A stretch of DNA of 64,000 nt from Gracilariopsis chorda (taxonomy: Eukaryota; Rhodophyta; Florideophyceae; Gracilariales; Gracilariaceae), in NCBI GenBank assembly GCA_003194525.1, contig NBIV01000019.1, positions 186,001-250,000 of the forward strand. The letters run 5' to 3'. Positions within the stretch are counted from its first letter, which is position 1; each line of letters opens with the position of its first letter. This document shows, piece after piece, positions 1 through 64,000 of this stretch. A model generated the notes under the pieces. It was not told the DNA's origin. It searched no databases and was given only the letters and a program-made list of their open reading frames with translations. A program made the position numbers and the translations under genes.

Positions 1-1611
1 ACACCACAGCTAGCTAGATACGCGGCGTAGCGTAGCCAACTAACTGCGGATTGCGCACAGCCTTCTGCTGTACGTGCACAGGTACTGTCAGAGTGAGACA
101 TTAATCCGCTGTGCTTGCGAATAATCAACGTCCCTGCCAATCGCACCAACGGTAACACTTTACTGTACCTTCATACCCGTCCGAATATGAACTCGTCGGA
201 TTGGCCCATTGAGCCTGTAAGCTCTGTTTCTCGCTGACCACTTGCATCCATCGCAGCCTCCAAGAAGCACGCTTAGTTCTGCGCGCGGAATGTTTTTACA
301 ATACGCCTTGTATCTTTACTACGGAGAAAGAAAAGGCACGGCACATGGGCCAAACGATGCCCTAGTGCAACACAACTATCTTATATCTCGTCGCACGTGC
401 TCCAAGCCGCGTTCAAAGCCCGCAAACGGTGTTTACCACGCAAGGACCATGACCATTGGTCATGGTCCTTGCGTGGTAAACACCTCCGTCGCATGCGTCC
501 AGAATCACACGATTCCCTCCTGACGGAATGCGCAATGCGCAATGCACATCATTATCCCTCTGCTGCATATTGCACCGAAGGGTTCATACGTCTATCTACA
601 ATCCGCATGCTTCGCTTGTTGACCGTGGGCGCTGTATCACTTGAAAGCTTTAAGAATCTGCGTTGCTCTCCTCTCCGTCCAAATTCACACTCTGGCACCA
701 AATCTCGTGCTTGCCTGTCGTGACAACGCCGTTCAAACGTTGATGTAAGCATTATTCGCACCAACGCCTGCGGACTTCGAGTGACTCCGAATTGCACGAG
801 ATCTGCGATATAACTTGCTCATCGCACTGTTGGCAGGTGAGACACCAATCATCTGCGACGCACGAACGCCTGAGAAACGATACAAAGAAAGAAGTGATAT
901 CGTATCTAATCAGAGTTGTGCAGAACCAAATCTCAAAATCACGTGCATCGGCGGAGCATGGTACTGTAACCGTTCACCATTCACCGCGTTGTAGTCCGCA
1001 CTCATTCGGTGCGGTGAGATGTTTTCCTCTCTGCCTCATAACTCACTTTTTTTCACATTTCACGGCGTGTAGTGCGCAAAATGGGCCCATTCATATCAAC
1101 TACCATTGATACAGTTATACAATACACATCAACAGGTCATAACTTGGGGTGCGGATTGTGAGGTCCGAGATGGCCCAAAACTGGTGCCCAGCCGCAGGCG
1201 CGGTACCGCATAATACGGTATCTACAGTTACAGTACCAATCTTCCCTGGGAGTGACCCGCAAAAGCACGAGCTCTTCCATGTGACGTGTTTGTCGCATTG
1301 TCGCACGCCAATCAACCGCATGCTACGAATGATTGAGAAAAAAAACAAGAAAAACATATCGAAATCAAAGCACTGACATCGTCATCATCACCGACGGAGT
1401 GTGAGGTAAACTTTTAAGCGTAGTCCGTCCGTCCAGTGATCCTCACTGGTTCGGTGCGATAAACAGGTGCACGTTAAACTCTTCTGCGAGACGACGACGT
1501 GCTTCATGTGTAGCTCTACAGTATGAAGTTACTTCGTAGCCCCAACTGACGCTGCAGGATCTCTTGGTGTATTACGTTAGGTTTTAATTTTAGAATCCTA
1601 TTTGGGTACCC
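1..1611. other. Gene-free stretch left of the composite transposon
   Basis: I find no frame with recognisable protein character here. The open frames are short, overlap on both strands and have no family motifs. The stretch holds one perfect long inverted repeat (listed separately) and small direct repeats around 526-545 (ATGCGCA units). It is probably intergenic DNA or decayed repeat. Confidence 0.6.
428..484. repeat. Perfect 57-bp inverted repeat (28 + 1 + 28)
   Basis: Positions 428-455 are the exact reverse complement of 457-484, with a single T at 456 between them. The arm begins GGTGTTTACCACGC and runs through CAAGGACCATGACCA. I see no target duplication or coding sequence around it. 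It could be a cruciform-forming site, the core of a tiny fold-back element, or a fold-back artefact of sequencing or assembly. Confidence 0.9.
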
Positions 1612-1739
1612 TTAGGCCCTTTCTACACTACCCCAGGACACGGTGCATTTCGTCCAAAATCCCCTTGATCCTGGGGATTTCCCATTTCTTAGGACATGCA
1701 TCGGACACAGGCTCTCCTGTCCAAAATACCCCTGATTTT

Positions 1740-1761
1740 GGGGTCGCTTGAAAGCGACCCC
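1740..1761. repeat. Subterminal hairpin in the Harbinger left end
   Basis: GGGGTCGCTT at 1740-1749 and AAGCGACCCC at 1752-1761 form a perfect 10-bp stem with a 2-nt loop, about 40 bp upstream of the transposase start. Its position suggests a subterminal protein-binding site or promoter element, but no function is shown. Confidence 0.75.
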
Positions 1762-1802
1762 AACTCGTGACCCATGATCATAGCCTCTCCCGTCACCCAA
1801 AC

Positions 1803-3045
1803 ATGACTACCGAACGCCGTCGACACTTGGCCATGGCCATTGCAGCCATTCTAGCAGCCGATGACGATCTCCAAGAGCCCATTGCAGCAGCAATAGTTTC
1901 GTCGACTAACTCAATCGCTCTGCGCCTTTTTTCCACTACTGACAATAGACGTAGCATGCCCGGACGGGCATGGAAGCGGTCCAGAAACACTCCTTCATGG
2001 GTTTTTGACTATGCAGTCACGCAAGATTTTCTTGGAAGCTCATCCTGGCGAAGCCTCTTTTCGCGTTTCCTACACCATATTTCAACGTTTATCAAACGAA
2101 TTGCGTCCTTATATAGAAGCGAACAACACAACATTTCGCAAAGCGTTGCCTGCAGAACTAAAAGTGGCTGCATTTCTTCTTTACGCTGGTGGTTGCACCT
2201 GCGAAAAAGCAGCATCTCATCTTGGAATAAGTTCAAGCACGGTGTCCTTGAGCGTTTCGATGATTTCGAATGCCATCACGAAGAATTACCAAGACTCTGT
2301 TCGATTTCCTACTATGGAGAACGACGTTGCGCTCGCCATGAAAGGCTTTGAGAGCATCAACAGGCTCCCGTTCTGTGTCGGAGCCATAAACGGGACCCAT
2401 ATAAAATGGCTGTCTTGTCCAGAAGAGCAGTTTTACGAATACAGATGTTATAAGGGGTATCCAAGCATCGTTTTATTTGCAGTGGTGACGGCAGATAGGA
2501 AGTTTGTGTATGTGGATATTGGGAAGCCTGGGGTATTAAGACACTCTACTATTTACGAACAGTCAACGTTAAAGAAGAATATAGAGAAGGGTGTTTGGCT
2601 TGGAGCTCAAATTCCGCATCTAAAGATAGCGAATGTATTTGTGAGACCATACTTGATTGGTGATTGTGCTTTCCAGCTAAACAGAAATATGATGAAGACT
2701 TGCAGTGAACCGGAAAAGAACGCTAACCCCGTTTTTCGAACGTGGGATAAGATTGCCAGCAATACGCGGAAGCCGGTGGAATGCGCATTCGGAATGCTAC
2801 AACAACGTTTCTCGGTGTTGAAGGAGGAAATCAAGCTTCACCACGAGAATGATATCGTTTTGTTTACATATGCCTGTGTGGTACTACACAACTGGAGTGT
2901 CGATAGCGGGGATATCACCGAAGCGTACTTGCCTGCCGATGATGATGACGATCCGAATGCTGTAGTAACCGCAGAAACAAGTGCTGGAAAAAAGCAACGA
3001 GATGCACTTCTTTATTACGTTACGAACTCACTTGATGAACAGTAA
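1803..3045 (+). pseudogene. PIF/Harbinger DDE transposase with frameshift and altered catalytic residue
   Basis: This would cut and paste the element as a nuclear DDE_Tnp_4-type nuclease. The main frame (from 2011 to the TAA at 3045) has the Harbinger order: a helix-turn-helix region (GCTCEKAASHLGISSSTVS), the first motif GAINGTHI, the second motif YLIGDCAF and the third motif KPVECAFG. In the frame counted from 2005 these put N129, D220 and E259 at the catalytic positions. The first should be Asp in family members (GxxDGTHI), and AAC here differs from GAC by one G-to-A change, so activity is doubtful. An upstream frame from ATG 1803 encodes a plausible N-terminus (it includes NTPSWVFDYAVTQDFL). 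It meets the main frame near 2030 only by a one-base shift; a short intron is an alternative. The stop lies 6 bp from the convergent Myb-like gene. Confidence 0.85.
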
Positions 3046-3051
3046 GAAGAT

Positions 3052-3777
3052 CTAGATCTTTTCCACCAAACGTTCCAAAACACTGCGCGTTTTCTCCCTT
3101 TCCTCGTTTCCTTTTCTGAGCTCTGAAATCAAACTGGCATTCGTTTCTTCTTGTTTCTGTATAAATGCGGAAAGCAACTCATCTCGAGACATCTTTTGGC
3201 GTTTCCGCGTGCTCGTGGCTGGACGTTCAAGAGCACTGCTACCTTCGTCTGTAGAATATTGTGCCGGAGGATCATATCTTCCCTTGCCCTTCTCCAGTTC
3301 ATGCATTTCTCCAAAGAATTCCGGAGTGTTGAAGAGATCTTCGTCATCTCCATCTCGACCAGACTGTTTCAATTTCGAAATGAAAGAAGAATATTCTTGC
3401 TTGATTCTCGTAAACTTTTTCTGCCATCCTTTGGGAGTGCGTTTGATGCCATGACTTTGCTCAGCTAGCTTGACAGCATCCGAGAAAACGTCTTTCAAAC
3501 TTTTCTTTTGTTGCTTACGATTACCGTACCCAGCTTTTTTCATCATTGAAAGCAATAAAATAACAGTGTCGCTATCGTAATTTGGTTTTGTCGGTGAGTT
3601 GGAATTAGCATCCGCTTCTGCTTCTTTCCCAGTTAGAGCGACAGCATGTTGGTTGACGTGACTACGTTCTGCATTGGGAACGTTGTTGTCGTCAGTAGCC
3701 GTTTGGATGGCCGGAGCAGAGTGCTGGTTGCAAATTACAGGCTGTGGTGGAGCTGAGAATTGAAAATTGTCGGTCAT
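3052..3777 (-). CDS. Harbinger Myb/SANT-like accessory protein
   Basis: PIF/Harbinger elements usually encode a second protein that binds the transposon ends and recruits the transposase. This convergent gene fits that role by position. Its central part has the Myb/SANT-like pattern: a helix-rich YDSDTVILLLSMMKKAG stretch, then a basic run with GIKRTPKGWQKKFTRIKQEY, then SGRDGDDEDLFNTPEFF. The C-terminal 45 residues are charged and heptad-like (RKGNEEREKTRSVLERLVEKI region) and probably form a coiled coil. The ATG at 3777 gives 241 residues. The frame stays open upstream to 3906, but only a GTG lies there, so I chose the ATG. The stop is TAG at 3052-3054. No nonsense codon interrupts it, unlike most frames in this window. 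Confidence 0.72.
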   Translation of the reverse strand: MTDNFQFSAPPQPVICNQHSAPAIQTATDDNNVPNAERSHVNQHAVALTGKEAEADANSNSPTKPNYDSDTVILLLSMMKKAGYGNRKQQKKSLKDVFSDAVKLAEQSHGIKRTPKGWQKKFTRIKQEYSSFISKLKQSGRDGDDEDLFNTPEFFGEMHELEKGKGRYDPPAQYSTDEGSSALERPATSTRKRQKMSRDELLSAFIQKQEETNASLISELRKGNEEREKTRSVLERLVEKI

Positions 3778-3992
3778 TGAAAGAAGAGCTTGCGAAAGAA
3801 CTGCGACGGTACTGGTCTCGAGGTGGGCGTGCGACTTGGAAGAGCTGCTGGCGTGGAGACTGATAATGTCTGGTCGTGTTTCTATACTATGGCGGGAAAT
3901 GGGCACCTTTCTAAAAAATGTCCAAAGGACAATTTCCCGCGAATGAGTGTCTCGGTGTCGAATTGTCCATGTCCATATCCCTAGTGTTCTGT

Positions 3993-4010
3993 GGTTCCAT
4001 ATATGGAACC
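3993..4010. repeat. 18-bp palindrome GGTTCCATATATGGAACC, copy 1
   Basis: A perfect palindrome inside the left end of element B. Near-copies occur at 4046-4063, 7587-7604 and 7791-7808, so two sit on each side of the YqaJ gene. They are probably binding sites for an element-encoded or dimeric host DNA-binding protein. Confidence 0.85.
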
Positions 4011-4045
4011 TTAAATAATTTCGACCAAATGATCAAAATCCTTAT

Positions 4046-4063
4046 GGTTCCATATATAGAACC
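4046..4063. repeat. 18-bp palindrome, copy 2
   Basis: GGTTCCATATATAGAACC differs from copy 1 by one base. It lies 35 bp downstream of copy 1 and about 190 bp upstream of the ATG of the YqaJ-protein gene, in the expected promoter region. Confidence 0.8.
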
Positions 4064-4251
4064 GTAGGACCATTTCCAGCTCAGTTTCAAGAGCAGCAAC
4101 AGCAAACACACGACATACTGCGTATGCCACGTTGCAAGCAGACGAAAAGCTGACAGTGACATGATCGCTTGGAGCTTTCAACTTCTGAAAACGGACGTCG
4201 AGATCACCTGTTATAAACTCGAGAAACATCCGTCTCCCCACACCAGTTGTC

Positions 4252-7200
4252 ATGGCTTCAAATCTTCAGAATGATCCACAGGAGACGGGCTCGGGCGCTC
4301 TCGCCCCAGCAAGCCGTGCTACACAACAGCGAGGACGGGGAAGAGGTAGAGGTCTCGGCCGTGGTCGCCCCCGAGGGCGCGGCAGAGGACGTGGCAGAGG
4401 TCGGGGTGGAGTACAGCGGAATCGAAATCAACGGGATCCTTCTCAAGGTTGGCGAATCTGTAATCCCACAGCCCAAAGATTGTTGCTCGAAGATGTATTC
4501 ATTAGTGAAGCCGTCGAGGAGAGAGCAAGACTGTTCTGTGAATCAGCAGTGGAGAGGCTTGATTTAGAGCTGAACGCTCGTCAGCTTCCTTCTACTAGAG
4601 TTGGACACATAGTCCTACTAATGGATGACATGCTTCGTATGTGTCTGCGATGGATTAATGAATACATAAGTCTGTACCGTAGAGACATGGAACTTCTACG
4701 AATGCACCACCTCTATGGATTTGTCTCCGTACTTCTATTGTCTCATTGCACTGGATTTAGCATGGCGAAAACCATCGACATTTTGCGCGCCGAGGGTGTC
4801 GACCCGCCGCACATTGCTATTGTTCGCTTCATATGTGGAAATATTCTTGCTTTCTCACCTACTGGTCGAGGCCTAGACGGAGGAGGAACTTGGTTGGCAC
4901 AAAGAGACCAAACGCCGCTTTTAACGCAATTGGAGAAGACGGCATTTAGGCAAACCTGCAAAGTGTTCGTGTCACCTAACTACACTTTAGCGACACTCGA
5001 TGATGACTTATACGGAACGAGAGCATCGGACAATCAAGTCAAGTCACTCAGTAATCGGAAGGCTGATAGAGAAGGACACCAGGCAGACGCTATAGCGGAC
5101 TCTCTTTTTCGCGTGACGCTTATGGTTCGATTCCCAAGACGTGGCGAATCTGTTTTCAGCAACGTACGAAATCTGGTTGATGCATTACTAGAGGGACGGG
5201 CTGAGCAAAGTATTCGCGGATTTGTTTTAACAGCAGACCGCGGTTATGGGAAGGTGGCATTGTTACGTGAACTACTTAAACATGGTATTGGGTCTATAAT
5301 GATTATGCCAGATCACCTTCTACAGTGTCATCCGTTTGTCGGACAATCGTATCTAAACGTAATGCGTCATGACTATGAAGAACTGGATGGTGATGAAACA
5401 GACGGCAGTACTGACTCTGACCAAGCCCTGCAACAGGAAGACGATCCCTCTACTAGTGATATTGTCCCTGGACCAACAACGTTCTCAACTGACCGTGCCC
5501 GTACCTTTATTTTAAATGATGAGCCCAGTCAAGGTCCGAAAACATGGTTCGCAGGGAAAACGTTAAAGATTCGAAACCGTGGGGAGAGTCATGCTGTTAA
5601 CAGAGTTAAAGTTACAGCTGTCGCTGTTCGTGAAAGAGGAACAGACAAGTTTAGCCGCATTATCAGATTCATCTACAGTTTACCATCCAGCTTTTCAACC
5701 TTGTTAGAAAGCTGGATTGCTGTACCCAAGTGTACGAGAATGATCGGAACGCTGTTTAGCAAGCGAGATAATACAGGTCGCCTCACGATCCCTCCAAACG
5801 ACTCTACAGAGTTTCAGGACGTAATTGAACGTCACATTCTGGATCACTGTTCTGTGCTAACGCTGGACCAACGATGCGCTGATTGGTTTGTGTTGAGACA
5901 ATTTCGAGTAACTGGTACCAGCGCAGGAAAAATCCTGCATGCTAACGACGCTTTCAGAGAAATGGTTGGTCTAAGCGAACCTACCTGTACAGAACAAACT
6001 TTACAACAATCACTTCTATCTTTCGTGCAGACATGGTTTGGAGGTGGTCGGTCTACAGAACCGATGATGCGTGGTACGGCAAACGAGCCTGCAGTAGTTG
6101 CCTCTTTGAAATCGAAGGCTTTTGTACAAGCATTTTATAGCTGTGGAATGCTGTCAATGAAGGCGAAGCCGTGGCTTGCTTGTTCGCCGGATGGTATAGC
6201 TATAATAGAACTGCTTGACTTGGGACTATGTTCTGAAGAATCTGAGACCGAAAGTACTCAACTGTGCTCAGTTGAAATCAAGACTAATGTCGCGCAGAGC
6301 AGTCTGGACAGGGCTCTTGGTCTAGCCACTGCTGATCTGGTAACATGTGAGGTGGGCGATCAATCATTCCGAAGATACATTCCAGCTGAGCACATTGGTC
6401 AGATTTTGCACCAGATGTTGGTTCTGGCAGTTAACTATGTCATTTACGTTTCATGCTCTGAGTCTGGCATCATGTATACAGTTTTGGTGCATTGCAACAA
6501 TTCAGTACTCGACACCTGCCTTTCTGCGTTGAATGCTATCGCACTGCCAGTGGTATCGTGGGCCCATCAGCCAGGTCCTCTTCAAATACCTTCTTTCAGT
6601 GACACAGAGACCACCAAAGTGCTGCAATCTAGATTTCAATTCTGGTCTTTGGTTAACAACTACGTGACACAGAATGACGCTTTTCCGCCCCTTAAACTAT
6701 TCAAACACGCATCTCAAAGTTTATACTCAAGAACTAAAGGTGGTGTTGATGGGAGTACACAAGCCAGGGCAATTTTAAGGTCATCAACTTCAGCAATGAA
6801 ATGGGAACAAAAGGTGGTAACGCAAACACTCAAAACGTTGTCTGTCAATGCATTCATTTCATGGCGAATGTCTCAGAAGAGAGATTTATTGCAGAGCAAG
6901 GAAACATTCCGAAGCCTTAAATCCTATCGTCAGGCTCTAAATGGAATTCAATCACTGGCTGACTTTGTGCATGATGCATCTAAGGAGCTTATAGTTTATG
7001 CACAATCCTTAGGGACGGAGGACAACGCCGAGACATTGGAAGTACACCAGGACGAAATTCAAAGATTACACACTCTAGCTCGGACTCGAAAGCGGAGACG
7101 CCTTGTCTTCTTTAACGGACCAGACGGAATTTCGTTGAGACTAAATGTGAAGAATCACATTCTAAAGCAACAGAAGGGACAGCAGTACTGCGCGCTCTGT

Positions 7201-7536
7201 GGAATAAGGGGAATTACTGAAAATGAAGAAGGATGGCGTGGACATCGCACAACATACAAATGTCTCCAATGTGATGTATACCTTTGTACTAGAATTTACC
7301 GAGGACTTCGGAAAAGCTGTAGCGAGGTATGGCATTCTCTTAGAGTCCTCAAGCCTAGAAGCACAGCAAAACCGTGCAGTCGGTCTGTGTTTCCAATGCA
7401 TGGTCATGATCAAGTCGGGGACGAGCGAGAAGAAGGCCAATCAGGTCCAAATACTCGCTTAAATACAAGGGTAAGAGAGACAAGAACTGATGAGGAAGAA
7501 GACCTTATCAGGCCGAGACGAAGAGCAAGGACGTAG
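4252..7536 (+). CDS. 1094-aa transposon protein: RGG tail, DDE-like region, YqaJ nuclease, C-terminal Cys cluster
   Basis: The frame is intact over 1094 codons from ATG 4252, which follows the element B terminus and two palindromes. Residues 27-52 are an almost pure RG repeat, a typical nucleic-acid-binding tail. Residues 150-360 look like a DDE-type fold: MHHLYGFVSVLLLSHC helix, ATLDDDLYG around D250-252, and VLTADRGYGK with D329; a third acidic residue is not clear. Residues 385-430 are an acidic linker. Residues 539-680 carry the YqaJ/lambda-exonuclease-like set: LDQRCADWFVLRQFRVTG, GTANEP (E612), CSPDGIAI (D647) and VEIK (E675, K677). Residues 980-1030 have CALC, CLQC and YLC spacings with a following His, resembling the C-terminal Cys-rich domain of piggyBac-type transposases. 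The C-terminus is strongly charged. The nuclease assignment is firm; the DDE reading and the piggyBac likeness are inference. Confidence 0.78.
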   Translation: MASNLQNDPQETGSGALAPASRATQQRGRGRGRGLGRGRPRGRGRGRGRGRGGVQRNRNQRDPSQGWRICNPTAQRLLLEDVFISEAVEERARLFCESAVERLDLELNARQLPSTRVGHIVLLMDDMLRMCLRWINEYISLYRRDMELLRMHHLYGFVSVLLLSHCTGFSMAKTIDILRAEGVDPPHIAIVRFICGNILAFSPTGRGLDGGGTWLAQRDQTPLLTQLEKTAFRQTCKVFVSPNYTLATLDDDLYGTRASDNQVKSLSNRKADREGHQADAIADSLFRVTLMVRFPRRGESVFSNVRNLVDALLEGRAEQSIRGFVLTADRGYGKVALLRELLKHGIGSIMIMPDHLLQCHPFVGQSYLNVMRHDYEELDGDETDGSTDSDQALQQEDDPSTSDIVPGPTTFSTDRARTFILNDEPSQGPKTWFAGKTLKIRNRGESHAVNRVKVTAVAVRERGTDKFSRIIRFIYSLPSSFSTLLESWIAVPKCTRMIGTLFSKRDNTGRLTIPPNDSTEFQDVIERHILDHCSVLTLDQRCADWFVLRQFRVTGTSAGKILHANDAFREMVGLSEPTCTEQTLQQSLLSFVQTWFGGGRSTEPMMRGTANEPAVVASLKSKAFVQAFYSCGMLSMKAKPWLACSPDGIAIIELLDLGLCSEESETESTQLCSVEIKTNVAQSSLDRALGLATADLVTCEVGDQSFRRYIPAEHIGQILHQMLVLAVNYVIYVSCSESGIMYTVLVHCNNSVLDTCLSALNAIALPVVSWAHQPGPLQIPSFSDTETTKVLQSRFQFWSLVNNYVTQNDAFPPLKLFKHASQSLYSRTKGGVDGSTQARAILRSSTSAMKWEQKVVTQTLKTLSVNAFISWRMSQKRDLLQSKETFRSLKSYRQALNGIQSLADFVHDASKELIVYAQSLGTEDNAETLEVHQDEIQRLHTLARTRKRRRLVFFNGPDGISLRLNVKNHILKQQKGQQYCALCGIRGITENEEGWRGHRTTYKCLQCDVYLCTRIYRGLRKSCSEVWHSLRVLKPRSTAKPCSRSVFPMHGHDQVGDEREEGQSGPNTRLNTRVRETRTDEEEDLIRPRRRART

Positions 7537-7557
7537 ACAATATATGTTGGGTGAACC

Positions 7558-7563
7558 AATAAA
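7558..7563 (+). promoter_or_regulatory. Polyadenylation signal AATAAA after the YqaJ gene
   Basis: AATAAA lies 22 bp after the TAG stop (7534-7536), followed by an AT-rich stretch. It is the expected signal position for a short 3' UTR ending inside the element. Confidence 0.5.
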
Positions 7564-7586
7564 CAGTATCATTTTTCAATTTTTTT

Positions 7587-7604
7587 GGTTCTATATATGG
7601 ATCC
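7587..7604. repeat. 18-bp palindrome, copy 3 (degenerate)
   Basis: GGTTCTATATATGGATCC keeps 16 of 18 bases of the consensus and lies about 50 bp beyond the YqaJ gene stop. Confidence 0.7.
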
Positions 7605-7790
7605 TAAGCCAAAAAGACAGTAATGTTTGAACGTGAAGTACACCAACTTCCGCCATCGAGAAAACCCACGGGGAAGGTGTCAATTCTCATTATTTTTGAG
7701 GCGCATTACGAGAGAAGGGTGCTAAGATAGAATCCGAAAGCGTTTATTTGAGGCTCCTATATTTGCTGAGATACGGCACTTCAAACGTTT

Positions 7791-7808
7791 GGTCCCATAT
7801 ATGGAACC
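7791..7808. repeat. 18-bp palindrome, copy 4
   Basis: GGTCCCATATATGGAACC lies 22 bp inside the right terminal repeat. Its spacing to the terminus mirrors copy 1 at the left end of element B. Confidence 0.8.
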
Positions 7809-7830
7809 TTACAATGGCATACTAGGGATA

Positions 7831-7843
7831 TGTAGAAAGGGCC
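7831..7843. repeat. Right terminal inverted repeat of the composite transposon
   Basis: TGTAGAAAGGGCC is the exact reverse complement of 1615-1627 and is followed by the TTA duplication at 7844-7846. Confidence 0.85.
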
Positions 7844-8261
7844 TTACATACAGGTAATATATGAATTGTATCCTGTAAAGGCTGTCCACGTGGACATACC
7901 TGACTGGCGTGCATGGCACGCCAGTCTCTATGAAGACGTCTGATTGGCCCTCCGACGATCTCGCCGGAGGGCCAGAGTCAATAAAAGCCGGCCCCTCCCC
8001 ATTTCCCATCCGAAGGGGGAAGCAAGCCCTTTGTTGCTTTCACATCCGCGATTTTTTGTTAGTTCCACACCAAGATCAATTCTTTGAAAACCGGTCCCAG
8101 TGTTAACATTTACATACCGTTAATGATTCCGACAGCGCTACCTTCGTACAATCTACGATAGTACATGGGTCTAAGACCATCGCAACTGCAGCCATGTCAT
8201 GCACTTTCCGCTGAAGCCAGACTTGCGCAACGAGAATGTACCATTTACATTAAGGAGCTTA

Positions 8262-8471
8262 GGCCCTTTTTACATATGAACATGGACATGCGTTTTTGGC
8301 ACGGCACCAGGAAAAGAATTCAGAATAATTCATGTTTACTAAGCGAATAACTAAAAAAATCTTATAGAACGATTTCGAAGCGTCTCTTCCGTAAGGTCGC
8401 TCAAAAGGGACCCCTAAATCGTGAACCATGGCAAAATAGATTTTTGTCCATGTCCATATGTAGAAAGGGCC
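8262..8471. mobile_element. 210-bp MITE of the same Harbinger family
   Basis: The left end GGCCCTTTTTACATATGAAC and the right end CATATGTAGAAAGGGCC are inverted over about 28 bp, including the inner CATGGACATG / CATGTCCATG. Left flank is TTA and right flank is TTC, a target duplication with one mismatch. There is no coding capacity. It shares its right inner end with the Harbinger half and its outer 13 bases with both halves of the composite 420 bp away. Confidence 0.8.
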
Positions 8472-8766
8472 TTCAGAACATGACTTCAGTGTAGTGGTGG
8501 ATTACGAGCCAAAATGAACCCCCTCCCTTGTTCGTACGTGTAAGTCACCTTTACGTCACATTGTTAACACCACTTTTGTCTTAGGCTACCCCGAAAAGTG
8601 CCCAAAAGCTGATCAACAAATAATTACTGCCGTCGAAAGCAAATTGAAGAAATCGATTATAATCCGTCATCCATCCAGTACAAAATTTCCCGTATAAGCT
8701 TAGAATACAATACAATGTAACCAAATTTTAATACGAACAAGGGTAAGAAGGGCCTTCAGCACTACC

Positions 8767-9066
8767 ACTCTTTCCTGCAGTTGTAACGTCTGCATCTTGC
8801 CTGCAGGAAAGAGTAGCGCGGCCGGAGCTTGAGCCCTCACAAACCTGAAAACCAAACGTTTTGGTTAAGAAGGGCCTTCGGCCTTAGCACTCTTTCCTGC
8901 AGTTGTGACGTGTGCATCTTGCCTGCAGGAAAGAGTGTTAGCGCCGCCCTGCCACACTTTCCTGCAGTTGTGATGTCTGCATCTTGCCTGCAAGAAAGAG
9001 TGGTAGTGCCGCCCTACCGTTCTTTCCTGCAGTTGTGACGTCTGCATCTTGCCTGCAGGAAAGAGT
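8767..9066. repeat. Four 48-bp hairpin units (CTTTCCTGCAG / CTGCAGGAAAG)
   Basis: Units lie at 8767-8814, 8889-8936, 8954-9001 and 9019-9066. Each has a 14-bp stem (ACTCTTTCCTGCAG or a close variant) around the same 20-nt loop (TTGTGACGTCTGCATCTTGC). Units 1 and 4 are followed by the same roughly 50-bp tail (GAGCTTGAGC ... AAACGTTTTGGTT). The result is a nested tandem and inverted repeat. Confidence 0.88.
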
Positions 9067-9101
9067 GATAGGGCCAGAGCTTGAGCGGTGATAAACCTGA
9101 G

Positions 9102-9135
9102 AATCAAACGTTTTGGTTGTCCAAAACGTTTGATT
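9102..9135. repeat. Perfect 15-bp stem hairpin
   Basis: AATCAAACGTTTTGG at 9102-9116 and its exact reverse complement at 9121-9135 are separated by TTGT. The left arm is a copy of the CAAACGTTTTGGTT tail seen after hairpin unit 1 at about 8850-8865. Confidence 0.85.
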
Positions 9136-9139
9136 ATCA

Positions 9140-11310
9140 TTGTTGCAAAGAGATGGCGTACCAAAAGGCTCACAAAATGAAAGTGAAGCACGGTTTTGGG
9201 TTCTGGCGCAGTTTGCGCCAAAAAAAACGAAATCATGCATTTTACCTATTTTTTAAGGGGTGCGAAGGTCGTTGTCGCACAAATCCTTAGTTAGGTTAGA
9301 GACTACGTAGAATTTCATGTACCCCCAGTAAGCAATCTATCCGTTGACTGAGAACCATGAACATATATTGATTGCAATACACAGAAAGATTCCAAAATGG
9401 GTTTGCAAAAGTTACAAACTCACAAAGTAATCGACCAAACTAGTTATTTTGCCGGTTTGACCGGTACATTGCATACTCTAAGTACAGTATTCCTACGCAT
9501 TTAATGGCCAACATGTAGCTTTCAAAGCTACTATGACTATCTTTAGGAACATAAAACACCATCCGTACGTTACAACAATACAAAAATTTGAAAACGGAAC
9601 TGGGTTTTGAACAATAGGACAAGTATTACAGCTCAACTATAGAAAAAACGTGTAAATTAGTTGCAAGATTCTCAATCAATCTTGCACTTCGTCGAATAAC
9701 AATGATGAACGAATGGAAATATGGAAAAGACTACTAGAACTTTGACACTTCTTGACACATCAACGAATACTTGAACAAAACAATGCAAATAACCACTTTT
9801 TCTTCTCTGAAAGCAAAGATCAAATATAAAAATATGATTCTAAGCAGATTGAGAATAGCGGGGGTGGCTACAATCCCCCGGAAAACGGCAAAGATATTCA
9901 CTGGTACGTGTTTGATGGGTTCTAATTCCTATATATCCCGCCAAAATCGCCTTTGACTTCTACCTCAGAATACAGATAAGTACCAAGACGGTTGTTGGAT
10001 GGGCGTCCACAAATTTGAGTGATTATATGCCTATGAAGTCACGCTTGTTATTTTACCCAGTGGTAACCATCTATCTTCAGAATATCACATGCACATCCAC
10101 ATGCACGATTAATGTCCCAGGAATTTCAAGAAAATTAAGAAACTGCTTGGACTTCCGTTTCCTTGATTTCTGCAATCATTTGTGGAGCAATGAAATCTGT
10201 GGTGTTGGGGATGGTTTCATTAAAATGCACTATAGTACCTCGCAAGGTGAAGTGGATATGGCTACGAGGCACACCCCATTTTGGGTTGTTTTGGAACCGG
10301 AAGTAATGGTGACCATCACAGGTGAATTGGATGTCCGACCTGGGTACAAGTGGTATACTGGGTACGCTGGTCCCCTGATACATGACTTTGGGTGGCCCAC
10401 CCGTGCGAGGGCACTCTGATACCGTGGTAGCCACTTGCGTAGACCACGCAAGTTGTACACATATGCTTAGATAGTTATTACACTTTGCAGTGCTAGAACG
10501 TACTTAAAGCACGGTGAGCTCCCCTCATCTCCCCCACAGTAAAATTTAACTGAGTCGCATCTTCTTCCGGAAGGCGGACTATAGTCGTAATCATCTGCGT
10601 AAGTTTACAACTCCTTGCGGAGGGTAACCACGTTGGGCTCTGGTGCGTCTACCACTCAGGGTCAACTAGGAAACCCTTTATCGTTTTTCACCTTTTCTTT
10701 TCAGGACCATCTTCGTGCCGAGACTTCGATTGGTTTCCACTCCTGTATAGGATATTTCTTTTGCTAATATTATAGCTTTTACTCCGCCTACGGACCTATT
10801 CCCGCTTGTCGCACGGTCCTTGGCATCAATCCAGGTGTTGTGTCTCGAGCACACTCACCGTCCTACGGTGCTCCTTACTGTCTTCTTTTGCCCCTTTTGC
10901 ATCAGGTTCGCCGCCAATACCGTTCTTCATACCATCCCTTCTTCCCCACTTCTGTAGGTATCTCCAGCAACCGTCTCTGGTCTTACACCCGGCGTGCCTA
11001 GCACTGAGCACGGACAGAGGGCTCTTTCCGCTGCAGTTCACCTCTCAAGAGGGCGGACTCCAGACATCTGGTGGACATCACCCATCGCAGTGTTTTGCTC
11101 CACATCATTCACACATCAAAGGTGAAAGTGAGTATGCATGTGACACTCTGATGATAGAATGTTAGTACTACGATGTTTATCACTGTGGTGTACCCAAACA
11201 CGGTTAATGACCAAATGTGTAGTTCGTGTGGACCTTGGCTGTAGAGACCCCCGGATGGGCTCGACCTAGAAGGGGAAAGTAGGGCTACAGAAGGGGTCTG
11301 TGGCCGCACC
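9140..11310. other. Gene-free stretch
   Basis: I see only short overlapping frames with no motif. The longest frame, 134 codons at 10015-10419, has overlapping frames on the opposite strand and no recognisable domain. The sequence near 10780-11300 becomes GC-richer and may be decayed retroelement, but I cannot name it. Confidence 0.5.
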
Positions 11311-11697
11311 AACCACTAGTGTCTATCTGACCAGCGACCTCATATGAGGTAAATATTAATTACTCTAGAACTTTATCAAAACCTTAAAACTTTTCCAAAA
11401 ACGTTTTCACTTTGATCTTCTCATCATGTCTTCTACGCCGGCAGCGCTGAACCATGTCCACAACACATCACCAACAGTCGTAGCTGTCACATCAAGCACT
11501 ATCGTCAAAAACATTCGTACACAATGGCCCCGTCCACAGATCTTTTAGTTCAAAGACCACCTGGTTAGCCATGTTTCAAGTTCAAAATTTGAAATGTGGG
11601 GCCATGCGAATCAGATTTCAATTTTTTTTTAATTTTGCGTGCCGTTGCGCTGACCTCATATGAGGTCAGCGCACCGGTCCGATAGACACTAGAGGTG
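11311..11697. mobile_element. MITE-like element with palindromic inner ends
   Basis: The left end reads CTAGTGTCTATCTGACC and the right end is its near reverse complement (GGTCCGATAGACACTAG). Each is followed inward by ACCTCATATGAGGT. The right copy extends to a perfect 28-bp palindrome at 11646-11673. There is no coding capacity. The target duplication is not clear, so the outer boundaries are good to a few bases only. Confidence 0.6.
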
Positions 11698-11778
11698 CAA
11701 GATAGTCGGGTAGTTCTACGTACCAGCGTGTTAGTCGCTAGGTATCGTGATTGGCGGACTATTAATACCTGATAAGAT

Positions 11779-11834
11779 CTTGGATAACCAAAAAGTTTGA
11801 CTGTAAAAAACAGTTGGTATCACAGTTATCCAAG
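11779..11834. repeat. Inverted repeat beside the gypsy LTR
   Basis: CTTGGATAAC at 11779-11788 and GTTATCCAAG at 11825-11834 are exact inverses, with an inner ACTGT...ACAGT pair. They lie 20 bp outside the left LTR. Confidence 0.65.
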
Positions 11835-11853
11835 AGAAGCCTACCGTTTACCT

Positions 11854-12098
11854 TGAAGGGAGAGGAGGCTGACGCTCATCTTAAGGGTGGGCTCGACTCC
11901 ACATGGACATGGCACGCTACGTGTGCCATGTCTGAGGTACCCCCTAGTGGTGCACCTCAGTACCCTTGTTAACAGTTTGAACTATTTCTAAAAATTAATG
12001 TTAAATACTAGGACATTCCGCCCTGGTCCAATCACCCACGTGGCACACAGAACTGGTATTTTGCACACGATTTTGGTACAAACACCCACTATACGACA
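11854..12098 (-). repeat. 3' LTR of gypsy element 1
   Basis: 245 bp, TG at 11854 to CA at 12098. It aligns along its full length with 22254-22502. Shared blocks include CTTAAGGGTGGGC, GCTACGTGTG and CCAATCACCCACGTGG. Confidence 0.85.
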
Positions 12099-12110
12099 GA
12101 CCCCCCTCCT
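12099..12110 (-). promoter_or_regulatory. Polypurine tract of gypsy element 1
   Basis: On the minus strand AGGAGGGGGGTC lies directly against the start of the 3' LTR, where the plus-strand primer of reverse transcription is expected. It supports both the orientation and the LTR boundary. Confidence 0.7.
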
Positions 12111-12265
12111 ACATGCAGCCACGACCGTGTGTGTGCCAAATCAGTCCCTAATGTGTTGTTCTGTCCCGGTTTGCACCCGTTGGTCCGTACCCAAGCGGCG
12201 CCTCAGCACCAGCATTAGTGCTCTCCACGTCAGCATCGACCGAAGCGACAAACTAGGTTTCGTAT

Positions 12266-12283
12266 CCCCCCCCCCCCCCCCCC
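12266..12283. repeat. Run of 18 C
   Basis: A homopolymer C tract inside gypsy element 1. A second run of 11 C lies at 15785-15795. In element sense these are G-runs bracketing the antisense-frame region. Length may be unreliable in assembly. Confidence 0.8.
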
Positions 12284-12497
12284 TGCATCCTGCCATTCTT
12301 TGCCGTTCGGTCACTTTCCTCTCCGCCGTATGATCGTGTCGGTCTCATTCGATCACCACGCCCTTCCTTTCCTCCTTCTTCGTCTTGCGTGGGACCTTTC
12401 AGGTTACTTTCGCCATTCCTACTGGGTCGATATTATCTCCGTTCTCGTCCGCCCGTGACCGTTTGGTATTAGTGCAACACCGCTTGGTCCCGGTGCA

Positions 12498-13025
12498 ATG
12501 CGGTCTTCCTCCGCTTTCGACGGTTCGGTGATAATCGCGACGCCTCCATGGCCATTGGCTCTCCATCCCAGCGCTCTTCAGGGCTATTTGAGTCATCTTG
12601 TCCGTGGCCCAATACAACACGGACTGACCATTATGGTTCATCAACGTGCCGAGAAGGCTCCCGTACCAGACTCTGAGACCCATATGGTGGATTTGAACCC
12701 GCTGGAGCCGATTGGCACTCCCTTGCCCGAATTGGTTGGCGCCAACGACGATTCGGCGCATACCAACTCTGGCCCGGTCCTCACTCACCTGGGATGCTTT
12801 TCTCTACCCGACTATTTAGCCGGGTCGGATAGGTTCCCAACCAGCTACCGTCGCGGTCCTCCTCCATCACCGGTCAGCCAGATCACCATGTCGGGTCGCG
12901 GTTCTCGCGGCCCTTGCGGCTCCCAAACCGCCGCCTCAAAGTCGAATCACCAAGCCAGTAACAAGTTCGCGCGGATGTGGGCGTGGTACGTCACATACCC
13001 TGCTGCTTCCAAACCAAAGTGGTAA
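12498..13025 (+). CDS. Antisense frame 1 of gypsy element 1, unknown product
   Basis: A 175-codon frame from ATG 12498 to TAA 13025, running against the retroelement's own sense direction. The product is Pro/Ser-rich, with a region near residues 45-95 of ordinary globular character (HMVDLNPLEPIGTPLPELVG) and a basic Ser/Gly-rich end. I recognise no family. The next antisense frame begins one base after its stop, so the two may have formed one gene now split by a frameshift. The minus strand here has weaker open frames, so the plus strand is the better candidate. Confidence 0.4.
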   Translation: MRSSSAFDGSVIIATPPWPLALHPSALQGYLSHLVRGPIQHGLTIMVHQRAEKAPVPDSETHMVDLNPLEPIGTPLPELVGANDDSAHTNSGPVLTHLGCFSLPDYLAGSDRFPTSYRRGPPPSPVSQITMSGRGSRGPCGSQTAASKSNHQASNKFARMWAWYVTYPAASKPKW

Positions 13026-13026
13026 C

Positions 13027-14088
13027 ATGCCCACCTTCGCTTCGGCCGAACTGGTAAACCTCATGGCGTGCGAGTTCCCCGCTGGGACTCGCGTGCTACA
13101 TGACCCATATGTGGTTACGGCGACCACCGAGGATGCCTCCCATATGAGTGAATTTTGCCTGCTTCCGTCGGACTTCCGTCGGGAGTTGTTGTAAACCACT
13201 TCCTGGCCGATTCGGGTAAGCGAACCCCTTGGTCAACTGTTTGACCACCTGTATTTTTCGCTGTACTCCTCTTGGAAGAGGTGGGACAGTCACCGTTTGG
13301 TAGCCATTCCGCACAACCCACCCACGTGGTATAAGGAAACATGTCACCTTCCCGGTCGTCACAGCTGCTTCCTCCATCGTGCTCACCATTCACCGTTCAA
13401 GTACTTCATCCCGCCGACCATTCCTGGTGATTTACCATACCTCTGAAGTGAATTTGAGTTCCTGTACTTCAGGAGACTCGTTGATGTCCTCTCCTCGGCG
13501 GGTTCTTCACCGGATTTGTTAGAGTGGGACCTCGACCTGGTCGCCTTCGAATCCCCTTGTGACAGGATTCATTGGCTCGACCGTAAAAGGTGGGGTGAAG
13601 TCGCCGCATTGGAGGCGCGCACTCGTCACCGAAACAGTTTGGTCAAGACCATGCGTGGTTATCACCTCATTGAGTACTTCTCTCAGAGTACTGAGGCTTG
13701 CCAACAACGGTACGTGCAGCAACCATGCTGATGGAATGAGTACGAACCACCGCGGTGGTTATCGGTTCCAACCCCTCCGCTACTGGTCTTTTTTGGAAGC
13801 CTGACCCGGGAGGGTAGTCCCTGTTACCACACCATATGGTCCGTTGCGATGTGCAAATGGGCCGTCCTGGTCGCCATGTTGGCTTTGGAAGCCAGAAGTC
13901 AAGGTATCACCTGGAACTCGTGGTGCCCTGAGATGGCCTTTTATACCCATTTGTTCCAACCAGGTGGTCGCCTCTTCCGTTTACCCATCCAGTTGATCCA
14001 GTCGATCCGCCGTTTCAGTTGTCTCCGACATCGTCGCCCGTACTGGTTACACCATAAACCACTTGGACAACTACCTCCGTGCTGCTGA
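13027..14088 (+). pseudogene. Antisense frame 2 of gypsy element 1, interrupted by in-frame stops
   Basis: From ATG 13027 one reading frame runs about 354 codons to TGA 14088. It is interrupted only by TAA 13192, TGA 13444 and TGA 13729. Between stops the translation has protein-like composition (MPTFASAELVNLMACEFPAG; TTSWPIRVSEPLGQLFDHLY; WSVAMCKWAVLVAMLALEA), and Trp, Tyr and His are frequent. No known domain is recognised. Near 14040-14100 another frame (TINHLDNYLRAAENHR) looks better, implying a frameshift. Parts resemble the antisense region of gypsy element 2 (30492-31360), suggesting a once-functional antisense gene shared by this family. The reading is mine and needs an alignment. Confidence 0.5.
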
Positions 14089-14355
14089 GAATCACCGGTA
14101 GGGTCCTGACCAAGTATGGGAAGTGTGGGATCATGACCGTCAAAAGGTTTCTTCACCGGTTGGGCGAGCTCTGCCTGGTGGCGATCACATGGGAGAAGAA
14201 GCACATTATGGTTATGTGGTAGAGACCTTCGAGGTTCTCACCCCTGCAACTTCCGTGGCCCCTACTTCTGGTCAGCGCCCTCCAGTTCCTCGTCGAACAC
14301 CGTTCCCGTACCACGTAGGGGTCCCTATCGACCAATTGGTCTTGTAAGTAATCCA

Positions 14356-14940
14356 ATGGGAGGTGGTGAGCCCATTACTGCCCCTGAGGTGACGGACACG
14401 CTAACGCATATCCAGCAGCTTTGCGTCACCCGCCTTAACCATCCTGGTCGCCGTTCAATTCAGGAAGCGCTCACGCTTTTGGAAGCGCTCATTTCGCGTC
14501 ATGCGACCTATGTGGAAACGTTAAACCAACTTGGTGGATTCCCGACCAACGTCCAGGCGGAATTGTACCGTGCGGTCACTTACCACTTTTGTGAGCTTTC
14601 AGACCTTCTACGGGGAGCGAGCACCACTGGGGGTCCACTTGTGGGTACCCTTGTAGGTCCGCTGATTGCATCTGGAGCTCGGTACCCGGTGGTGAATGTG
14701 CTGATGCCCGCGCCGAGTACCTCCGCTCCAGGTCCTTCTGAAACGGTCCAGCCCACCTATCCAGGTGCTCCACCTACCGCTCAGGGTTATAATCCCAATG
14801 GGTCTCGCCGTGCTGGCCCGGCGGGTAATTGGGGACATGGCAGTGCGGGTGCGCCGCCCTCCTCCAGTCATCCGTCTGGTACCGCTCCTGGATCCGCAGG
14901 TGGTCCGAGCGTCGCTCCAATGATGGAGGATTTTCCTTAA
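14356..14940 (+). CDS. Antisense frame 3 of gypsy element 1: helical N-terminus, Pro/Gly/Ser-rich C-terminus
   Basis: An uninterrupted 194-codon frame from ATG 14356 to TAA 14940, on the strand opposite to gag-pol. Residues 1-85 look helical (PEVTDTLTHIQQLCVTRL, QEALTLLEALISRHATYVET). Residues 115-194 are a low-complexity Pro/Gly/Ser/Ala tail ending MMEDFP. The layout of a helical head with a disordered tail recalls capsid-like or adaptor proteins, but I cannot assign a family. It follows antisense frame 2 in the same direction and may be the end of the same antisense transcription unit. Confidence 0.5.
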   Translation: MGGGEPITAPEVTDTLTHIQQLCVTRLNHPGRRSIQEALTLLEALISRHATYVETLNQLGGFPTNVQAELYRAVTYHFCELSDLLRGASTTGGPLVGTLVGPLIASGARYPVVNVLMPAPSTSAPGPSETVQPTYPGAPPTAQGYNPNGSRRAGPAGNWGHGSAGAPPSSSHPSGTAPGSAGGPSVAPMMEDFP

Positions 14941-15820
14941 CCAAGCGATCGATAGAATATCTTCGTTCACCCCTTTGTGGCCGATAAACCGACTTGCATC
15001 CTGCGTAACGTCCTCGCCTTCACCTTCCTGTTGTATCCTACCGAGACGGTCTGAGCTCATGGAACATCTCCCGCACCGGGAGTGGGGGTCTCAGACCCCT
15101 TTGGATGGAGCACCCAGGCCACTCTTCTACATGTTTTCACGTGCGCGTGGCGCGGGCACCGTGTGGTGGTTGGCCAGCGATGATACCCACTCCGTTTGGA
15201 TGCCCTCCTTGGGCGAATGCGCCTAAGCGTGACACCCAGCCTTGGAGGTTACTTGCAAGGGGAGTCAAAAAATCTCCTTTGAGAATTACCTCCTCAGATG
15301 GTGCCAAAAACCGCGCTTTACCTTTTGGTCCGTAGCCCCGAAACGCCGGCGTTTCAGAGGCTGAGAATGGCCAGTTTGCTATCTGCAAGGTACGGTCAAA
15401 ATACTTAGATTTTTTGAGCGTACACGCGCGCGCGCGCTACACACATCACTGTTTACCGAATCGGTTAGCCAATCGCGGTCGTGTGCATAGCGTGCTGACA
15501 ATCTCGGTGAATCGAAAAATCGCAATGTTTTGTTTGAGTTGCGTGTTGGCCGCCTTTGCGCGTCGGGGAGTGGCGTGCACCGCGCGCCACCAAACCCCCT
15601 ATCTGTCCGTGGTGCGTGCACTCACCAAGTGGTCGGGTACCATCTTCCTTAACGGTGCTCCCCTCCCATCTTCGTCTTCTTTATCTTAATCTTGATCTGC
15701 ACGAGCGCCTCCAGGGCTGTTGTCCTTATGGTCAGTTAGTTCCCATTTACCATTGGGTCATTAGTTAAACTTAATAATTGACATCCCCCCCCCCCTTCTA
15801 TGATTGTTGTACCACACCAC

Positions 15821-16336
15821 TCAAGGGTGCAGCGGGGTCTGTCCTCGCTTGCGCCAATACCACGCTATAAAGTTGCGCGGGATATGACCAGGTGGTTCTA
15901 ACGTTGCTGAGTCAGAAGACCATCCGTACCACCTTACAAGGTGTCGAATACCTCGAATGATGTGCTCATGACCAACAATGGTTTCAATTACACACTCCGT
16001 GGTTACCGGTGGGTGAGATTTCGCCAGTGGATCTCCAGAAGTCTGGTCTGTTTGTACTAAGTTTTGTGAAGGTATCAGTACGAGTCCAAGGTTACTAGGG
16101 TCGCTCGTAACCGCTCGTTCCTGGGGCGCGGACGCCTCGAGTTGTACCCCAGATGGGTCCATGGGTAAGCCCTTCCCCGATGCAGTCTGGCAACTTGCGC
16201 GTTTCCGGACCACTGGGGGTTGTGTCGCCGTCAGTTCCTCAACGCGCCTTGGGGCCTTCGTCACTCGATTCACCGAAATGGGATTTTCCAAGCCGTCCAT
16301 CAGTACCGTAGCAGTATGAGCGTCAGCTCGAATCAC
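15821..16336 (-). pseudogene. Integrase C-terminal region of gypsy element 1
   Basis: This follows the integrase core in element sense. The start (ENPISVNRVTKAP) matches the usual post-core segment in which the element's polyprotein passes a GKP-like/SVNR motif. The same segment is recognisable in gypsy element 2 at 33569-33826 (GKPIAVNTVTREA). The end (HEHIIRGIRHLVRWYGWSS) has the look of a decayed chromodomain (LVKWxGxxxxxxTWEP type). The frame is separate from the core by a shift. Confidence 0.55.
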
Positions 16337-16492
16337 CTGGTAACGTCCAGCAGCCGTAGGGAGAAGTGTAGAATTGATTTCTGCATCACTTCTAATGTCG
16401 TGCTTCTCCTCGGCTGGCGTGGGCCTCGGGCCATCTGGTGGAATGTCGATAAAGACATATTCCGCTGCGACTATTTTGGTGATTTGCTGTAC

Positions 16493-17329
16493 CTACCGGT
16501 CATAGTCCTTCTTGTACCGCTGTTGTGCCTTCGTAGGTTTGGCTATTGCATGACGCAGGGCCGCACGCAACCTTCTAAAGATGTCGTTCTTGACCTGTGC
16601 AGGAGTAGTTCCAGCTGGAGGGTTACCGTTTCCCGGTTTGATTTCAAGTACAATCGCTTGAGGTGCACGCCACACAACTAAATCGAATGATGCAGTCTGC
16701 GTAGTCCGGTGGACCAGCAGGGTATATGCGTACGTTTTGGGTTGAAAGTACTCGTCCCAACCAGTTTGGTGTTCCTCCACGTAATTTAGGAGTCTTCCCA
16801 CGAGGATCTTATTGTACCGTTCCACTTGACCATTGGTCTGGGGGTGGTAAGCGGTAGTGAAGTAGTGTTTCACACCCAGCATGGTACAGACCGCTTCGAG
16901 GAACTTTGATTAAAGTTTCGAACCGTTATTGGTAAACAAGTAGAGCGGAGCACTATAGGGGTATACCCAGTTGTTAGGGAACGCCTTGGCCAGTGCAGTC
17001 AATTTTGTATCCCTCGGAGGTATGGCGCCGATGAACTTCAATAAACTATCGGTGATTACAAGTACGTACTTATAACTCTTGTTGGTCTTCGGAAGTGGCC
17101 TGGACAGGTCGATGGCAATAAATTTCAACGGACCCGCTGCAGGGAAAAGCTTCAGGTACTTCCTGTGCTTTTGCAGACCACCTCTGGTCTTCACGCACGA
17201 TGCACACTGACCTACGAAGGTATACACATCGTGGGCCATATGGGGCCAATAAAACTTCCTCCTTAGAGTATAGTATAACCAAGTGCCTTCTGGATGACCT
17301 GCAAGGCTAGGGTAATGCGAGAGGTGCAA
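16493..17329 (-). pseudogene. Integrase of gypsy element 1
   Basis: Integrase inserts the cDNA into the genome. In element sense the frame gives the zinc-binding H2C2 part (LSHYPSLAGHPEGTWLYYTL and CASCVKTRGG), then the core start (PLKFIAIDLSRPLPKTNKSY, with the first catalytic Asp in AIDLS). A break near 16883-16909 is followed by the core end (HYFTTAYHPQTNGQVERYNK, with the catalytic Glu in QVERYNK). The middle Asp segment (LFTNNGSKL) carries Asn-Asn where NDNG or SDRG is usual. The gene is therefore shifted and probably lacks one catalytic residue. Confidence 0.8.
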
Positions 17330-17589
17330 AACCCTGGACTGTAGGGATTCTGGAACGACCTGTTGGAGGGACCCATCCAGGGGGGATCATCTCACCAAAT
17401 AACCATTATGGTCGATGTCGAACTGTGATCCATAAGTACCGATGTGTTCTGACAAGCTTTTGCAGTACTTTTCCTTGGCTCGACCCTCTAGGAATTCCAC
17501 TCGAGTAATTGGAGCGTCCATTTGGCCATCCTGGTCAGCGACCAAAATTAGTGACTCTCCCACTGAGAATGCTGGTTCCGTATCTACAA

Positions 17590-19040
17590 CTATAGCTGTG
17601 AAGGTTTCATCACCCATTGATCCGCTCCTACAGATGGTAAAACAGGGGATTTCTTCCTCAACCTTTCGGTCTCTAACCCATCGGTGTTAAGGCGCGACAT
17701 AGCGTCAGCCACGTTGTGCTGTATACCTGGACGTTGCTGGACATCGTATTCGAATTCCAGTAGGCGGAGTCTCCATCGGGCAGCCGTACGGAGTCGTACG
17801 CCAGTCTGCGTGTCCACGTAAGGGCATTATGATCCGTTCTTAGGGTAATCGTAGCACCATATAGTTACAGGCGAAGCATGAGCATGCTCTACACTACCAC
17901 AAGGCACTCCTTCTCGGTCACGGTGTAGTTTTGCTCTGTCGGGGACAGCGCTCTACTCCAATAACCAATTGGTAACTTATCCCCGTTCCCTTGCTACTGC
18001 ATGAGGCAGCAACCAGTTTGGGCGTTCGAAGCATTGGTATCGAGGGTGTAGGGTAGACCACCTTTGGGCAATGCCAGTATAGGTGGATGGAGAAGGGCAG
18101 CTTTCAGGTGTTGGAAGGCTTCCATTTCTTCGACCTCTAGGTAACCGAAACGATGTGGTTGACCTTTCGTTAGTCTTCGGTTCAGGGGTGCCACAATTTT
18201 TGCAAACCCCTTGATGAACCTACGGTACATATTGCAAAGACCTATAAAGGAACAGATATCCGTCTTGGAGGTAGGAATATGTACCTCATATACCGCATGG
18301 ATATTCCGCTTGGTGACCTCTGACCTTCCAGGGCTTATAGTGTGTCCCAAGTAGTCTACCTTTTGGTCATAGGACGTGCATTTCCTCAGTTTGGGCGAAA
18401 CGCCCGACCCCATAAGGAGTCTCAGTACTGTACCAAAATGGTCAAAGTGTTCTTCTACCGTTCAGGAGTAGATGATTACTTCATCTAAGTATACCAAAGC
18501 GGTGGCGCATTGAACCTTAGATAGGATAATGTCCAGCGCTCGCTGGAACGAGGCTGGCACATTCTTCAGACCTAATGGCATTTGGAGAAACCGGAATAGG
18601 CCTGCGTGACAAGTTAAAGCGGTCTTGTCTCTGTCCTCTTCTGGTATTTCCATTTGCCAGTAACCACTGTTGGAATCCAATGTTGGAAACATTTTCGCAT
18701 CCCCTAAGGTATCAACGGACCCGTCTATTCGTGGTATTGAGTAAGACTCCCGCACCATAATAGCATTTATTTTTCGATATTCTACCCAGAACCACATACG
18801 GAGATCACCTCTTTTCTGGACAAGAACCACTGGGCTCGCCCACTCAACATTTGTGGGTTCGATAACCCCCTCACGGAGCATGCGCTCCACCTCCTGTAGG
18901 TCAACCTCCCGGGCCTTGGGACCAGCTTGGTAGGTTTGTTGGTAGATGGGCCTTGCACCCGATACAAGATCAATTCGGTGCTTGGCGGCCTTGATAAATC
19001 CCAGGCGCCCAGACCAGATGGTGCTATACGGTTCTAGCAA
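17590..19040 (-). pseudogene. Reverse transcriptase and RNase H of gypsy element 1
   Basis: The element-sense frame runs through RT: EPTNVEWASPVVLVQKRGDL, WFWVEYRKINA, FPTLDSNSGYWQMEI with its catalytic Asp, GLKNVPASFQRALD, and YLDEVIIYS. The YxDD box reads YLDE, so the last catalytic Asp is Glu. A TGA follows at once (18464-18462), then the same frame resumes as thumb and connection (KVDYLGHTISPGR, DICSFIGLCNMYRRFIKGFA). RNase H follows (LDTNASNAQTGCCLMQ, then more stops at CAG- and TGG-like positions). The end, 17590-17817, reads RLRLLEFEYDVQQRPGIQHN, the usual RNase H tail. It is clearly inactive as it stands. Confidence 0.85.
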
Positions 19041-19156
19041 ATCGGGAACCTTCTCCCTAAGGGTCTCATCCTCGATACCAATATGGACTTCTTCCTTTCA
19101 GTTCTCTGGTTTCTCTTCACCCTCATGTTCTTCTACTTCTGTCTCCGTCTTCTTCT

Positions 19157-19597
19157 TTACACCTTCATGGTCCAAGACTTCATTTTTTTCCGTCCATGTT
19201 CTTCCCCTTCTTCCTTCTCTTCTACTTCTCCTTCTTGGTCATCTTCGTCGCAACGTTCTCCAAATGGTCTGCACAGCTGACCATGACGGGCTGCGGGGTT
19301 AGGCTTTGCGATTTTGGTATCGCCTTCCCCTTCCTTAGTGGGACTGACCTCGGTTGATCTCACAAGGGCGAAGATGTTTTCCGGCACTGGGTGAGCATGG
19401 CCAATTACGGTATTCTTCGGTAACTGGGCGGGTTTATCCCCAAAGTTGCTGACGTATACCGAGAATGGTTGGTTAGGTATATTATCACATTTACCATTAG
19501 CCATTAAGGTCACGTGTATCTTCACCAGTTTGGAATCGTTCTGTATGGAGATGAGTCCGAGTTCCTGACAGTTATTCCGAACGACCATATGGGTCAT
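19157..19597 (-). pseudogene. Protease-to-RT linker of gypsy element 1, acidic
   Basis: 146 codons between protease and RT. The first half reads as a globular spacer (PFSVYVSNFGDKPAQLPKNT, with the VIGHA segment typical of the region after gypsy protease). The second half is a Glu/Lys-rich low-complexity run. The low-complexity stretch is pyrimidine-rich CTTCTTCC sequence on the plus strand, so its length may be repeat-driven. Confidence 0.55.
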
Positions 19598-19654
19598 CGG
19601 CAGTATTGTGACACGTCGACTAAGCCGTACCTTATTGGAGACCGTACCTCTAGG

Positions 19655-20035
19655 TTATGAATGGTCATCTTCACCAATCCACCCTTGGGGTCCTTTTTGG
19701 TCCCCAATAATGGCAATTCGTGGTCCTTCATGAAACAGGACCGTGCGAGACTGCGGGAAGATCGCCCGGACGTGGCGATCGATAACCATAATGCCAAGAA
19801 TGCACTTCGTGGCCAATTGGTTGACAACGATAAACCAAACGCGGACTTTCAAGGTGTTGACAATTACCATCAGTTCAATGGTTCCAAGAACAGATACGGG
19901 ACGGTTGTTTGCATCTACGAATTGGTTTTTCAGGATACAGGTCTGTACCTTCTTCAAGCTTGCGCTTGAAAGAATGTTGTTATTCACCAGATTTGGTCCC
20001 GCCTCAGTGTCCAGGACGGTTGCCGTTGGTACCAT
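19655..20035 (-). pseudogene. Retropepsin-like protease of gypsy element 1
   Basis: An aspartic protease that would process the polyprotein. The active-site motif reads TVLDTEAGPNLV, where family members have D(T/S)GA; the extra Glu suggests a mutation. The second conserved element reads KCILGIMVIDRH (ILG before the C-terminal strand). It sits between the gag zinc knuckle and the acidic linker as expected. Confidence 0.7.
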
Positions 20036-20321
20036 GTGGTTTGCAGCATTCCCGAGGTGATGTGTACCTTATAGTTACTCTGCTTAAAAAATCATATACG
20101 AACGGATTGTTCTAAAATGCCTTCTTTACCAGTCACCATTCAGTAGTCATCCATACGTAAAACATTTGGTTCTGGAGGGCCTTCCAGGTGGAAACGGTTC
20201 GGGTGGCCCCTACTCCAACCTTTTGCCGTTTCTTGGCTTATGGGTTACATCAGGGGTTTCTGCGACGTCTGTGACCAAATGGCCCTTTTAAGGTGCCGAT
20301 GCATGCACCGTGACGCTGGGC

Positions 20322-22234
20322 CTAAAGACCATACTGGTAGCATTTCTCCCCGTGTTCAGCACTGCTGGTACCCAATGGTCCAAACATCTCCGTAAGTTTC
20401 GCCCGGTGTACCTTCAACAGAGCGTCCCGAGCTTCGGGCGCTATGTTGGGGCACGTTGTGGCCAAATGGTGAGGGGAAAGACAGAACCAACAAAGGTACT
20501 TACCAGTCTTTGGGTCACGAAATACCACTGGTTTGGCCTTCGGTAATCCCGTATACACCTGCGAGGTTGCACTTCGGAACGAAGGAGTCCCGCTTGGGAT
20601 GTACGCACCACGTTGGTTATACGGTACGGTTAATGTGTCCTTGGCCGGGGCGTCTGAAACCACCGTTGGTGCGGAATTTCCTGGGGATGGTTTACCCTCC
20701 ATTAGGGTGCTGAACCATTGGCTCGAGGGCGACATCTCGAAACTCCCAAGCGGAGCATTCACCAAGTGGATGACTTGACCGCCTGGGGTTACCACGATGG
20801 TTCTCCTTTCCGAACTGGGTGATTCCTCGACATGGTGTGCAGACCGTTTCGGTTTCCCCTTTATGGTCTTTATGGGTGGGGTGGGGGTAGTTCTCCTCCC
20901 CTCCCGTATGGTGTCACCAATTCGCTGGGCATACCTTGCAAGGGCATTATAGTCGACCTTACGGTGGTTACCCAGGTATTTGCGTACCTGAGACATAATT
21001 GACTTGTCCAATCTATCAGCAAACATGGACTTTAACCGAGCGGTGGTAAAGACACTCCCACAGCGGGAGGCCGTTGCCCAAGGGGTTCTAGCAAATTCCA
21101 ATTCTCCCTGGCCAGGCCTTTGCCTGTGCACCAACACTTCCCCATAGGCTTCCTGTATTACCTCATCTGTTGCATAGGTTACCAAAAAGAAGTTCACCAC
21201 CTGGGGATAATTGGTCAACATCTCCGATTGGTCCTCATCCAATGCCATGGTGTTCCCCTGCAGAAAGCTGTGCAGCAAGTCCGCAGCCTGACCCTTGAGG
21301 TAAAATTGGAACAACCAAGTGGCACCTCCTTCCGAAAAACCATTCTGGTCACATGCGATCTTGAACCTTTCCAGGAAATCAGTGACTGCAATGGGATCAT
21401 TGCCTGAAAAGAGTGTCCCACCCATTTGGTAACTAAATGTCTTGTAGTGCTTAGTTATTCGCTGAGCAACCACTTTGGTGTGCTGAGGATCCCTGTTCCT
21501 TTGCTTATAGGTCCTAGAGTCAACCGCTTTGGTGAACAGGTCTTTAAGCTCCTGTATAACCCCAAGGTCACTGTGAGAGTCTTCGCCCGACTCTGAAGAA
21601 TCGTTCCGTGTGGTTTTCCCCTTACAGTGCGGCTTCCCCTTTCTCCGACGGGGTTTGTTCCTTTTTGGTCTTTTCACGTTTTCGGTCATCCTCACTCAAG
21701 TCCGAATCGGTGTCCGAGCTTGACGAATCGGGGTCCGACCGGTGTTCTCTTTTCTTCTTACCCTTAGATAGTCTCTTCTTACTTTTAGTTCTTCGTCGCC
21801 GCTCATCCTCTGAGCTCGACGAACCGCCATCATCATCACCAAGGTTGCCAGCTCCATTGCCCTGCCTGGATCTACCAATTTATTCAGGGAGTTAAACAAC
21901 CTCCGGGCCCTCATTCGCGCGGGGCTCTGCCCCAGACTGGACTCGGTCCGCATGTGAATCACCAGTTTGGTCATTAGAGAGGTTGGGGTTTTGGGGAGTT
22001 AGGACGTCCAGGTACCCATGTGGTTTTCCCAAACTTGGTCGGTTAGCAACCGGTCTGGTGTGTGTATCTCTGTTTAACCCCTTGCGGAGGTCTTCCAAGG
22101 ACTTTTGAAGCATATAGTCAACATTCCCCTGTAGTTTCCTGCTCGAGAAATTGAAACACCAAAGCTGGTAACCGGTCTTGTAGCTTGCAGACTGCACGCT
22201 CAATCACCGTTTCGGTAATGCTCTCCAAATCCAT
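20322..22234 (-). pseudogene. Gag of gypsy element 1
   Basis: The likely start is the ATG at 22234, 20 bp inside the 5' LTR, beginning MDLESITETV. The frame shifts near 22120 and again near 21700-21900, then runs open 20322-21695. The capsid-like part (RFKIACDQNGFSEGGATWLF, LKGQAADLLHSFLQGN) matches the retrotransposon gag pattern. The nucleocapsid end has one perfect CCHC knuckle, CWFCLSPHHLATTC (C-x2-C-x4-H-x4-C). The N-terminal half of the open frame is Lys/Arg/Asp/Ser-rich. Confidence 0.8.
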
Positions 22235-22253
22235 TTTTGGGGATCCCCACAGA

Positions 22254-22502
22254 TGATGGGGGAGGCGGCTGACCTTCACCTTAAGGGTGGGCGAGCTCCA
22301 CACCCCGTGGACATAGCATGCTACGTGTGTCACGTTTGAGGTACATCCTAGCGTTGCACCTCAGTACTGTAGTTAACAGTTAGAACTATATCTAAAAATT
22401 AAAGTTAAATATTAGGACATACCGCCATGGTCCAATCACCCACGTGGCTCACCGAACTGGTATTGTTCACGCCACTTTGGTACAAGAACCCACTATATGA
22501 CA
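22254..22502 (-). repeat. 5' LTR of gypsy element 1
   Basis: 249 bp, TG at 22254 to CA at 22502. Inside it, on the element-sense strand, the next bases read TCTGTGGGGATCCCC. This may be the primer-binding site, though it is itself palindromic and I cannot name the tRNA. Confidence 0.85.
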
Positions 22503-22570
22503 ATCCAGCGTGATATCGTACCCGCGAAACGACCCAGAGTTGTGCACTTCCATCCAATGCGCAAACACAA

Positions 22571-23122
22571 GTGGACGGCGCTGATCAAGATCAATTTCGC
22601 CCGTCAAGAGTAGAACTCTTGCTGGAGGTTAAGGAAAGAAGAGAGAAAGAAATCAGAACTATGAACGAAGAAAAGGAAAACAAGGATGAGAAGCTGACGA
22701 AGATGGCCGAGAACAGCTTTGAGAATCAACATGAAGTACGCACTTCCAAATCTTTGCAATTTTGCAGGGATATTATCCTGGAAAAGCTGGCCCCTAGACA
22801 AAATCGTAAGAACGGTTTTGTTGAACGTAGAGCTCTTTCGACGTCGGGCGATACTCCTGTCCTTGATGCTCCTCTGATAGGTGTACCTCCGCATCTCGAA
22901 TCACCGTTCGACATCTTCTTGCCTGAGTTGAACGAAAACGTGTTCGAGTACGCTATGGTGGATATAGGCGTTCCTTTTTACTTTGTTTCAACAAAGAACG
23001 GCGCAATTGCTTCTGTTCAAACCCCTGAAACTGAACTGCAACATAAGCCAATCGGAGAGCCAGTTTCATGGCAGTTTCACACCCACCGTATCACTACTGC
23101 GAGACGAGCCACAGAGGTCTGA
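22571..23122 (+). CDS. Hypothetical 183-codon frame, charged N-terminus
   Basis: An open frame from ATG 22571 to TGA 23122, beginning 69 bp after the gypsy LTR. Residues 15-60 are a highly charged, heptad-like Lys/Glu stretch (LLLEVKERREKEIRTMNEEK) that could form a coiled coil. Residues 95-150 look globular (PHLESPFDIFLPELNENVFE). I recognise no family. It may be the start of a decayed element or a fragment of a host gene. No AATAAA or splice signal decides its limits. Confidence 0.35.
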   Translation: MDGADQDQFRPSRVELLLEVKERREKEIRTMNEEKENKDEKLTKMAENSFENQHEVRTSKSLQFCRDIILEKLAPRQNRKNGFVERRALSTSGDTPVLDAPLIGVPPHLESPFDIFLPELNENVFEYAMVDIGVPFYFVSTKNGAIASVQTPETELQHKPIGEPVSWQFHTHRITTARRATEV

Positions 23123-23129
23123 TCTTTAT

Positions 23130-25190
23130 GCCACCAAAAAGCAACCGAAAGATTTCAGGGAAGATCGTTGGCCGCGATCGCCTTCTAGCAAGTATCCATT
23201 CAAACTTTTTCTCTTTACCGAAGCTTGCATCTCTGGAACGTCGAACACTGGACTTGATGCCTATTTTGGCCTCGCAACTTCCCTGAACCTGTTAGTTTCT
23301 AGTTACCATTCACCATTTTTTGAGTATAGTTGTCTCTGGCGTCAGTTTTCACCTATCATTATCATATAGTTTTATTCTAGTATGCCTCTTGAAAAGATCT
23401 GTTACCCAATTGCTCTTTATACCTCACGTCAAAGCCAGGTTGACATCTTGGTCACTCTCTGTCATTATTGCATTTTACCACGCTCATTTCAGGGAAACCT
23501 TGACTGAGCACTCAAAACTCAGCGTCTCCGAAGTACACGTGATATACTACTTACAACTTGGACAGACACCTCACCGGGTATGGCAATGGTCAAACGGTCA
23601 TGAAAAATGCCCGAGAAGATTCGTGCCATATCATCAGTAGAAACCTGGTTTCATGCTAGATTATCAAGACGCTACCTTGCGCTGATCTTTGAAAAGTCAC
23701 ATAAGAAGTCATCGGCAGTGGTGGAATACGCTACAGTACCGAACGACTAAATCTGGCACTGAAACCCGTAGACTACTCTCATTGGTAGCATCGCACGTAT
23801 TTATTGCGCTTACCGGAAACTGATGGCCGTCCAGCCTTAGAAATTATGTTACACAAAATTCTTCAAGTTTGGGTAAGCCATAAAGATCCGATCATAGGGA
23901 CTATTGATTTCCGACCAAATATGTCTTTCTAGTGAGACCAGTACTCAGATCCAGGTTATCACTGTCTTTCCCGTCCGTGTACACCAACACCGACGTATCC
24001 TCGAAATCACGTTCAAGACTGCTCCCGTCGCCCATGAAGCTCTCTGACCCTGGAACCCCCGTCCTTGACAGCAACCTCTCCTTCGAACCCGTATCGGGAC
24101 CCCGAACCATTCAACAACCTCGCTCTGCCGGAACCACGGACCCCCAGTAGTGGACCACTATCTCGAGAGCCAGTGCACAGGGCCACGGAATCCCCAGTCC
24201 GACGATAACAAACTTTCGTTTGTGACATGCCTGCAACAGGCCATTCAGTCGGAAAACGCACTCGTCGAGCTTAGGACTCCGGCACTTAGAACTGTCTACG
24301 TGTTTTAGCAATCAGTGACGCGGGAAACAAAAACTTTTACCGTGTGGCAAACCTTCGCAGCTGTCGCCAGAGAGAACGTACACTTTGAAGTTCTCTTCGT
24401 ACACCTGGATGTGAGGACTGCAACTAACGCTTCAAAAGCTGCCTTTACTTGAAGAACGCCTTCATGAAGACAAGACAAAGAACAAGGTCTTGACTAACAC
24501 GTCACCAACGGGTTGTCTTACCTGCTTCATCCCATCATTTAGCAATTTAAAGCACTACTAGGACCACCAAGACTATAAAAATCATGTATTTGGCAAAGAA
24601 AAGGCACAACGTCGTCAAGAAGACTACTATAAACGCTCTTCTTATCTTGGTAAACACGGATATCTGAAAAATGAAATTAGGTATTTGTACCCTTTAAGCT
24701 ACCGTTTGTGGCTGTTTTCAAGCTCCCCCCGCATCAAGATTACCAAGCTTCGTCAAGGAAAAAGTACCTGTTCAGGTCTTTTTATCTTTTTATCTCATGG
24801 GGCCTGATAAATGCCACTAAAGGAACTCTACTTCTGCCACCTCCATATGCGTACAAGTTTATACAGCAAAGGGATTCGAACTTGAGACCTCTGGCTTTTG
24901 ATTTATTGTATGGAACCACTTGATGACATCGTTAGCTACTATTCTGGCACATTACCGAAAATTTTCGAATTGTAATTACCGAGATCCGACTTTTTGGCGC
25001 GATATTTTGATCCCTTTGATATGGTTATTCTGCTTCACATGATCCCAAGCAATCTCGAGCGTACCAATCAATGCAGCGCCCTCCCTGCGTCTCGTGCAAA
25101 CCAGAGCACACAAAATATGGGAAGTTCGCTGGAAGAAACACATGGTGGAATAGAAAGACCAGAAATAGAAATTGAAAAGAAGATCTTGTA
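23130..25190. other. Decayed sequence, possible copia-like trace at 24340-24440
   Basis: No intact frame. One short plus-strand translation near 24350-24440 (TFAAVARENVHFEVLF, then VHLDVRTA) has the order of copia reverse transcriptase start motifs, but it is too short and mutated to call. The segment 23930-24130 is Ser/Pro-rich in translation. The rest holds nothing I can name. Confidence 0.3.
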
Positions 25191-25199
25191 TTGCTATTC

Positions 25200-26830
25200 T
25201 GCTCTTAGCCCCTTCCAAAAGTCAAAAGTACAGTCCCGTTTTACGCCGAATATCAGGAAACCTCTCGTTGTAACCGAGAATTAAAAAATTGATCGCTGGA
25301 TCGCCAACGTCCGAAACTATCTTGAAAGCACGTCAAACAAGAAGCATTCCCCATAGCACTCAGGTATTTTGGTGGGGCAGATCACGAATAGTTTTTTGTC
25401 CAAGTAGAGCATGGAAAAGACTTTAGCACGCTTGAAAGCTTATATGGCGGTGTAAAGATTTGCTTCAGGTTAGTAAACAAGGAAAACTTGGCTCGCGACA
25501 AACTGAGCAAGTTTAAACAGATGAAAGCCTTCCTGCAGTACAATGAAGTTTCTTGAAGATCATACTAGATATTTCTAGTATCAGTAGGGAAGAGCAATTT
25601 GACAGATACACAAGAGGTTTTAAGAGCTTCATTTGGAATGAACTTCATACGAAGGATTAATAATTTGTCACAAACGAAATGAGAGATATGACAGGGGTAC
25701 AGTTAGCCTGTAAAAGACAGCATTCTAGTAGATTCAGCAGACCGGCAGCCTGCGAAATGCAGATTAATACACCTCTACAAAATAAAATTGGAAACGTGAA
25801 GTTACAGAGGCTCAGTCCGAAAGTTAGAGAATTCTGCTGCAAGTACGGACCTTGTTTCCGCACCAGAGAACCAGGGCATAGATCAATCAATACGTGCTGC
25901 CCGAGAACTCTCAGAGGAACTGACAAACTTGTCAACCATTCCAATCTAAAACATTATTCCGACAGAAACCAACAATGATACATACGACAAATATGAAGGT
26001 CGAAAAATGGTCTGAACTGCTAAGTGCGAGCGCCGATTTAAATCACAAGAAATACAGAATGTTAACGTTACACCTTGCATCACCAGTTGAAACCCTGGCC
26101 CATGGACTGCTACTTGCAGAATTACGCGTAAAAGGCAAGAGTTTTGTTTGATAACATATCCAAAATCAGCTACCTTTCAAATCACTTTGTATAACGCGTG
26201 GGAATAGGCACAGCCAAAACAAAACTTCTGAGCTGAAATTATGGATGGTTGAACAACCATCGTAGAAAATACTGACAAAGAAATTGTTGTACCAGAGGTT
26301 AGACACATTAGAGATAAAAAAACTGTTCGCTCTCTGCCAACTGCATGGGTGTGAAGCGATCTTTTGGAAAACTCGCTTCACGAGTACAAAACTTTTGTAA
26401 ACCACCGCACGAACGTCTTATCATTCCCATATGAAAGCAAACAGGTTTCCATTCACGGTACATGGAAAAGAAACAACAGTATAACAAATATCAACACCAC
26501 CAAGAAATATATACAGAAAACATTACTAAACTTTGTGATCCTTTTACGAACAGAAAATGGTTCAGAAGAAGCTGAAGTACAAAGACATACTCTGAAGTTT
26601 TGGTTTAGTGAATATGAAGATTTGTTTTCAGAATAATTCCAAATGGACTGCCCCGAAACGAGAACAAGACTTTAACATCGACCTATCCTTATATCGAGCA
26701 CAACTCAGAGAAGAAGTATATCCACTGTCGGATAACGAACTCTGAGATCTACGTAAGCAACTTGAAGAACTATTTCAGCGGGGTTTCATCCAACCAAGCT
26801 CAAGTCCCTGGGTGCATCCGTACTTGCGGT
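25200..26830 (+). pseudogene. Remnant of a plus-strand Ty3/gypsy gag-pol
   Basis: In order on the plus strand there are: a gag-like segment (DRWIANVRNYLE near 25290-25325), then a nucleocapsid knuckle near 25855-25895 (CFRTREPGHRSINTC, with the second Cys changed to Thr). Next is a pre-RT segment ending FSEYEDLFSE at 26636, then the RT entry DFNIDLSLYRAQLREEVY followed by LRKQLEELFQRGFIQPSSSP at about 26660-26815. Stops and shifts are frequent, including a TGA inside the RT entry, and the catalytic part of RT is absent. The order and spacing make the assignment good despite decay. Confidence 0.7.
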
Positions 26831-27741
26831 GCAATACCTGTGAGCTGGAAAAGACCGAAAGACGTTCGGGATTTTTCCTCGTGAGAGGTGAGCCCAGTTG
26901 GATAGAGGCCTCCTAGAGGTGGCGCGATTATGTCGAGTTGTAAGGGCGAGGCCGCCTGTCACAACTTGCGCAGGGAGGTTGAGGCAAAACTCAGGTATCC
27001 GTGGAAGCGGTATGTGGAGGTGAGTGTCTTCAGAAGAGGTGTTGTCTCCACATGAGTGGCTCATGCAAACAAGCGCCACGGGCAGCAGGGACGTCACTCT
27101 GTGAAGAGAAGAAAGAAATGGGGAGTTGAGTCACGAGAGTAGTAACGGAGGTAAACGGCAGTGCAGGTAGGTAGCTGTCAGAAGGGCTTAATATGAGACA
27201 CACACCGTGGTTCAGAAAAAGGCCATTTTGAAGCTGCTTTGGCACAAAATATCCCATCCCGTAAAGCCAAAATGCGGTGCAATGAGGCCAAGGGCTTTAT
27301 TTGAGATGTTGCTGCCGCCATCCCCAGCGCTTACTCTTTCCGAGTATCAAGGCAGGTGCGATCTGCACGTGTCTCTTGGAACTTCCGATCCTTCCTCTAG
27401 CCTAACCCGTAAGTTTCCACTTCTTTGTTTTGCTTGTAGACGTCTCACTAACTTATTTATCAGCAAACTGCCATCATGCACTGTCTACAACAGCGGCGGC
27501 AAATTCTCATCCACATGCTTCAGATACAAGCGCTTCGTTCTCCCCTCCATTTTCCCTGGTGAAGCATCCCATTTTTTCTCCATGCTAGTGGAGTTTTGCG
27601 GATGCTTGTTCATTTACCCTTGCTTGGAGTGATTCGTAAAGCAGGATTTCCACCATCACTGGCAACGTTTCCGCGGACCACACGAACTGGAGCACGCAAC
27701 GGCGCTGTTTCCCATATAAGTCGATTTGTTGAGTGGTTAGT
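26831..27741. other. Gene-free stretch between two broken elements
   Basis: The gypsy RT trace stops abruptly near 26830 and the pogo-type gene begins at 27742. Overlapping short frames occur (for example 27207-27632, 141 codons) but none has a motif. The flanks of the pogo element probably lie here, but I could not see its terminal repeats. Confidence 0.4.
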
Positions 27742-29219
27742 TTAGAGGATATTCTCTACTTCTGTGACTGCGGCAGTTGGATTCACATGAATAGATAATG
27801 CGTCTTGGATCTTTCGGCAAATAGTTTCTTCTTTGGTTTGAAGCCGATGGGAAGATCTGACCTCAACTGCATCCGTTTCAACTTTCCGACTCATCGAATC
27901 AGCTCGCATTTCCAATTTCTTACGCAGTCTTTCCACGAATATGTTATCCACTGCCCACATCCCAACGTCAACAAAGCTCTTCTTCACAACTTCAGGCGTA
28001 ATTTTTCGATAGCCAGCAATGGCCAGTTTCATTTTAAAACACATATTTGCATGGGAAAACTCTCCGCTTCCCAAGTGAACATCACGAACTGACCTCGTTT
28101 CTTCTTGAAAATGTTTACTAATATGGGAATCACAAGGCTGAAGGAAATTTGAGGTATTTGCGGGATGTTGAGTGGCATGTATGTTAAAATTCACGCATTC
28201 TCCCAACTAATCTGTACCTTTGCGAGAGATATGGCCATTAAGCAAGAGAAATAATTACTTTGAAGGTGACAGGACCTGACGCGCAAATTCGGCGAAATGA
28301 CATGTGTCAAAGTTGCACGATCCATACTTTCCTTTGGTGAACATCGGACGAGTGTACCCGTTGAAATGCAAGTATGGTAGCCAAGCCACTTGTACCTTGG
28401 AGACAAGAGATTAACAGTATCTTGCACGAGTTCTTCCATCCACTTTGGGATACACTTTTTTCCTTCTGCAATAAGAAAATGTGGTGCAAGTTTCCCAGAG
28501 CTTGAACAAATCACAACGGCAGTGAGATGCTTGCCGTTTTCTTTCAGGTCATGACGTCTGCCGGAAACATGACTACTGGAAGCTGAAAATGCTTTCAATC
28601 TGCGAGTATGCGAAGCATTCACAGCTGTCTCGTCTTGATTCCAGATACGATCTGGATCTTGGAAAAGTTCAGGTTCTTATTTTTGGAGGTCTGTTAGAAG
28701 TGTACTAAGCGTCTTCAAATGGTCCATATTCTCACCCGCAAAGTACTTGTGAGACATTTCCTCGGCGTAACTAAATGTTAGAGAACGGTTCCGTGCACGG
28801 AATGAAAGAATGGCTGCATCAGAGGGAAAACCACGCTGGTACCCAACCCTTCCATCGGCAGTTTGATCTGCGATTAAAATTTTCATTTGGTTTGCATCGA
28901 ATGCAATTCTGCGATGAGCTGCATAAAAAATGCTCTTAACAATCGCTTCTTCTTCTGTTCGGCTCAGAGTGGTTGGTCTACCTGGTTTAAAGTCTACAGG
29001 ATTCAGGAGCTTGTGAAGTTTGGTTCTGTTTGTCAATTTTGTTCCTTCAAACGAGCGATAGGTTGTCGCAAGTGAAAGATGACAGGCTGACGCAACGCTG
29101 CGTGGTGAACAGCTGCGTTTGAAGGGTGCTACCCCGCGAATGCGGTTTGCTTGCTCCTCGCTTCTACGTTCGAGAATGCGTTTCAGACGGGCTGTTTGGT
29201 GCCACATGGAAAGCGACAT
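27742..29219 (-). pseudogene. pogo/Tigger-type transposase, frameshifted
   Basis: Three minus-strand frames read in order as one DDE transposase of the Tc1/mariner superfamily, pogo branch. The N-terminal frame (28677-29219) has helix-turn-helix-like segments (SVASACHLSLATTYRSFEGT, and GRPTTLSRTEEEAIVKSIFY). After a shift at 28677, the second frame opens with DRIWNQDETAVNAS, the first catalytic Asp motif, and continues to 28191. After a further break, the third frame (27742-28206) has ANTSNFLQPCD, the NxTSxxLQPxD signature with the second Asp, then a helical tail. The domain order is complete, but two breaks make it nonfunctional. Confidence 0.82.
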
Positions 29220-30436
29220 GGGTGTGCAGCAAATCTTCTTGGGTAGAGGGGACGGAAGTTCTGCGCGTTGTTGAACGGTAGGGAAATCTTGGGCCAGGGT
29301 ATTGTGGAAACGCTAGGACAGGAGATTACGTCATTTGCCGTTGCACCGTCTCAAATAAAGCCCTTTCTCGAATTAAGCCCTTCTTACTTCTAGTTCTTAT
29401 ACAAAAGTGAAGACCTAAGCAGTTGAAATAAAAATCCCAATACTTGGTTCTTTTAGGGGGGTACAGGGGATAGGAATTCTGTAGGCTACAGTACGTCCCT
29501 CCAACAAGGACTTCAGAGCACACGAATGCGGCGAGGTCTAGAGCCAATTCCTCAGATTGGGGTCCCTTCCTAGCAAAGGGGTTCAGGTGCGGTGGCAACT
29601 CACCGTCTCACTAAGTGCTAGCCATCCCATAAATTGGTGTAAAATAACAAATAATATTAAGTAAACTTACTCCATATTGGTGGGTCATGTCCACTACTGT
29701 GGCCAACCTCCAAACAACTCTTCCGTGTCCCGCGTGTCTAATCCACTATTAGTTTGCTTGGTTCATGCAATGAATACATTGCGGAAACATTCGAGAAATC
29801 AAGGAACGGCCAAAAATGCCTTTCTCAGAGCCTTGCAGTTCATATCCCTCTCCTTATTCGAGAGACCAATCGCGGACGCGGGAGAATCCGTGCAGAAGAT
29901 GGGTGATGAAATTCCACGCCTGTCTGGGTCACTGGTTCAAACCTCTGCCTCGAATACCTGCCCTCCTGCAAACGCAGTGAATTGCCATCCTATAGGCGCA
30001 AGCGCTTCATCTTCCAACAAAATCACTCAGATCCCACCCTAAAAGAGAGAAATATGAACAAGAACATCAACCACAACACTCAACCTCCAGGACATACTCC
30101 ATTCGGGATCCTCACAACCAGTTTCCTGTCACTGCCCTTGCCGCATGAGATTCGATCTCCGACACAGGTGGCCAACATTGACGCAGCGTCCCAGCACGAG
30201 TTCCAATTCCCACCAGCCGTGGCTCCTTTCAGACCGACACTAATGATGAGCACGCCATCGTAAAATGCTCTCGTATAATTTAATCAGATGAATCGGAGTT
30301 ATGCCTCCCGCCTTCGGCCTGAGCCGCGGTTCCAACCAGTTGCTGCCCTCGATGAAGAATTGATTTCCGCATAAGCGGATGGCTTTGGAGCTTTACTGCG
30401 CGACCTGCCCAATCTATTTGCCAAGTCGTGGGATTG
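29220..30436. other. Gene-free stretch
   Basis: Two plus-strand frames (29677-30042 and 29982-30263) have ATG starts but a Ser/Pro/Thr-rich composition without motifs. Nothing else is supported. The 3' LTR of gypsy element 2 should lie near the right edge, but I could not match it to a partner. Confidence 0.4.
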
Positions 30437-31768
30437 GCAGCATCGGATGGCGATCTTAGTGAAATATATCCGAAAAAACTAGGGAGAATCCTTGGCTGGG
30501 GCCCATGCGGCTCTGGTGCAGATTGAATATGAACAGCTATGCCGGATTCCTTTAGACTTTCCCGTTCCCACCGCGTACGGCTCCGACTTCAGCCTATTCC
30601 GCACGCGCGGTGAGATCGACCACGGCGAATGCCTGGCCAAGCTTGAGACCCTCGCTTGGAGGAAATTTTCCGTGGCGCGGCAACAAGCCTTGTGTTGGGA
30701 ATGACCGAATTTCGGGCTGATTTCCGGTAATTTTGCTGACAAATCTGGTCCAACGTCCCCCAGAACTTCATCTGTTACAAAGGGCGGTAACGGTCCCAAA
30801 TGTGATACTTTGTCCAGTACCAAAACGTGGAGATTGAGCAGATTGCTCTGCATCACCGACATGGTCGTTCCGTCCCGGTCTCCGAACGGTGGCAATTCTA
30901 CGAGGCATGCCGAGGATGCTATTTCGAGCTCTTACCGCCACTCACGTACCTAGGTTCATTCCTGATTCAGGATACACGGTCGGGGCTGTAGTAGATAGTT
31001 ATCACCGAGTGACCTGCCCGCTCTGTGGCGTACATTCTCGTTCAGGTTTATGAACAGTATCGACTGTGGTTTATGCAACCGCGTGTGTGGGCCATTATTT
31101 GCAACTTGGAACTCAGTGTCCCCCTTGGGAGTCATGCCAATTATGTAGATTTACTCCAATTATTTGGTTTGATCGACATTATTGACTGGAGGCAGGTCCC
31201 ACTGGGGCAAAGCGGACTGCGTGACTGCAGCAGTGACGGTACCAGTGCCTCGGGGTTTGGTAGAAACATCACTATCGTGGTAGAATTTATCCAATTTGAC
31301 CTATGGGAGTTGCGGCAGATTTCCTACAACGAGGCGAGAGGACTCCGCGACACACCCTGACATGTGCCCGAAGACGGCCCGATTGAGTACGTCGACTCGG
31401 AAGGCTAGTACTGCGTGTAGAGCGGGGATAACCCGATGGTCGATAACGAGCCGGAAGAGCCGGGGGACAGGGAGCTAGATGCTGACGGCGTGGTCGTGGG
31501 CGAATCTGGCGAGCGGGCGCCTCCGGTCTCCAGTCATCCAATGGCAAGTGCCGGAATTTCGTTCCCCGGCGGGCGTACGGCCAATGAAAGCTTTGTCATT
31601 TTCCATATCGTCTGGGGAGTGGGTTTGAGGGCTTTTCAAGTCTCGGGTGACGTCAATGCGATGGAAAATGCATTAGCTTACCACCTCCCGGATGTACATC
31701 CGCCGAAAGATGTGGAGGGGCTGAAGCTCTATTCCAGTATCCTGGTCTCTCTCCGGCTTAGTCATTAA
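30437..31768 (+). pseudogene. Antisense frames of gypsy element 2
   Basis: Opposite to the sense of gypsy element 2, and beyond its integrase end, the plus strand has protein-like frames: 30492-30704 (EYEQLCRIPLDFPVPT), a broken middle, 31025-31360 (QVYEQYRLWFMQPRVWAIIC) and 31436-31768 from an ATG. Parts line up with the antisense region of gypsy element 1: DFPVPT...CL with EFPAGT...CL, WFMQPRVWAII with WSVAMCKWAVL, and RNITIVVEFIQF with RTGYTINHLDNY. The product is unknown. The match is by eye and modest, but its order is the same in both elements. Confidence 0.4.
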
Positions 31769-31769
31769 T

Positions 31770-33568
31770 CTATTGTAGCATCTCTACAGAAGCGTGAGGC
31801 TTCTGCAATACCATTTTCCGTTTACGACGGCGTTTTCTCGTTCTTTCACGTTCTTGATGGTGGCCTTGCAAATGCGCGCTAGGGTACTTACTTTTTCTGG
31901 CTTCCCCGCTTCCGCGACATTTCTATCCCACTTAGGTATTGCACAGCGTATAATTGATAGCTGTTTTTGCACTGCGGTGGTATTAGACCACCTTCGAAGG
32001 TGGGAGGTGATCGTTGGGTTCCATGATATCCCAGCTTGGGTCATGTCCATACCAAAGGACGGGTTATGTTAGAATATCTTTCTGGTTCCAGGTCTGTCCG
32101 TCAATAAAGTCAGCGATACAATCTTTTCTGTGTACATGCAGTCCTTGCCGTTTTGTTGTGACCTCACTGGGCAAGGGTTGCGCGTGTTAGGGGATACTAT
32201 CCAACAAGAGGGGTGTCAGGATGCACCGGATATAGGGCCGCTTCGCTCGGAATGGGGCGCGCAAATTGCATAATTATATTCCTCAAAATGGTATATTCAT
32301 GGAACGGGTAGCGTGCGATTTCTTTGGTGCGAGGGAAACGATTCCCACTTTTGCGGTATTCTTGTTCGAATGCTACTCCGCGGGGTCTCCCGTCCCATAT
32401 CGACGGTGGTCCTGGCGAACTGCAAGCTTGCGGGTATTTTGCCGCTTTGGTGGGTGTCTGGAGATCACTTTTGGTATGGCGTTTTGCGGTGGTTGGCGCG
32501 GGACGCGTCCCCTTCATGCGTGAACCTGACTACCACCTTATATGGCTCTGAACTCCCTCCGTTCGATCCGCCTCTCAAGGCAAGGGCCATATACTGTCTG
32601 GGTGTGTCGTTTGTTGCTGTGTCGGCAACTGTCATCCAGCGGTTACTTCCAGTGCTTCGGTATGTTATTTCAAACGCCCTGGTGGGGCGTCTACAGCTAA
32701 AGCCATGGACATCATTTCGAGGGCCTTTGCTTGTACTTGAGGTGTGACGTTTTCCTCGAAAAGTGTATCATCTAAGAGGACCAGTTGAACTCTGGTGACG
32801 ACGCCGTAATTCTCCGAGACGCTCGGTATGTCACCACGATTGCGCGAAGACTTCAGAAAAACTGAACCCCAAAGTTCTGGCGACATTTCCGTCTAAAACG
32901 ATGAGAGTCTCTGGCATTGTAGAGCAAATGCCTGGAGTAGCAAGAGATGTGTTCCGGTTTTTATATGAAGAGATTATCTTCATTCTCCAGAGTTGCTGGT
33001 GTTCCAATGCGTGCCTGGCCCACCTCCCATGATGTGAATGGGATTTAGGAATCCATTTTGGCTGGAATCTCTGTTGACGACGTTTCTGCTACTACAACCT
33101 GGTTGGAGGTTGCGAAACGGTACCGGTACACTCCGGATTCAAAGAATTGCTCTGATTTAATGTTGTTGGCCGCGATGTTGATTCACTCACCCGTATCATA
33201 CGGTGCGACTGCCGTTGTTGTAGCGTCATTCCGGAACCCTGTGTGAGAGATTGCAACGTTTCGCCGACATTCCGTGCTCTACGGTTAGAAATTTATTCTG
33301 GCGGCACGTTTTTGGAGAGAGCCAAATCAGATTCGGGTTGATCCCGTAAACTGTGAGTTACCCGAAAACTTCCCGTGTCTCATGGTTAACATCACATTGC
33401 GACAGCCATCACTTTCCATCAGAGCGATAGTACACCTCCCCTTCCTTAAACGGAACAACACGGCGTAGCAGTCGGATACCCGGCATGGCGGATGTAAATG
33501 CGCGCCAGAGGGGCAGTAGAGGTAGTTGTAGATGAAGTTTCATTACGAACTCAACGATCCGGCAAACC
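31770..33568. other. Unassigned part of gypsy element 2 or an insertion in it
   Basis: Lies between the antisense frames and the integrase C-terminal remnant. A plus-strand frame at 32313-32747 and a minus-strand frame at 31784-32050 have protein-like composition but no motif I know. The stretch may hold the rest of the antisense gene. Confidence 0.35.
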
Positions 33569-33826
33569 CTAAGATTCCGAAAGAGTCGGGATATCTGAAA
33601 GGCTCCAAGTAGGGTGTGATAGAATAGTCGATGTATTTAGTCCAAAGGCCTCTCGCGTTACTGTGTTCACAGCGATCGGTTTGCCTGTATTCAGGACGAC
33701 CTCAAATGAATGATGAGAAGGTAAAACGTGATCCCAGAAACTCCGCTCGTGCGTGTCGCCCATTTCCAATACGACTGTGTCGAAGTTAACGTGTATCAAT
33801 TTGAATAGGCTATCCCCCACAGTCAA
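33569..33826 (-). pseudogene. Post-integrase segment of gypsy element 2
   Basis: Encodes GKPIAVNTVTREAFG near the middle, aligned with ENPISVNRVTKAPRR of gypsy element 1. It is preceded in element sense by a segment with DHVLPSHHSFEVVL. It is the linker between integrase core and the end of pol. Confidence 0.5.
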
Positions 33827-34173
33827 GAGTTTGCTTTTCTCCCGTTCCGGGTTATAATATTCTTTTCGCTTGAAGAATTATTTATCAGCCTGTATGTTAG
33901 GAGCATTTATTCGTAGACAAGCGTCAAAATCGCGCTTCTACGCGGCTTGTGGGCGTTTTACTGACTTCGGTGCCGCAATGTACAGCTTGCTATCATCCAT
34001 TGGTTTCATTCCTGGCGATAGCAAGCGACAGATCGAAGGTCATCCAAGGTAGTTTGGGATCCCCACGTCACAGGGGGAGTGAACGAGATAGAACCAGCTT
34101 GAACGGTGACAATACATTAGTCCAGTGACCTTGTGTATTGTATGCAAAATATTATCGCATCTGTGTACAAATC

Positions 34174-34750
34174 CTAAGTTTTTAGGTGGTCCACAAGGTT
34201 GAAACGAAAAGAAGCAGACAAAGTCCGGTCACACCATTCGACATGCCCATTACAATGGGGGTGATACGTATTCTTGGACAAGTTCTTCACGCCCAGGATG
34301 CGACAAACATCTTGAATGAGCTTGCTCGCGAACTGTTTCCCATCATTGGAGAGCACCTCCACAGAAGAAACGTACACAATGATCCAGTGCGTTACCGGAG
34401 TCGGGGCCATCTTGGAAGTGGTTATCCTCCGAATAGGGACGGTCCAAAACTGCTTTTAAAAGCCATTGGTGATTAACAATAGGAAATTATTGCCTCTTGC
34501 CTCTCGTTGTACTGAAGAGTTGTCCAAGAATATCGATTGCAATAAACTTAAATGGTGCCCTTGCAGGAAATAACGTCATTTTCTTCGCAATGTTGTGGAG
34601 CTGCACCCAATTCTTCCAGCATTCAGTATAACACCGCACTGTTGTGTAGCAATCAACCGCAATGGCCAGCCAGTAAAAGCCCTTCGCAAGGTGAGGTACA
34701 GCGTCCTCCCAAATACGTGGCAAAAAAGCCTTGCGTGGTGCGAGAAATGT
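34174..34750 (-). pseudogene. Integrase of gypsy element 2
   Basis: In element sense, 34487-34723 contains the finger-to-core passage (WKNWVQLHNIAKK, then FPARAPFKFIAIDILGQL with the first catalytic Asp). 34174-34410 contains SSVEVLSNDGKQFASKLIQD (second Asp in NDGKQF) and KNTYHPHCNGHVEWCDRTL (Glu in HVEWCDR). Frames are shifted between the two parts. All three acidic positions survive, but the gene is broken. Confidence 0.75.
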
Positions 34751-34986
34751 AACACTGGCGACCGCAGTTTGTGAGGTACCACAATCTATGTAAGGGCTTC
34801 GACCAACCGAGCTAGGTAAATTTTATCGTTCACCTCGAATGGGAGGTCCTCACCACCATTTAGACCGGCACGAATCCTTGCACAGAAGACGTGATTGAAT
34901 TCTTCTTGGATCAATTCCTCCGGTGAAACGGGTACAAAACTCTCCGGTAGGATGTTCTGAGGGGTCTGGAGGGATTGAAGTACATT

Positions 34987-35437
34987 TTAGAGGTCACCAT
35001 CTTCATCCCAGTCTTCTAGCCATTCTTCGAACGTCCACCCCGGGTCATCCAGTCTTTCTGCCACTAAGCATGCAATGTCGTCATTCTCCGCTGGGTGCTC
35101 ATTTTCGTTTGTGGTTAAATGCGAGAAGTTGTCGCCCTGGATGTTCTGCACACCCTTTCTAGACATAACTTGGAAGTCATCTTCAGCAAGGCGGAGTCTC
35201 CAGTGCATACGGTGGCCCTACAGATCAGAGATATTCATAAACCACATCAACTTGGAATGGTCCATGTACACGGTAAAATGAGATCCCATTAGGTAGATGC
35301 ATACGGTGGAAAGCTGCCGCACTACGGTGAGATACTTTCCTCTGACACGTAGTAATACCGCTCGTGGACATGGAGCGAGCACAACGGATGACCAAGTGGC
35401 CTTCTTTTCCCATCTGGGATGGTTTGAAAAGGAGCAA
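34987..35437 (-). pseudogene. RNase H region of gypsy element 2
   Basis: Two shifted frames between RT and integrase. 34987-35208 reads HWRLRLAEDDFQVMSRKGVQ, the usual end of RNase H (the QxEYDxxxxxRxG-like segment). It is then Asp/Glu-rich towards the integrase. The upstream piece (35225-35437) is weak. Confidence 0.5.
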
Positions 35438-35685
35438 AACCTAATTGGTATTCGCTCGAGTCCGTGTCTACGGAGTATGAAAGTCCCAGTTTTGGTAGAG
35501 ATAAAAGAGAGATAGTAGCCTCCTCTAAGTTCTTAAACTATTGCGATTGCTCAGCCGTGAATTGTTCCAATTATGGGGGGTTTCCAACGCGTTTAAGGGT
35601 GCGGTGATGTCCGAAAAGATTAGGATAAACTGCCAATGAAGTTGCTCAGCCCCAAAATGGAGTGACATTCCGTTTGGGTACAGGG

Positions 35686-36330
35686 CTACATGGCCTCAAC
35701 GAGGGACTTGACTCCAGCCTTGTCGATCATCAACCGTCCTGGACGGATTATATGTCCCAGGTAATTCACCGTGTGGGTGCAAAACTCGCACTTTCTTAGC
35801 TTGAGAGTAATCTCCGCATCGCGGAGTGTGGTTAAAATGTCCCTGACATGGGTGAGGTGGTCGTTTAAATTATTGGAGAAGATGATAATATCATCCAGGT
35901 AGGCCAACCGACCCCGTAACTTGAAGCAGTTTATTACGAAATCTATTGCACGCTGAATAGTAGCAGGGGCATTGGTCAAACCAAACTGCATCCGCTTAAA
36001 ACAGTACGATCCTGCATGGCTCGTGAAAGCGGTTTTATCGCGATCCTTCTCTCTGACAGGGACTTGCAAATATTGGTAATTGGTATCCAAAGCCATGAAC
36101 ACGGCGGCGTCTCCGAGGGAGTCAATGCACTGTTCCATACGAGGGATGGAGTATGGGTCCCTAACTGTCACGGCATGGAGCCGGCGATAGTTAACAAAAA
36201 AACTGATGCTTCCGTCCTACTTGAAAACCAATAGTACTGAGAATGCCCAGGGTGATTGAGCGGGCTTAATCGCACCTGCGCAGAGCAAGGTTTCCAACTG
36301 GGACTGTTCCTCTTCCAGAGCTTTCGCTCC
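35686..36330 (-). pseudogene. Reverse transcriptase of gypsy element 2
   Basis: Element-sense motifs in order: EEEQSQLETLLCAGAIKPAQ (RT entry), an in-frame TAG, FVNYRRLHAVTVRDPYSIPR, VFMALDTNYQYLQVPV (catalytic Asp), GLTNAPATIQRAIDFV, and YLDDIIIFSNN, an intact YxDD box. The thumb follows (CEFCTHTVNYLGHIIRPGRL). Unlike gypsy element 1 the YxDD box is intact, but the upstream stop breaks the gene. Confidence 0.85.
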
Positions 36331-36420
36331 TGCCCCGTGAGGGGGTGGTGACATCGGACCTGCGCCCAGTAACAAATTGATCCAGTTTTCCGTAGAATTA
36401 ATCTCACCGAGGGAGCCATC

Positions 36421-36717
36421 TCACATTGTGGTAAATTCCCGTAACATTTCATGGAGCTTGTCGCAATGTGACTCCGATAAGTCGCTGAATTCCATCTCCT
36501 CGAGTGTTTTTATGGACTCCACCTGTTCAGAGCTCCCTGGCACATTGTTCTTTGATACAGTTTTGGCCATTGATTTCAAGTTATTTGGAGTATTTAACGT
36601 TACCATAACGATTTCCTCCCCCTCCTTTAACGAACGTTCGTCAAAAATAGAACTAACTTCCTCAGAAGACGCGCCAATTCGGAGAACGTTGGCGGTCATC
36701 ATTTTTGTAGGTGTCAC
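36421..36717 (-). pseudogene. Pre-RT linker of gypsy element 2
   Basis: 98 codons, rich in Glu and Ser, ending CDKLHEMLREFTTM before a TGA and then DGSLGEINSTENWINLLLG in the same frame. This is the common gypsy segment between protease and RT. The stop is explainable as TGG to TGA. Confidence 0.55.
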
Positions 36718-37442
36718 TTCCGATTAATTGTGTCTCTACCAGATTCTGGTAGTGTTGGAGAATACTTGCAAGCAGTATCCGGAAAGTAGCAACCAGGGTA
36801 ACATGAACAAGTCCGATCGCCAGCGTAAGCTATTATCTCTCGTATAACGAGGAATGCTGCTGAAATCCCAAAGACTGTGCTGACAGCAATTCACTTGCAA
36901 TCAGACCTGGGCCTCAGCTGGTACAGATACAAAGCCAGCGACTTGGGGTTTGATGGATTTTCAGAAGGCAGGCTGTTGTTCTATCGCAGCAAGTAGTGGG
37001 ACTTGGTTCTACGAAACACGCCTCAGCAGGCGACTGAAGATTGGAACCGACGATCCTTCATCAAGTTCCACACGCCTAAGACAGTGCCTGATTGCGTCGC
37101 CAAAATGTTCGGAGTAATCAAATCCCAGTATAACTGGAGTAGCCAGTGAAGTCGAGCTCCGCCATGGAGGTGCCCAGACGCAAGAATAATGGAACGGTAC
37201 CCATCGTTTTTAACAGATTAGTGTTCGCTTCTCCGACGTCGAGGACGTTTCGAAACGGATACTGCATCACACCTGCAGGTATAACGGAGTTTCCAAGATG
37301 AAATTCGGGCCTGCAACTGGGTCCAGGACTTTTAGAAATCTCACCATAAAATGGGTGCCGAGGCGAAGGTCGCCATAAATCCTGTAATTGCGCTTGGCCA
37401 TGACCAAGACTCTATCCGAATCCGGGGGTTTTTAATCCGTAT

Positions 37443-37796
37443 TCACGGGCGTGTCATCATAGAAAGTTGAGTGGAGTCAGCGTTGGTAGTGGCATCTCCC
37501 GACGGGGAGACTCCCTCAGTAAGGTTTCCTGGGGAGGTTTCCGCCTTAAGCGGTGGTCTGGGATCCTCCACCACGACGGATTCATTTTGAGCGCCGGGGT
37601 TCTTATCCGCATAAGGGGTGGTTGCGTCGAACGGTGGCACTGGCTCCCGAGTCATGGTAATTGAAGCTGGCCGCGCACATGCATTATGTAGCAGGGCATG
37701 CGAGAAGTCCGTTTTAGCACAGAGGTAGGATGCCATCGATACTGAAAGTTTCCCTTCTGGAGTGACGGTTACGTAATTTTTCACCAGCTTGACCAT
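37443..37796 (-). pseudogene. Gag-to-protease region of gypsy element 2
   Basis: 117 codons, Pro/Thr/Ala-rich, directly following the zinc knuckle in element sense (SMASYLCAKTDFSHALLHNA). I see no clear D(T/S)G protease motif, so the protease proper is lost or lies in the broken stretch 36718-37442. Confidence 0.4.
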
Positions 37797-37805
37797 ATTC
37801 TTCAG

Positions 37806-38323
37806 TCAGAAAAGACACTGAGGGGAGGTATGCTCATGGGCGTGGCAAAGGTGGCAAATTTGAGCCAAAACCACGACGCGCCCGTTAGTATGGCGAGTAT
37901 CGGAGAAGAGTACCGCAAGGCGGGTGTCATTCCGTCTAGGCCGTTGATACCGGGATTGATCGTTCATAAACTGGACTCGTGGAGGCTGAGCTTTGTTGCT
38001 CTTCATGTACAAGACGCCGAAGGTTGTAGTTCATGTGCGTACTCAAATGGTGATAGTCTGTAGGCATCCTCTTCTGAGAATTGCAGCTCCAATAGCTTCT
38101 TCGGAATCTGTCCTGCAAACTTTGCCTTGCCACAGTTTGGCCTGTTTCGCCAAAACAGTTGGAGTACTGATTTCTTGGTTAGGTTGTCAGCAGACTGCAT
38201 TGATCTCCTGAAGTACAAAAGCGGAGCGGTCGTCATAGGATGATATCTTGCATGACATTTGAAAGCGGGTGGTGAATTCTGGAGAGCGTGGCGAATCGAT
38301 CCTCCCTGAGATCTTTGACGCAT
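37806..38323 (-). pseudogene. Gag with zinc knuckle of gypsy element 2
   Basis: Two overlapping-shift frames: a gag C-terminal part (FWRNRPNCGKAKFAGQIPKK region) and a nucleocapsid end with one perfect CCHC knuckle, CHLCHAHEHTSPQC. Its position before the protease region gives the element orientation. Confidence 0.65.
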
Positions 38324-38914
38324 TGAAGACCCACTTGCAAGGTACTAGTCATTATAGTATTGAAAAGAAGTGACTCCAACATTTGTTCAAGCTTTCTTCC
38401 AGTAGTTTGCAACAGTTCTGGGAATATACGCAGCACTTTTTAAACGTTATTCCCGTGTAGCATTGTTAATAGATCGAGCAATTGCCCAAATAGGAAACAG
38501 GGGTTTCCAAAAGAAGAAGAGGACCCAAAGTAGAGCAGTCCGAATTGCGAAGGCGACAGTGCAACGCACACGCAAGAAGCTGTGGTTAGCTTCCATCAGG
38601 AAGTGGTGCAGTAGAGAATAAAAAAGCCAACCTCCAGATGCACAACTCTAAAGAGAGGAGGCAGCCTCAGTAGGACCTCTGAGGTCTTTTATGCATCTTC
38701 AGTTTCCCTTTCAGACCGCAACATGGTCGGCACTCACGTGCGTAGCGTACCCGAACAACAAAGCGCTTTCAGACGTCAAATCGTACCGAAACGTTACGCA
38801 GTGAGCACGTCGACGTACGGATTGGTGAACACAACCACAGCGCCGTCTTTCGGAAAAGCAACACAACCGGATCTCATTAGTTTTTAAACAAACTACTCTG
38901 CATATGTAGGACGT

Positions 38915-40208
38915 GTGGAGGACATCGACGCCGGTAGGCCTGTAAGTCAGAGCATCAGAGCCGCCTCAATACGTCAGTGTATCAAACCTAAACTTCTCCA
39001 TAGCCTGTGCATGTTAGGAAGGATTGAAGGTGCTTCCACAGTAGAGGAGGCAACAGACGAAACTGCAAAAAAATGGTTCGAGTCTCGCTTGGCGCATAGC
39101 TCCAGAGACCTGAATGATCGCGTGGAAAAGGCTATCTCGAGGGTAAAGTACACTATCCTTCGGAGGGATCCAAGCGGGACTGCAGAGCAGTTTGTTCTGG
39201 ACATTATAACTGCAGTCGATGAACACAATGCATCCAAAGTAATCACCGATGCTGACCGCTGCAAGCAACTCGTGACAAAACTGGTGAGCAAATTCGAACC
39301 TCCGGAACTCAAACAGCTCTTGAGAGACCAGATGGGAATGTGGAAAGCAGAACAGAAGGGCAACCTGACTTTCTTCGCCAACAAGTTATGTACTCTTGCC
39401 AATCAAGTGCAAGTGGTTCAGTCGGCAACCTCCAATCAAACGAAAACAGAACAGCGGCCATCATAAAAACTCGTACAATAACAGTATACAGGAGCCTCCC
39501 GTGAAATCTCAAAAAACAAGCCGCTCTATCCGGGAACGTCTCGGAAAGAAAGAGGACCCAAACGTCCAAAGGAAAAGAGAGAACTCAGGGGAATGGACCA
39601 AGCCCTGCCTCAACAAAGGTGAAGAGGACGGGATTTATCCGATTAGCAAATGCCCATATACATCAAAATAGAATAGGCTACAGCTACTGGACGAATTATT
39701 TGGAAATAAAAAGCAACCTGGAAAGAACGCAAAGATTGCGTCCGTCCGCTAGGTGTCACATACCATCCCGAACGAAGAAGAAGGACGGTATTCGATACCG
39801 TTGGGCGAAGTGGAAGAGGTCAGTCTGGTAGACTCAGGAGCAGACTTCTTGACTATATCGTTGTTAGGAACAGAGGTGCAGTGGTTGAATTGGTTGGAAG
39901 TCGATGGTGATGATCCGAGTTTAGAAGTTCAGAACATCCATCGGGGTTTATATAGAGTTTCTAGTCTTGTTCTATCAGTGCCACTAGTCGATGAGAATTT
40001 GTCCGAGTTAAACGGTATGATGCTTGGTGTTCGTGCTGGCCTCTGTACGCGAATGGTTTATCAGGTTCAGTGCCAGATCAACCAAGACTTCTTTGACATG
40101 AACATGTTGTCATGTAATACTGACAGGGTTCCACGAAGATGTCAACTCGGCTTTGAGGCCAGTTTGGCAAGGCAAATGGGTAACCGATTTCTTCAGCAGA
40201 TCAAGTAG
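38915..40208 (+). pseudogene. Gag and protease fragment related to gypsy element 4
   Basis: The frame 38915-39466 aligns with the gag of the element at 51176-56798: IKPKLLHSLCMLGRIEGAST here against MDSGTLHALCMIGEIEGAHS there, continuing through VEEATDETAKKWFE against VEDVTVEKLRVWFE. After a nucleocapsid-like basic region (39396-39671), the frame 39753-40208 contains VEEVSLVDSGADFLTI, the protease active site (DSGA), matching LIDSGADFSAI of element 4. No RT follows; the sequence passes into Helitron sequence near 40290. Confidence 0.75.
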
Positions 40209-40284
40209 ATTAAAAGTAGCTGGTTTGTGCAAGTTAGAACTGATGCTAGAGCCGATTATATTCAAGGAAAGGTAAATAATAACT

Positions 40285-43100
40285 AATTCTAACAATCACA
40301 CGATCCTCTTATGGCTCGAAGAAGGCGTGATTAAAGACTTTGATGTTATCACAGAGTTTTTTCGTGCAGAGTTGCTCCTTCCGGGTGAAGACGACGAGTT
40401 GCATGCACTCATTTGCTCCATGTACAGGCACCGCCACTCCATCTATTGCTACAATCGTGCTGGGCGGTGCAAGTTCAGATACAACACTACCCTGATTGGG
40501 CCGGACACGTGCATTGAAGAAGGCATGAATCGAATGATGTACCGTAGAAGGGCAGAAATCCTCAAGTTTGTGCCCTACAATCCAACTCTGATGAAGAAGT
40601 ACCGGTCACATATCAACATGTAACACACACGAGGAGGGGGCGCAGTGCCCTATCTGATGAAGTAAGCGTTTAAGCAGCCCAAAGCGCAGGAGGGTAGGCT
40701 CAATATGAGTGGCGCTAAACTGACAGGGACACAGAACGAGCAACAAAAAGATGTGCAAGTGCAGAGCGACATTCGTGCATACATGCATGCGGGTGTGGTA
40801 GGCGCTTTCAAAGTAAGTTGGAGGCTTTTTGAGTTTCTCCATGTGAACATCATATCTAATGCAGAGCGACTGATCATTCAATTGGAAGCAGAACGCAAGT
40901 TTCTGCTCAGATGTCCATACCAGCTTCTAGTCGCATCTCAGCCGTATGCATTGGAGACATAGTTTGCCAGGCCCGAAGCATACGCAAACTTGACTACCTA
41001 TCGTACTTGAAAAGGTGCGTTTGTATACTACGCTTCCTGCCTGTGTGCTGAATCAACACGACGGAGACAGCACTCAGAAGCCCACTGACGACTGCGATCC
41101 GCTAATGTATGTGGTAGAGCGCACAAAAGACTGGCAGTGCGTTGCAAGAATCAGAAGTGGGTCAGCGTCTAACATTGACCTGTTTTCTCTTCGCTTGTTG
41201 GTCATGACTCACGGCTTGAGCTCTTACGAAGACGCAAGAGATTTCAATGGACAGCCGTATGGAACGTATCGTAAAATGGCGAATTCAAGCAGACTGCTCA
41301 CGGACGGACCCGAGTTTGATATTTCGTTTCAAGAAGCAGCGGAGATCAACAGTACGTCTGCACAGCTACGCAGACTGGTTGTTACATTATACCAGGAAGG
41401 CGCAGACCCAGAGAAAATTGCTATGGAGGAATGGGAGGTGCTATGTAGTGACATGTGTAAAGGCGATGAGCAGCAACTAAAGCAAGAGATGTATCGGAGT
41501 GTGGCGGAGATTTCGGACCGGCATGGTAGAAGACTGCTTCAAGATCATATATTCTTCGCGCACTACATACAGCAGGATTGTACAGCATTGACTGAGACAA
41601 TTCATTCCACAACAACTCGAGACGCCTGCGTGTCACAAAATACGTCAAAGTTGCATTCAAGGTACGTGAACTTAAAATCCGGCCAAAGAAAAGTCATTGA
41701 AACGGACATTGATGCATTGCGACAAAGAAAAGAGCTGCAACAGCGACCAAGCACTCCAGGAAAGGGGTTCTGTTTGTAGGAATCCGCATGCACTGGAAAG
41801 AAGTACGTGCTCAATCTTCTTCGCGATATCACCTAGTCAGAAAGAATGCTTGCCAAACTGATTCCAACAAATGACAATGCGGCATGTTTGTACGAAATTT
41901 GCCATAATTTACATAGCTTGCTCGGATTGGATGTAGAAAATAAGGAAAACACATGCAGTAGTACAGCTACTTTTTCTAAGAACGGTCCATGATCTCAAAT
42001 TGAGGAATTGCTTCGCAATATGCAACTGCTCTTTCTAGATGAGGTATTCATGCTTTTAAAGGAGCTTTTTGAAATTTTGGAAGCGTTGCTCAAATATCTT
42101 CGTTGAAGTGGAATTCAAAACAAACCTCCGTTTGGAGGCTTGACGGTAGTTCTATCTGGGAACTACCACTAACTGATTCTGTTTGTGCCGCAGATATACT
42201 TGTAGTCTGAGCCGAGTGGTAATGTGAGACGATTTTACACCAACATCTTCAACGAGTTGCCATGGAAGAGTGATCTGTGGACATTGTGCTCGGTTCAAGT
42301 GCTGTACCTCACCGAAAAATTATGCCAAGCCAATGATCCAGCATATCCATCGCTGTTTGGTTCCATTCCATGCAACGCCATTTCCAACGAGGGGTCAGTA
42401 CCACTGTTGTTCACCGGAGACAGGCAAACGGCGTACCAATTCCTGTGAGAGTGGCGTAAAACATGACAAAAAGAGAATGTGCATCTCATGAAAATGCTCA
42501 TTGCTTCCACAAACCAGTTGGTTGACGAACATAATGCGGTAGCTCTGGATCTGTTTTCTGGTGAGTGTTTCATTCGTTCGTTAGCAAGGAATGTGTAATA
42601 TGATCATGGAAAGAGCCCAAACCCTGACTTCTTCAGTATTATCGTTCCCGAGTTTGAATACCAGTATGCACCTACTGGAGTACCACCTCATATATAGGAC
42701 TTGACGATTCTTGCACCAGATTTGGTTATTCAAAACGTGCTGCGTCCGACAGTGGTCAATAGAAAACTGTTCGTAATTGTGCGTGTCGATCAGTTTTTAA
42801 TGCAATTGGCTCGAATCGAAGAAAACGGACAGGTTTTGGACCGATAGATCCTTCATCGTATCAAATTCGAGTTTTCGTTGGCAGGCATTCGCAGGTTGCG
42901 GAAATATGCATGGTTCGATAGCAGTTCTTCATCACTCTTGCGTTTGCAAAAACTGTTCATATAGACAAAGAAAAAGCTTGGATGGCATGGTTCTAGATGT
43001 TTGATCCAATTCTTTCAGCATGGAGCAGTTGTAAGAGACATTGTCTCTAGTTCGAGGAAATGGTCATGTGCTGCTTCTAGATGACACCAAAACTACATTA
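40285..43100 (+). pseudogene. 5'-truncated Helitron Rep/helicase remnant
   Basis: From about 40300 the translation follows the Helitron at 59452-64000: ELLLPGEDDELHALICSMYR and HSIYCYNRAGRCKFRYN here against ELPLPGEDDALRALIRSMHR there. It then continues through 41015-41779 (MYVVERTKDWQCVARIRSGS). The helicase part follows with a damaged Walker A region near 41780, an intact Walker B-like LLFLDEVFML near 42028, LTVVLSGNY near 42145, TNQLVDEHNAVALDLFSGE near 42515 and the final helicase motifs to about 43100. The Rep HUH motif and everything upstream are missing. Many stops and shifts show it is old. Confidence 0.82.
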
Positions 43101-44870
43101 AGGAATGGGCAAAGAACTCATTCGATACCTATTTTTATTGCAAACCCAGTGTTGCATAAAGCTATTCAGTTTTGCATCATTTTGCAAACGTAATCATATT
43201 TTATGCACTTTTCTTTGCATCAGTTGAACTACTTGGTTTTGTTCTTTTGCTTCATCCACCTTCTCTTTATTCGCAGCACTTTCGGCACCGGTTTACCACG
43301 GCGCGCAGCGCCGCCAGTGGCCGAAGGTTGCTTTATCTTGTTCTATTCTTGAGGACTGTCATGCCGCTGCACGTATCGCCATGTCACCTGAGTGTAAAGT
43401 TACGGAAAAGGACATTACTGGCGCTCGGGAGGATGTAGATGGGGCTCAGGAATATAGGTTTTGTCCAACTAGTCAGGATTATGAGGCCATCGTCTCCAAT
43501 CCATTTTTTCTTTTCTTCGTTGAGGCACATTGTTCTTGCATGTGCACGAAAAGCATCTCCACGTGGTGTTCAAAGGAACAAAACAGCAAACGCACTGGCT
43601 TAGAAGACTAAACTTGTACTGTTTCATTAGCTATACTTGCGTAGGCTCTGCAGTATCAAGCAGCTTCTTTTGGCCCGGATGATGTTGGGCTTATGTTGCA
43701 AACCTCGTTCAAATCTCGAGGACCTGCAGAGCAGAATTAGTTACCGAGCCTTTGGCTCTGGACCAATATTGCTGTTGAATGCCCGATATTTGAACGAGAT
43801 GTTCTACATAACGTGCTCATCTCACGATCTTAGGTTCACAACGTAGCGCAGTAGTTCAAATATGTAGCAATATCATTTGAACTGCCCCGAAAAATATTGA
43901 ACCGTAAAAGTGAGATAATGGTTGTTAGCTTTGCTCTTTTGCTGCGCAAATTTGGTTTGGTAACGTTAAACGAATCCGAAGCAAATCGACAAGATTTGAT
44001 CAAGAAACAAGAGGCAAATGTTTTTCTGTGCCAAACACAATCACACGTGTAAAGCTCCTTCATTTTTAGTAAAATGGGGAGGATTTTGTCGACCAACGAT
44101 AATCGTGAAAACCCTCGCGGCAACAAGTGATGGTCAGAGCTGAAGTCAGTTTGCTGTCTTGCTCATTTGCAAACCCCGGTGGAGATGCTCTATTAAGCCT
44201 CCTATCTGATTGCCGAACAAACACGCAAAGCGCGGCGATCGACGTTCTCATTTACAACGCAGCAGTTGTTGAGAGGAATGAAAGAAACACCGAGGCCATA
44301 TTAAGGCCTAGGTGAAAACACGTTTTCTTCCGCAAGCTGAGTTGCATAATATATTATATTGCACACTACGCTTTATAGATGGGAATACCCTCCTGTGAGA
44401 ATTATCCCGGATTGGATGTGTGAAGACGACAGATGCCCAGGAACTCCGACGGCGGATCGAGGGTTCCTGGGAGCTTATGGAGGAGCTATGGGCTACGTGT
44501 GTGACCTGGATGGGTATGCGCGTCGCTACAGGATGCTGCATAAAACCTCAAAAACGAAAGGGAGATCATGATTGCGTGATGATCTCAACCAAAGATATTT
44601 TTGACAACACAAGCTGTGCTTCCAATACGTGACTGAATCGATACATTGCATCCAAGCCGCGTTCTGGGTAGATATATCGTACTGTATATAATTTTTGGAT
44701 GCAGCTGCTTCCAAGTTCATCAAACCCTGTCTCAGCTCTCAAGTTCCGATTCTATTTAAGCCTCTCTTTTCAGATCAAATTTGAGCAGATTCCCATCTTC
44801 GCCAACGACTATTACTCCTGTCATCGAAAGCTTTACGAATCGCTAGGAAACCAGCCCACGTCCCGCCAAG
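43101..44870. other. Gene-free stretch upstream of the decarboxylase gene
   Basis: Short frames only. 43299-43328 holds one copy of the GC-rich double hairpin (GGCGCGCAGCGCCGCC, then GGCCGAAGG) that is repeated twice in the array at 57443-58760, here 200 bp after the Helitron remnant. The last few hundred bases should contain the decarboxylase promoter, but I see no clear TATA box. Confidence 0.45.
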
Positions 44871-46091
44871 ATGAACAAGAGCGAAAGATTACGAGATGAA
44901 ATCGTGAAGAAAATCCAGTCCATCATGGCATGTAATCCGCCATTAACCCAAGAAATGGAGATGCACATGGAGAAATTGCGAACAATACTTGCCAATCCTG
45001 TTGTCGAGTCTGCTTTCAATGAGGCTATTGCTCGTGTCTACCCACATACCGAAACAGGTGGAGTGAATTACTGGATGTACGCAGATGTTCAACTGCTCGC
45101 ATTGTACTTCAGGTGTTGGTTTACCGATCTGCCGAAGCCAACCAGTGGTTTGGGATACATCCTTCCTTTTTCTTGGCTGTATTTCAACAACAAATCAGGG
45201 TACTACTTTCTTAACCTTTTCAAGAGCTCTTCGTTGGGTCAGTCAGTCATGAGGAGAGAAATTTTCAACTGGACTGTAGAGTTCATTATGATCAGAGGAA
45301 ATTTCATGGATTCAAAAGAGTCTACGACGTATATCGATGACTGGCTACAAGACCCCAGCACTAACATGCAAGATTTTCTGATTCCTCCAGGTGGTTTCCA
45401 AAGCTTCAATGCATTCTTTACTCGTGAACTTAATCCGAACGTCAACGCCCGTCCAATTTCCAATCCAGATGATGACAGCATTGTAACGGCTTCGGCCGAT
45501 ACGATTATTAATCTTATTTTGTCTGATCTTACTCTCAAGACCATGATTAACGTTAAAGGACGACAGATCAGTATGGAGAAACTTTTGGATGGCTCGCAGT
45601 ACGCGAAGAACTTTGTTGGTGGTACGGCCGTTTCCTGCGTTTTGATGCCAAACGTGTATCATCACTATCATTCTCCGGTCAAAGGCATGATTGTAGAAGG
45701 AAAAGATATTCCTGGGATTTACAATGGCATCGTGGACGGAGAGCACTGGTTCAATGATATGTCCAACCCTGGACAGGGTGACACCGATTTCAGCCTTTTC
45801 GAAGAGTTCCATCGTGCGTATTACATCATAGAAACTGAGAAATATGGCCATGTCGCAATGGTACCTGTTGGGCTCAATACAATTAGTAGAATTACCCCGT
45901 CTTTGGTTGGCGAGAAGTCATCGTACGTTTCTCCTGGCGGAGCGCCAGTCCCAGTGGCCAAGGGCGAGAAGCTTGGCTACTTTGCTTATGGAGGCTCTTT
46001 GAATATCTTAATGTTTGAGAAAGACGTGTTCCCATGCGTGTCGCTTCTCATGGGAAACAGGCTTGGACAAATGACTGCAAAAGAGACGTAA
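44871..46091 (+). CDS. Phosphatidylserine decarboxylase-family enzyme (PsiD-like GGS type)
   Basis: Family members are pyruvoyl enzymes that self-cleave at an internal Ser and decarboxylate phosphatidylserine to phosphatidylethanolamine; some branches use amino acids. The 406-codon frame starts at ATG 44871 in good context (CGCCAAGATG). Family marks are GGFQSFNAFFTREL (174-187), ASADTI (207-212), VYHHYHSPVKG (262-272, with the family His), VAMVPVGL (328-335) and the cleavage site YGGSLNILMFEKD with Ser376. Classical enzymes have LGST there. A GGS site is reported for the PsiD-like branch, including the tryptophan decarboxylase of Psilocybe, so phospholipid is not certain as substrate. There is no signal peptide and no N-terminal membrane segment, so it is probably soluble. 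The TAA stop is inside CGTAAGT, which resembles a splice donor; an AATAAA lies 111 bp on. Confidence 0.88.
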   Translation: MNKSERLRDEIVKKIQSIMACNPPLTQEMEMHMEKLRTILANPVVESAFNEAIARVYPHTETGGVNYWMYADVQLLALYFRCWFTDLPKPTSGLGYILPFSWLYFNNKSGYYFLNLFKSSSLGQSVMRREIFNWTVEFIMIRGNFMDSKESTTYIDDWLQDPSTNMQDFLIPPGGFQSFNAFFTRELNPNVNARPISNPDDDSIVTASADTIINLILSDLTLKTMINVKGRQISMEKLLDGSQYAKNFVGGTAVSCVLMPNVYHHYHSPVKGMIVEGKDIPGIYNGIVDGEHWFNDMSNPGQGDTDFSLFEEFHRAYYIIETEKYGHVAMVPVGLNTISRITPSLVGEKSSYVSPGGAPVPVAKGEKLGYFAYGGSLNILMFEKDVFPCVSLLMGNRLGQMTAKET

Positions 46092-46201
46092 GTGCACTGG
46101 ACAGACGCTCTAAAAGCACGAATTTCTTCGTGGGATTCTTGTGGATTAGACGAACTGCAACGAAGTTGCCACGGGCTTCATTCAGACAAGTGCAAGCCTT
46201 G

Positions 46202-46207
46202 AATAAA
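46202..46207 (+). promoter_or_regulatory. Polyadenylation signal AATAAA after the decarboxylase gene
   Basis: AATAAA lies 111 bp after the TAA stop, at a plausible 3' UTR distance. It overlaps the TGA that would end the frame if the TAA were bypassed. Confidence 0.45.
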
Positions 46208-46209
46208 CT

Positions 46210-48660
46210 TGATGATGAAGTCATCTTTCTTAGAAGGTTTCTTTGTTCTAACAATCACATTTTGAGATAGATCAAAATCAAGTGAGATAACGCGTTGCAT
46301 GCATGCAGCCTGATTACTGATAGTAGTATTTATAAGTTGTTTACTCTTGGGAAAAAGCTTCCAGATAGTTACCAGGGGTAGCAAGGATCTATTGCCACAC
46401 ATCACTGTTCCATCGCGTACATCCATACCCATTGACTTTCGTTCAAAGTAGCCTTGCATGGAGCATGGAAGTCCCTCTCAAGCAAGTGAATGTCCCCTCC
46501 GTCATTTGCGTTTCCATTTGCATTGCCGTATGCTCCAGAAGGCCAAGCGTAGTGTCAGCGAGCTGCAGATCTTACAGAAGACCGTGAACCCGGGATTGAG
46601 TCCTGTCACGGAGACTCCCCCAGTTCACTACACCAAGAAACAATTCAGACTTTCCTTTGACTCGATTCATTACCAAAACAAAGCATGAGAAGCTATGTGT
46701 TTCCACCGTTCGATTTGGATACATGCTTTGGGAGTGGTGACCATCCAACTGCAATAACGTAATGGTGTTAGAAAATGAAGTGTATCACCAGCATTAGCCC
46801 TTGAGTTCTGCATCGAGAGGTTACGATGCTTCACATGACATTCCGCTGTAAGTCTGGATTGGCCAGAATTTTCAATATACAACAACCAAATGCCGATATA
46901 GTACGGACAGCAGCGGAATTGTGCGAAAAGCAGACGCCACACTCTACTATTCACTTGCACGACATGCCGTCACAATCGAGCAAAAGATGGGATTTCAAGG
47001 AACTCAGAAGATGATTTATTTCCGCACTGCAGTACGTGCGTTGTTAGATCGCACTGACGGAGGATGACTTGGCATAAGTAAGAGGTTCTAGCTCTCGGTC
47101 TGCGACGGCAGCGATCGCTCTCCCTCGACAACCATCGCTTCCAGCGCGTCTTCTTGGCGTTCTGCGTTCTTGCGATACGCTTTTGAACGCTTTGCTCTTG
47201 CGCGATCCGCTTTGCTTCCGCTTTGATGCTTCTAACTTGCTAAAGCTTTTTTTTGTTCCTAATGCGTTTTTCGTCCTACAGAATTGGCTGGTTGATGGTT
47301 CATTCTACTTGATCCTGTCAAGACCATCTGCAAAGTAATACTATACCCTTTCCCCAGGTCGAGCGTTTTTTCCCATGAGGTTTTTGTGCATGTGTCTGGA
47401 GGTTTATAATGGTAGCTATCGCTCATGCGATGAGGACGATATGTCCGCCTCGTGAACGCTGCATACACTTGGCTTACAGCAAGAGCTGACTGCGCGGAAA
47501 CAGCTCCATCTCTTGGGGTGGGAGCAGTGAGGCCTTCTTGGACTCACTGAACGCGTCGGGCTGTTGCATTTCGGTGCAGCAGGCTCTTGCCGCTCTGTGT
47601 CTCCGACAGTACCCAAACAATAAAGATCTAGCATGAGCTATAAGGAAGAAGGACAAGAAGTGACCATATTTATGCTGTAGTCAGTTAGTAGAGAATATGG
47701 GCCTGCTTTTTGAGTCCTCATAATTCCGAGCCGACAGGATCTTCCGCAGTTCTTCAGTCTTATCTGCCCCAATACTGCAGAATCCACAAATTAGCCACGA
47801 TGGTCAATCTATGACATACTTACCATGAGTCACCAAAGAACTTCATGTTCTTTGAATTGTGCCTCAACCAGATATCGGTCTCCGGCTTTCTTCATCAGAA
47901 TCTTTTCAAAGTTGAGCGTTATTCTGCGGACAACTGTAAAGATGCAAGCTACAAATATCATCTTCACTCACCTATTTCGTGCACCCATCTGGAAATGTAC
48001 AACATAAAAGATCCTTAGCTACGTTTTGCGTCCTTTTGAGAGCCCTGGTCTAACCAAACTTGCAATCGCATCCGCTAGGTCTAAGGCTCGCTTCACGCTT
48101 TGAACCGACGACTTTACTATTTGGTAGTGCCACTAGAAACATGTCTGATATAAATACCCTTTATTCCGCTTAGCTATCGCAGCCAGAACGAGCACGGCAT
48201 ATAACAGATCCAACTGTATCAGTTTCGGAAGCATCTGCATCTGCGGAGATGCGTTCTTTCGTCGTGGAGAGTGCATCTTTGTCCTTTGTATTCTTCTCAG
48301 CGCGACAGTAGATCGTCGGCTTTCCGATAATTGCTTGTCCGGGTACACTTCCAGCGCGGTAGAACAAAGACCTTGACTAAGTCCAAAAGTAAAAAATGGA
48401 GTGAGTGGTTGGCAAACAAAAGATTAAGACCAAGAATTGGAAATCGATCGACCAAAACGTTAGCCTTGTTCCTCGTTGAGGCCAGCCAAAGAAAATTGTC
48501 ATGGTTTGAGGCTTATGTAGAAAATTCGCTGAGTAGCGCAGCGTGAAAATATGTGGCTACCTACGATTCAAAATCGTACTAATCGATTGTTGACGGCCGC
48601 GCATGTGGTTTAGTATGCCTGACATAGAATAGATGGAAAGGCTTAGCTGAAGGTGCCACG
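46210..48660. other. Gene-free stretch downstream of the decarboxylase gene
   Basis: Many short frames, none with motifs. 47110-47230 is low-complexity, rich in GCTTT and GCGATC-like words. It is most likely intergenic. Confidence 0.45.
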
Positions 48661-48662
48661 GT

Positions 48663-48786
48663 AGGCTTCAAGCAGGAGGAGCTTGAAGTGGACGCAGCTT
48701 TGGTGGCTTGCAGTGAGTGACTGACTTAGCCGTGAGAGGCTTCAAGCGGGAAGGGCTTGAACTTGACGCAGCTGGGCTGGCTTGTA
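48663..48786. repeat. Tandem duplication, about 48 bp per copy
   Basis: GGCTTCAAGC(A/G)GGA(G/A) ... GCTTGAA ... GACGCAGCT ... GGCTTG occurs at 48663-48710 and again at 48738-48786, 75 bp apart. Within each copy CTTCAAGC and GCTTGAAG are inverted, giving small hairpins. Confidence 0.75.
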
Positions 48787-49108
48787 GTAATAGGCAGCCT
48801 TTTTAAGTTGTGGAAACATCAAGAAGGCTTGTACTACATGTAGTAGCACAGAAACCGATGCCATTGTACGCAATATATAAAGGCCGATCCTTCGTGAAAG
48901 ACGAGTGATCGGAGGCATCCTTGGAGGTACTTTCAAGGTCCTTGTGCCTGTTCCTTTGCCCGCGCCATCGCCATTGCGATAGCACTACATGCTGCCTGAT
49001 ACCCCGTTCTGATCAACATCGACTGACCCCATAATTAACTTACTGTGTAATGATCTCACCACAGTTCTGTCAACGTCCTGCTCTCGTTGTGCGCTCCAAT
49101 AGAATTCC

Positions 49109-49648
49109 ATGTGCGATTCAACCGTAATTCTTTGGTGGTTGTGCATAAACGCACTGCGACTGGGTCCTTTTGTGATCTTAATGGCTTTTAGAAGTACCTA
49201 CGTTAGCATTGAGAAATATACGAAACGCATGCCGTACATCAAGGTTCCGTGTGGAATATCGCGCAATTCTTCATTGAGCGCTTATCGCTCATCGTTTCAA
49301 GTAATCACGTATCCTGAAGGGTGTCCAACAGCAACTGCGATGCAACAAAGGACTCATTATTTGTATTATATGTACTCAACGTCTAAAGTTGCCAGAGCGT
49401 TTCCGTGCAAGCAGCAGACAATACTTAATCAATGGCTAATCACAATACTGGTATCCATTCTGCATGTTCAGAACAGAGTAATCGTTGTTCGAGCTCGTGT
49501 CTTTTGCTATTTCAGCTTAAGTGCCATAAAACATGTTTCAGTATCACGGATCGTTTTGCACTGGACAAATACGAATGCTGTTTTATTAGAACATGTTCCG
49601 CAGCCCGAACCAGTTGAAGATTGTGCTCAAAGCCAATTGAAGAACTGA
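49109..49648 (+). CDS. Hypothetical 179-codon frame with hydrophobic segments
   Basis: ATG 49109 to TGA 49648. The N-terminal 30 residues are hydrophobic (STVILWWLCINALRLGPFVI), and a second hydrophobic stretch lies near 115-150 (WLITILVSILHVQNRVIVV). The middle has FQVITYPEGCPTATAMQQRT. The FPEG/EGT motif of lysophospholipid acyltransferases is brought to mind, but the neighbouring motif blocks are missing, so I do not call it. It lies 3 kb from the decarboxylase gene, in what may be host DNA. It could equally be a chance frame. Confidence 0.3.
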   Translation: MCDSTVILWWLCINALRLGPFVILMAFRSTYVSIEKYTKRMPYIKVPCGISRNSSLSAYRSSFQVITYPEGCPTATAMQQRTHYLYYMYSTSKVARAFPCKQQTILNQWLITILVSILHVQNRVIVVRARVFCYFSLSAIKHVSVSRIVLHWTNTNAVLLEHVPQPEPVEDCAQSQLKN

Positions 49649-49649
49649 T

Positions 49650-51170
49650 TGATTAGATTCTCTTTACATGTATCCATTGGGGGTGGATGCAAACTTGATT
49701 GTGCGAGTCTTGTTCATAGTGGATGGTGATGTGGGTATCACTCTAAATTCGGTGTTGTTTGTTTGGGTTTGTGCGCTTGCCGGTTTCTAGCGCAAGGGGG
49801 TGTGCAGAGAATATGGAGTTCGATGCCTCCGATTTACTCAGGAGGCCGAGTTCAGTGCCTTAAGAGCACTGGAACTGTTCCCAATGGGGAAACAATCTAA
49901 AGCGGATGTGCTACCTAATGTTGTGGGCCACCCAGGACTCTGGGGTGTGTGGCAAGATTTGTGTATGTCTACCGAAGTGGGTGGTTACCACCCACTACAG
50001 GGTTGCACTCATCTTTGATGAAGCAGACTGTAATACTGCAATCCATAATGGTGTCAACGGTACCTCCCAATTGTGCTCAAGAACGAAATTTCTGCACACT
50101 GCACGCGGTCGATGGAAGACGCAGCTCGATTCACACCGAGCAGGACAGAAATACTTTCCTTGCTTCTACTGCACATCTGATGGAAGGCGGCAAACATGGA
50201 CTTTTTTTGGAAGAAGCAGTTAGTGCATCACCATGGACAGAATCTTCTATTCAAAGATTCTGGGCGATCTGAGAGGTTAACACCCCCCCAAAACCCCAAG
50301 TCCGCTGCAAAAGAAGAAGCATGGAGAGAAGTGCTCCCGGCATTGGAAGTCTTTCCAGAGACTGGTATCGCGTGCCGGCTATGCGTTCTCAGATCAATCG
50401 TCACGTATCTGCCGCATCGAGGGCTCAGAACGTAGTACGAAGCATGACCAAGAAGCCCTGGGCTCAACAGATACGAAAGAAAGAAACACAGGAGAAGTAC
50501 TACAAAGTTGAGCCCATTGGCCGGACAAACGTTTCTGTGTAATAGAATAACACCCGCTTAGCATTACGACCATTCCATATGATTACATACGACCGTACAA
50601 GTAGTATAAGTACAGAGGTCACTGATGGAGTGACGCTCTGCTTTGTTCCAGTCATCGGCAATGTGTCGATCCTGGTTCTGTTAAAGATGTTCAGTACCAG
50701 TTTGCATCAGCATTCATTATATTACATTCTGACGAAATATACGCATTGGAATTTCTGTATCTGTGTAAATCAAACATATTCTCCAGTTTTCAAAAACGTC
50801 AATACGTCCGTTTCTAAAAGCCGTACTATCTCCTCTGAAAAGTAAAATGAATTCAAGTAAGGCTTATGGACGTCACTATTTGTACAGGTAGCACAATTGC
50901 AGCGCCATTCGTCTATGTAACTCTGTTCCGAAGTGGACGAGGGCACAGATCTAAACGTCCTGCGTTCCCTCACGATCTTGAAGTCCCAGCTCGCGTCCGC
51001 GGGGATTTCAAACACCTAGATTCAAGTAGTTTGGACTTGCCTCAGGAGTCAATGTCACACGCAGGTGATTAGATTTAAAGAATTCCCAATATCGTACAAG
51101 AGCTTTTCGTAAAGGACAATGCATCTCAGCTTACATCTCCAGTATGGAATTATTAACAATCTGGAACTAT
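49650..51170. other. Gene-free stretch before gypsy element 4
   Basis: Overlapping short plus-strand frames at 49800-50545 without motifs. Nothing further is supported. Confidence 0.4.
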
Positions 51171-51175
51171 AATTC

Positions 51176-51647
51176 TGTTGTCCAGTGTTGGTCGTCCACG
51201 AAAGTTACAGAGACGACAATCGACAATCTACAAGAGCTGTCTGCGTGCAGACAGAAAGATGGAGGCCGAGCCTCCAGTAAAGCCGAAACACGGATGTAGT
51301 GTAGAGAGAATAAAGCTGGGCTAAGAGACAAGAGCGCTGCAAGTCAAACGGGCACCTCGCTCGGCGTGTTCTGCGTTGTCAGTTGCCTTCTAAGAACCTC
51401 GAAGGCCTTTTATGAGCGCCCCCTGCCGAGTCGATTGTCAGCCGACCTCGGCGAGAATGATAGCTTCACTGCCAAGCGTAGCATACGAGAAAGTGCAACC
51501 CATGCAGTTGCCGGCCACGCATTTGCTACCCACGCAGTTGTCAGCCGCGCATTAGCTAGCGACGCAGTTGTTAGCTACGCACTTGCTACGTATCGGAGAG
51601 TACTATCTGCTGTACAAGGTGAGTTGATTCCTCATTTACTTACAAAA
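51176..51647 (-). repeat. 3' LTR of gypsy element 4
   Basis: About 472 bp starting TGTTGTCCAGTG. It contains three 30-bp tandem units at 51499-51588 (CCCATGCAGTTG..., CCCACGCAGTTG..., GCGACGCAGTTG...). Confidence 0.88.
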
Positions 51648-51683
51648 GTGCCCCATAATTCCCTAAGTGAAAACTGCAGAGGA

Positions 51684-53279
51684 TTACATACAGGCAGCAA
51701 CTTGCTTCTGCCTGCGTGTTTCGCTGGACTTGATCTCGGCCAGATATTCGTTGACAAGCACAGATACGTCTTCCTGCAAAGAATCGATAGTCACCCAGTT
51801 CGTGTCATTCTCGGCAAATCCTCTCCATTTGACCAGCAGTTCTACAGTCCCTTTACGCCGCCTTATGTCGAAAACATCTTCTACGAGTAGCATTACACCT
51901 TCCTGATAGGCCAAGTAATCAACGATTTCTTCAGTTATCTCGAAATCGCGGTTCCTGAAAAGTTTGAGTCTACGTCCATGCACTTCCATGCGAGTGTGGT
52001 CCAACAGAGATTTCACCAGAAATACGTATTCAATTTCGCATTCAATCACACGGTAGGGGCCTGTCCACTTTAGTGCTGGACTACGACTATTTGATCGCTT
52101 GCTGACTCCTCGTAGTACAAAATCGCCCTCAGTGAAATTGATTGCTCTCACATTGGTTTTGCGGTTCTTTGTATCCATTGCCTGCCGCTGTTTCTTCGTC
52201 TTCCGCTTTGCAACGTTCTTGTGCATGCCTTTTAGTGCTCGCATATTGTTTTCAAAGTTCTGTAGTTGCCGCCGTCTTACGTCGCCGACCTTCATCACCA
52301 CCGTCTTGCCATGTACTTTATGCGTTACGGCTGCAAGAGTAGTGTCCTGTTTGTGCCCTGTGAACACGATGAGAGGGCAGCCGCTACCCAAGCGCGACAA
52401 CTTGGTGTTATTCAGCGTGGACTGAACGACGGGTAGGATGTTGGGCCAGCAAGCGATTGTTAGTTGATATTCCGACAGAAGAGCGCGCATAGTTCTTAAC
52501 AATTCTGGACTCACGACTTCTACTGTACCTTTAGACCAAGGGAAGTATGCCAGCGTGAAATGATGAGCTGACTTTGTAATTTCCTTTAATAACTTAACGA
52601 CGTCATTTTTGAAATGTGGTCCGCGGTCCGAGATCTATTGCTTGACGGTAACAAACGATGCAAACCATTTCATGAATATGTCCGCCACCGAATCAGCGGT
52701 GGTCTCTGTTGCAGGTACGAGCCATACACATCCGCTATTGTCATCCTTGACTACCAATACATACAGAAAGCCCTTTTCTCTTGGGTAGATGTAGCAAACG
52801 TCAAAATGAATCAACCCCTTGGACTGCCCTGCATGCAATGTGTGACCCAGTGGACGCGGAATAGTCATAGAAGGCTCGGTGCATAGACAGTCGATGCAAG
52901 TCTTGACGAAAGATTTGATATCATCTTCGATTTTTTCCCAGTAGACGTATGCCCGCGCTGTGGTCATGGTTACACCGGCGCTTCCGTGACCACCATGACC
53001 GGTATGTGCGGCGATGATTATTCGGAGCTTCAGTATTGATGCTTCATTTGGAATCCATAGCACATCTTGTTCGTTTCGGATTACTTGGGATATCTGCTTG
53101 AACTGGTTCGGAGGTTTCTCGCTCGTATCTTGCTGTTTTGCAAGAATATCCGTACATTTGGGCCAGTAAAACTTCGGATCGAGGCTAGGATTCACAGGGG
53201 CTACCATTAGAGCCATTGCTTGCATAAGCTTGCTTGAATCAACATGTACGGAAGGGTTGACAGCCCACCTAGTTAACAT
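51684..53279 (-). pseudogene. Integrase with chromodomain of gypsy element 4
   Basis: In element sense there is the zinc part (AAHTGHGGHGSAGVTMTTAR, then CIDCLC) and the core start (KGLIHFDVCYIYPREKGFLY, first Asp in HFDV). The frame meets a TAG at 52632-52634 and resumes in the same frame with ISDRGPHFKND (second Asp). Then come FPWSKGTVEVVSPELL (Glu) and a long basic C-terminal domain. The last 70 residues are a chromodomain (VELLVKWRGFAENDTNWVTI and LVNEYLAEIK), which in chromoviruses steers integration to marked chromatin. Only one nonsense codon, explainable as CAG to TAG, interrupts an otherwise complete integrase. Confidence 0.88.
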
Positions 53280-53947
53280 GTCTGCCCATACGTTTCGCTC
53301 CCCAGGAAGATGTTATACGACGTATCGAAAAGCACTAAGCTTAAAAGCCCACGGCATAAGTTTGCTTGCAGACTGCCTTGAAATGCCGGGGTTTCTACCA
53401 TACGGGTCGTACAGATACACCAGATTGACGTGGTCAGTGAATATGTTGGTCTTGTGGTCATGTAGTCCAAACGGTACATTGACTCAACGATTGCATATCC
53501 TTTCTTTTCAGCAATTGACCAGTTGGAAGCTGATCCTGAGAAAGATTAAGACAGAAAACACAGCGGTTTGTGCCTCTGTTCTTCTATCAGTTTGTTTCGG
53601 TCTTCAGTTGGAACTTGTGTCAATATTGCTGCCCAGTGCGTTTCGGAAGCATCCATGAACAAATACAGGTCGTGATCCACGTGAGGATGAGCAAGCTTGA
53701 CTGAGGCGGCCAGTTGTTGCTTGATGTCAGTGAAAGCTGAATCATGGTCGGCGCCCCACTGGTCGATAATGGAAAGCTTGCGGAGTGCTCTGCGTGTTCG
53801 TTTTCCAACCTTCTTGTAGCAGTATTCGAGAAGCTGATGTAATGGTGCTATGTTTCGAGAGTAATCCGAGATGGAGCTGCGCACCCAGTTCGTCCTGCGC
53901 ACAAATTGCTGCAGTTTAGTAGCCATCGTAGGCTGGTTCATAGCCAC
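53240..53947 (-). pseudogene. RNase H of gypsy element 4
   Basis: In element sense: RTNWVRSSISDYSRNIAPLH (connection), then DHDLYLFMDASETHWAAILT (first catalytic Asp in MDASE). After a break near 53480-53545 comes the tail VVYHLPGERNVWADMLTRWA (typical RNase H end, with the final Asp in WADML). It joins directly into the integrase frame. Confidence 0.8.
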
Positions 53948-53956
53948 AAGAGCTTC

Positions 53957-54750
53957 TTAGTGTCGTGGATGGTATTGGATGCCTTCCGGTGAAATGATCC
54001 GTCCACAGAACTGAAGTTCTCTTTGGAATAGATGGGTCTTCTCGGCATGGATCTTTAAACCATTTTCCTGACATACTTGCAAAAATTGTTCTATATTCGA
54101 AAGCAGTTCCATCTCGGTTTTGGCATAGAAAACAAAATCGTCTATCCACTGCAACAGGTTTTCGACTCGCCCTTCAAACTTGTGGGCGAGCACAGCTTGG
54201 ACATGATTTCCGGAGTCACTACCCCCCTGTAGTAGGCGTTTTGATGAGTAAACACCCAGCGGCGTCTGTATTGACATCATCTCTTGAGATTCTTAGGATA
54301 GCGGTAGCTGCCAGTAGCCATGAGCCAAATCCAGATTAGCGAAATAAGTACTGCCTGCCATATACTGAAACTTGGAGTCGAGGTGTGGCATTGATGATTG
54401 TATTGGAATTGTACGGGCATTGGGTCCACGCAGATCTACTGTGAAACGAAGTGTAGTTGAGCCTGGTTTCAGGACCGAAATAGCTGGTGAGTCCCATCGT
54501 GCAGAGGGATTCTTGTAAATGGCCCCCACTGCCTCCAACTCTCGGACAGTCTGGACGATGAAGTCCCTCTGATGCGGTGCATATCGTCGTTAAGGTGAGC
54601 GGTATGGTTTAGCGTTCTTCGTGGGAGTGGTAACGAGCGGAGGGACGTTTGCCGGAGGATCAGCGCCCAGCTTGATCCTGAAGACGTCACGATATTGCTG
54701 TAGCATACACTTGAGTGTCTTCTGTCCTGCATCAGATATTCCGTTACACT
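53957..54750 (-). pseudogene. Reverse transcriptase of gypsy element 4
   Basis: Element-sense motifs: CMLQQYRDVFRIKLGADPP (RT entry), an in-frame TAA near 54592, AVGAIYKNPSARWDSPAISV, LRFTVDLRGPNARTI, YFANLDLAHGYWQLPLS (catalytic Asp), a TAA at 54290-54292, then SIQTPLGVYSSKRLLQGG and WIDDFVFYAKT (YxDD box as WIDD), and a thumb ending LQFCGRIISPEGIQYHP. Both nonsense codons lie where Gln codons (CAA) would be natural. The catalytic residues are intact. Confidence 0.85.
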
Positions 54751-54935
54751 TTGCTTCGTTGATAATTCTTCCGGAAGCTTGTTTGATAGCCTCTTCGCTG
54801 TCCTCTCCGATTCCCGAAAATAGACACTCAGGGAGTTCTATCGGGTCATCGTCGGCGTCTGTGTATGATAGGCCCTTTTACTTTGCTGCGGCTAGCTTTA
54901 AAGCGTCTGCGTCCAACTCGTCAAGGTTTTTGTCA

Positions 54936-55337
54936 TTAATTGCGTCCCTGACACGGACAAGATGATCCTGCAGGTTGAATCCTACAGAATGCAAAAATGG
55001 ACGACCTCGGAGTATCTCCTCCATTGGATGATCCACAACAAAGAAATTCCACTCCTCTGACGCGAACTGGGATGTTTGAACCCGGGATATAGATATATAT
55101 TGTCATCTTGAATGAACGAGAGGCGAAAACCTCTGCGTCGTTGCTTCTGTTGAAAGCACCCGCAAGAGCAATGGGTCGTTCGAGATCCCAAATGTTGAGG
55201 TTCAGCATCTCTGAGACCACTTTACAGAACAGGTTTGATCCAATAGCACTGAAATCAGCCCCCGAATCAATTAATACGGTTTCCAGGACAGTGTCTTCCA
55301 ACGCGATCTTGAAACTTCCCGTGTCCACCATAGGCAC
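54936..55337 (-). pseudogene. Retropepsin-like protease of gypsy element 4
   Basis: 133 codons from 55337. The active site reads ETVLIDSGADFSAIG (DSGA), with a plausible fold before and after it. After about residue 85 another frame (55020-54940 region) continues better, so there is a frameshift before the conserved ILG-like segment. It matches the protease fragment at 39753-40208. Confidence 0.75.
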
Positions 55338-55427
55338 CGTAAAACTTGCTGTCGATAAGTCCTTGATCGTTTTGGCCTTTTTCGTTGCCCTGCTGCTGTA
55401 GTACTTCTCTAACAGTTCGGGGTTCCG

Positions 55428-55754
55428 CTATTCTGGAGTGTTCTTGCTGTCCCTCAGGCGATGTTTCTCAGGGCATTCCGCATTAAGGCATGGTTCGGTC
55501 CATTCAATTCCCTTCCGCTTATTCGATTGCTTTCTGTTATTTGGCTTGGAAAGAGGATTTGTGGATTCCCTCTGGTTCGAAGCAGACAGTTTTGAGGGGT
55601 TGCCTCTTTGTTGACACAGGTGCTTGGCCTTAGAAGTGTTGACCCGTGCCAGTGCCGTTTCAGTGGGGGCAAGTTCTAAGGCCATCGAAGCCACTTCTTC
55701 TTTGAACAGTTTGATGTTACATAATTGCTCCTTATTCCAGCCCCTACGCATCAT
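55428..55754 (-). pseudogene. Nucleocapsid region of gypsy element 4
   Basis: 108 codons, Lys/Asn/Ser-rich, beginning 3 bp inside the end of the gag frame in another phase. It ends with CLNAECPEKHRLRD, an incomplete zinc knuckle (C-x4-C-x3-H). It corresponds to the basic region 39396-39671 in the related fragment. Confidence 0.55.
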
Positions 55755-56257
55755 TTTGATCCGTTCGACAAGTACCTCTGGTTTGATTTGAGCGCCAGAG
55801 GATCTATGAAGTTCATAGACATGTCTTCGTATTTGAGGACTTCGGAAGCGTTATTCTGATCAAGCGCAGTGATGACGCTTATGTTGAAGTTAGATACGCC
55901 CACTGCTGGATCTTCCTTGTTTGGTTGATATAATACCAATCGTAGTGCAGCATTGATCCTCTCAGATAGAACTTTTGGGGTCGACGTCGAAGCATTTTCA
56001 AACCAAACTCTTAGTTTCTCCACTGTTACGTCTTCAACAGAATGAGCTCCTTCTATTTCGCCGATCATGCATAGCGCGTGAAGCGTCCCAGAGTCCATGC
56101 ACTCTTTGATAGAGGCAATCAAAAGGTGTTGATCAGCTGCCCCGTCCTTTTTGACATCTTCAACTTTTGCGTGGTATGCCGCATACTCGGTTTCAAACCT
56201 TATAAGCGTAAGTTCGTCGATAGTCTTCAGCAAGGGTGGTTGAATAACCGAAATCAC
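55751..56257 (-). CDS. Gag of gypsy element 4
   Basis: 168 codons from ATG 56257. The protein is helical, with FETEYAAYHAKVEDVKKDGA and MDSGTLHALCMIGEIEGAHS. It is clearly related to the fragment at 38915-39466, which confirms that this is a conserved gag and not a chance frame. It is directly downstream (in sense) of the 5' LTR leader. A frameshift near 55790 may cut its C-terminus short of the nucleocapsid. Confidence 0.75.
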   Translation of the reverse strand: MISVIQPPLLKTIDELTLIRFETEYAAYHAKVEDVKKDGAADQHLLIASIKECMDSGTLHALCMIGEIEGAHSVEDVTVEKLRVWFENASTSTPKVLSERINAALRLVLYQPNKEDPAVGVSNFNISVITALDQNNASEVLKYEDMSMNFIDPLALKSNQRYLSNGSK

Positions 56258-56333
56258 TCCGTAGTTTTAGGTTGCCATGCCTGGCAACAGATTCGTGTTC
56301 TACAACGCTTGTCCTCTTTAGAGCAAAGCGCTT

Positions 56334-56798
56334 TGTTGTCCAGTGTTGGTGGTGCGCGAAAGTTACAGAGACGACAATCTACAAGAGCTGTCTGCGTGCA
56401 GACAGAAAGATGGAGGCCGAGCCTCCAGTAAAGCCGAAACACGGATGTAGTGTAGAGAGAATAAAGCTGGGCTAAGAGACAAGAGCGCTGCAAGTCAAAC
56501 GGGCACCTCGCTCGGCGTGTTCTGCGTTGTCAGTTGCCTTCTAAGAACCTCGAAGGCCTTTTATGAGCGCCCCCTGCCGAGTCGATTGTCAGCCGACCTC
56601 GGCGAGAATGATAGCTTCACTGCCAAGCGTAGCATACGAGAAAGTGCAACCCATGCAGTTGCCCGCCGCGCATTTGCTACCCACGCAGTTGTCAGCCGCG
56701 CATTAGCTAGCGACGCAGTTGTTAGCTACGCACTTGCTACATATCGGAGAGTACTATCTACTGTACAAGGTGAGTTGATGCCTCATTTAGCTACAAAA
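56334..56798 (-). repeat. 5' LTR of gypsy element 4
   Basis: About 465 bp, starting TGTTGTCCAGTG and ending ...CTACAAAA, followed by AATTC. The three 30-bp tandem units are at 56650-56739. Confidence 0.88.
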
Positions 56799-56803
56799 AA
56801 TTC

Positions 56804-57442
56804 CATCGTCGAATGTCCACGCACTTCTTGGGCAGTACGAAAAGTTTGTTGCTCAGTTGCATGATGAGGTTGTCTGTCGTGGATGAAAAAGAAGATGACA
56901 GAAGACTACTCTTGAATGCCATGACTGTGGTCTCTTTCGCCATTGCGAAGGACTCTAACAGGGATACCCTGCTAGCTGGTTAAGAATACAAAATCTTTTA
57001 ATGCCTGGCCGCTCCCATACTCACCTTCCGAACCAGACTAATACACGATAGGACAGAAACAATTCAGCCAAAATGAAGTCGTGAGATGGCAGGCCTTACG
57101 GCCCTGGCGTCACGAATAACTGTGAGGGAATCGCATTTCTTGCCCAATAACCGCGATTCCCCTTGTACTACGGTAGACGAAAAGTACTGTCCGCAAAAAG
57201 GGGACACTTTTCAGTGAGCAATTCATCGAGAACACGTTATTTTAGATGTAGTTTTGAGTGTTCAGCTGTCTCACTCAGATTCCGCAAAACTGGTCAAGTC
57301 AGAGACGTTATTTTATTGGAGCTGAAGCTGGAGCGTCACGAGCTTTGTTTGTTAAATTGCGTGGAGCGTGGGCGTATGTGCTGTCATTCTGTGAGCAAAA
57401 AGCAGCTGGGATCCTGATTGGGAATCTCAAGACCCCACTCTT
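56804..57442. other. Gene-free stretch
   Basis: Between the gypsy 5' LTR and the tandem array. Short frames only; no motif seen. Confidence 0.45.
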
Positions 57443-58561
57443 AATGATTTACACATGTATGAGGGGGGTGTTGTTGATTGACGGGAGGCGGTGCGCCAAT
57501 AAACCGCCCTGTATGCCCCTCTACGCGCATGCAAAACTGCCATTTGGCGCAACGCCTCCCTACCACTTAAAAAATTCAGCAGCAGCAGCAGCAGCAAAGC
57601 TTCCTGCTTACTGGCTGGCACTCCCATAATGACTGCAGTGCCACCCAGTTACAAAAAGCAACGTGTTGCGCTTTCTCATCATTGGCTGGCACTGCAGTCA
57701 ATTTAGGTACCTAAACACAAACCCCTACGGCTCCACATATTCTCCGAGCCGCGGCGCCCCGTGGTTCTACGAGCGCTATTGCGAGCACAAGCGAGCAAAG
57801 TGCTCGGAGAGCCTCCGAACGCTACTAAAAACACAAAGCTACAAAACGAACGCGGCGCGCAGCGCCGCCCACGGCCGAAGGCCGTTTCCACTTGTCTCTC
57901 CATTATATAGATTTACAAGCGTATGAGCACATACATCTTGATTGAACGGAGGCGTTGCGCCAATAAACACCCCCGCACGCCCTCTTCAGCGCATGCATAA
58001 ACCTCCTTTGGCGCAACGCCTCCCTGCCATTCAAAAAATTCAGCAGCAGCAGCAGCAGCAAAGCTCACACCTCATTGGCTCCTGCTGCATCTTGACTGCC
58101 GCTGCTGCTCAGTGGCTGGCACTACAGTATCAGTGGCCGGCACTATAACATCAGTGGCTGGCACTACAGTAAATGACTGAAGTGCCAGCCAATTACATTC
58201 CACTGTACTCTCTATGCACAACTGCAGTGCGCGCCAATCACAATCGCATGGGCGCTCAATTGCTACTCTATTCTATATTCAATCTCGGCACCGCGGCCCT
58301 CATGGGTCTGCAGGTCGTTTGCGAGCGTTAGCGAGCATAAGCGGCCTGCAGATCCCCCAAAGTCACCACTACTCAGCGGCGCGCAGCGCCGCCCACGGCC
58401 GAAGGCCGTTTCCACTTGTCACAACACCACCACGTACTATAATGATTTACACATGTATGAGGGGGTGTTGTTGATTGACGGGAGGCGTTGTGCCAAAAAA
58501 TCCCCTTGCACGCCCCCTTCAGTGCATGCAATTTTCACGCCTCCCCGCCAATCAAAACATT

Positions 58562-58606
<45 letters not shown>

Positions 58607-58760
58607 AGCGTAAAGCTTATTGGCTGCTGCTGCATGCTGCTGCATGTTGACTGCCGCTGCTGCTCAGTGGCTGGCACTACAGTCAATGACTGTAGTGCCA
58701 GTCACTCAGCAGTAGTTGGCTTGCACGACACGTGGCTGCCTTTTTGCACTGCGCCAGTGC
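57443..58760. repeat. Three-unit tandem array with CAG tracts and GC hairpins
   Basis: Units start near 57443, 57909 and 58441. Each opens with ATGATTTACACATGTATGAG or a variant, then a GGGAGGCGTTGCGCC / GGCGCAACGCCTCCC inverted pair, a CAG tract (6 copies at 57577-57594, 6 at 58041-58058, 14 at 58562-58603), and GGCTGGCACTACAGT repeats. Units 1 and 2 end in a double hairpin GGCGCGCAGCGCCGCC plus CGGCCGAAGGCCG (57853-57884, 58376-58409). A lone copy of that hairpin follows the Helitron remnant at 43299. Confidence 0.85.
58562..58603. repeat. (CAG)14 microsatellite
   Basis: Fourteen uninterrupted CAG triplets followed by CAA, against six in the two sister units of the array. The tract has grown in one copy only. 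Confidence 0.92.
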
Positions 58761-58808
58761 AAGACAATGCACAAAGCATATATACTGCACTGGCACAATG
58801 CAAAAAGC
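58740..58808. repeat. Imperfect long inverted repeat
   Basis: TTTTTGCACTGCGCCAGTGC near 58741 and GCACTGGCACAATGCAAAAA near 58786 are inverses with two mismatches. The left arm is itself a small hairpin (GCACTG/CAGTGC). Confidence 0.75.
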
Positions 58809-58809
58809 A

Positions 58810-59451
58810 TCTCGCTTCCTGACCCTCACCACTATTCTGCATCCCATTTCAGGCTGGCCAATAGCGCAGTGTCGTAACCTTTTGCTACTTTGGGCACTGT
58901 TTGCTGGCCTGGGACCTAGGCAAGGCCGAGCTCGTGTGCAGGTCGCCACAAGAGTAGCCCACTAAGTACCACGGTTCTGGGAAAGGTCAGGTGCTTCTCT
59001 GTGGTATACTGGTCGTTTGACGGCGATCAGGAAGTCTGAGGGTTTCCCGGACCTAATACCAGCTTGCTGTGCAGGGTCCGGGGCGGCCGCCGTGTCGTAC
59101 CTCTTGTGGCCGGAAAGCACACTTCGGTGTGTGAGTAAAGGCAGACCAATCCTTACAGCCGGACGCGGGTTAAACATCAAACGGCTTGAAAACCGGCTTG
59201 GCACACTTTGCCCGTCATAATCCAACAGGAGTGTGTCGAGAGTCCCTGTGCTGCGCACGACTGCATCGGGTAAATATAAGTCTTGCAGCAATTTTTTTAA
59301 TTGCTCATGCAACTAGGCCCTGTGGGTGCAACGCAACAAACTGCAACCATTTTTCACTTTCAAGTTTTTTTATATTGGAAATTACTCTGGAACTCTGGCA
59401 AATATTTTACCGGTTTAAAAAAATTGAATTGTCTTTTTTTGGTAAATTGAA
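58810..59451. other. Gene-free stretch with Helitron-end-like hairpin
   Basis: A minus-strand frame at 58962-59312 has no motif. AGCAATT (59287-59293) and AATTGCT (59299-59305) form a 7-bp stem with a T5 loop, followed after 7 bp by CTAG at 59313-59316. This is the layout of a Helitron 3' end. The base after CTAG is G, not the usual T. Confidence 0.45.
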
Positions 59452-59469
59452 ATGACGCGAAGGGGTCCA

Positions 59470-59721
59470 CGTCTAAACTCTGGTGGGGCCAGACCGAACT
59501 CTGGAGGAGCCAGAGCAAGTTCTGGAGGAGCCAGAGCAAATTCCGGAGGAGCCAGAGCAAATTCCGGAGGAGCCAGAGTGAATTCCGGAGGTGCTCGGGC
59601 AAATTCTGGAGGTGCCAGGGCAAATTCTGGAGGCGCCAAAGCCAACTTGGGAGGGGCCAGAGCGAATTCTGGCGGGGCCAGAGCAAATTCAAGAGGGGCC
59701 AGGGCGAACTCAGGCGGAGCA
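59470..59721 (+). repeat. 21-bp minisatellite encoding 12 heptads (RANSGGA)
   Basis: Twelve in-frame copies of a 21-bp unit near GCCAGAGCAAATTCTGGAGG encode R-A-N-S-G-G-A or close variants at residues 7-90 of the Helitron product. The unit has stayed in frame, so it was under coding constraint or expanded recently. Confidence 0.88.
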
Positions 59722-61024
59722 AGGCCAGGAGCTGGGCGACCCCTACGATTGCCAGTTCCTCCCGCTCCAGATGAGATGCCAGTAAATGAAAGCGGAGTGC
59801 ATGTGCGAGGACCCATTGTTCCGGCCGTGGAAGAGGACGAAATTACTCCTGCACCCACGTGCGTCGGTGGGGCAAGTCGTTCCAGGCCCACATCACGACC
59901 GCCTTCATCTCCTATGCCTCCATCTCTCCCACCAATTTTTGCGCCTGCTGTCAATGATGAGGGCAGTACAACCGTGGAGACAGACGTGCGTCCTCTGCTG
60001 CAATATGAAGAAGAAGAACAGATGCCCGTTCCGATGGAAGTGGAGGAGGGCGGGATCAATCCTCCTCCCTCACAGCCGCGGCAGCAGCCTTCTCTGCCGC
60101 AAGTTGAAGAAGAACAACAGATACCAATTCCGATGGGAGTGGAAGAGGATGAGATCACTCCCGCCCCCTCACAGCCGCCACAGAAACCTGCTCTGCCATA
60201 AGCCGAACAACAAGAAGAGCAGATGCCAGTTCCCATGGAAGTTGAAAAGGATGAGATCACTCCTGCTCCCTTACACCCACCGCAGCAGCAGCTGCAGCAG
60301 CCACAGCACCCACACCAGCAGCTTGATACGACGATCATGCAGTGTGCTGGACGTCTTGATCGAGGACTGTATCGCGTGTACTATGCGTGGGATACCGTGG
60401 CAGATGAAGCTTGAAATGATCCAGCCATCCGTGCAAGCATTCCAGAGTTTGAGACGCTTCCCACTGCGGGTCAAAGGCGATGCGGAAGATGTGGCGAGCA
60501 CGCACACACGCTCTCCTCCTGCACGTACCCGGACTGGACATTGAGAATTCATAGCTGCAAGTTCTGCGGATGCGTTTTGCTTGGCAAAGAGAGCAATGGA
60601 GTGTGCTGTGGAATGAAAAGAATGTCAGGGTGGGGCGTCACGTTCCGCAGAAGGCATAGCAACGAGTTGGTTCGCAGTCTTTATAGTCTGAGAGCCTTTC
60701 ACAGCCATTTCCTCAACTTTAATACGCTCTTTGCGACGACGCAAGCGTTCATGGACATGTCGAATGTGACGGGAGGCGGTCCCTCCTTTCTCAGATTTGA
60801 GGCAACGCAGCTCTCGCTCTGCCCACGCAGAACCAGACCAACACGCGCTACAGCTTTCTGTGGGGTACTGGTCCGCTTTCCTTGGATCTCTCTCACTATG
60901 CGCGTGCCAGTTTGCGTGCGTTCATTCAAGACATCAACGTACGAGACATCGTGCCCAAGTTGTGCGATGTGATCCAGCCCAAGCCAGACGTGGTGCGTGA
61001 GCGGTACCGATCCATGCTTAGCAC

Positions 61025-61047
61025 GCAACAACAACAACAACAACAAA
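61025..61047 (+). repeat. (CAA)7 tract in the Helitron
   Basis: A run of CAA encoding poly-Gln in the frame 60882-61199 (STQQQQQQQN), between Rep N-terminal and core segments. Confidence 0.8.
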
Positions 61048-64000
61048 ATGCAGATACCGCCGTCGATATCAGCATGCAGGCAGCAGAAGAGGGAGTAGTC
61101 GTACGTGGTTACGAAGGAACCCGAAGTGCCACAGTCAGTGCTCCTCACGCAGGTGCTGGGCCTCTACCTGAAGATGCTCCTGGTGGGGGCCAACCATGAT
61201 GAGAACGCTCGTCGTGGATCCGACTGGCCTGTACTGAGTGGACTCTCAAGTACCGCGCTTGGTAGAAGGAACCGTAACAGAAGAGCACGCCGTATTGACT
61301 GGTGGTGCTGCTGCTAATGCTGGAGATGGGGCGACTGCAAATGCCGCAAACAATGCGCAAGTGCGGTACCGCCTTCTAAAACCGGCATCAATACTTGCAG
61401 AGAAAGTCACTTTCCCTCTGCTCTACCCGTACGGCTATCAGCACGAACCGTTTGACATCGGCGTGTTTCTGGAGGCAAAGAACTCAACACAGCAAATCTC
61501 AGGTCTCAGTGTCAACGAGTGGAAGCTCCGAAAGCTCACCGCTGAAAACGCGAAGAGACGACTGTACTCAGACAACATCCTTCTGAACAGTGTACCGTTG
61601 ATGCAGATGTGGATGCTTCGCACCCACACAAAAATTGAGGACATGCGACTGCGTTTCCTGGAAAGAGAACAACGGGCACGCATTATACAAGAGCAAGAAA
61701 TGCAGCAAGCACAACAGCAAACCGGTCACGTGTCACAATCCCAGTTCGTGCGAATGGGACGCATCTTTCTGCCCGATGACTCGGTCAACTCAGCAGCATA
61801 CTGGAAGAACAAGCGCATGGATGTACAGGCGATCGTGGCGCGGAGAGTACCGCCTACTCTGCTCATTACAATCACCATGAACATCTGGCAAGAGGACATC
61901 CAGCGTCTTGGGATGGACACCACCAATCGTGGCGCATTTACGGCACCAAGTAACCGCCCTCGACCGTTTGACCGACCGGATCTGATTGCAAGGGTGTACA
62001 AACAGTACGCAAACGACTTCATGAAGGTCTTGGAGAAGAACTCGGAGCAGATCTTTGGATTGAAGTGCCTGGGTCTTGCATCAAAGCTCGAGTTTCAAGA
62101 GCGCAGTGTGCCTCATCACCACATGCTCGTGTGGCTCGAAGGAGGCGTGATTGAAGACGACGATGTGATCGACGAGCTCACTCGTGCAGAACTTCCCCTT
62201 CCAGGCGAAGACGACGCGTTGCGTGCTCTCATTCGTTCCATGCACAGGCACCACCACTCCATCTATTGCCGGAATCGCGCTGGGCGGTGCAAGTTTGGAT
62301 ACAACAGCAATATGATTGTGCCAGAGACGTACATTGAAGAAGGCACGAATCGCGTTATTTACCGCAGAAGAAGGCAAGAAGACCTCGAGATTGTGCCGTA
62401 TAACCCAACTCTGACCAAGAAGTACCGCTCTAATATCAACGTAGAACGCACGCAAAGAGGGGGCGCAGTGGCTTATCTGATGAAGTACGCGTTTAAGCAG
62501 CCCAAATCTCAGGAGGTGGTACTCAATGTGAGTGATGCTAATGAGACAGGCACACACAACGAGCAGCAACAAGAGCCACAGGTGCAGAACGACATTCTTC
62601 TATACATGCGAGCGCGTGTGGTGGGCGCTGTCAATGCAGCTTGGAGACTTTTCGGGTTTCGACATGTTCACATCGTACCAAAAGTAGAGCGACTGGCCAT
62701 TCACTTGGAAGGAGAGCACACATTTCCGCTGAGAGGTCCAAACCAGCTCTTTTCTGCATCACAGCCGTCTACACTGGAGAGATACTTTGCAAGGCCCGAA
62801 GCATATGCGAACCACGACTACCTTTCGTACTTTGAAAAAGTGTGATTGTATCGCACGCTTAATGCCCGCGTGCTTAACCAATACGACGGAGACAGCACTC
62901 AGGTGCCCACAGACGACTGCGATCCGCCCATGTACGTGGTAGAGCGCACGGACGACGAGCAGTGCGTCGCAAGGATCAGAGGTGTTTCACCGTCGGACAT
63001 TGAGCTCTTTGCTCTGCGCTTGCTGCTCATGAATCACGGCTCGAGCTCTTATGAAGACACAAGGACTTTCAACGGACAGCAGTATGGAACGTATCGTGAA
63101 ACTGCGATTGTAAGCGGACTGCTCGCGGACGGATCCGAGTTTGATATTGCATTCCAAGAAGCAGTGCAGATATACAGCACACCCTCCAAGCTACGACGTC
63201 TGGTTGTCACACTATACCAACAAGGCGCAGACCCAGAAAAAATGGCCGTCGAAAACTGGAAGGCACTATGTAGGGACATATATACAGGAGATGACCAGCA
63301 ACGAAAGCAAGAAATGTACCGACGTGTGGTGGAGATCTCAGACCGGCACGGTGGGCGACTGCTTCGCGATCACAGCTTCTTCTCCCAACACCTACAGCAG
63401 AACCATGCAGCATTGACTGAGGCGAATCGAGCTACATCAACTCGAGACGCGCGAGTGGTGCGAAATTCGTCAACTTCGCAGTCAAGGTACGCCACCTTAA
63501 AACCTCGCCAAAGACAAGTCATTGACACCGTTATTGCCGCATTGCAACAACGACAGGCACTGCAGGAGCGAACAAGCACTCCTGGAAACGTGTTATTTGT
63601 GCAAGGATCCGCAGGAACGGGAAAGACATACGTGCTCAAACTCCTTCGTGATATCGTTGAGTCGGAAGGAATGCTCGCTGAAATGACTGCTACAACAGGC
63701 ATTGCAGCTTCGTTGTACGAAGGTGACCGCACTTTACATAGCCTGCTCGGACTCGGTGTAGGTGATAGGGACAGCACAAGCGGCACTACAGCCACTGTGT
63801 CAAAGTACGGTCCCCGATCTCAACGTGGAGAACTGCTACACGAAATACAACTGCTCGTCTTTTATGAGGCGTCCATGCTCTCACGAAAGCTTTTCGAACT
63901 CATGGATGCGTTGCTCAAAGATCTTCACTGCAGTGGAATGGAAAACCCGCCTCCGTTTGGGGGCTTGACCATCGTTCTATCCGGTGACTACTCCCAGCTG

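What the first reader, a model, noticed from the sequence alone, without database searches (positions are those of the whole stretch)
4252..7536. Transposon protein that joins an RG tail, a DDE-like region, a YqaJ-type nuclease and a Cys-rich end in one chain
Seen: an intact 1094-codon frame inside Harbinger-type termini. It has RG repeats (27-52), D250-252 and D329 in DDE-like contexts, a full YqaJ motif set (E612, D647, E675, K677), and C-x2-C pairs at about 980-1012. Known: Harbinger elements normally encode a transposase and a Myb-like protein only; some ISL2EU-type elements carry a separate YqaJ protein. Inference: this may be a fused transposase and exonuclease of a family not described with this domain order. 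A 5'-3' exonuclease on the same chain could resect ends or process excision products. It is one of the few unbroken frames in the window, so it may be young or under selection.
Basis: partly seen in the sequence, partly recalled or inferred. Interest (0 to 1): 0.82.

Follow-up and report, generated by a model that had tools for sequence, protein, structure and literature searches.

The report
Jumping-gene enzyme with built-in nuclease
A jumping gene in this genome makes one protein in which a phage-type DNA-trimming enzyme appears to sit inside the cutting domain of a piggyBac-like transposase, so a single molecule may both cut the gene out and trim the broken DNA.

Summary
The 1094-codon frame is real and is the only large gene of a 3849-bp DNA transposon (3979-7827). 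It is not Harbinger: its ends are CCCTAGT...ACTAGGG with a 4-bp ATAT duplication (7 of 7 near-identical copies), and it is inserted in the end of a Harbinger element (1615-7843), other copies of which show the empty site. The YqaJ domain is solid (Pfam 2.9e-7, PHROGs 1.5e-9). The transposase part is probably piggyBac-like: weak, co-located matches put D833 on piggyBac D447, and D250, D329, D833 fall within one residue of the catalytic Asp of ordinary piggyBac transposases of this genome, an offset hit by 0, 0 and 1 of 200 shuffles, although the scores themselves are not significant. The nuclease then lies between catalytic Asp 2 and 3, inside the RNase H core. Both active sites are conserved in diverged copies. 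Structure prediction failed, so the fold is unproven. KolobokE, another superfamily, is the nearest precedent. What the nuclease does is inference.

The parts
3979..7827 (+). whole element, 3849 bp, piggyBac-like transposon with internal YqaJ nuclease
   Evidence: same 3846-3849 bp unit with the same ends in 7 copies; six others 99.46-99.74% identical to the window copy
3975..3978 (.). left target duplication ATAT
   Evidence: ATAT on both sides in 7 of 7 copies; single ATAT in empty sites
7828..7831 (.). right target duplication ATAT
3979..3985 (+). left terminal inverted repeat CCCTAGT
   Evidence: inverted repeat I9, 12 of 12 bases with the duplication included
7821..7827 (-). right terminal inverted repeat (ACTAGGG on +)
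3993..4010 (.). perfect 18-bp palindrome GGTTCCATATATGGAACC, bp 15-32 from the left end; possible binding site of the Cys-rich domain dimer (inferred)
   Evidence: the piggyBac CRD dimer binds bp 17-33 (PMC7351741, passages)
4046..4063 (.). second left palindrome, one mismatched pair
7791..7808 (.). right palindrome, one mismatched pair, bp 20-37 from the right end
7587..7604 (.). fourth, more degenerate copy of the palindrome-like repeat
   Evidence: direct repeat family D1 and inverted pair I5
4252..7536 (+). intact ORF, 1094 aa
4330..4410 (+). RG-rich N-terminal tail, residues 27-53
4444..4971 (+). residues 65-240, DDBD1-like region (inferred)
   Evidence: profile alignment, offset 81, to ordinary piggyBac of the same genome
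4972..5331 (+). residues 241-360, first part of the inferred RNase H core, with D250 and D329
5332..5571 (+). residues 361-440, poorly conserved acidic linker (34% identity to L017, pN/pS 0.74)
5848..6447 (+). YqaJ / RecE-like nuclease domain, residues 533-732 (Pfam 544-724), with E612, D647, E675, K677
   Evidence: Pfam, PHROGs, NCBIfam
6724..6951 (+). residues 825-900: candidate third catalytic Asp D833 (YSRTKGGVD) and DDBD2-like region (inferred)
   Evidence: aligned to piggyBac 6x67 residues 438-503; PF13843 positions 303-349
7189..7335 (+). residues 980-1028: Cys-rich domain C980 C983 C1004 C1007 C1012 C1023 H1028
   Evidence: weak zf-Tnp_2 matches in 3 of 37 alignment members, the window protein not among them
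1615..7843 (+). host Harbinger element into which this element inserted; its ORFs at 2005-3045 (+) and 3052-3906 (-)
   Evidence: uninterrupted copies of its end at six other places (one read)

Best explanation
This is a young, autonomous cut-and-paste DNA transposon of a piggyBac-like lineage. Its single protein is a DDD transposase (D250, D329, D833) whose RNase H core is interrupted between the second and third Asp by a YqaJ (lambda-exonuclease/RecE-type) nuclease. Shown at sequence level: the ATAT duplication, CCC...GGG ends, palindromes near the ends, and retention of both sets of active-site residues in diverged copies. Inferred from piggyBac: a pair of Cys-rich domains binds the palindrome, the DDD site cuts at the CCC end, the freed 3' end makes a 4-nt hairpin on the flanking ATAT, the hairpin is reopened and joined to a new ATAT, and the donor keeps complementary ATAT overhangs. 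Inferred only: the nuclease, placed beside the active site and so next to flanking or target DNA, acts on DNA ends made by the same protein, most likely resecting donor ends 5' to 3' and steering repair to homologous recombination, which would restore the element at the donor (about 0.4 within this model).
For: YqaJ: Pfam 2.9e-7, PHROGs RecE-like 1.5e-9, NCBIfam lambda-exonuclease 2.7e-4 (below its cut-off). piggyBac core: phmmer places YSRTKGGVD833 on YNQTKGGVD447 of 6x67 (E about 0.3); window, L018 and L021 match the same end, positions 303-349, of PF13843 with E 0.045, 0.0024, 0.014; zf-Tnp_2 matches 3 of 37 members, best 0.0095. Register: profile alignments put D250, D329, D833 one residue from D330, on D420 and on D542 of ordinary piggyBac transposases of this genome; 0, 0 and 1 of 200 column shuffles give these offsets as top alignment, 0, 0 of 208 and 1 of 209 counting lower-ranked ones (D329 rests on the second-ranked real alignment). 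D250-D329 is 79 residues; piggyBac D268-D346 is 78. Ends: ATAT on both sides in 7 of 7 copies; all 9 exact 16-base left ends in the genome follow ATAT, 2 one-mismatch matches do not; 4 of 10 diverged loci show both ends with ATAT, 4 one end, 2 none. Empty sites with one ATAT at six Harbinger copies and for L019. Palindromes at bp 15-32 left and 20-37 right of the window element (any such palindrome in 25 and 21 of 500 mononucleotide shuffles); ordinary piggyBac-like elements of the genome have them within bp 12-62, at both ends in 5 of 5. Conservation, near-identical loci collapsed (14 loci, those with a residue there counted): D250 9/10, D329 10/12, D833 10/12, E612 10/10, D647 11/11, E675 11/12; K677 15/15 uncollapsed. 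A second intact frame, L017, is 46.5% identical over 999 aligned codons.
Against: No piggyBac match reaches a curated cut-off (best 17.7 vs 22.4 bits), and in the window protein AAA_16 (0.0092) and PAS_8 (0.02), surely chance, have better E-values than PF13843 (0.045). L017 has no PF13843 match and nothing in PDB at E<=1, and its YqaJ score is below gathering. The family profile finds nothing in PDB at E<=10. Profile scores as such are unconvincing: N part reached by 2 of 200 shuffles, C part by 142 of 200; hhalign gave probability 0.5%; against the second group (L052) the N part is four residues off and the C part is elsewhere; family HMM segments do not beat shuffles, with the C1 hit on L052 elsewhere and on L053 five residues off. 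The target is ATAT, not TTAA. Both AlphaFold models are unusable. In L016/L017/L019 palindromes lie at bp 63-94 of the left end only; L023 has none. No assay of the nuclease exists.
Confidence: 0.7

Rival explanations
1. [quoted passage not shown]
For: KolobokE has a transposase plus lambda-exonuclease-like nuclease (PMC9587614, passages); D250 and D329 lie before the YqaJ domain; PF13843 evidence is weak.
Against: No well-conserved acidic residue between 331 and 540 (best 7 of 11); no [CD]xxH motif between D329 and D833 of the window protein; 5'-CCC ends and ATAT target rather than RR and TTAA; D833 aligned to piggyBac D447.
Confidence: 0.14
2. Nested architecture as above, but the nuclease works at integration or hairpin opening (trimming hairpins or flaps at the transposon end or target) rather than on donor ends.
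For: Its place corresponds to the edge of piggyBac's insertion domain, which contacts the hairpin and target (V414, L416, Y439, N440; PMC7351741, passages).
Against: In piggyBac the transposase itself opens the hairpin (same passages); duplications here are clean 4 bp in 7 of 7 copies, so no trimming trace is seen.
Confidence: 0.22
3. Nested architecture, but the YqaJ domain is a structural, DNA-binding insert whose catalysis is not needed.
For: Lambda-type exonucleases act as ring trimers, hard to fit inside a transposase dimer (recalled knowledge).
Against: Nuclease residues are at least as conserved as the DDD residues; pN/pS of the domain, 0.48, equals the whole-protein value, with pS saturated.
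Confidence: 0.15
4. Harbinger or ISL2EU-type element.
For: It lies between Harbinger ends; ISL2EU elements encode a YqaJ protein (PMC4482050, passages).
Against: The Harbinger ends belong to an outer element with its own transposase and Myb-like ORF, other copies of which lack the insertion; no DDE_Tnp_4 match; 4-bp ATAT duplication; one chain instead of two ORFs.
Confidence: 0.02

Closest known systems
piggyBac superfamily (T. ni piggyBac transposase, PDB 6x67/6x68; Pfam PF13843 + PF13842)
   Same: three Asp in matching register, YNQTKGGVD-like third motif, C-terminal Cys-rich domain, CCC-type ends (CCCT is the most prevalent start in beetle piggyBac elements, PMC12732532, passages), palindromic 4-bp duplication, palindrome near the end
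   Different: ATAT target instead of TTAA; 504 residues between Asp 2 and Asp 3 (101 in piggyBac from D346/D447, 122 in L026) holding a YqaJ nuclease; RG-rich N-terminal tail; PF13843 cut-off not reached
KolobokE (Kolobok superfamily with a lambda-exonuclease-like nuclease)
ISL2EU
   Same: DNA transposon with a YqaJ domain
   Different: YqaJ is in a separate ORF beside a Harbinger-related transposase (PMC4482050, passages)
Ordinary piggyBac-like elements of the same genome (L025-L032)
   Same: piggyBac DDD transposase, Cys-rich C-terminus, palindromes near both ends (5 of 5 tested)
   Different: CTAG on both sides in 6 of 7 elements whose ends were printed (L031 not; L029 not resolved), TGTCTAT ends, no YqaJ match at these places; PF13843 found directly (E down to 5.9e-51)
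Phage RecE / YqaJ exonucleases (PF09588, phrog_434)
   Same: nuclease domain with E, D and E-x-K residues
   Different: phage recombination exonucleases (as the families are annotated), not part of a transposase

Membership tests
piggyBac superfamily | transposase matches PF13843 above its gathering score | tested here: not met
   best 17.7 bits vs 22.4 (L018), 13.5 for the window protein
piggyBac superfamily | DDD triad in piggyBac register | tested here: met
   three Asp within one residue of those of ordinary piggyBac; 0, 0, 1 of 200 shuffles; D833 on D447 of 6x67. Alignment scores themselves not significant; register against L052 not exact
piggyBac superfamily | TTAA target duplication | tested here: not met
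   ATAT in 7 of 7 copies. PF13843-positive elements of the same genome use CTAG, so TTAA is not universal among relatives
piggyBac superfamily | CCC-type ends, short inverted repeats, palindromes near the ends | tested here: met
   for the window element (palindrome elsewhere in L016/L017/L019, absent in L023)
piggyBac superfamily | C-terminal Cys-rich cross-brace zinc domain | tested here: inconclusive
   seven Cys/His present; zf-Tnp_2 only weak, 3 of 37 members, below cut-off
piggyBac superfamily | RNase H fold with insertion domain | tested here: inconclusive
   models of mean pLDDT 35.4 and 42.4
piggyBac superfamily | seamless excision through hairpin intermediates | not testable with these tools
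   needs an excision assay
YqaJ / lambda-exonuclease family | PF09588 above gathering score and E, D, E-x-K residues | tested here: met
   window protein 31.3 vs 22 bits; residues conserved. Diverged copies L016, L017, L019, L020 score 16.5-21.5, below the cut-off
Kolobok / KolobokE | TTAA duplication, 5'-RR ends | tested here: not met
   ATAT, 5'-CCC
Kolobok / KolobokE | [CD]xxH between second D and last acidic residue | tested here: not met
   none in 330-833 of the window protein
PIF/Harbinger | DDE_Tnp_4-type transposase with 3-bp duplication | tested here: not met
   no DDE_Tnp_4 hit at E<=1; 4-bp duplication
ISL2EU | separate YqaJ ORF beside a DDE/THAP transposase | tested here: not met
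   a single 1094-aa frame carries the YqaJ domain and the transposase region

The most novel reading that the evidence does not exclude
A piggyBac-like lineage in which a phage-type 5'-3' exonuclease has been threaded through the transposase catalytic fold, so that one active complex excises the element and resects the donor ends, sending repair to homologous recombination and turning cut-and-paste movement into net duplication.
Probability: 0.25. Interest if true: 0.87.

Novelty: new variant of a known kind. Interest (0 to 1): 0.63.

Why it matters
Some DDE/D transposases carry insertion domains, but a second nuclease, with its active site kept, inside the RNase H core of a piggyBac-like enzyme would be new to my knowledge. 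It would make testable how a transposon influences repair of the break it leaves. With the ATAT and CTAG targets seen in one genome, it also offers a natural series for working out how piggyBac-like enzymes choose a 4-bp palindromic target: the residue aligned with piggyBac N440, which contacts the target-derived hairpin, is Ser (S826) here.

Tried and rejected
Relatives elsewhere: viral contigs with the protein and with A4 and genome contigs with A4 found no relative; these are viral and prokaryote collections, so this says little about distribution in eukaryotes. Family profile against PDB: none; L017 against PDB: none. Family HMM segments against ordinary piggyBac of the genome: not above shuffles. 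Empty site for the C18 copy (L009): matches stop at the junction, inconclusive. A possible nuclease-free lineage (contigs 64, 193, 215, 56: only about residues 20-390 matched) was followed at C64 (L062), which looks like a broken copy running into a Tc1/mariner-like frame (judged by eye); rejected as evidence of an ancestral state. An inverted copy of the RG tail that I first thought I saw in L062 is only the antisense reading of the tail itself. Selection among the young copies: private changes show no clear constraint (2 synonymous and 2 replacement in the window copy, 0 and 6 in L009), and L015/L016/L019 against L017 have dN about equal to dS; so the frame is young rather than demonstrably selected since insertion. 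Between lineages pN/pS is 0.48, but pS is saturated. PMC3985635 (passages) does not mention piggyBac or YqaJ. One search timed out without output and was replaced; one search stopped on an error after part of its output and was completed.
Full report
Observation. The frame 4252-7536 is open for 1094 codons. Pfam gives YqaJ at residues 544-724 (E 2.9e-7, 31.3 bits vs gathering 22); PHROGs gives a RecE-like exonuclease at 533-732 (1.5e-9); NCBIfam gives a lambda-exonuclease family match (2.7e-4, 21.1 bits, below its cut-off). The nuclease domain of the window protein is therefore secure. In diverged copies L016, L017, L019 and L020 the Pfam score is below the cut-off (E 0.0034, 0.011, 0.0035, 0.00031); PHROGs still sees it in L017 (9.4e-5).

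Boundaries. The element runs from 3979 to 7827 (3849 bp). All seven near-identical copies (window and L009-L014) have the same first and last 14 bases and ATAT on both sides; the six others are 99.46-99.74% identical to the window copy. All nine exact matches of the first 16 bases in the genome follow ATAT; two one-mismatch matches do not, and the backward control of the 16-base pattern gave one match. The site without the element, with one ATAT, is present as 28 of 28 bases at window 8446-8473 and, at 99-100% over query 1 to 91-94 with the junction at 75-78, at six other places (one, L046, was read). These are ends of a Harbinger family. The window copy of that Harbinger element is 1615-7843, with 13-bp inverted ends and TTA on both sides, a DDE_Tnp_4 transposase (1.7e-20) and a Myb-like ORF (0.001, below cut-off).

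Relatives in the genome. The protein query gave 51 matches, a lower bound because 42 of 149 candidates were scored. Seven loci are the young copies; 2 of the 7 have an uninterrupted frame (window and L009), four have 1, 1, 1 and 4 premature stops, and L014 is frameshifted. The other matches are 27-53% identical in protein. L017 is a second intact frame (1101 aa; 46.5% identity over 999 aligned codons). Of ten diverged loci whose ends I looked for, L016, L017, L019 and L023 show ATAT|CCCTA...TAGGG|ATAT, L015, L018, L022 and L024 show one such end, and L020 and L021 show none among the printed candidates. L019 sits in the ATAT at the centre of a palindrome in the end of an ordinary piggyBac-like element; the same palindrome without insertion, with one ATAT, is seen in L030.

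What the transposase is. The direct evidence is weak match by match but consistent. (a) phmmer aligns residues 824-887 with residues 438-503 of the piggyBac transposase 6x67 (E about 0.3), placing D833 on D447, a catalytic Asp according to PMC7351741 (passages read); L017 gives no PDB match at E<=1 and the family profile none at E<=10. (b) PF13843 is matched at its last 45 or so positions by three loci (E 0.045, 0.0024, 0.014), each time at the GGVD motif; 3 of 37 scanned alignment members match. None reaches the cut-off, and the window protein has chance-level matches of similar size to unrelated families (AAA_16 0.0092, PAS_8 0.02). (c) PF13842, the DDE_Tnp_1-like zinc finger, is matched by 3 of 37, best 0.0095, at the Cys-rich end. 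(d) Family profiles were aligned with profiles of ordinary piggyBac transposases of the same genome. By score the N part is reached by 2 of 200 column shuffles and the C part by 142 of 200. By position, the real alignments put D250 one residue from D330, D329 on D420 (second-ranked alignment) and D833 on D542, whereas 0, 0 and 1 of 200 shuffles fall within one residue of those offsets. In columns of the second ordinary group (L052) the N part lies four residues off and the C part elsewhere; plain HMM searches did not beat shuffles. (e) Between 331 and 540 the best-conserved acidic residue is 7 of 11, while D833 is 10 of 12, like D329. (f) D250 to D329 is 79 residues, D268 to D346 in piggyBac 78; R257 stands seven residues after D250 as R275 does after D268, and is kept in 11 of 14 loci; R275 contacts the hairpin (PMC7351741, passages).

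DNA ends. The window element has a perfect 18-bp palindrome at bp 15-32 from its left end, another with one mismatched pair at 68-85, and one with one mismatched pair at bp 20-37 from its right end; 25 and 21 of 500 mononucleotide shuffles of these 120-bp ends give any such palindrome. Five of five ordinary piggyBac-like elements tested have palindromes within bp 12-62 at both ends. In T. ni piggyBac the Cys-rich domain dimer binds a palindromic repeat at bp 17-33. Against this, L016, L017 and L019 have theirs at bp 63-94 of the left end only, and L023 none.

Architecture. If D833 is the third catalytic residue, the YqaJ domain lies inside the RNase H core, between D329 and D833 (504 residues apart here, 122 in L026, 101 in piggyBac). 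The order is RG tail, DDBD1-like region, core part with D250 and D329, acidic linker, YqaJ, D833, DDBD2-like region, Cys-rich domain. Both sets of active-site residues are kept in diverged, mostly broken copies: with near-identical loci collapsed, D250 9/10, D329 10/12, D833 10/12, E612 10/10, D647 11/11, E675 11/12, and K677 15/15 in the uncollapsed table. Window against L017 has pN/pS 0.38 in both core parts, 0.48 in YqaJ and 0.74 in the linker, with pS saturated.

Mechanism. Excision and insertion probably follow piggyBac, because the palindromic 4-bp duplication, the ends, the palindromes and the DDD register agree; this is inferred. Y825 and S826 align with piggyBac Y439 and N440, which touch the hairpin; the change from Asn to Ser may belong to the change from TTAA to ATAT. 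The role of the nuclease is a proposal: it stands where piggyBac's insertion domain lines the target channel, so its natural substrates are flanking donor ends, hairpins or target ends. Donor-end resection is my first choice because lambda-type exonucleases digest 5' ends (recalled) and the piggyBac pathway leaves 4-nt overhangs, by my reading 5' ones, at the donor; I put about 0.4 on this within the model.

Known kinds. A search for piggyBac with YqaJ gave three papers. Passages were read in two, PMC13289751 and PMC7826175, and describe no such fusion; the third, PMC11403445, was seen in the listing only. DDE_Tnp_1_7 with YqaJ gave none. The other searches showed no such architecture in the listed titles and abstract openings. 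KolobokE (PMC9587614, passages) is the nearest functional precedent, in another superfamily and with the nuclease downstream. Repbase and eukaryote genomes could not be searched, so a described copy elsewhere cannot be excluded. I file it as a new variant of a known kind: it probably works like piggyBac, but the TTAA and PF13843-score tests were not met, so I call it piggyBac-like rather than a piggyBac member. After checking against the calls I lowered confidence from 0.72 to 0.70 (and interest from 0.64 to 0.63), because the L052 register is not exact and L017 gives no piggyBac match.

Noticed in passing
window 1615-7843: A Harbinger element with transposase (2005-3045) and Myb-like ORF (3052-3906, minus) that was interrupted 12 bp from its end by the studied element; uninterrupted near-identical ends occur at six other places in the genome.
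   Followed up: yes
L025-L028, L030, L032 (same genome): Ordinary piggyBac-like transposons of this genome duplicate CTAG rather than TTAA (6 of 7 elements with printed ends) and have TGTCTAT ends with CTCATATGAG-type palindromes.
   Followed up: partly
L061, L062, L063, L064 (contigs 56, 64, 193, 215): A set of 89-97% identical copies in which only about residues 20-390 of the protein were matched; perhaps an amplified truncated derivative.
   Followed up: partly
L019 (contig 130): This relative inserted at the centre of a palindrome in the end of an ordinary piggyBac-like element, the kind of site its own Cys-rich domain might bind.
   Followed up: partly
window 8771-9070: Four similar units in the same orientation (starts 8771, 8893, 8958, 9023), each with inverted ends that could fold back.
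   Followed up: no
window 428-484: Perfect inverted repeat with 28-base arms and a one-base spacer.
   Followed up: no
window 44871-46091 and 61238-62845: A phosphatidylserine decarboxylase-like frame (Pfam 2.1e-35) and a frame with a Helitron-like N-terminal domain (7.4e-24).
   Followed up: no
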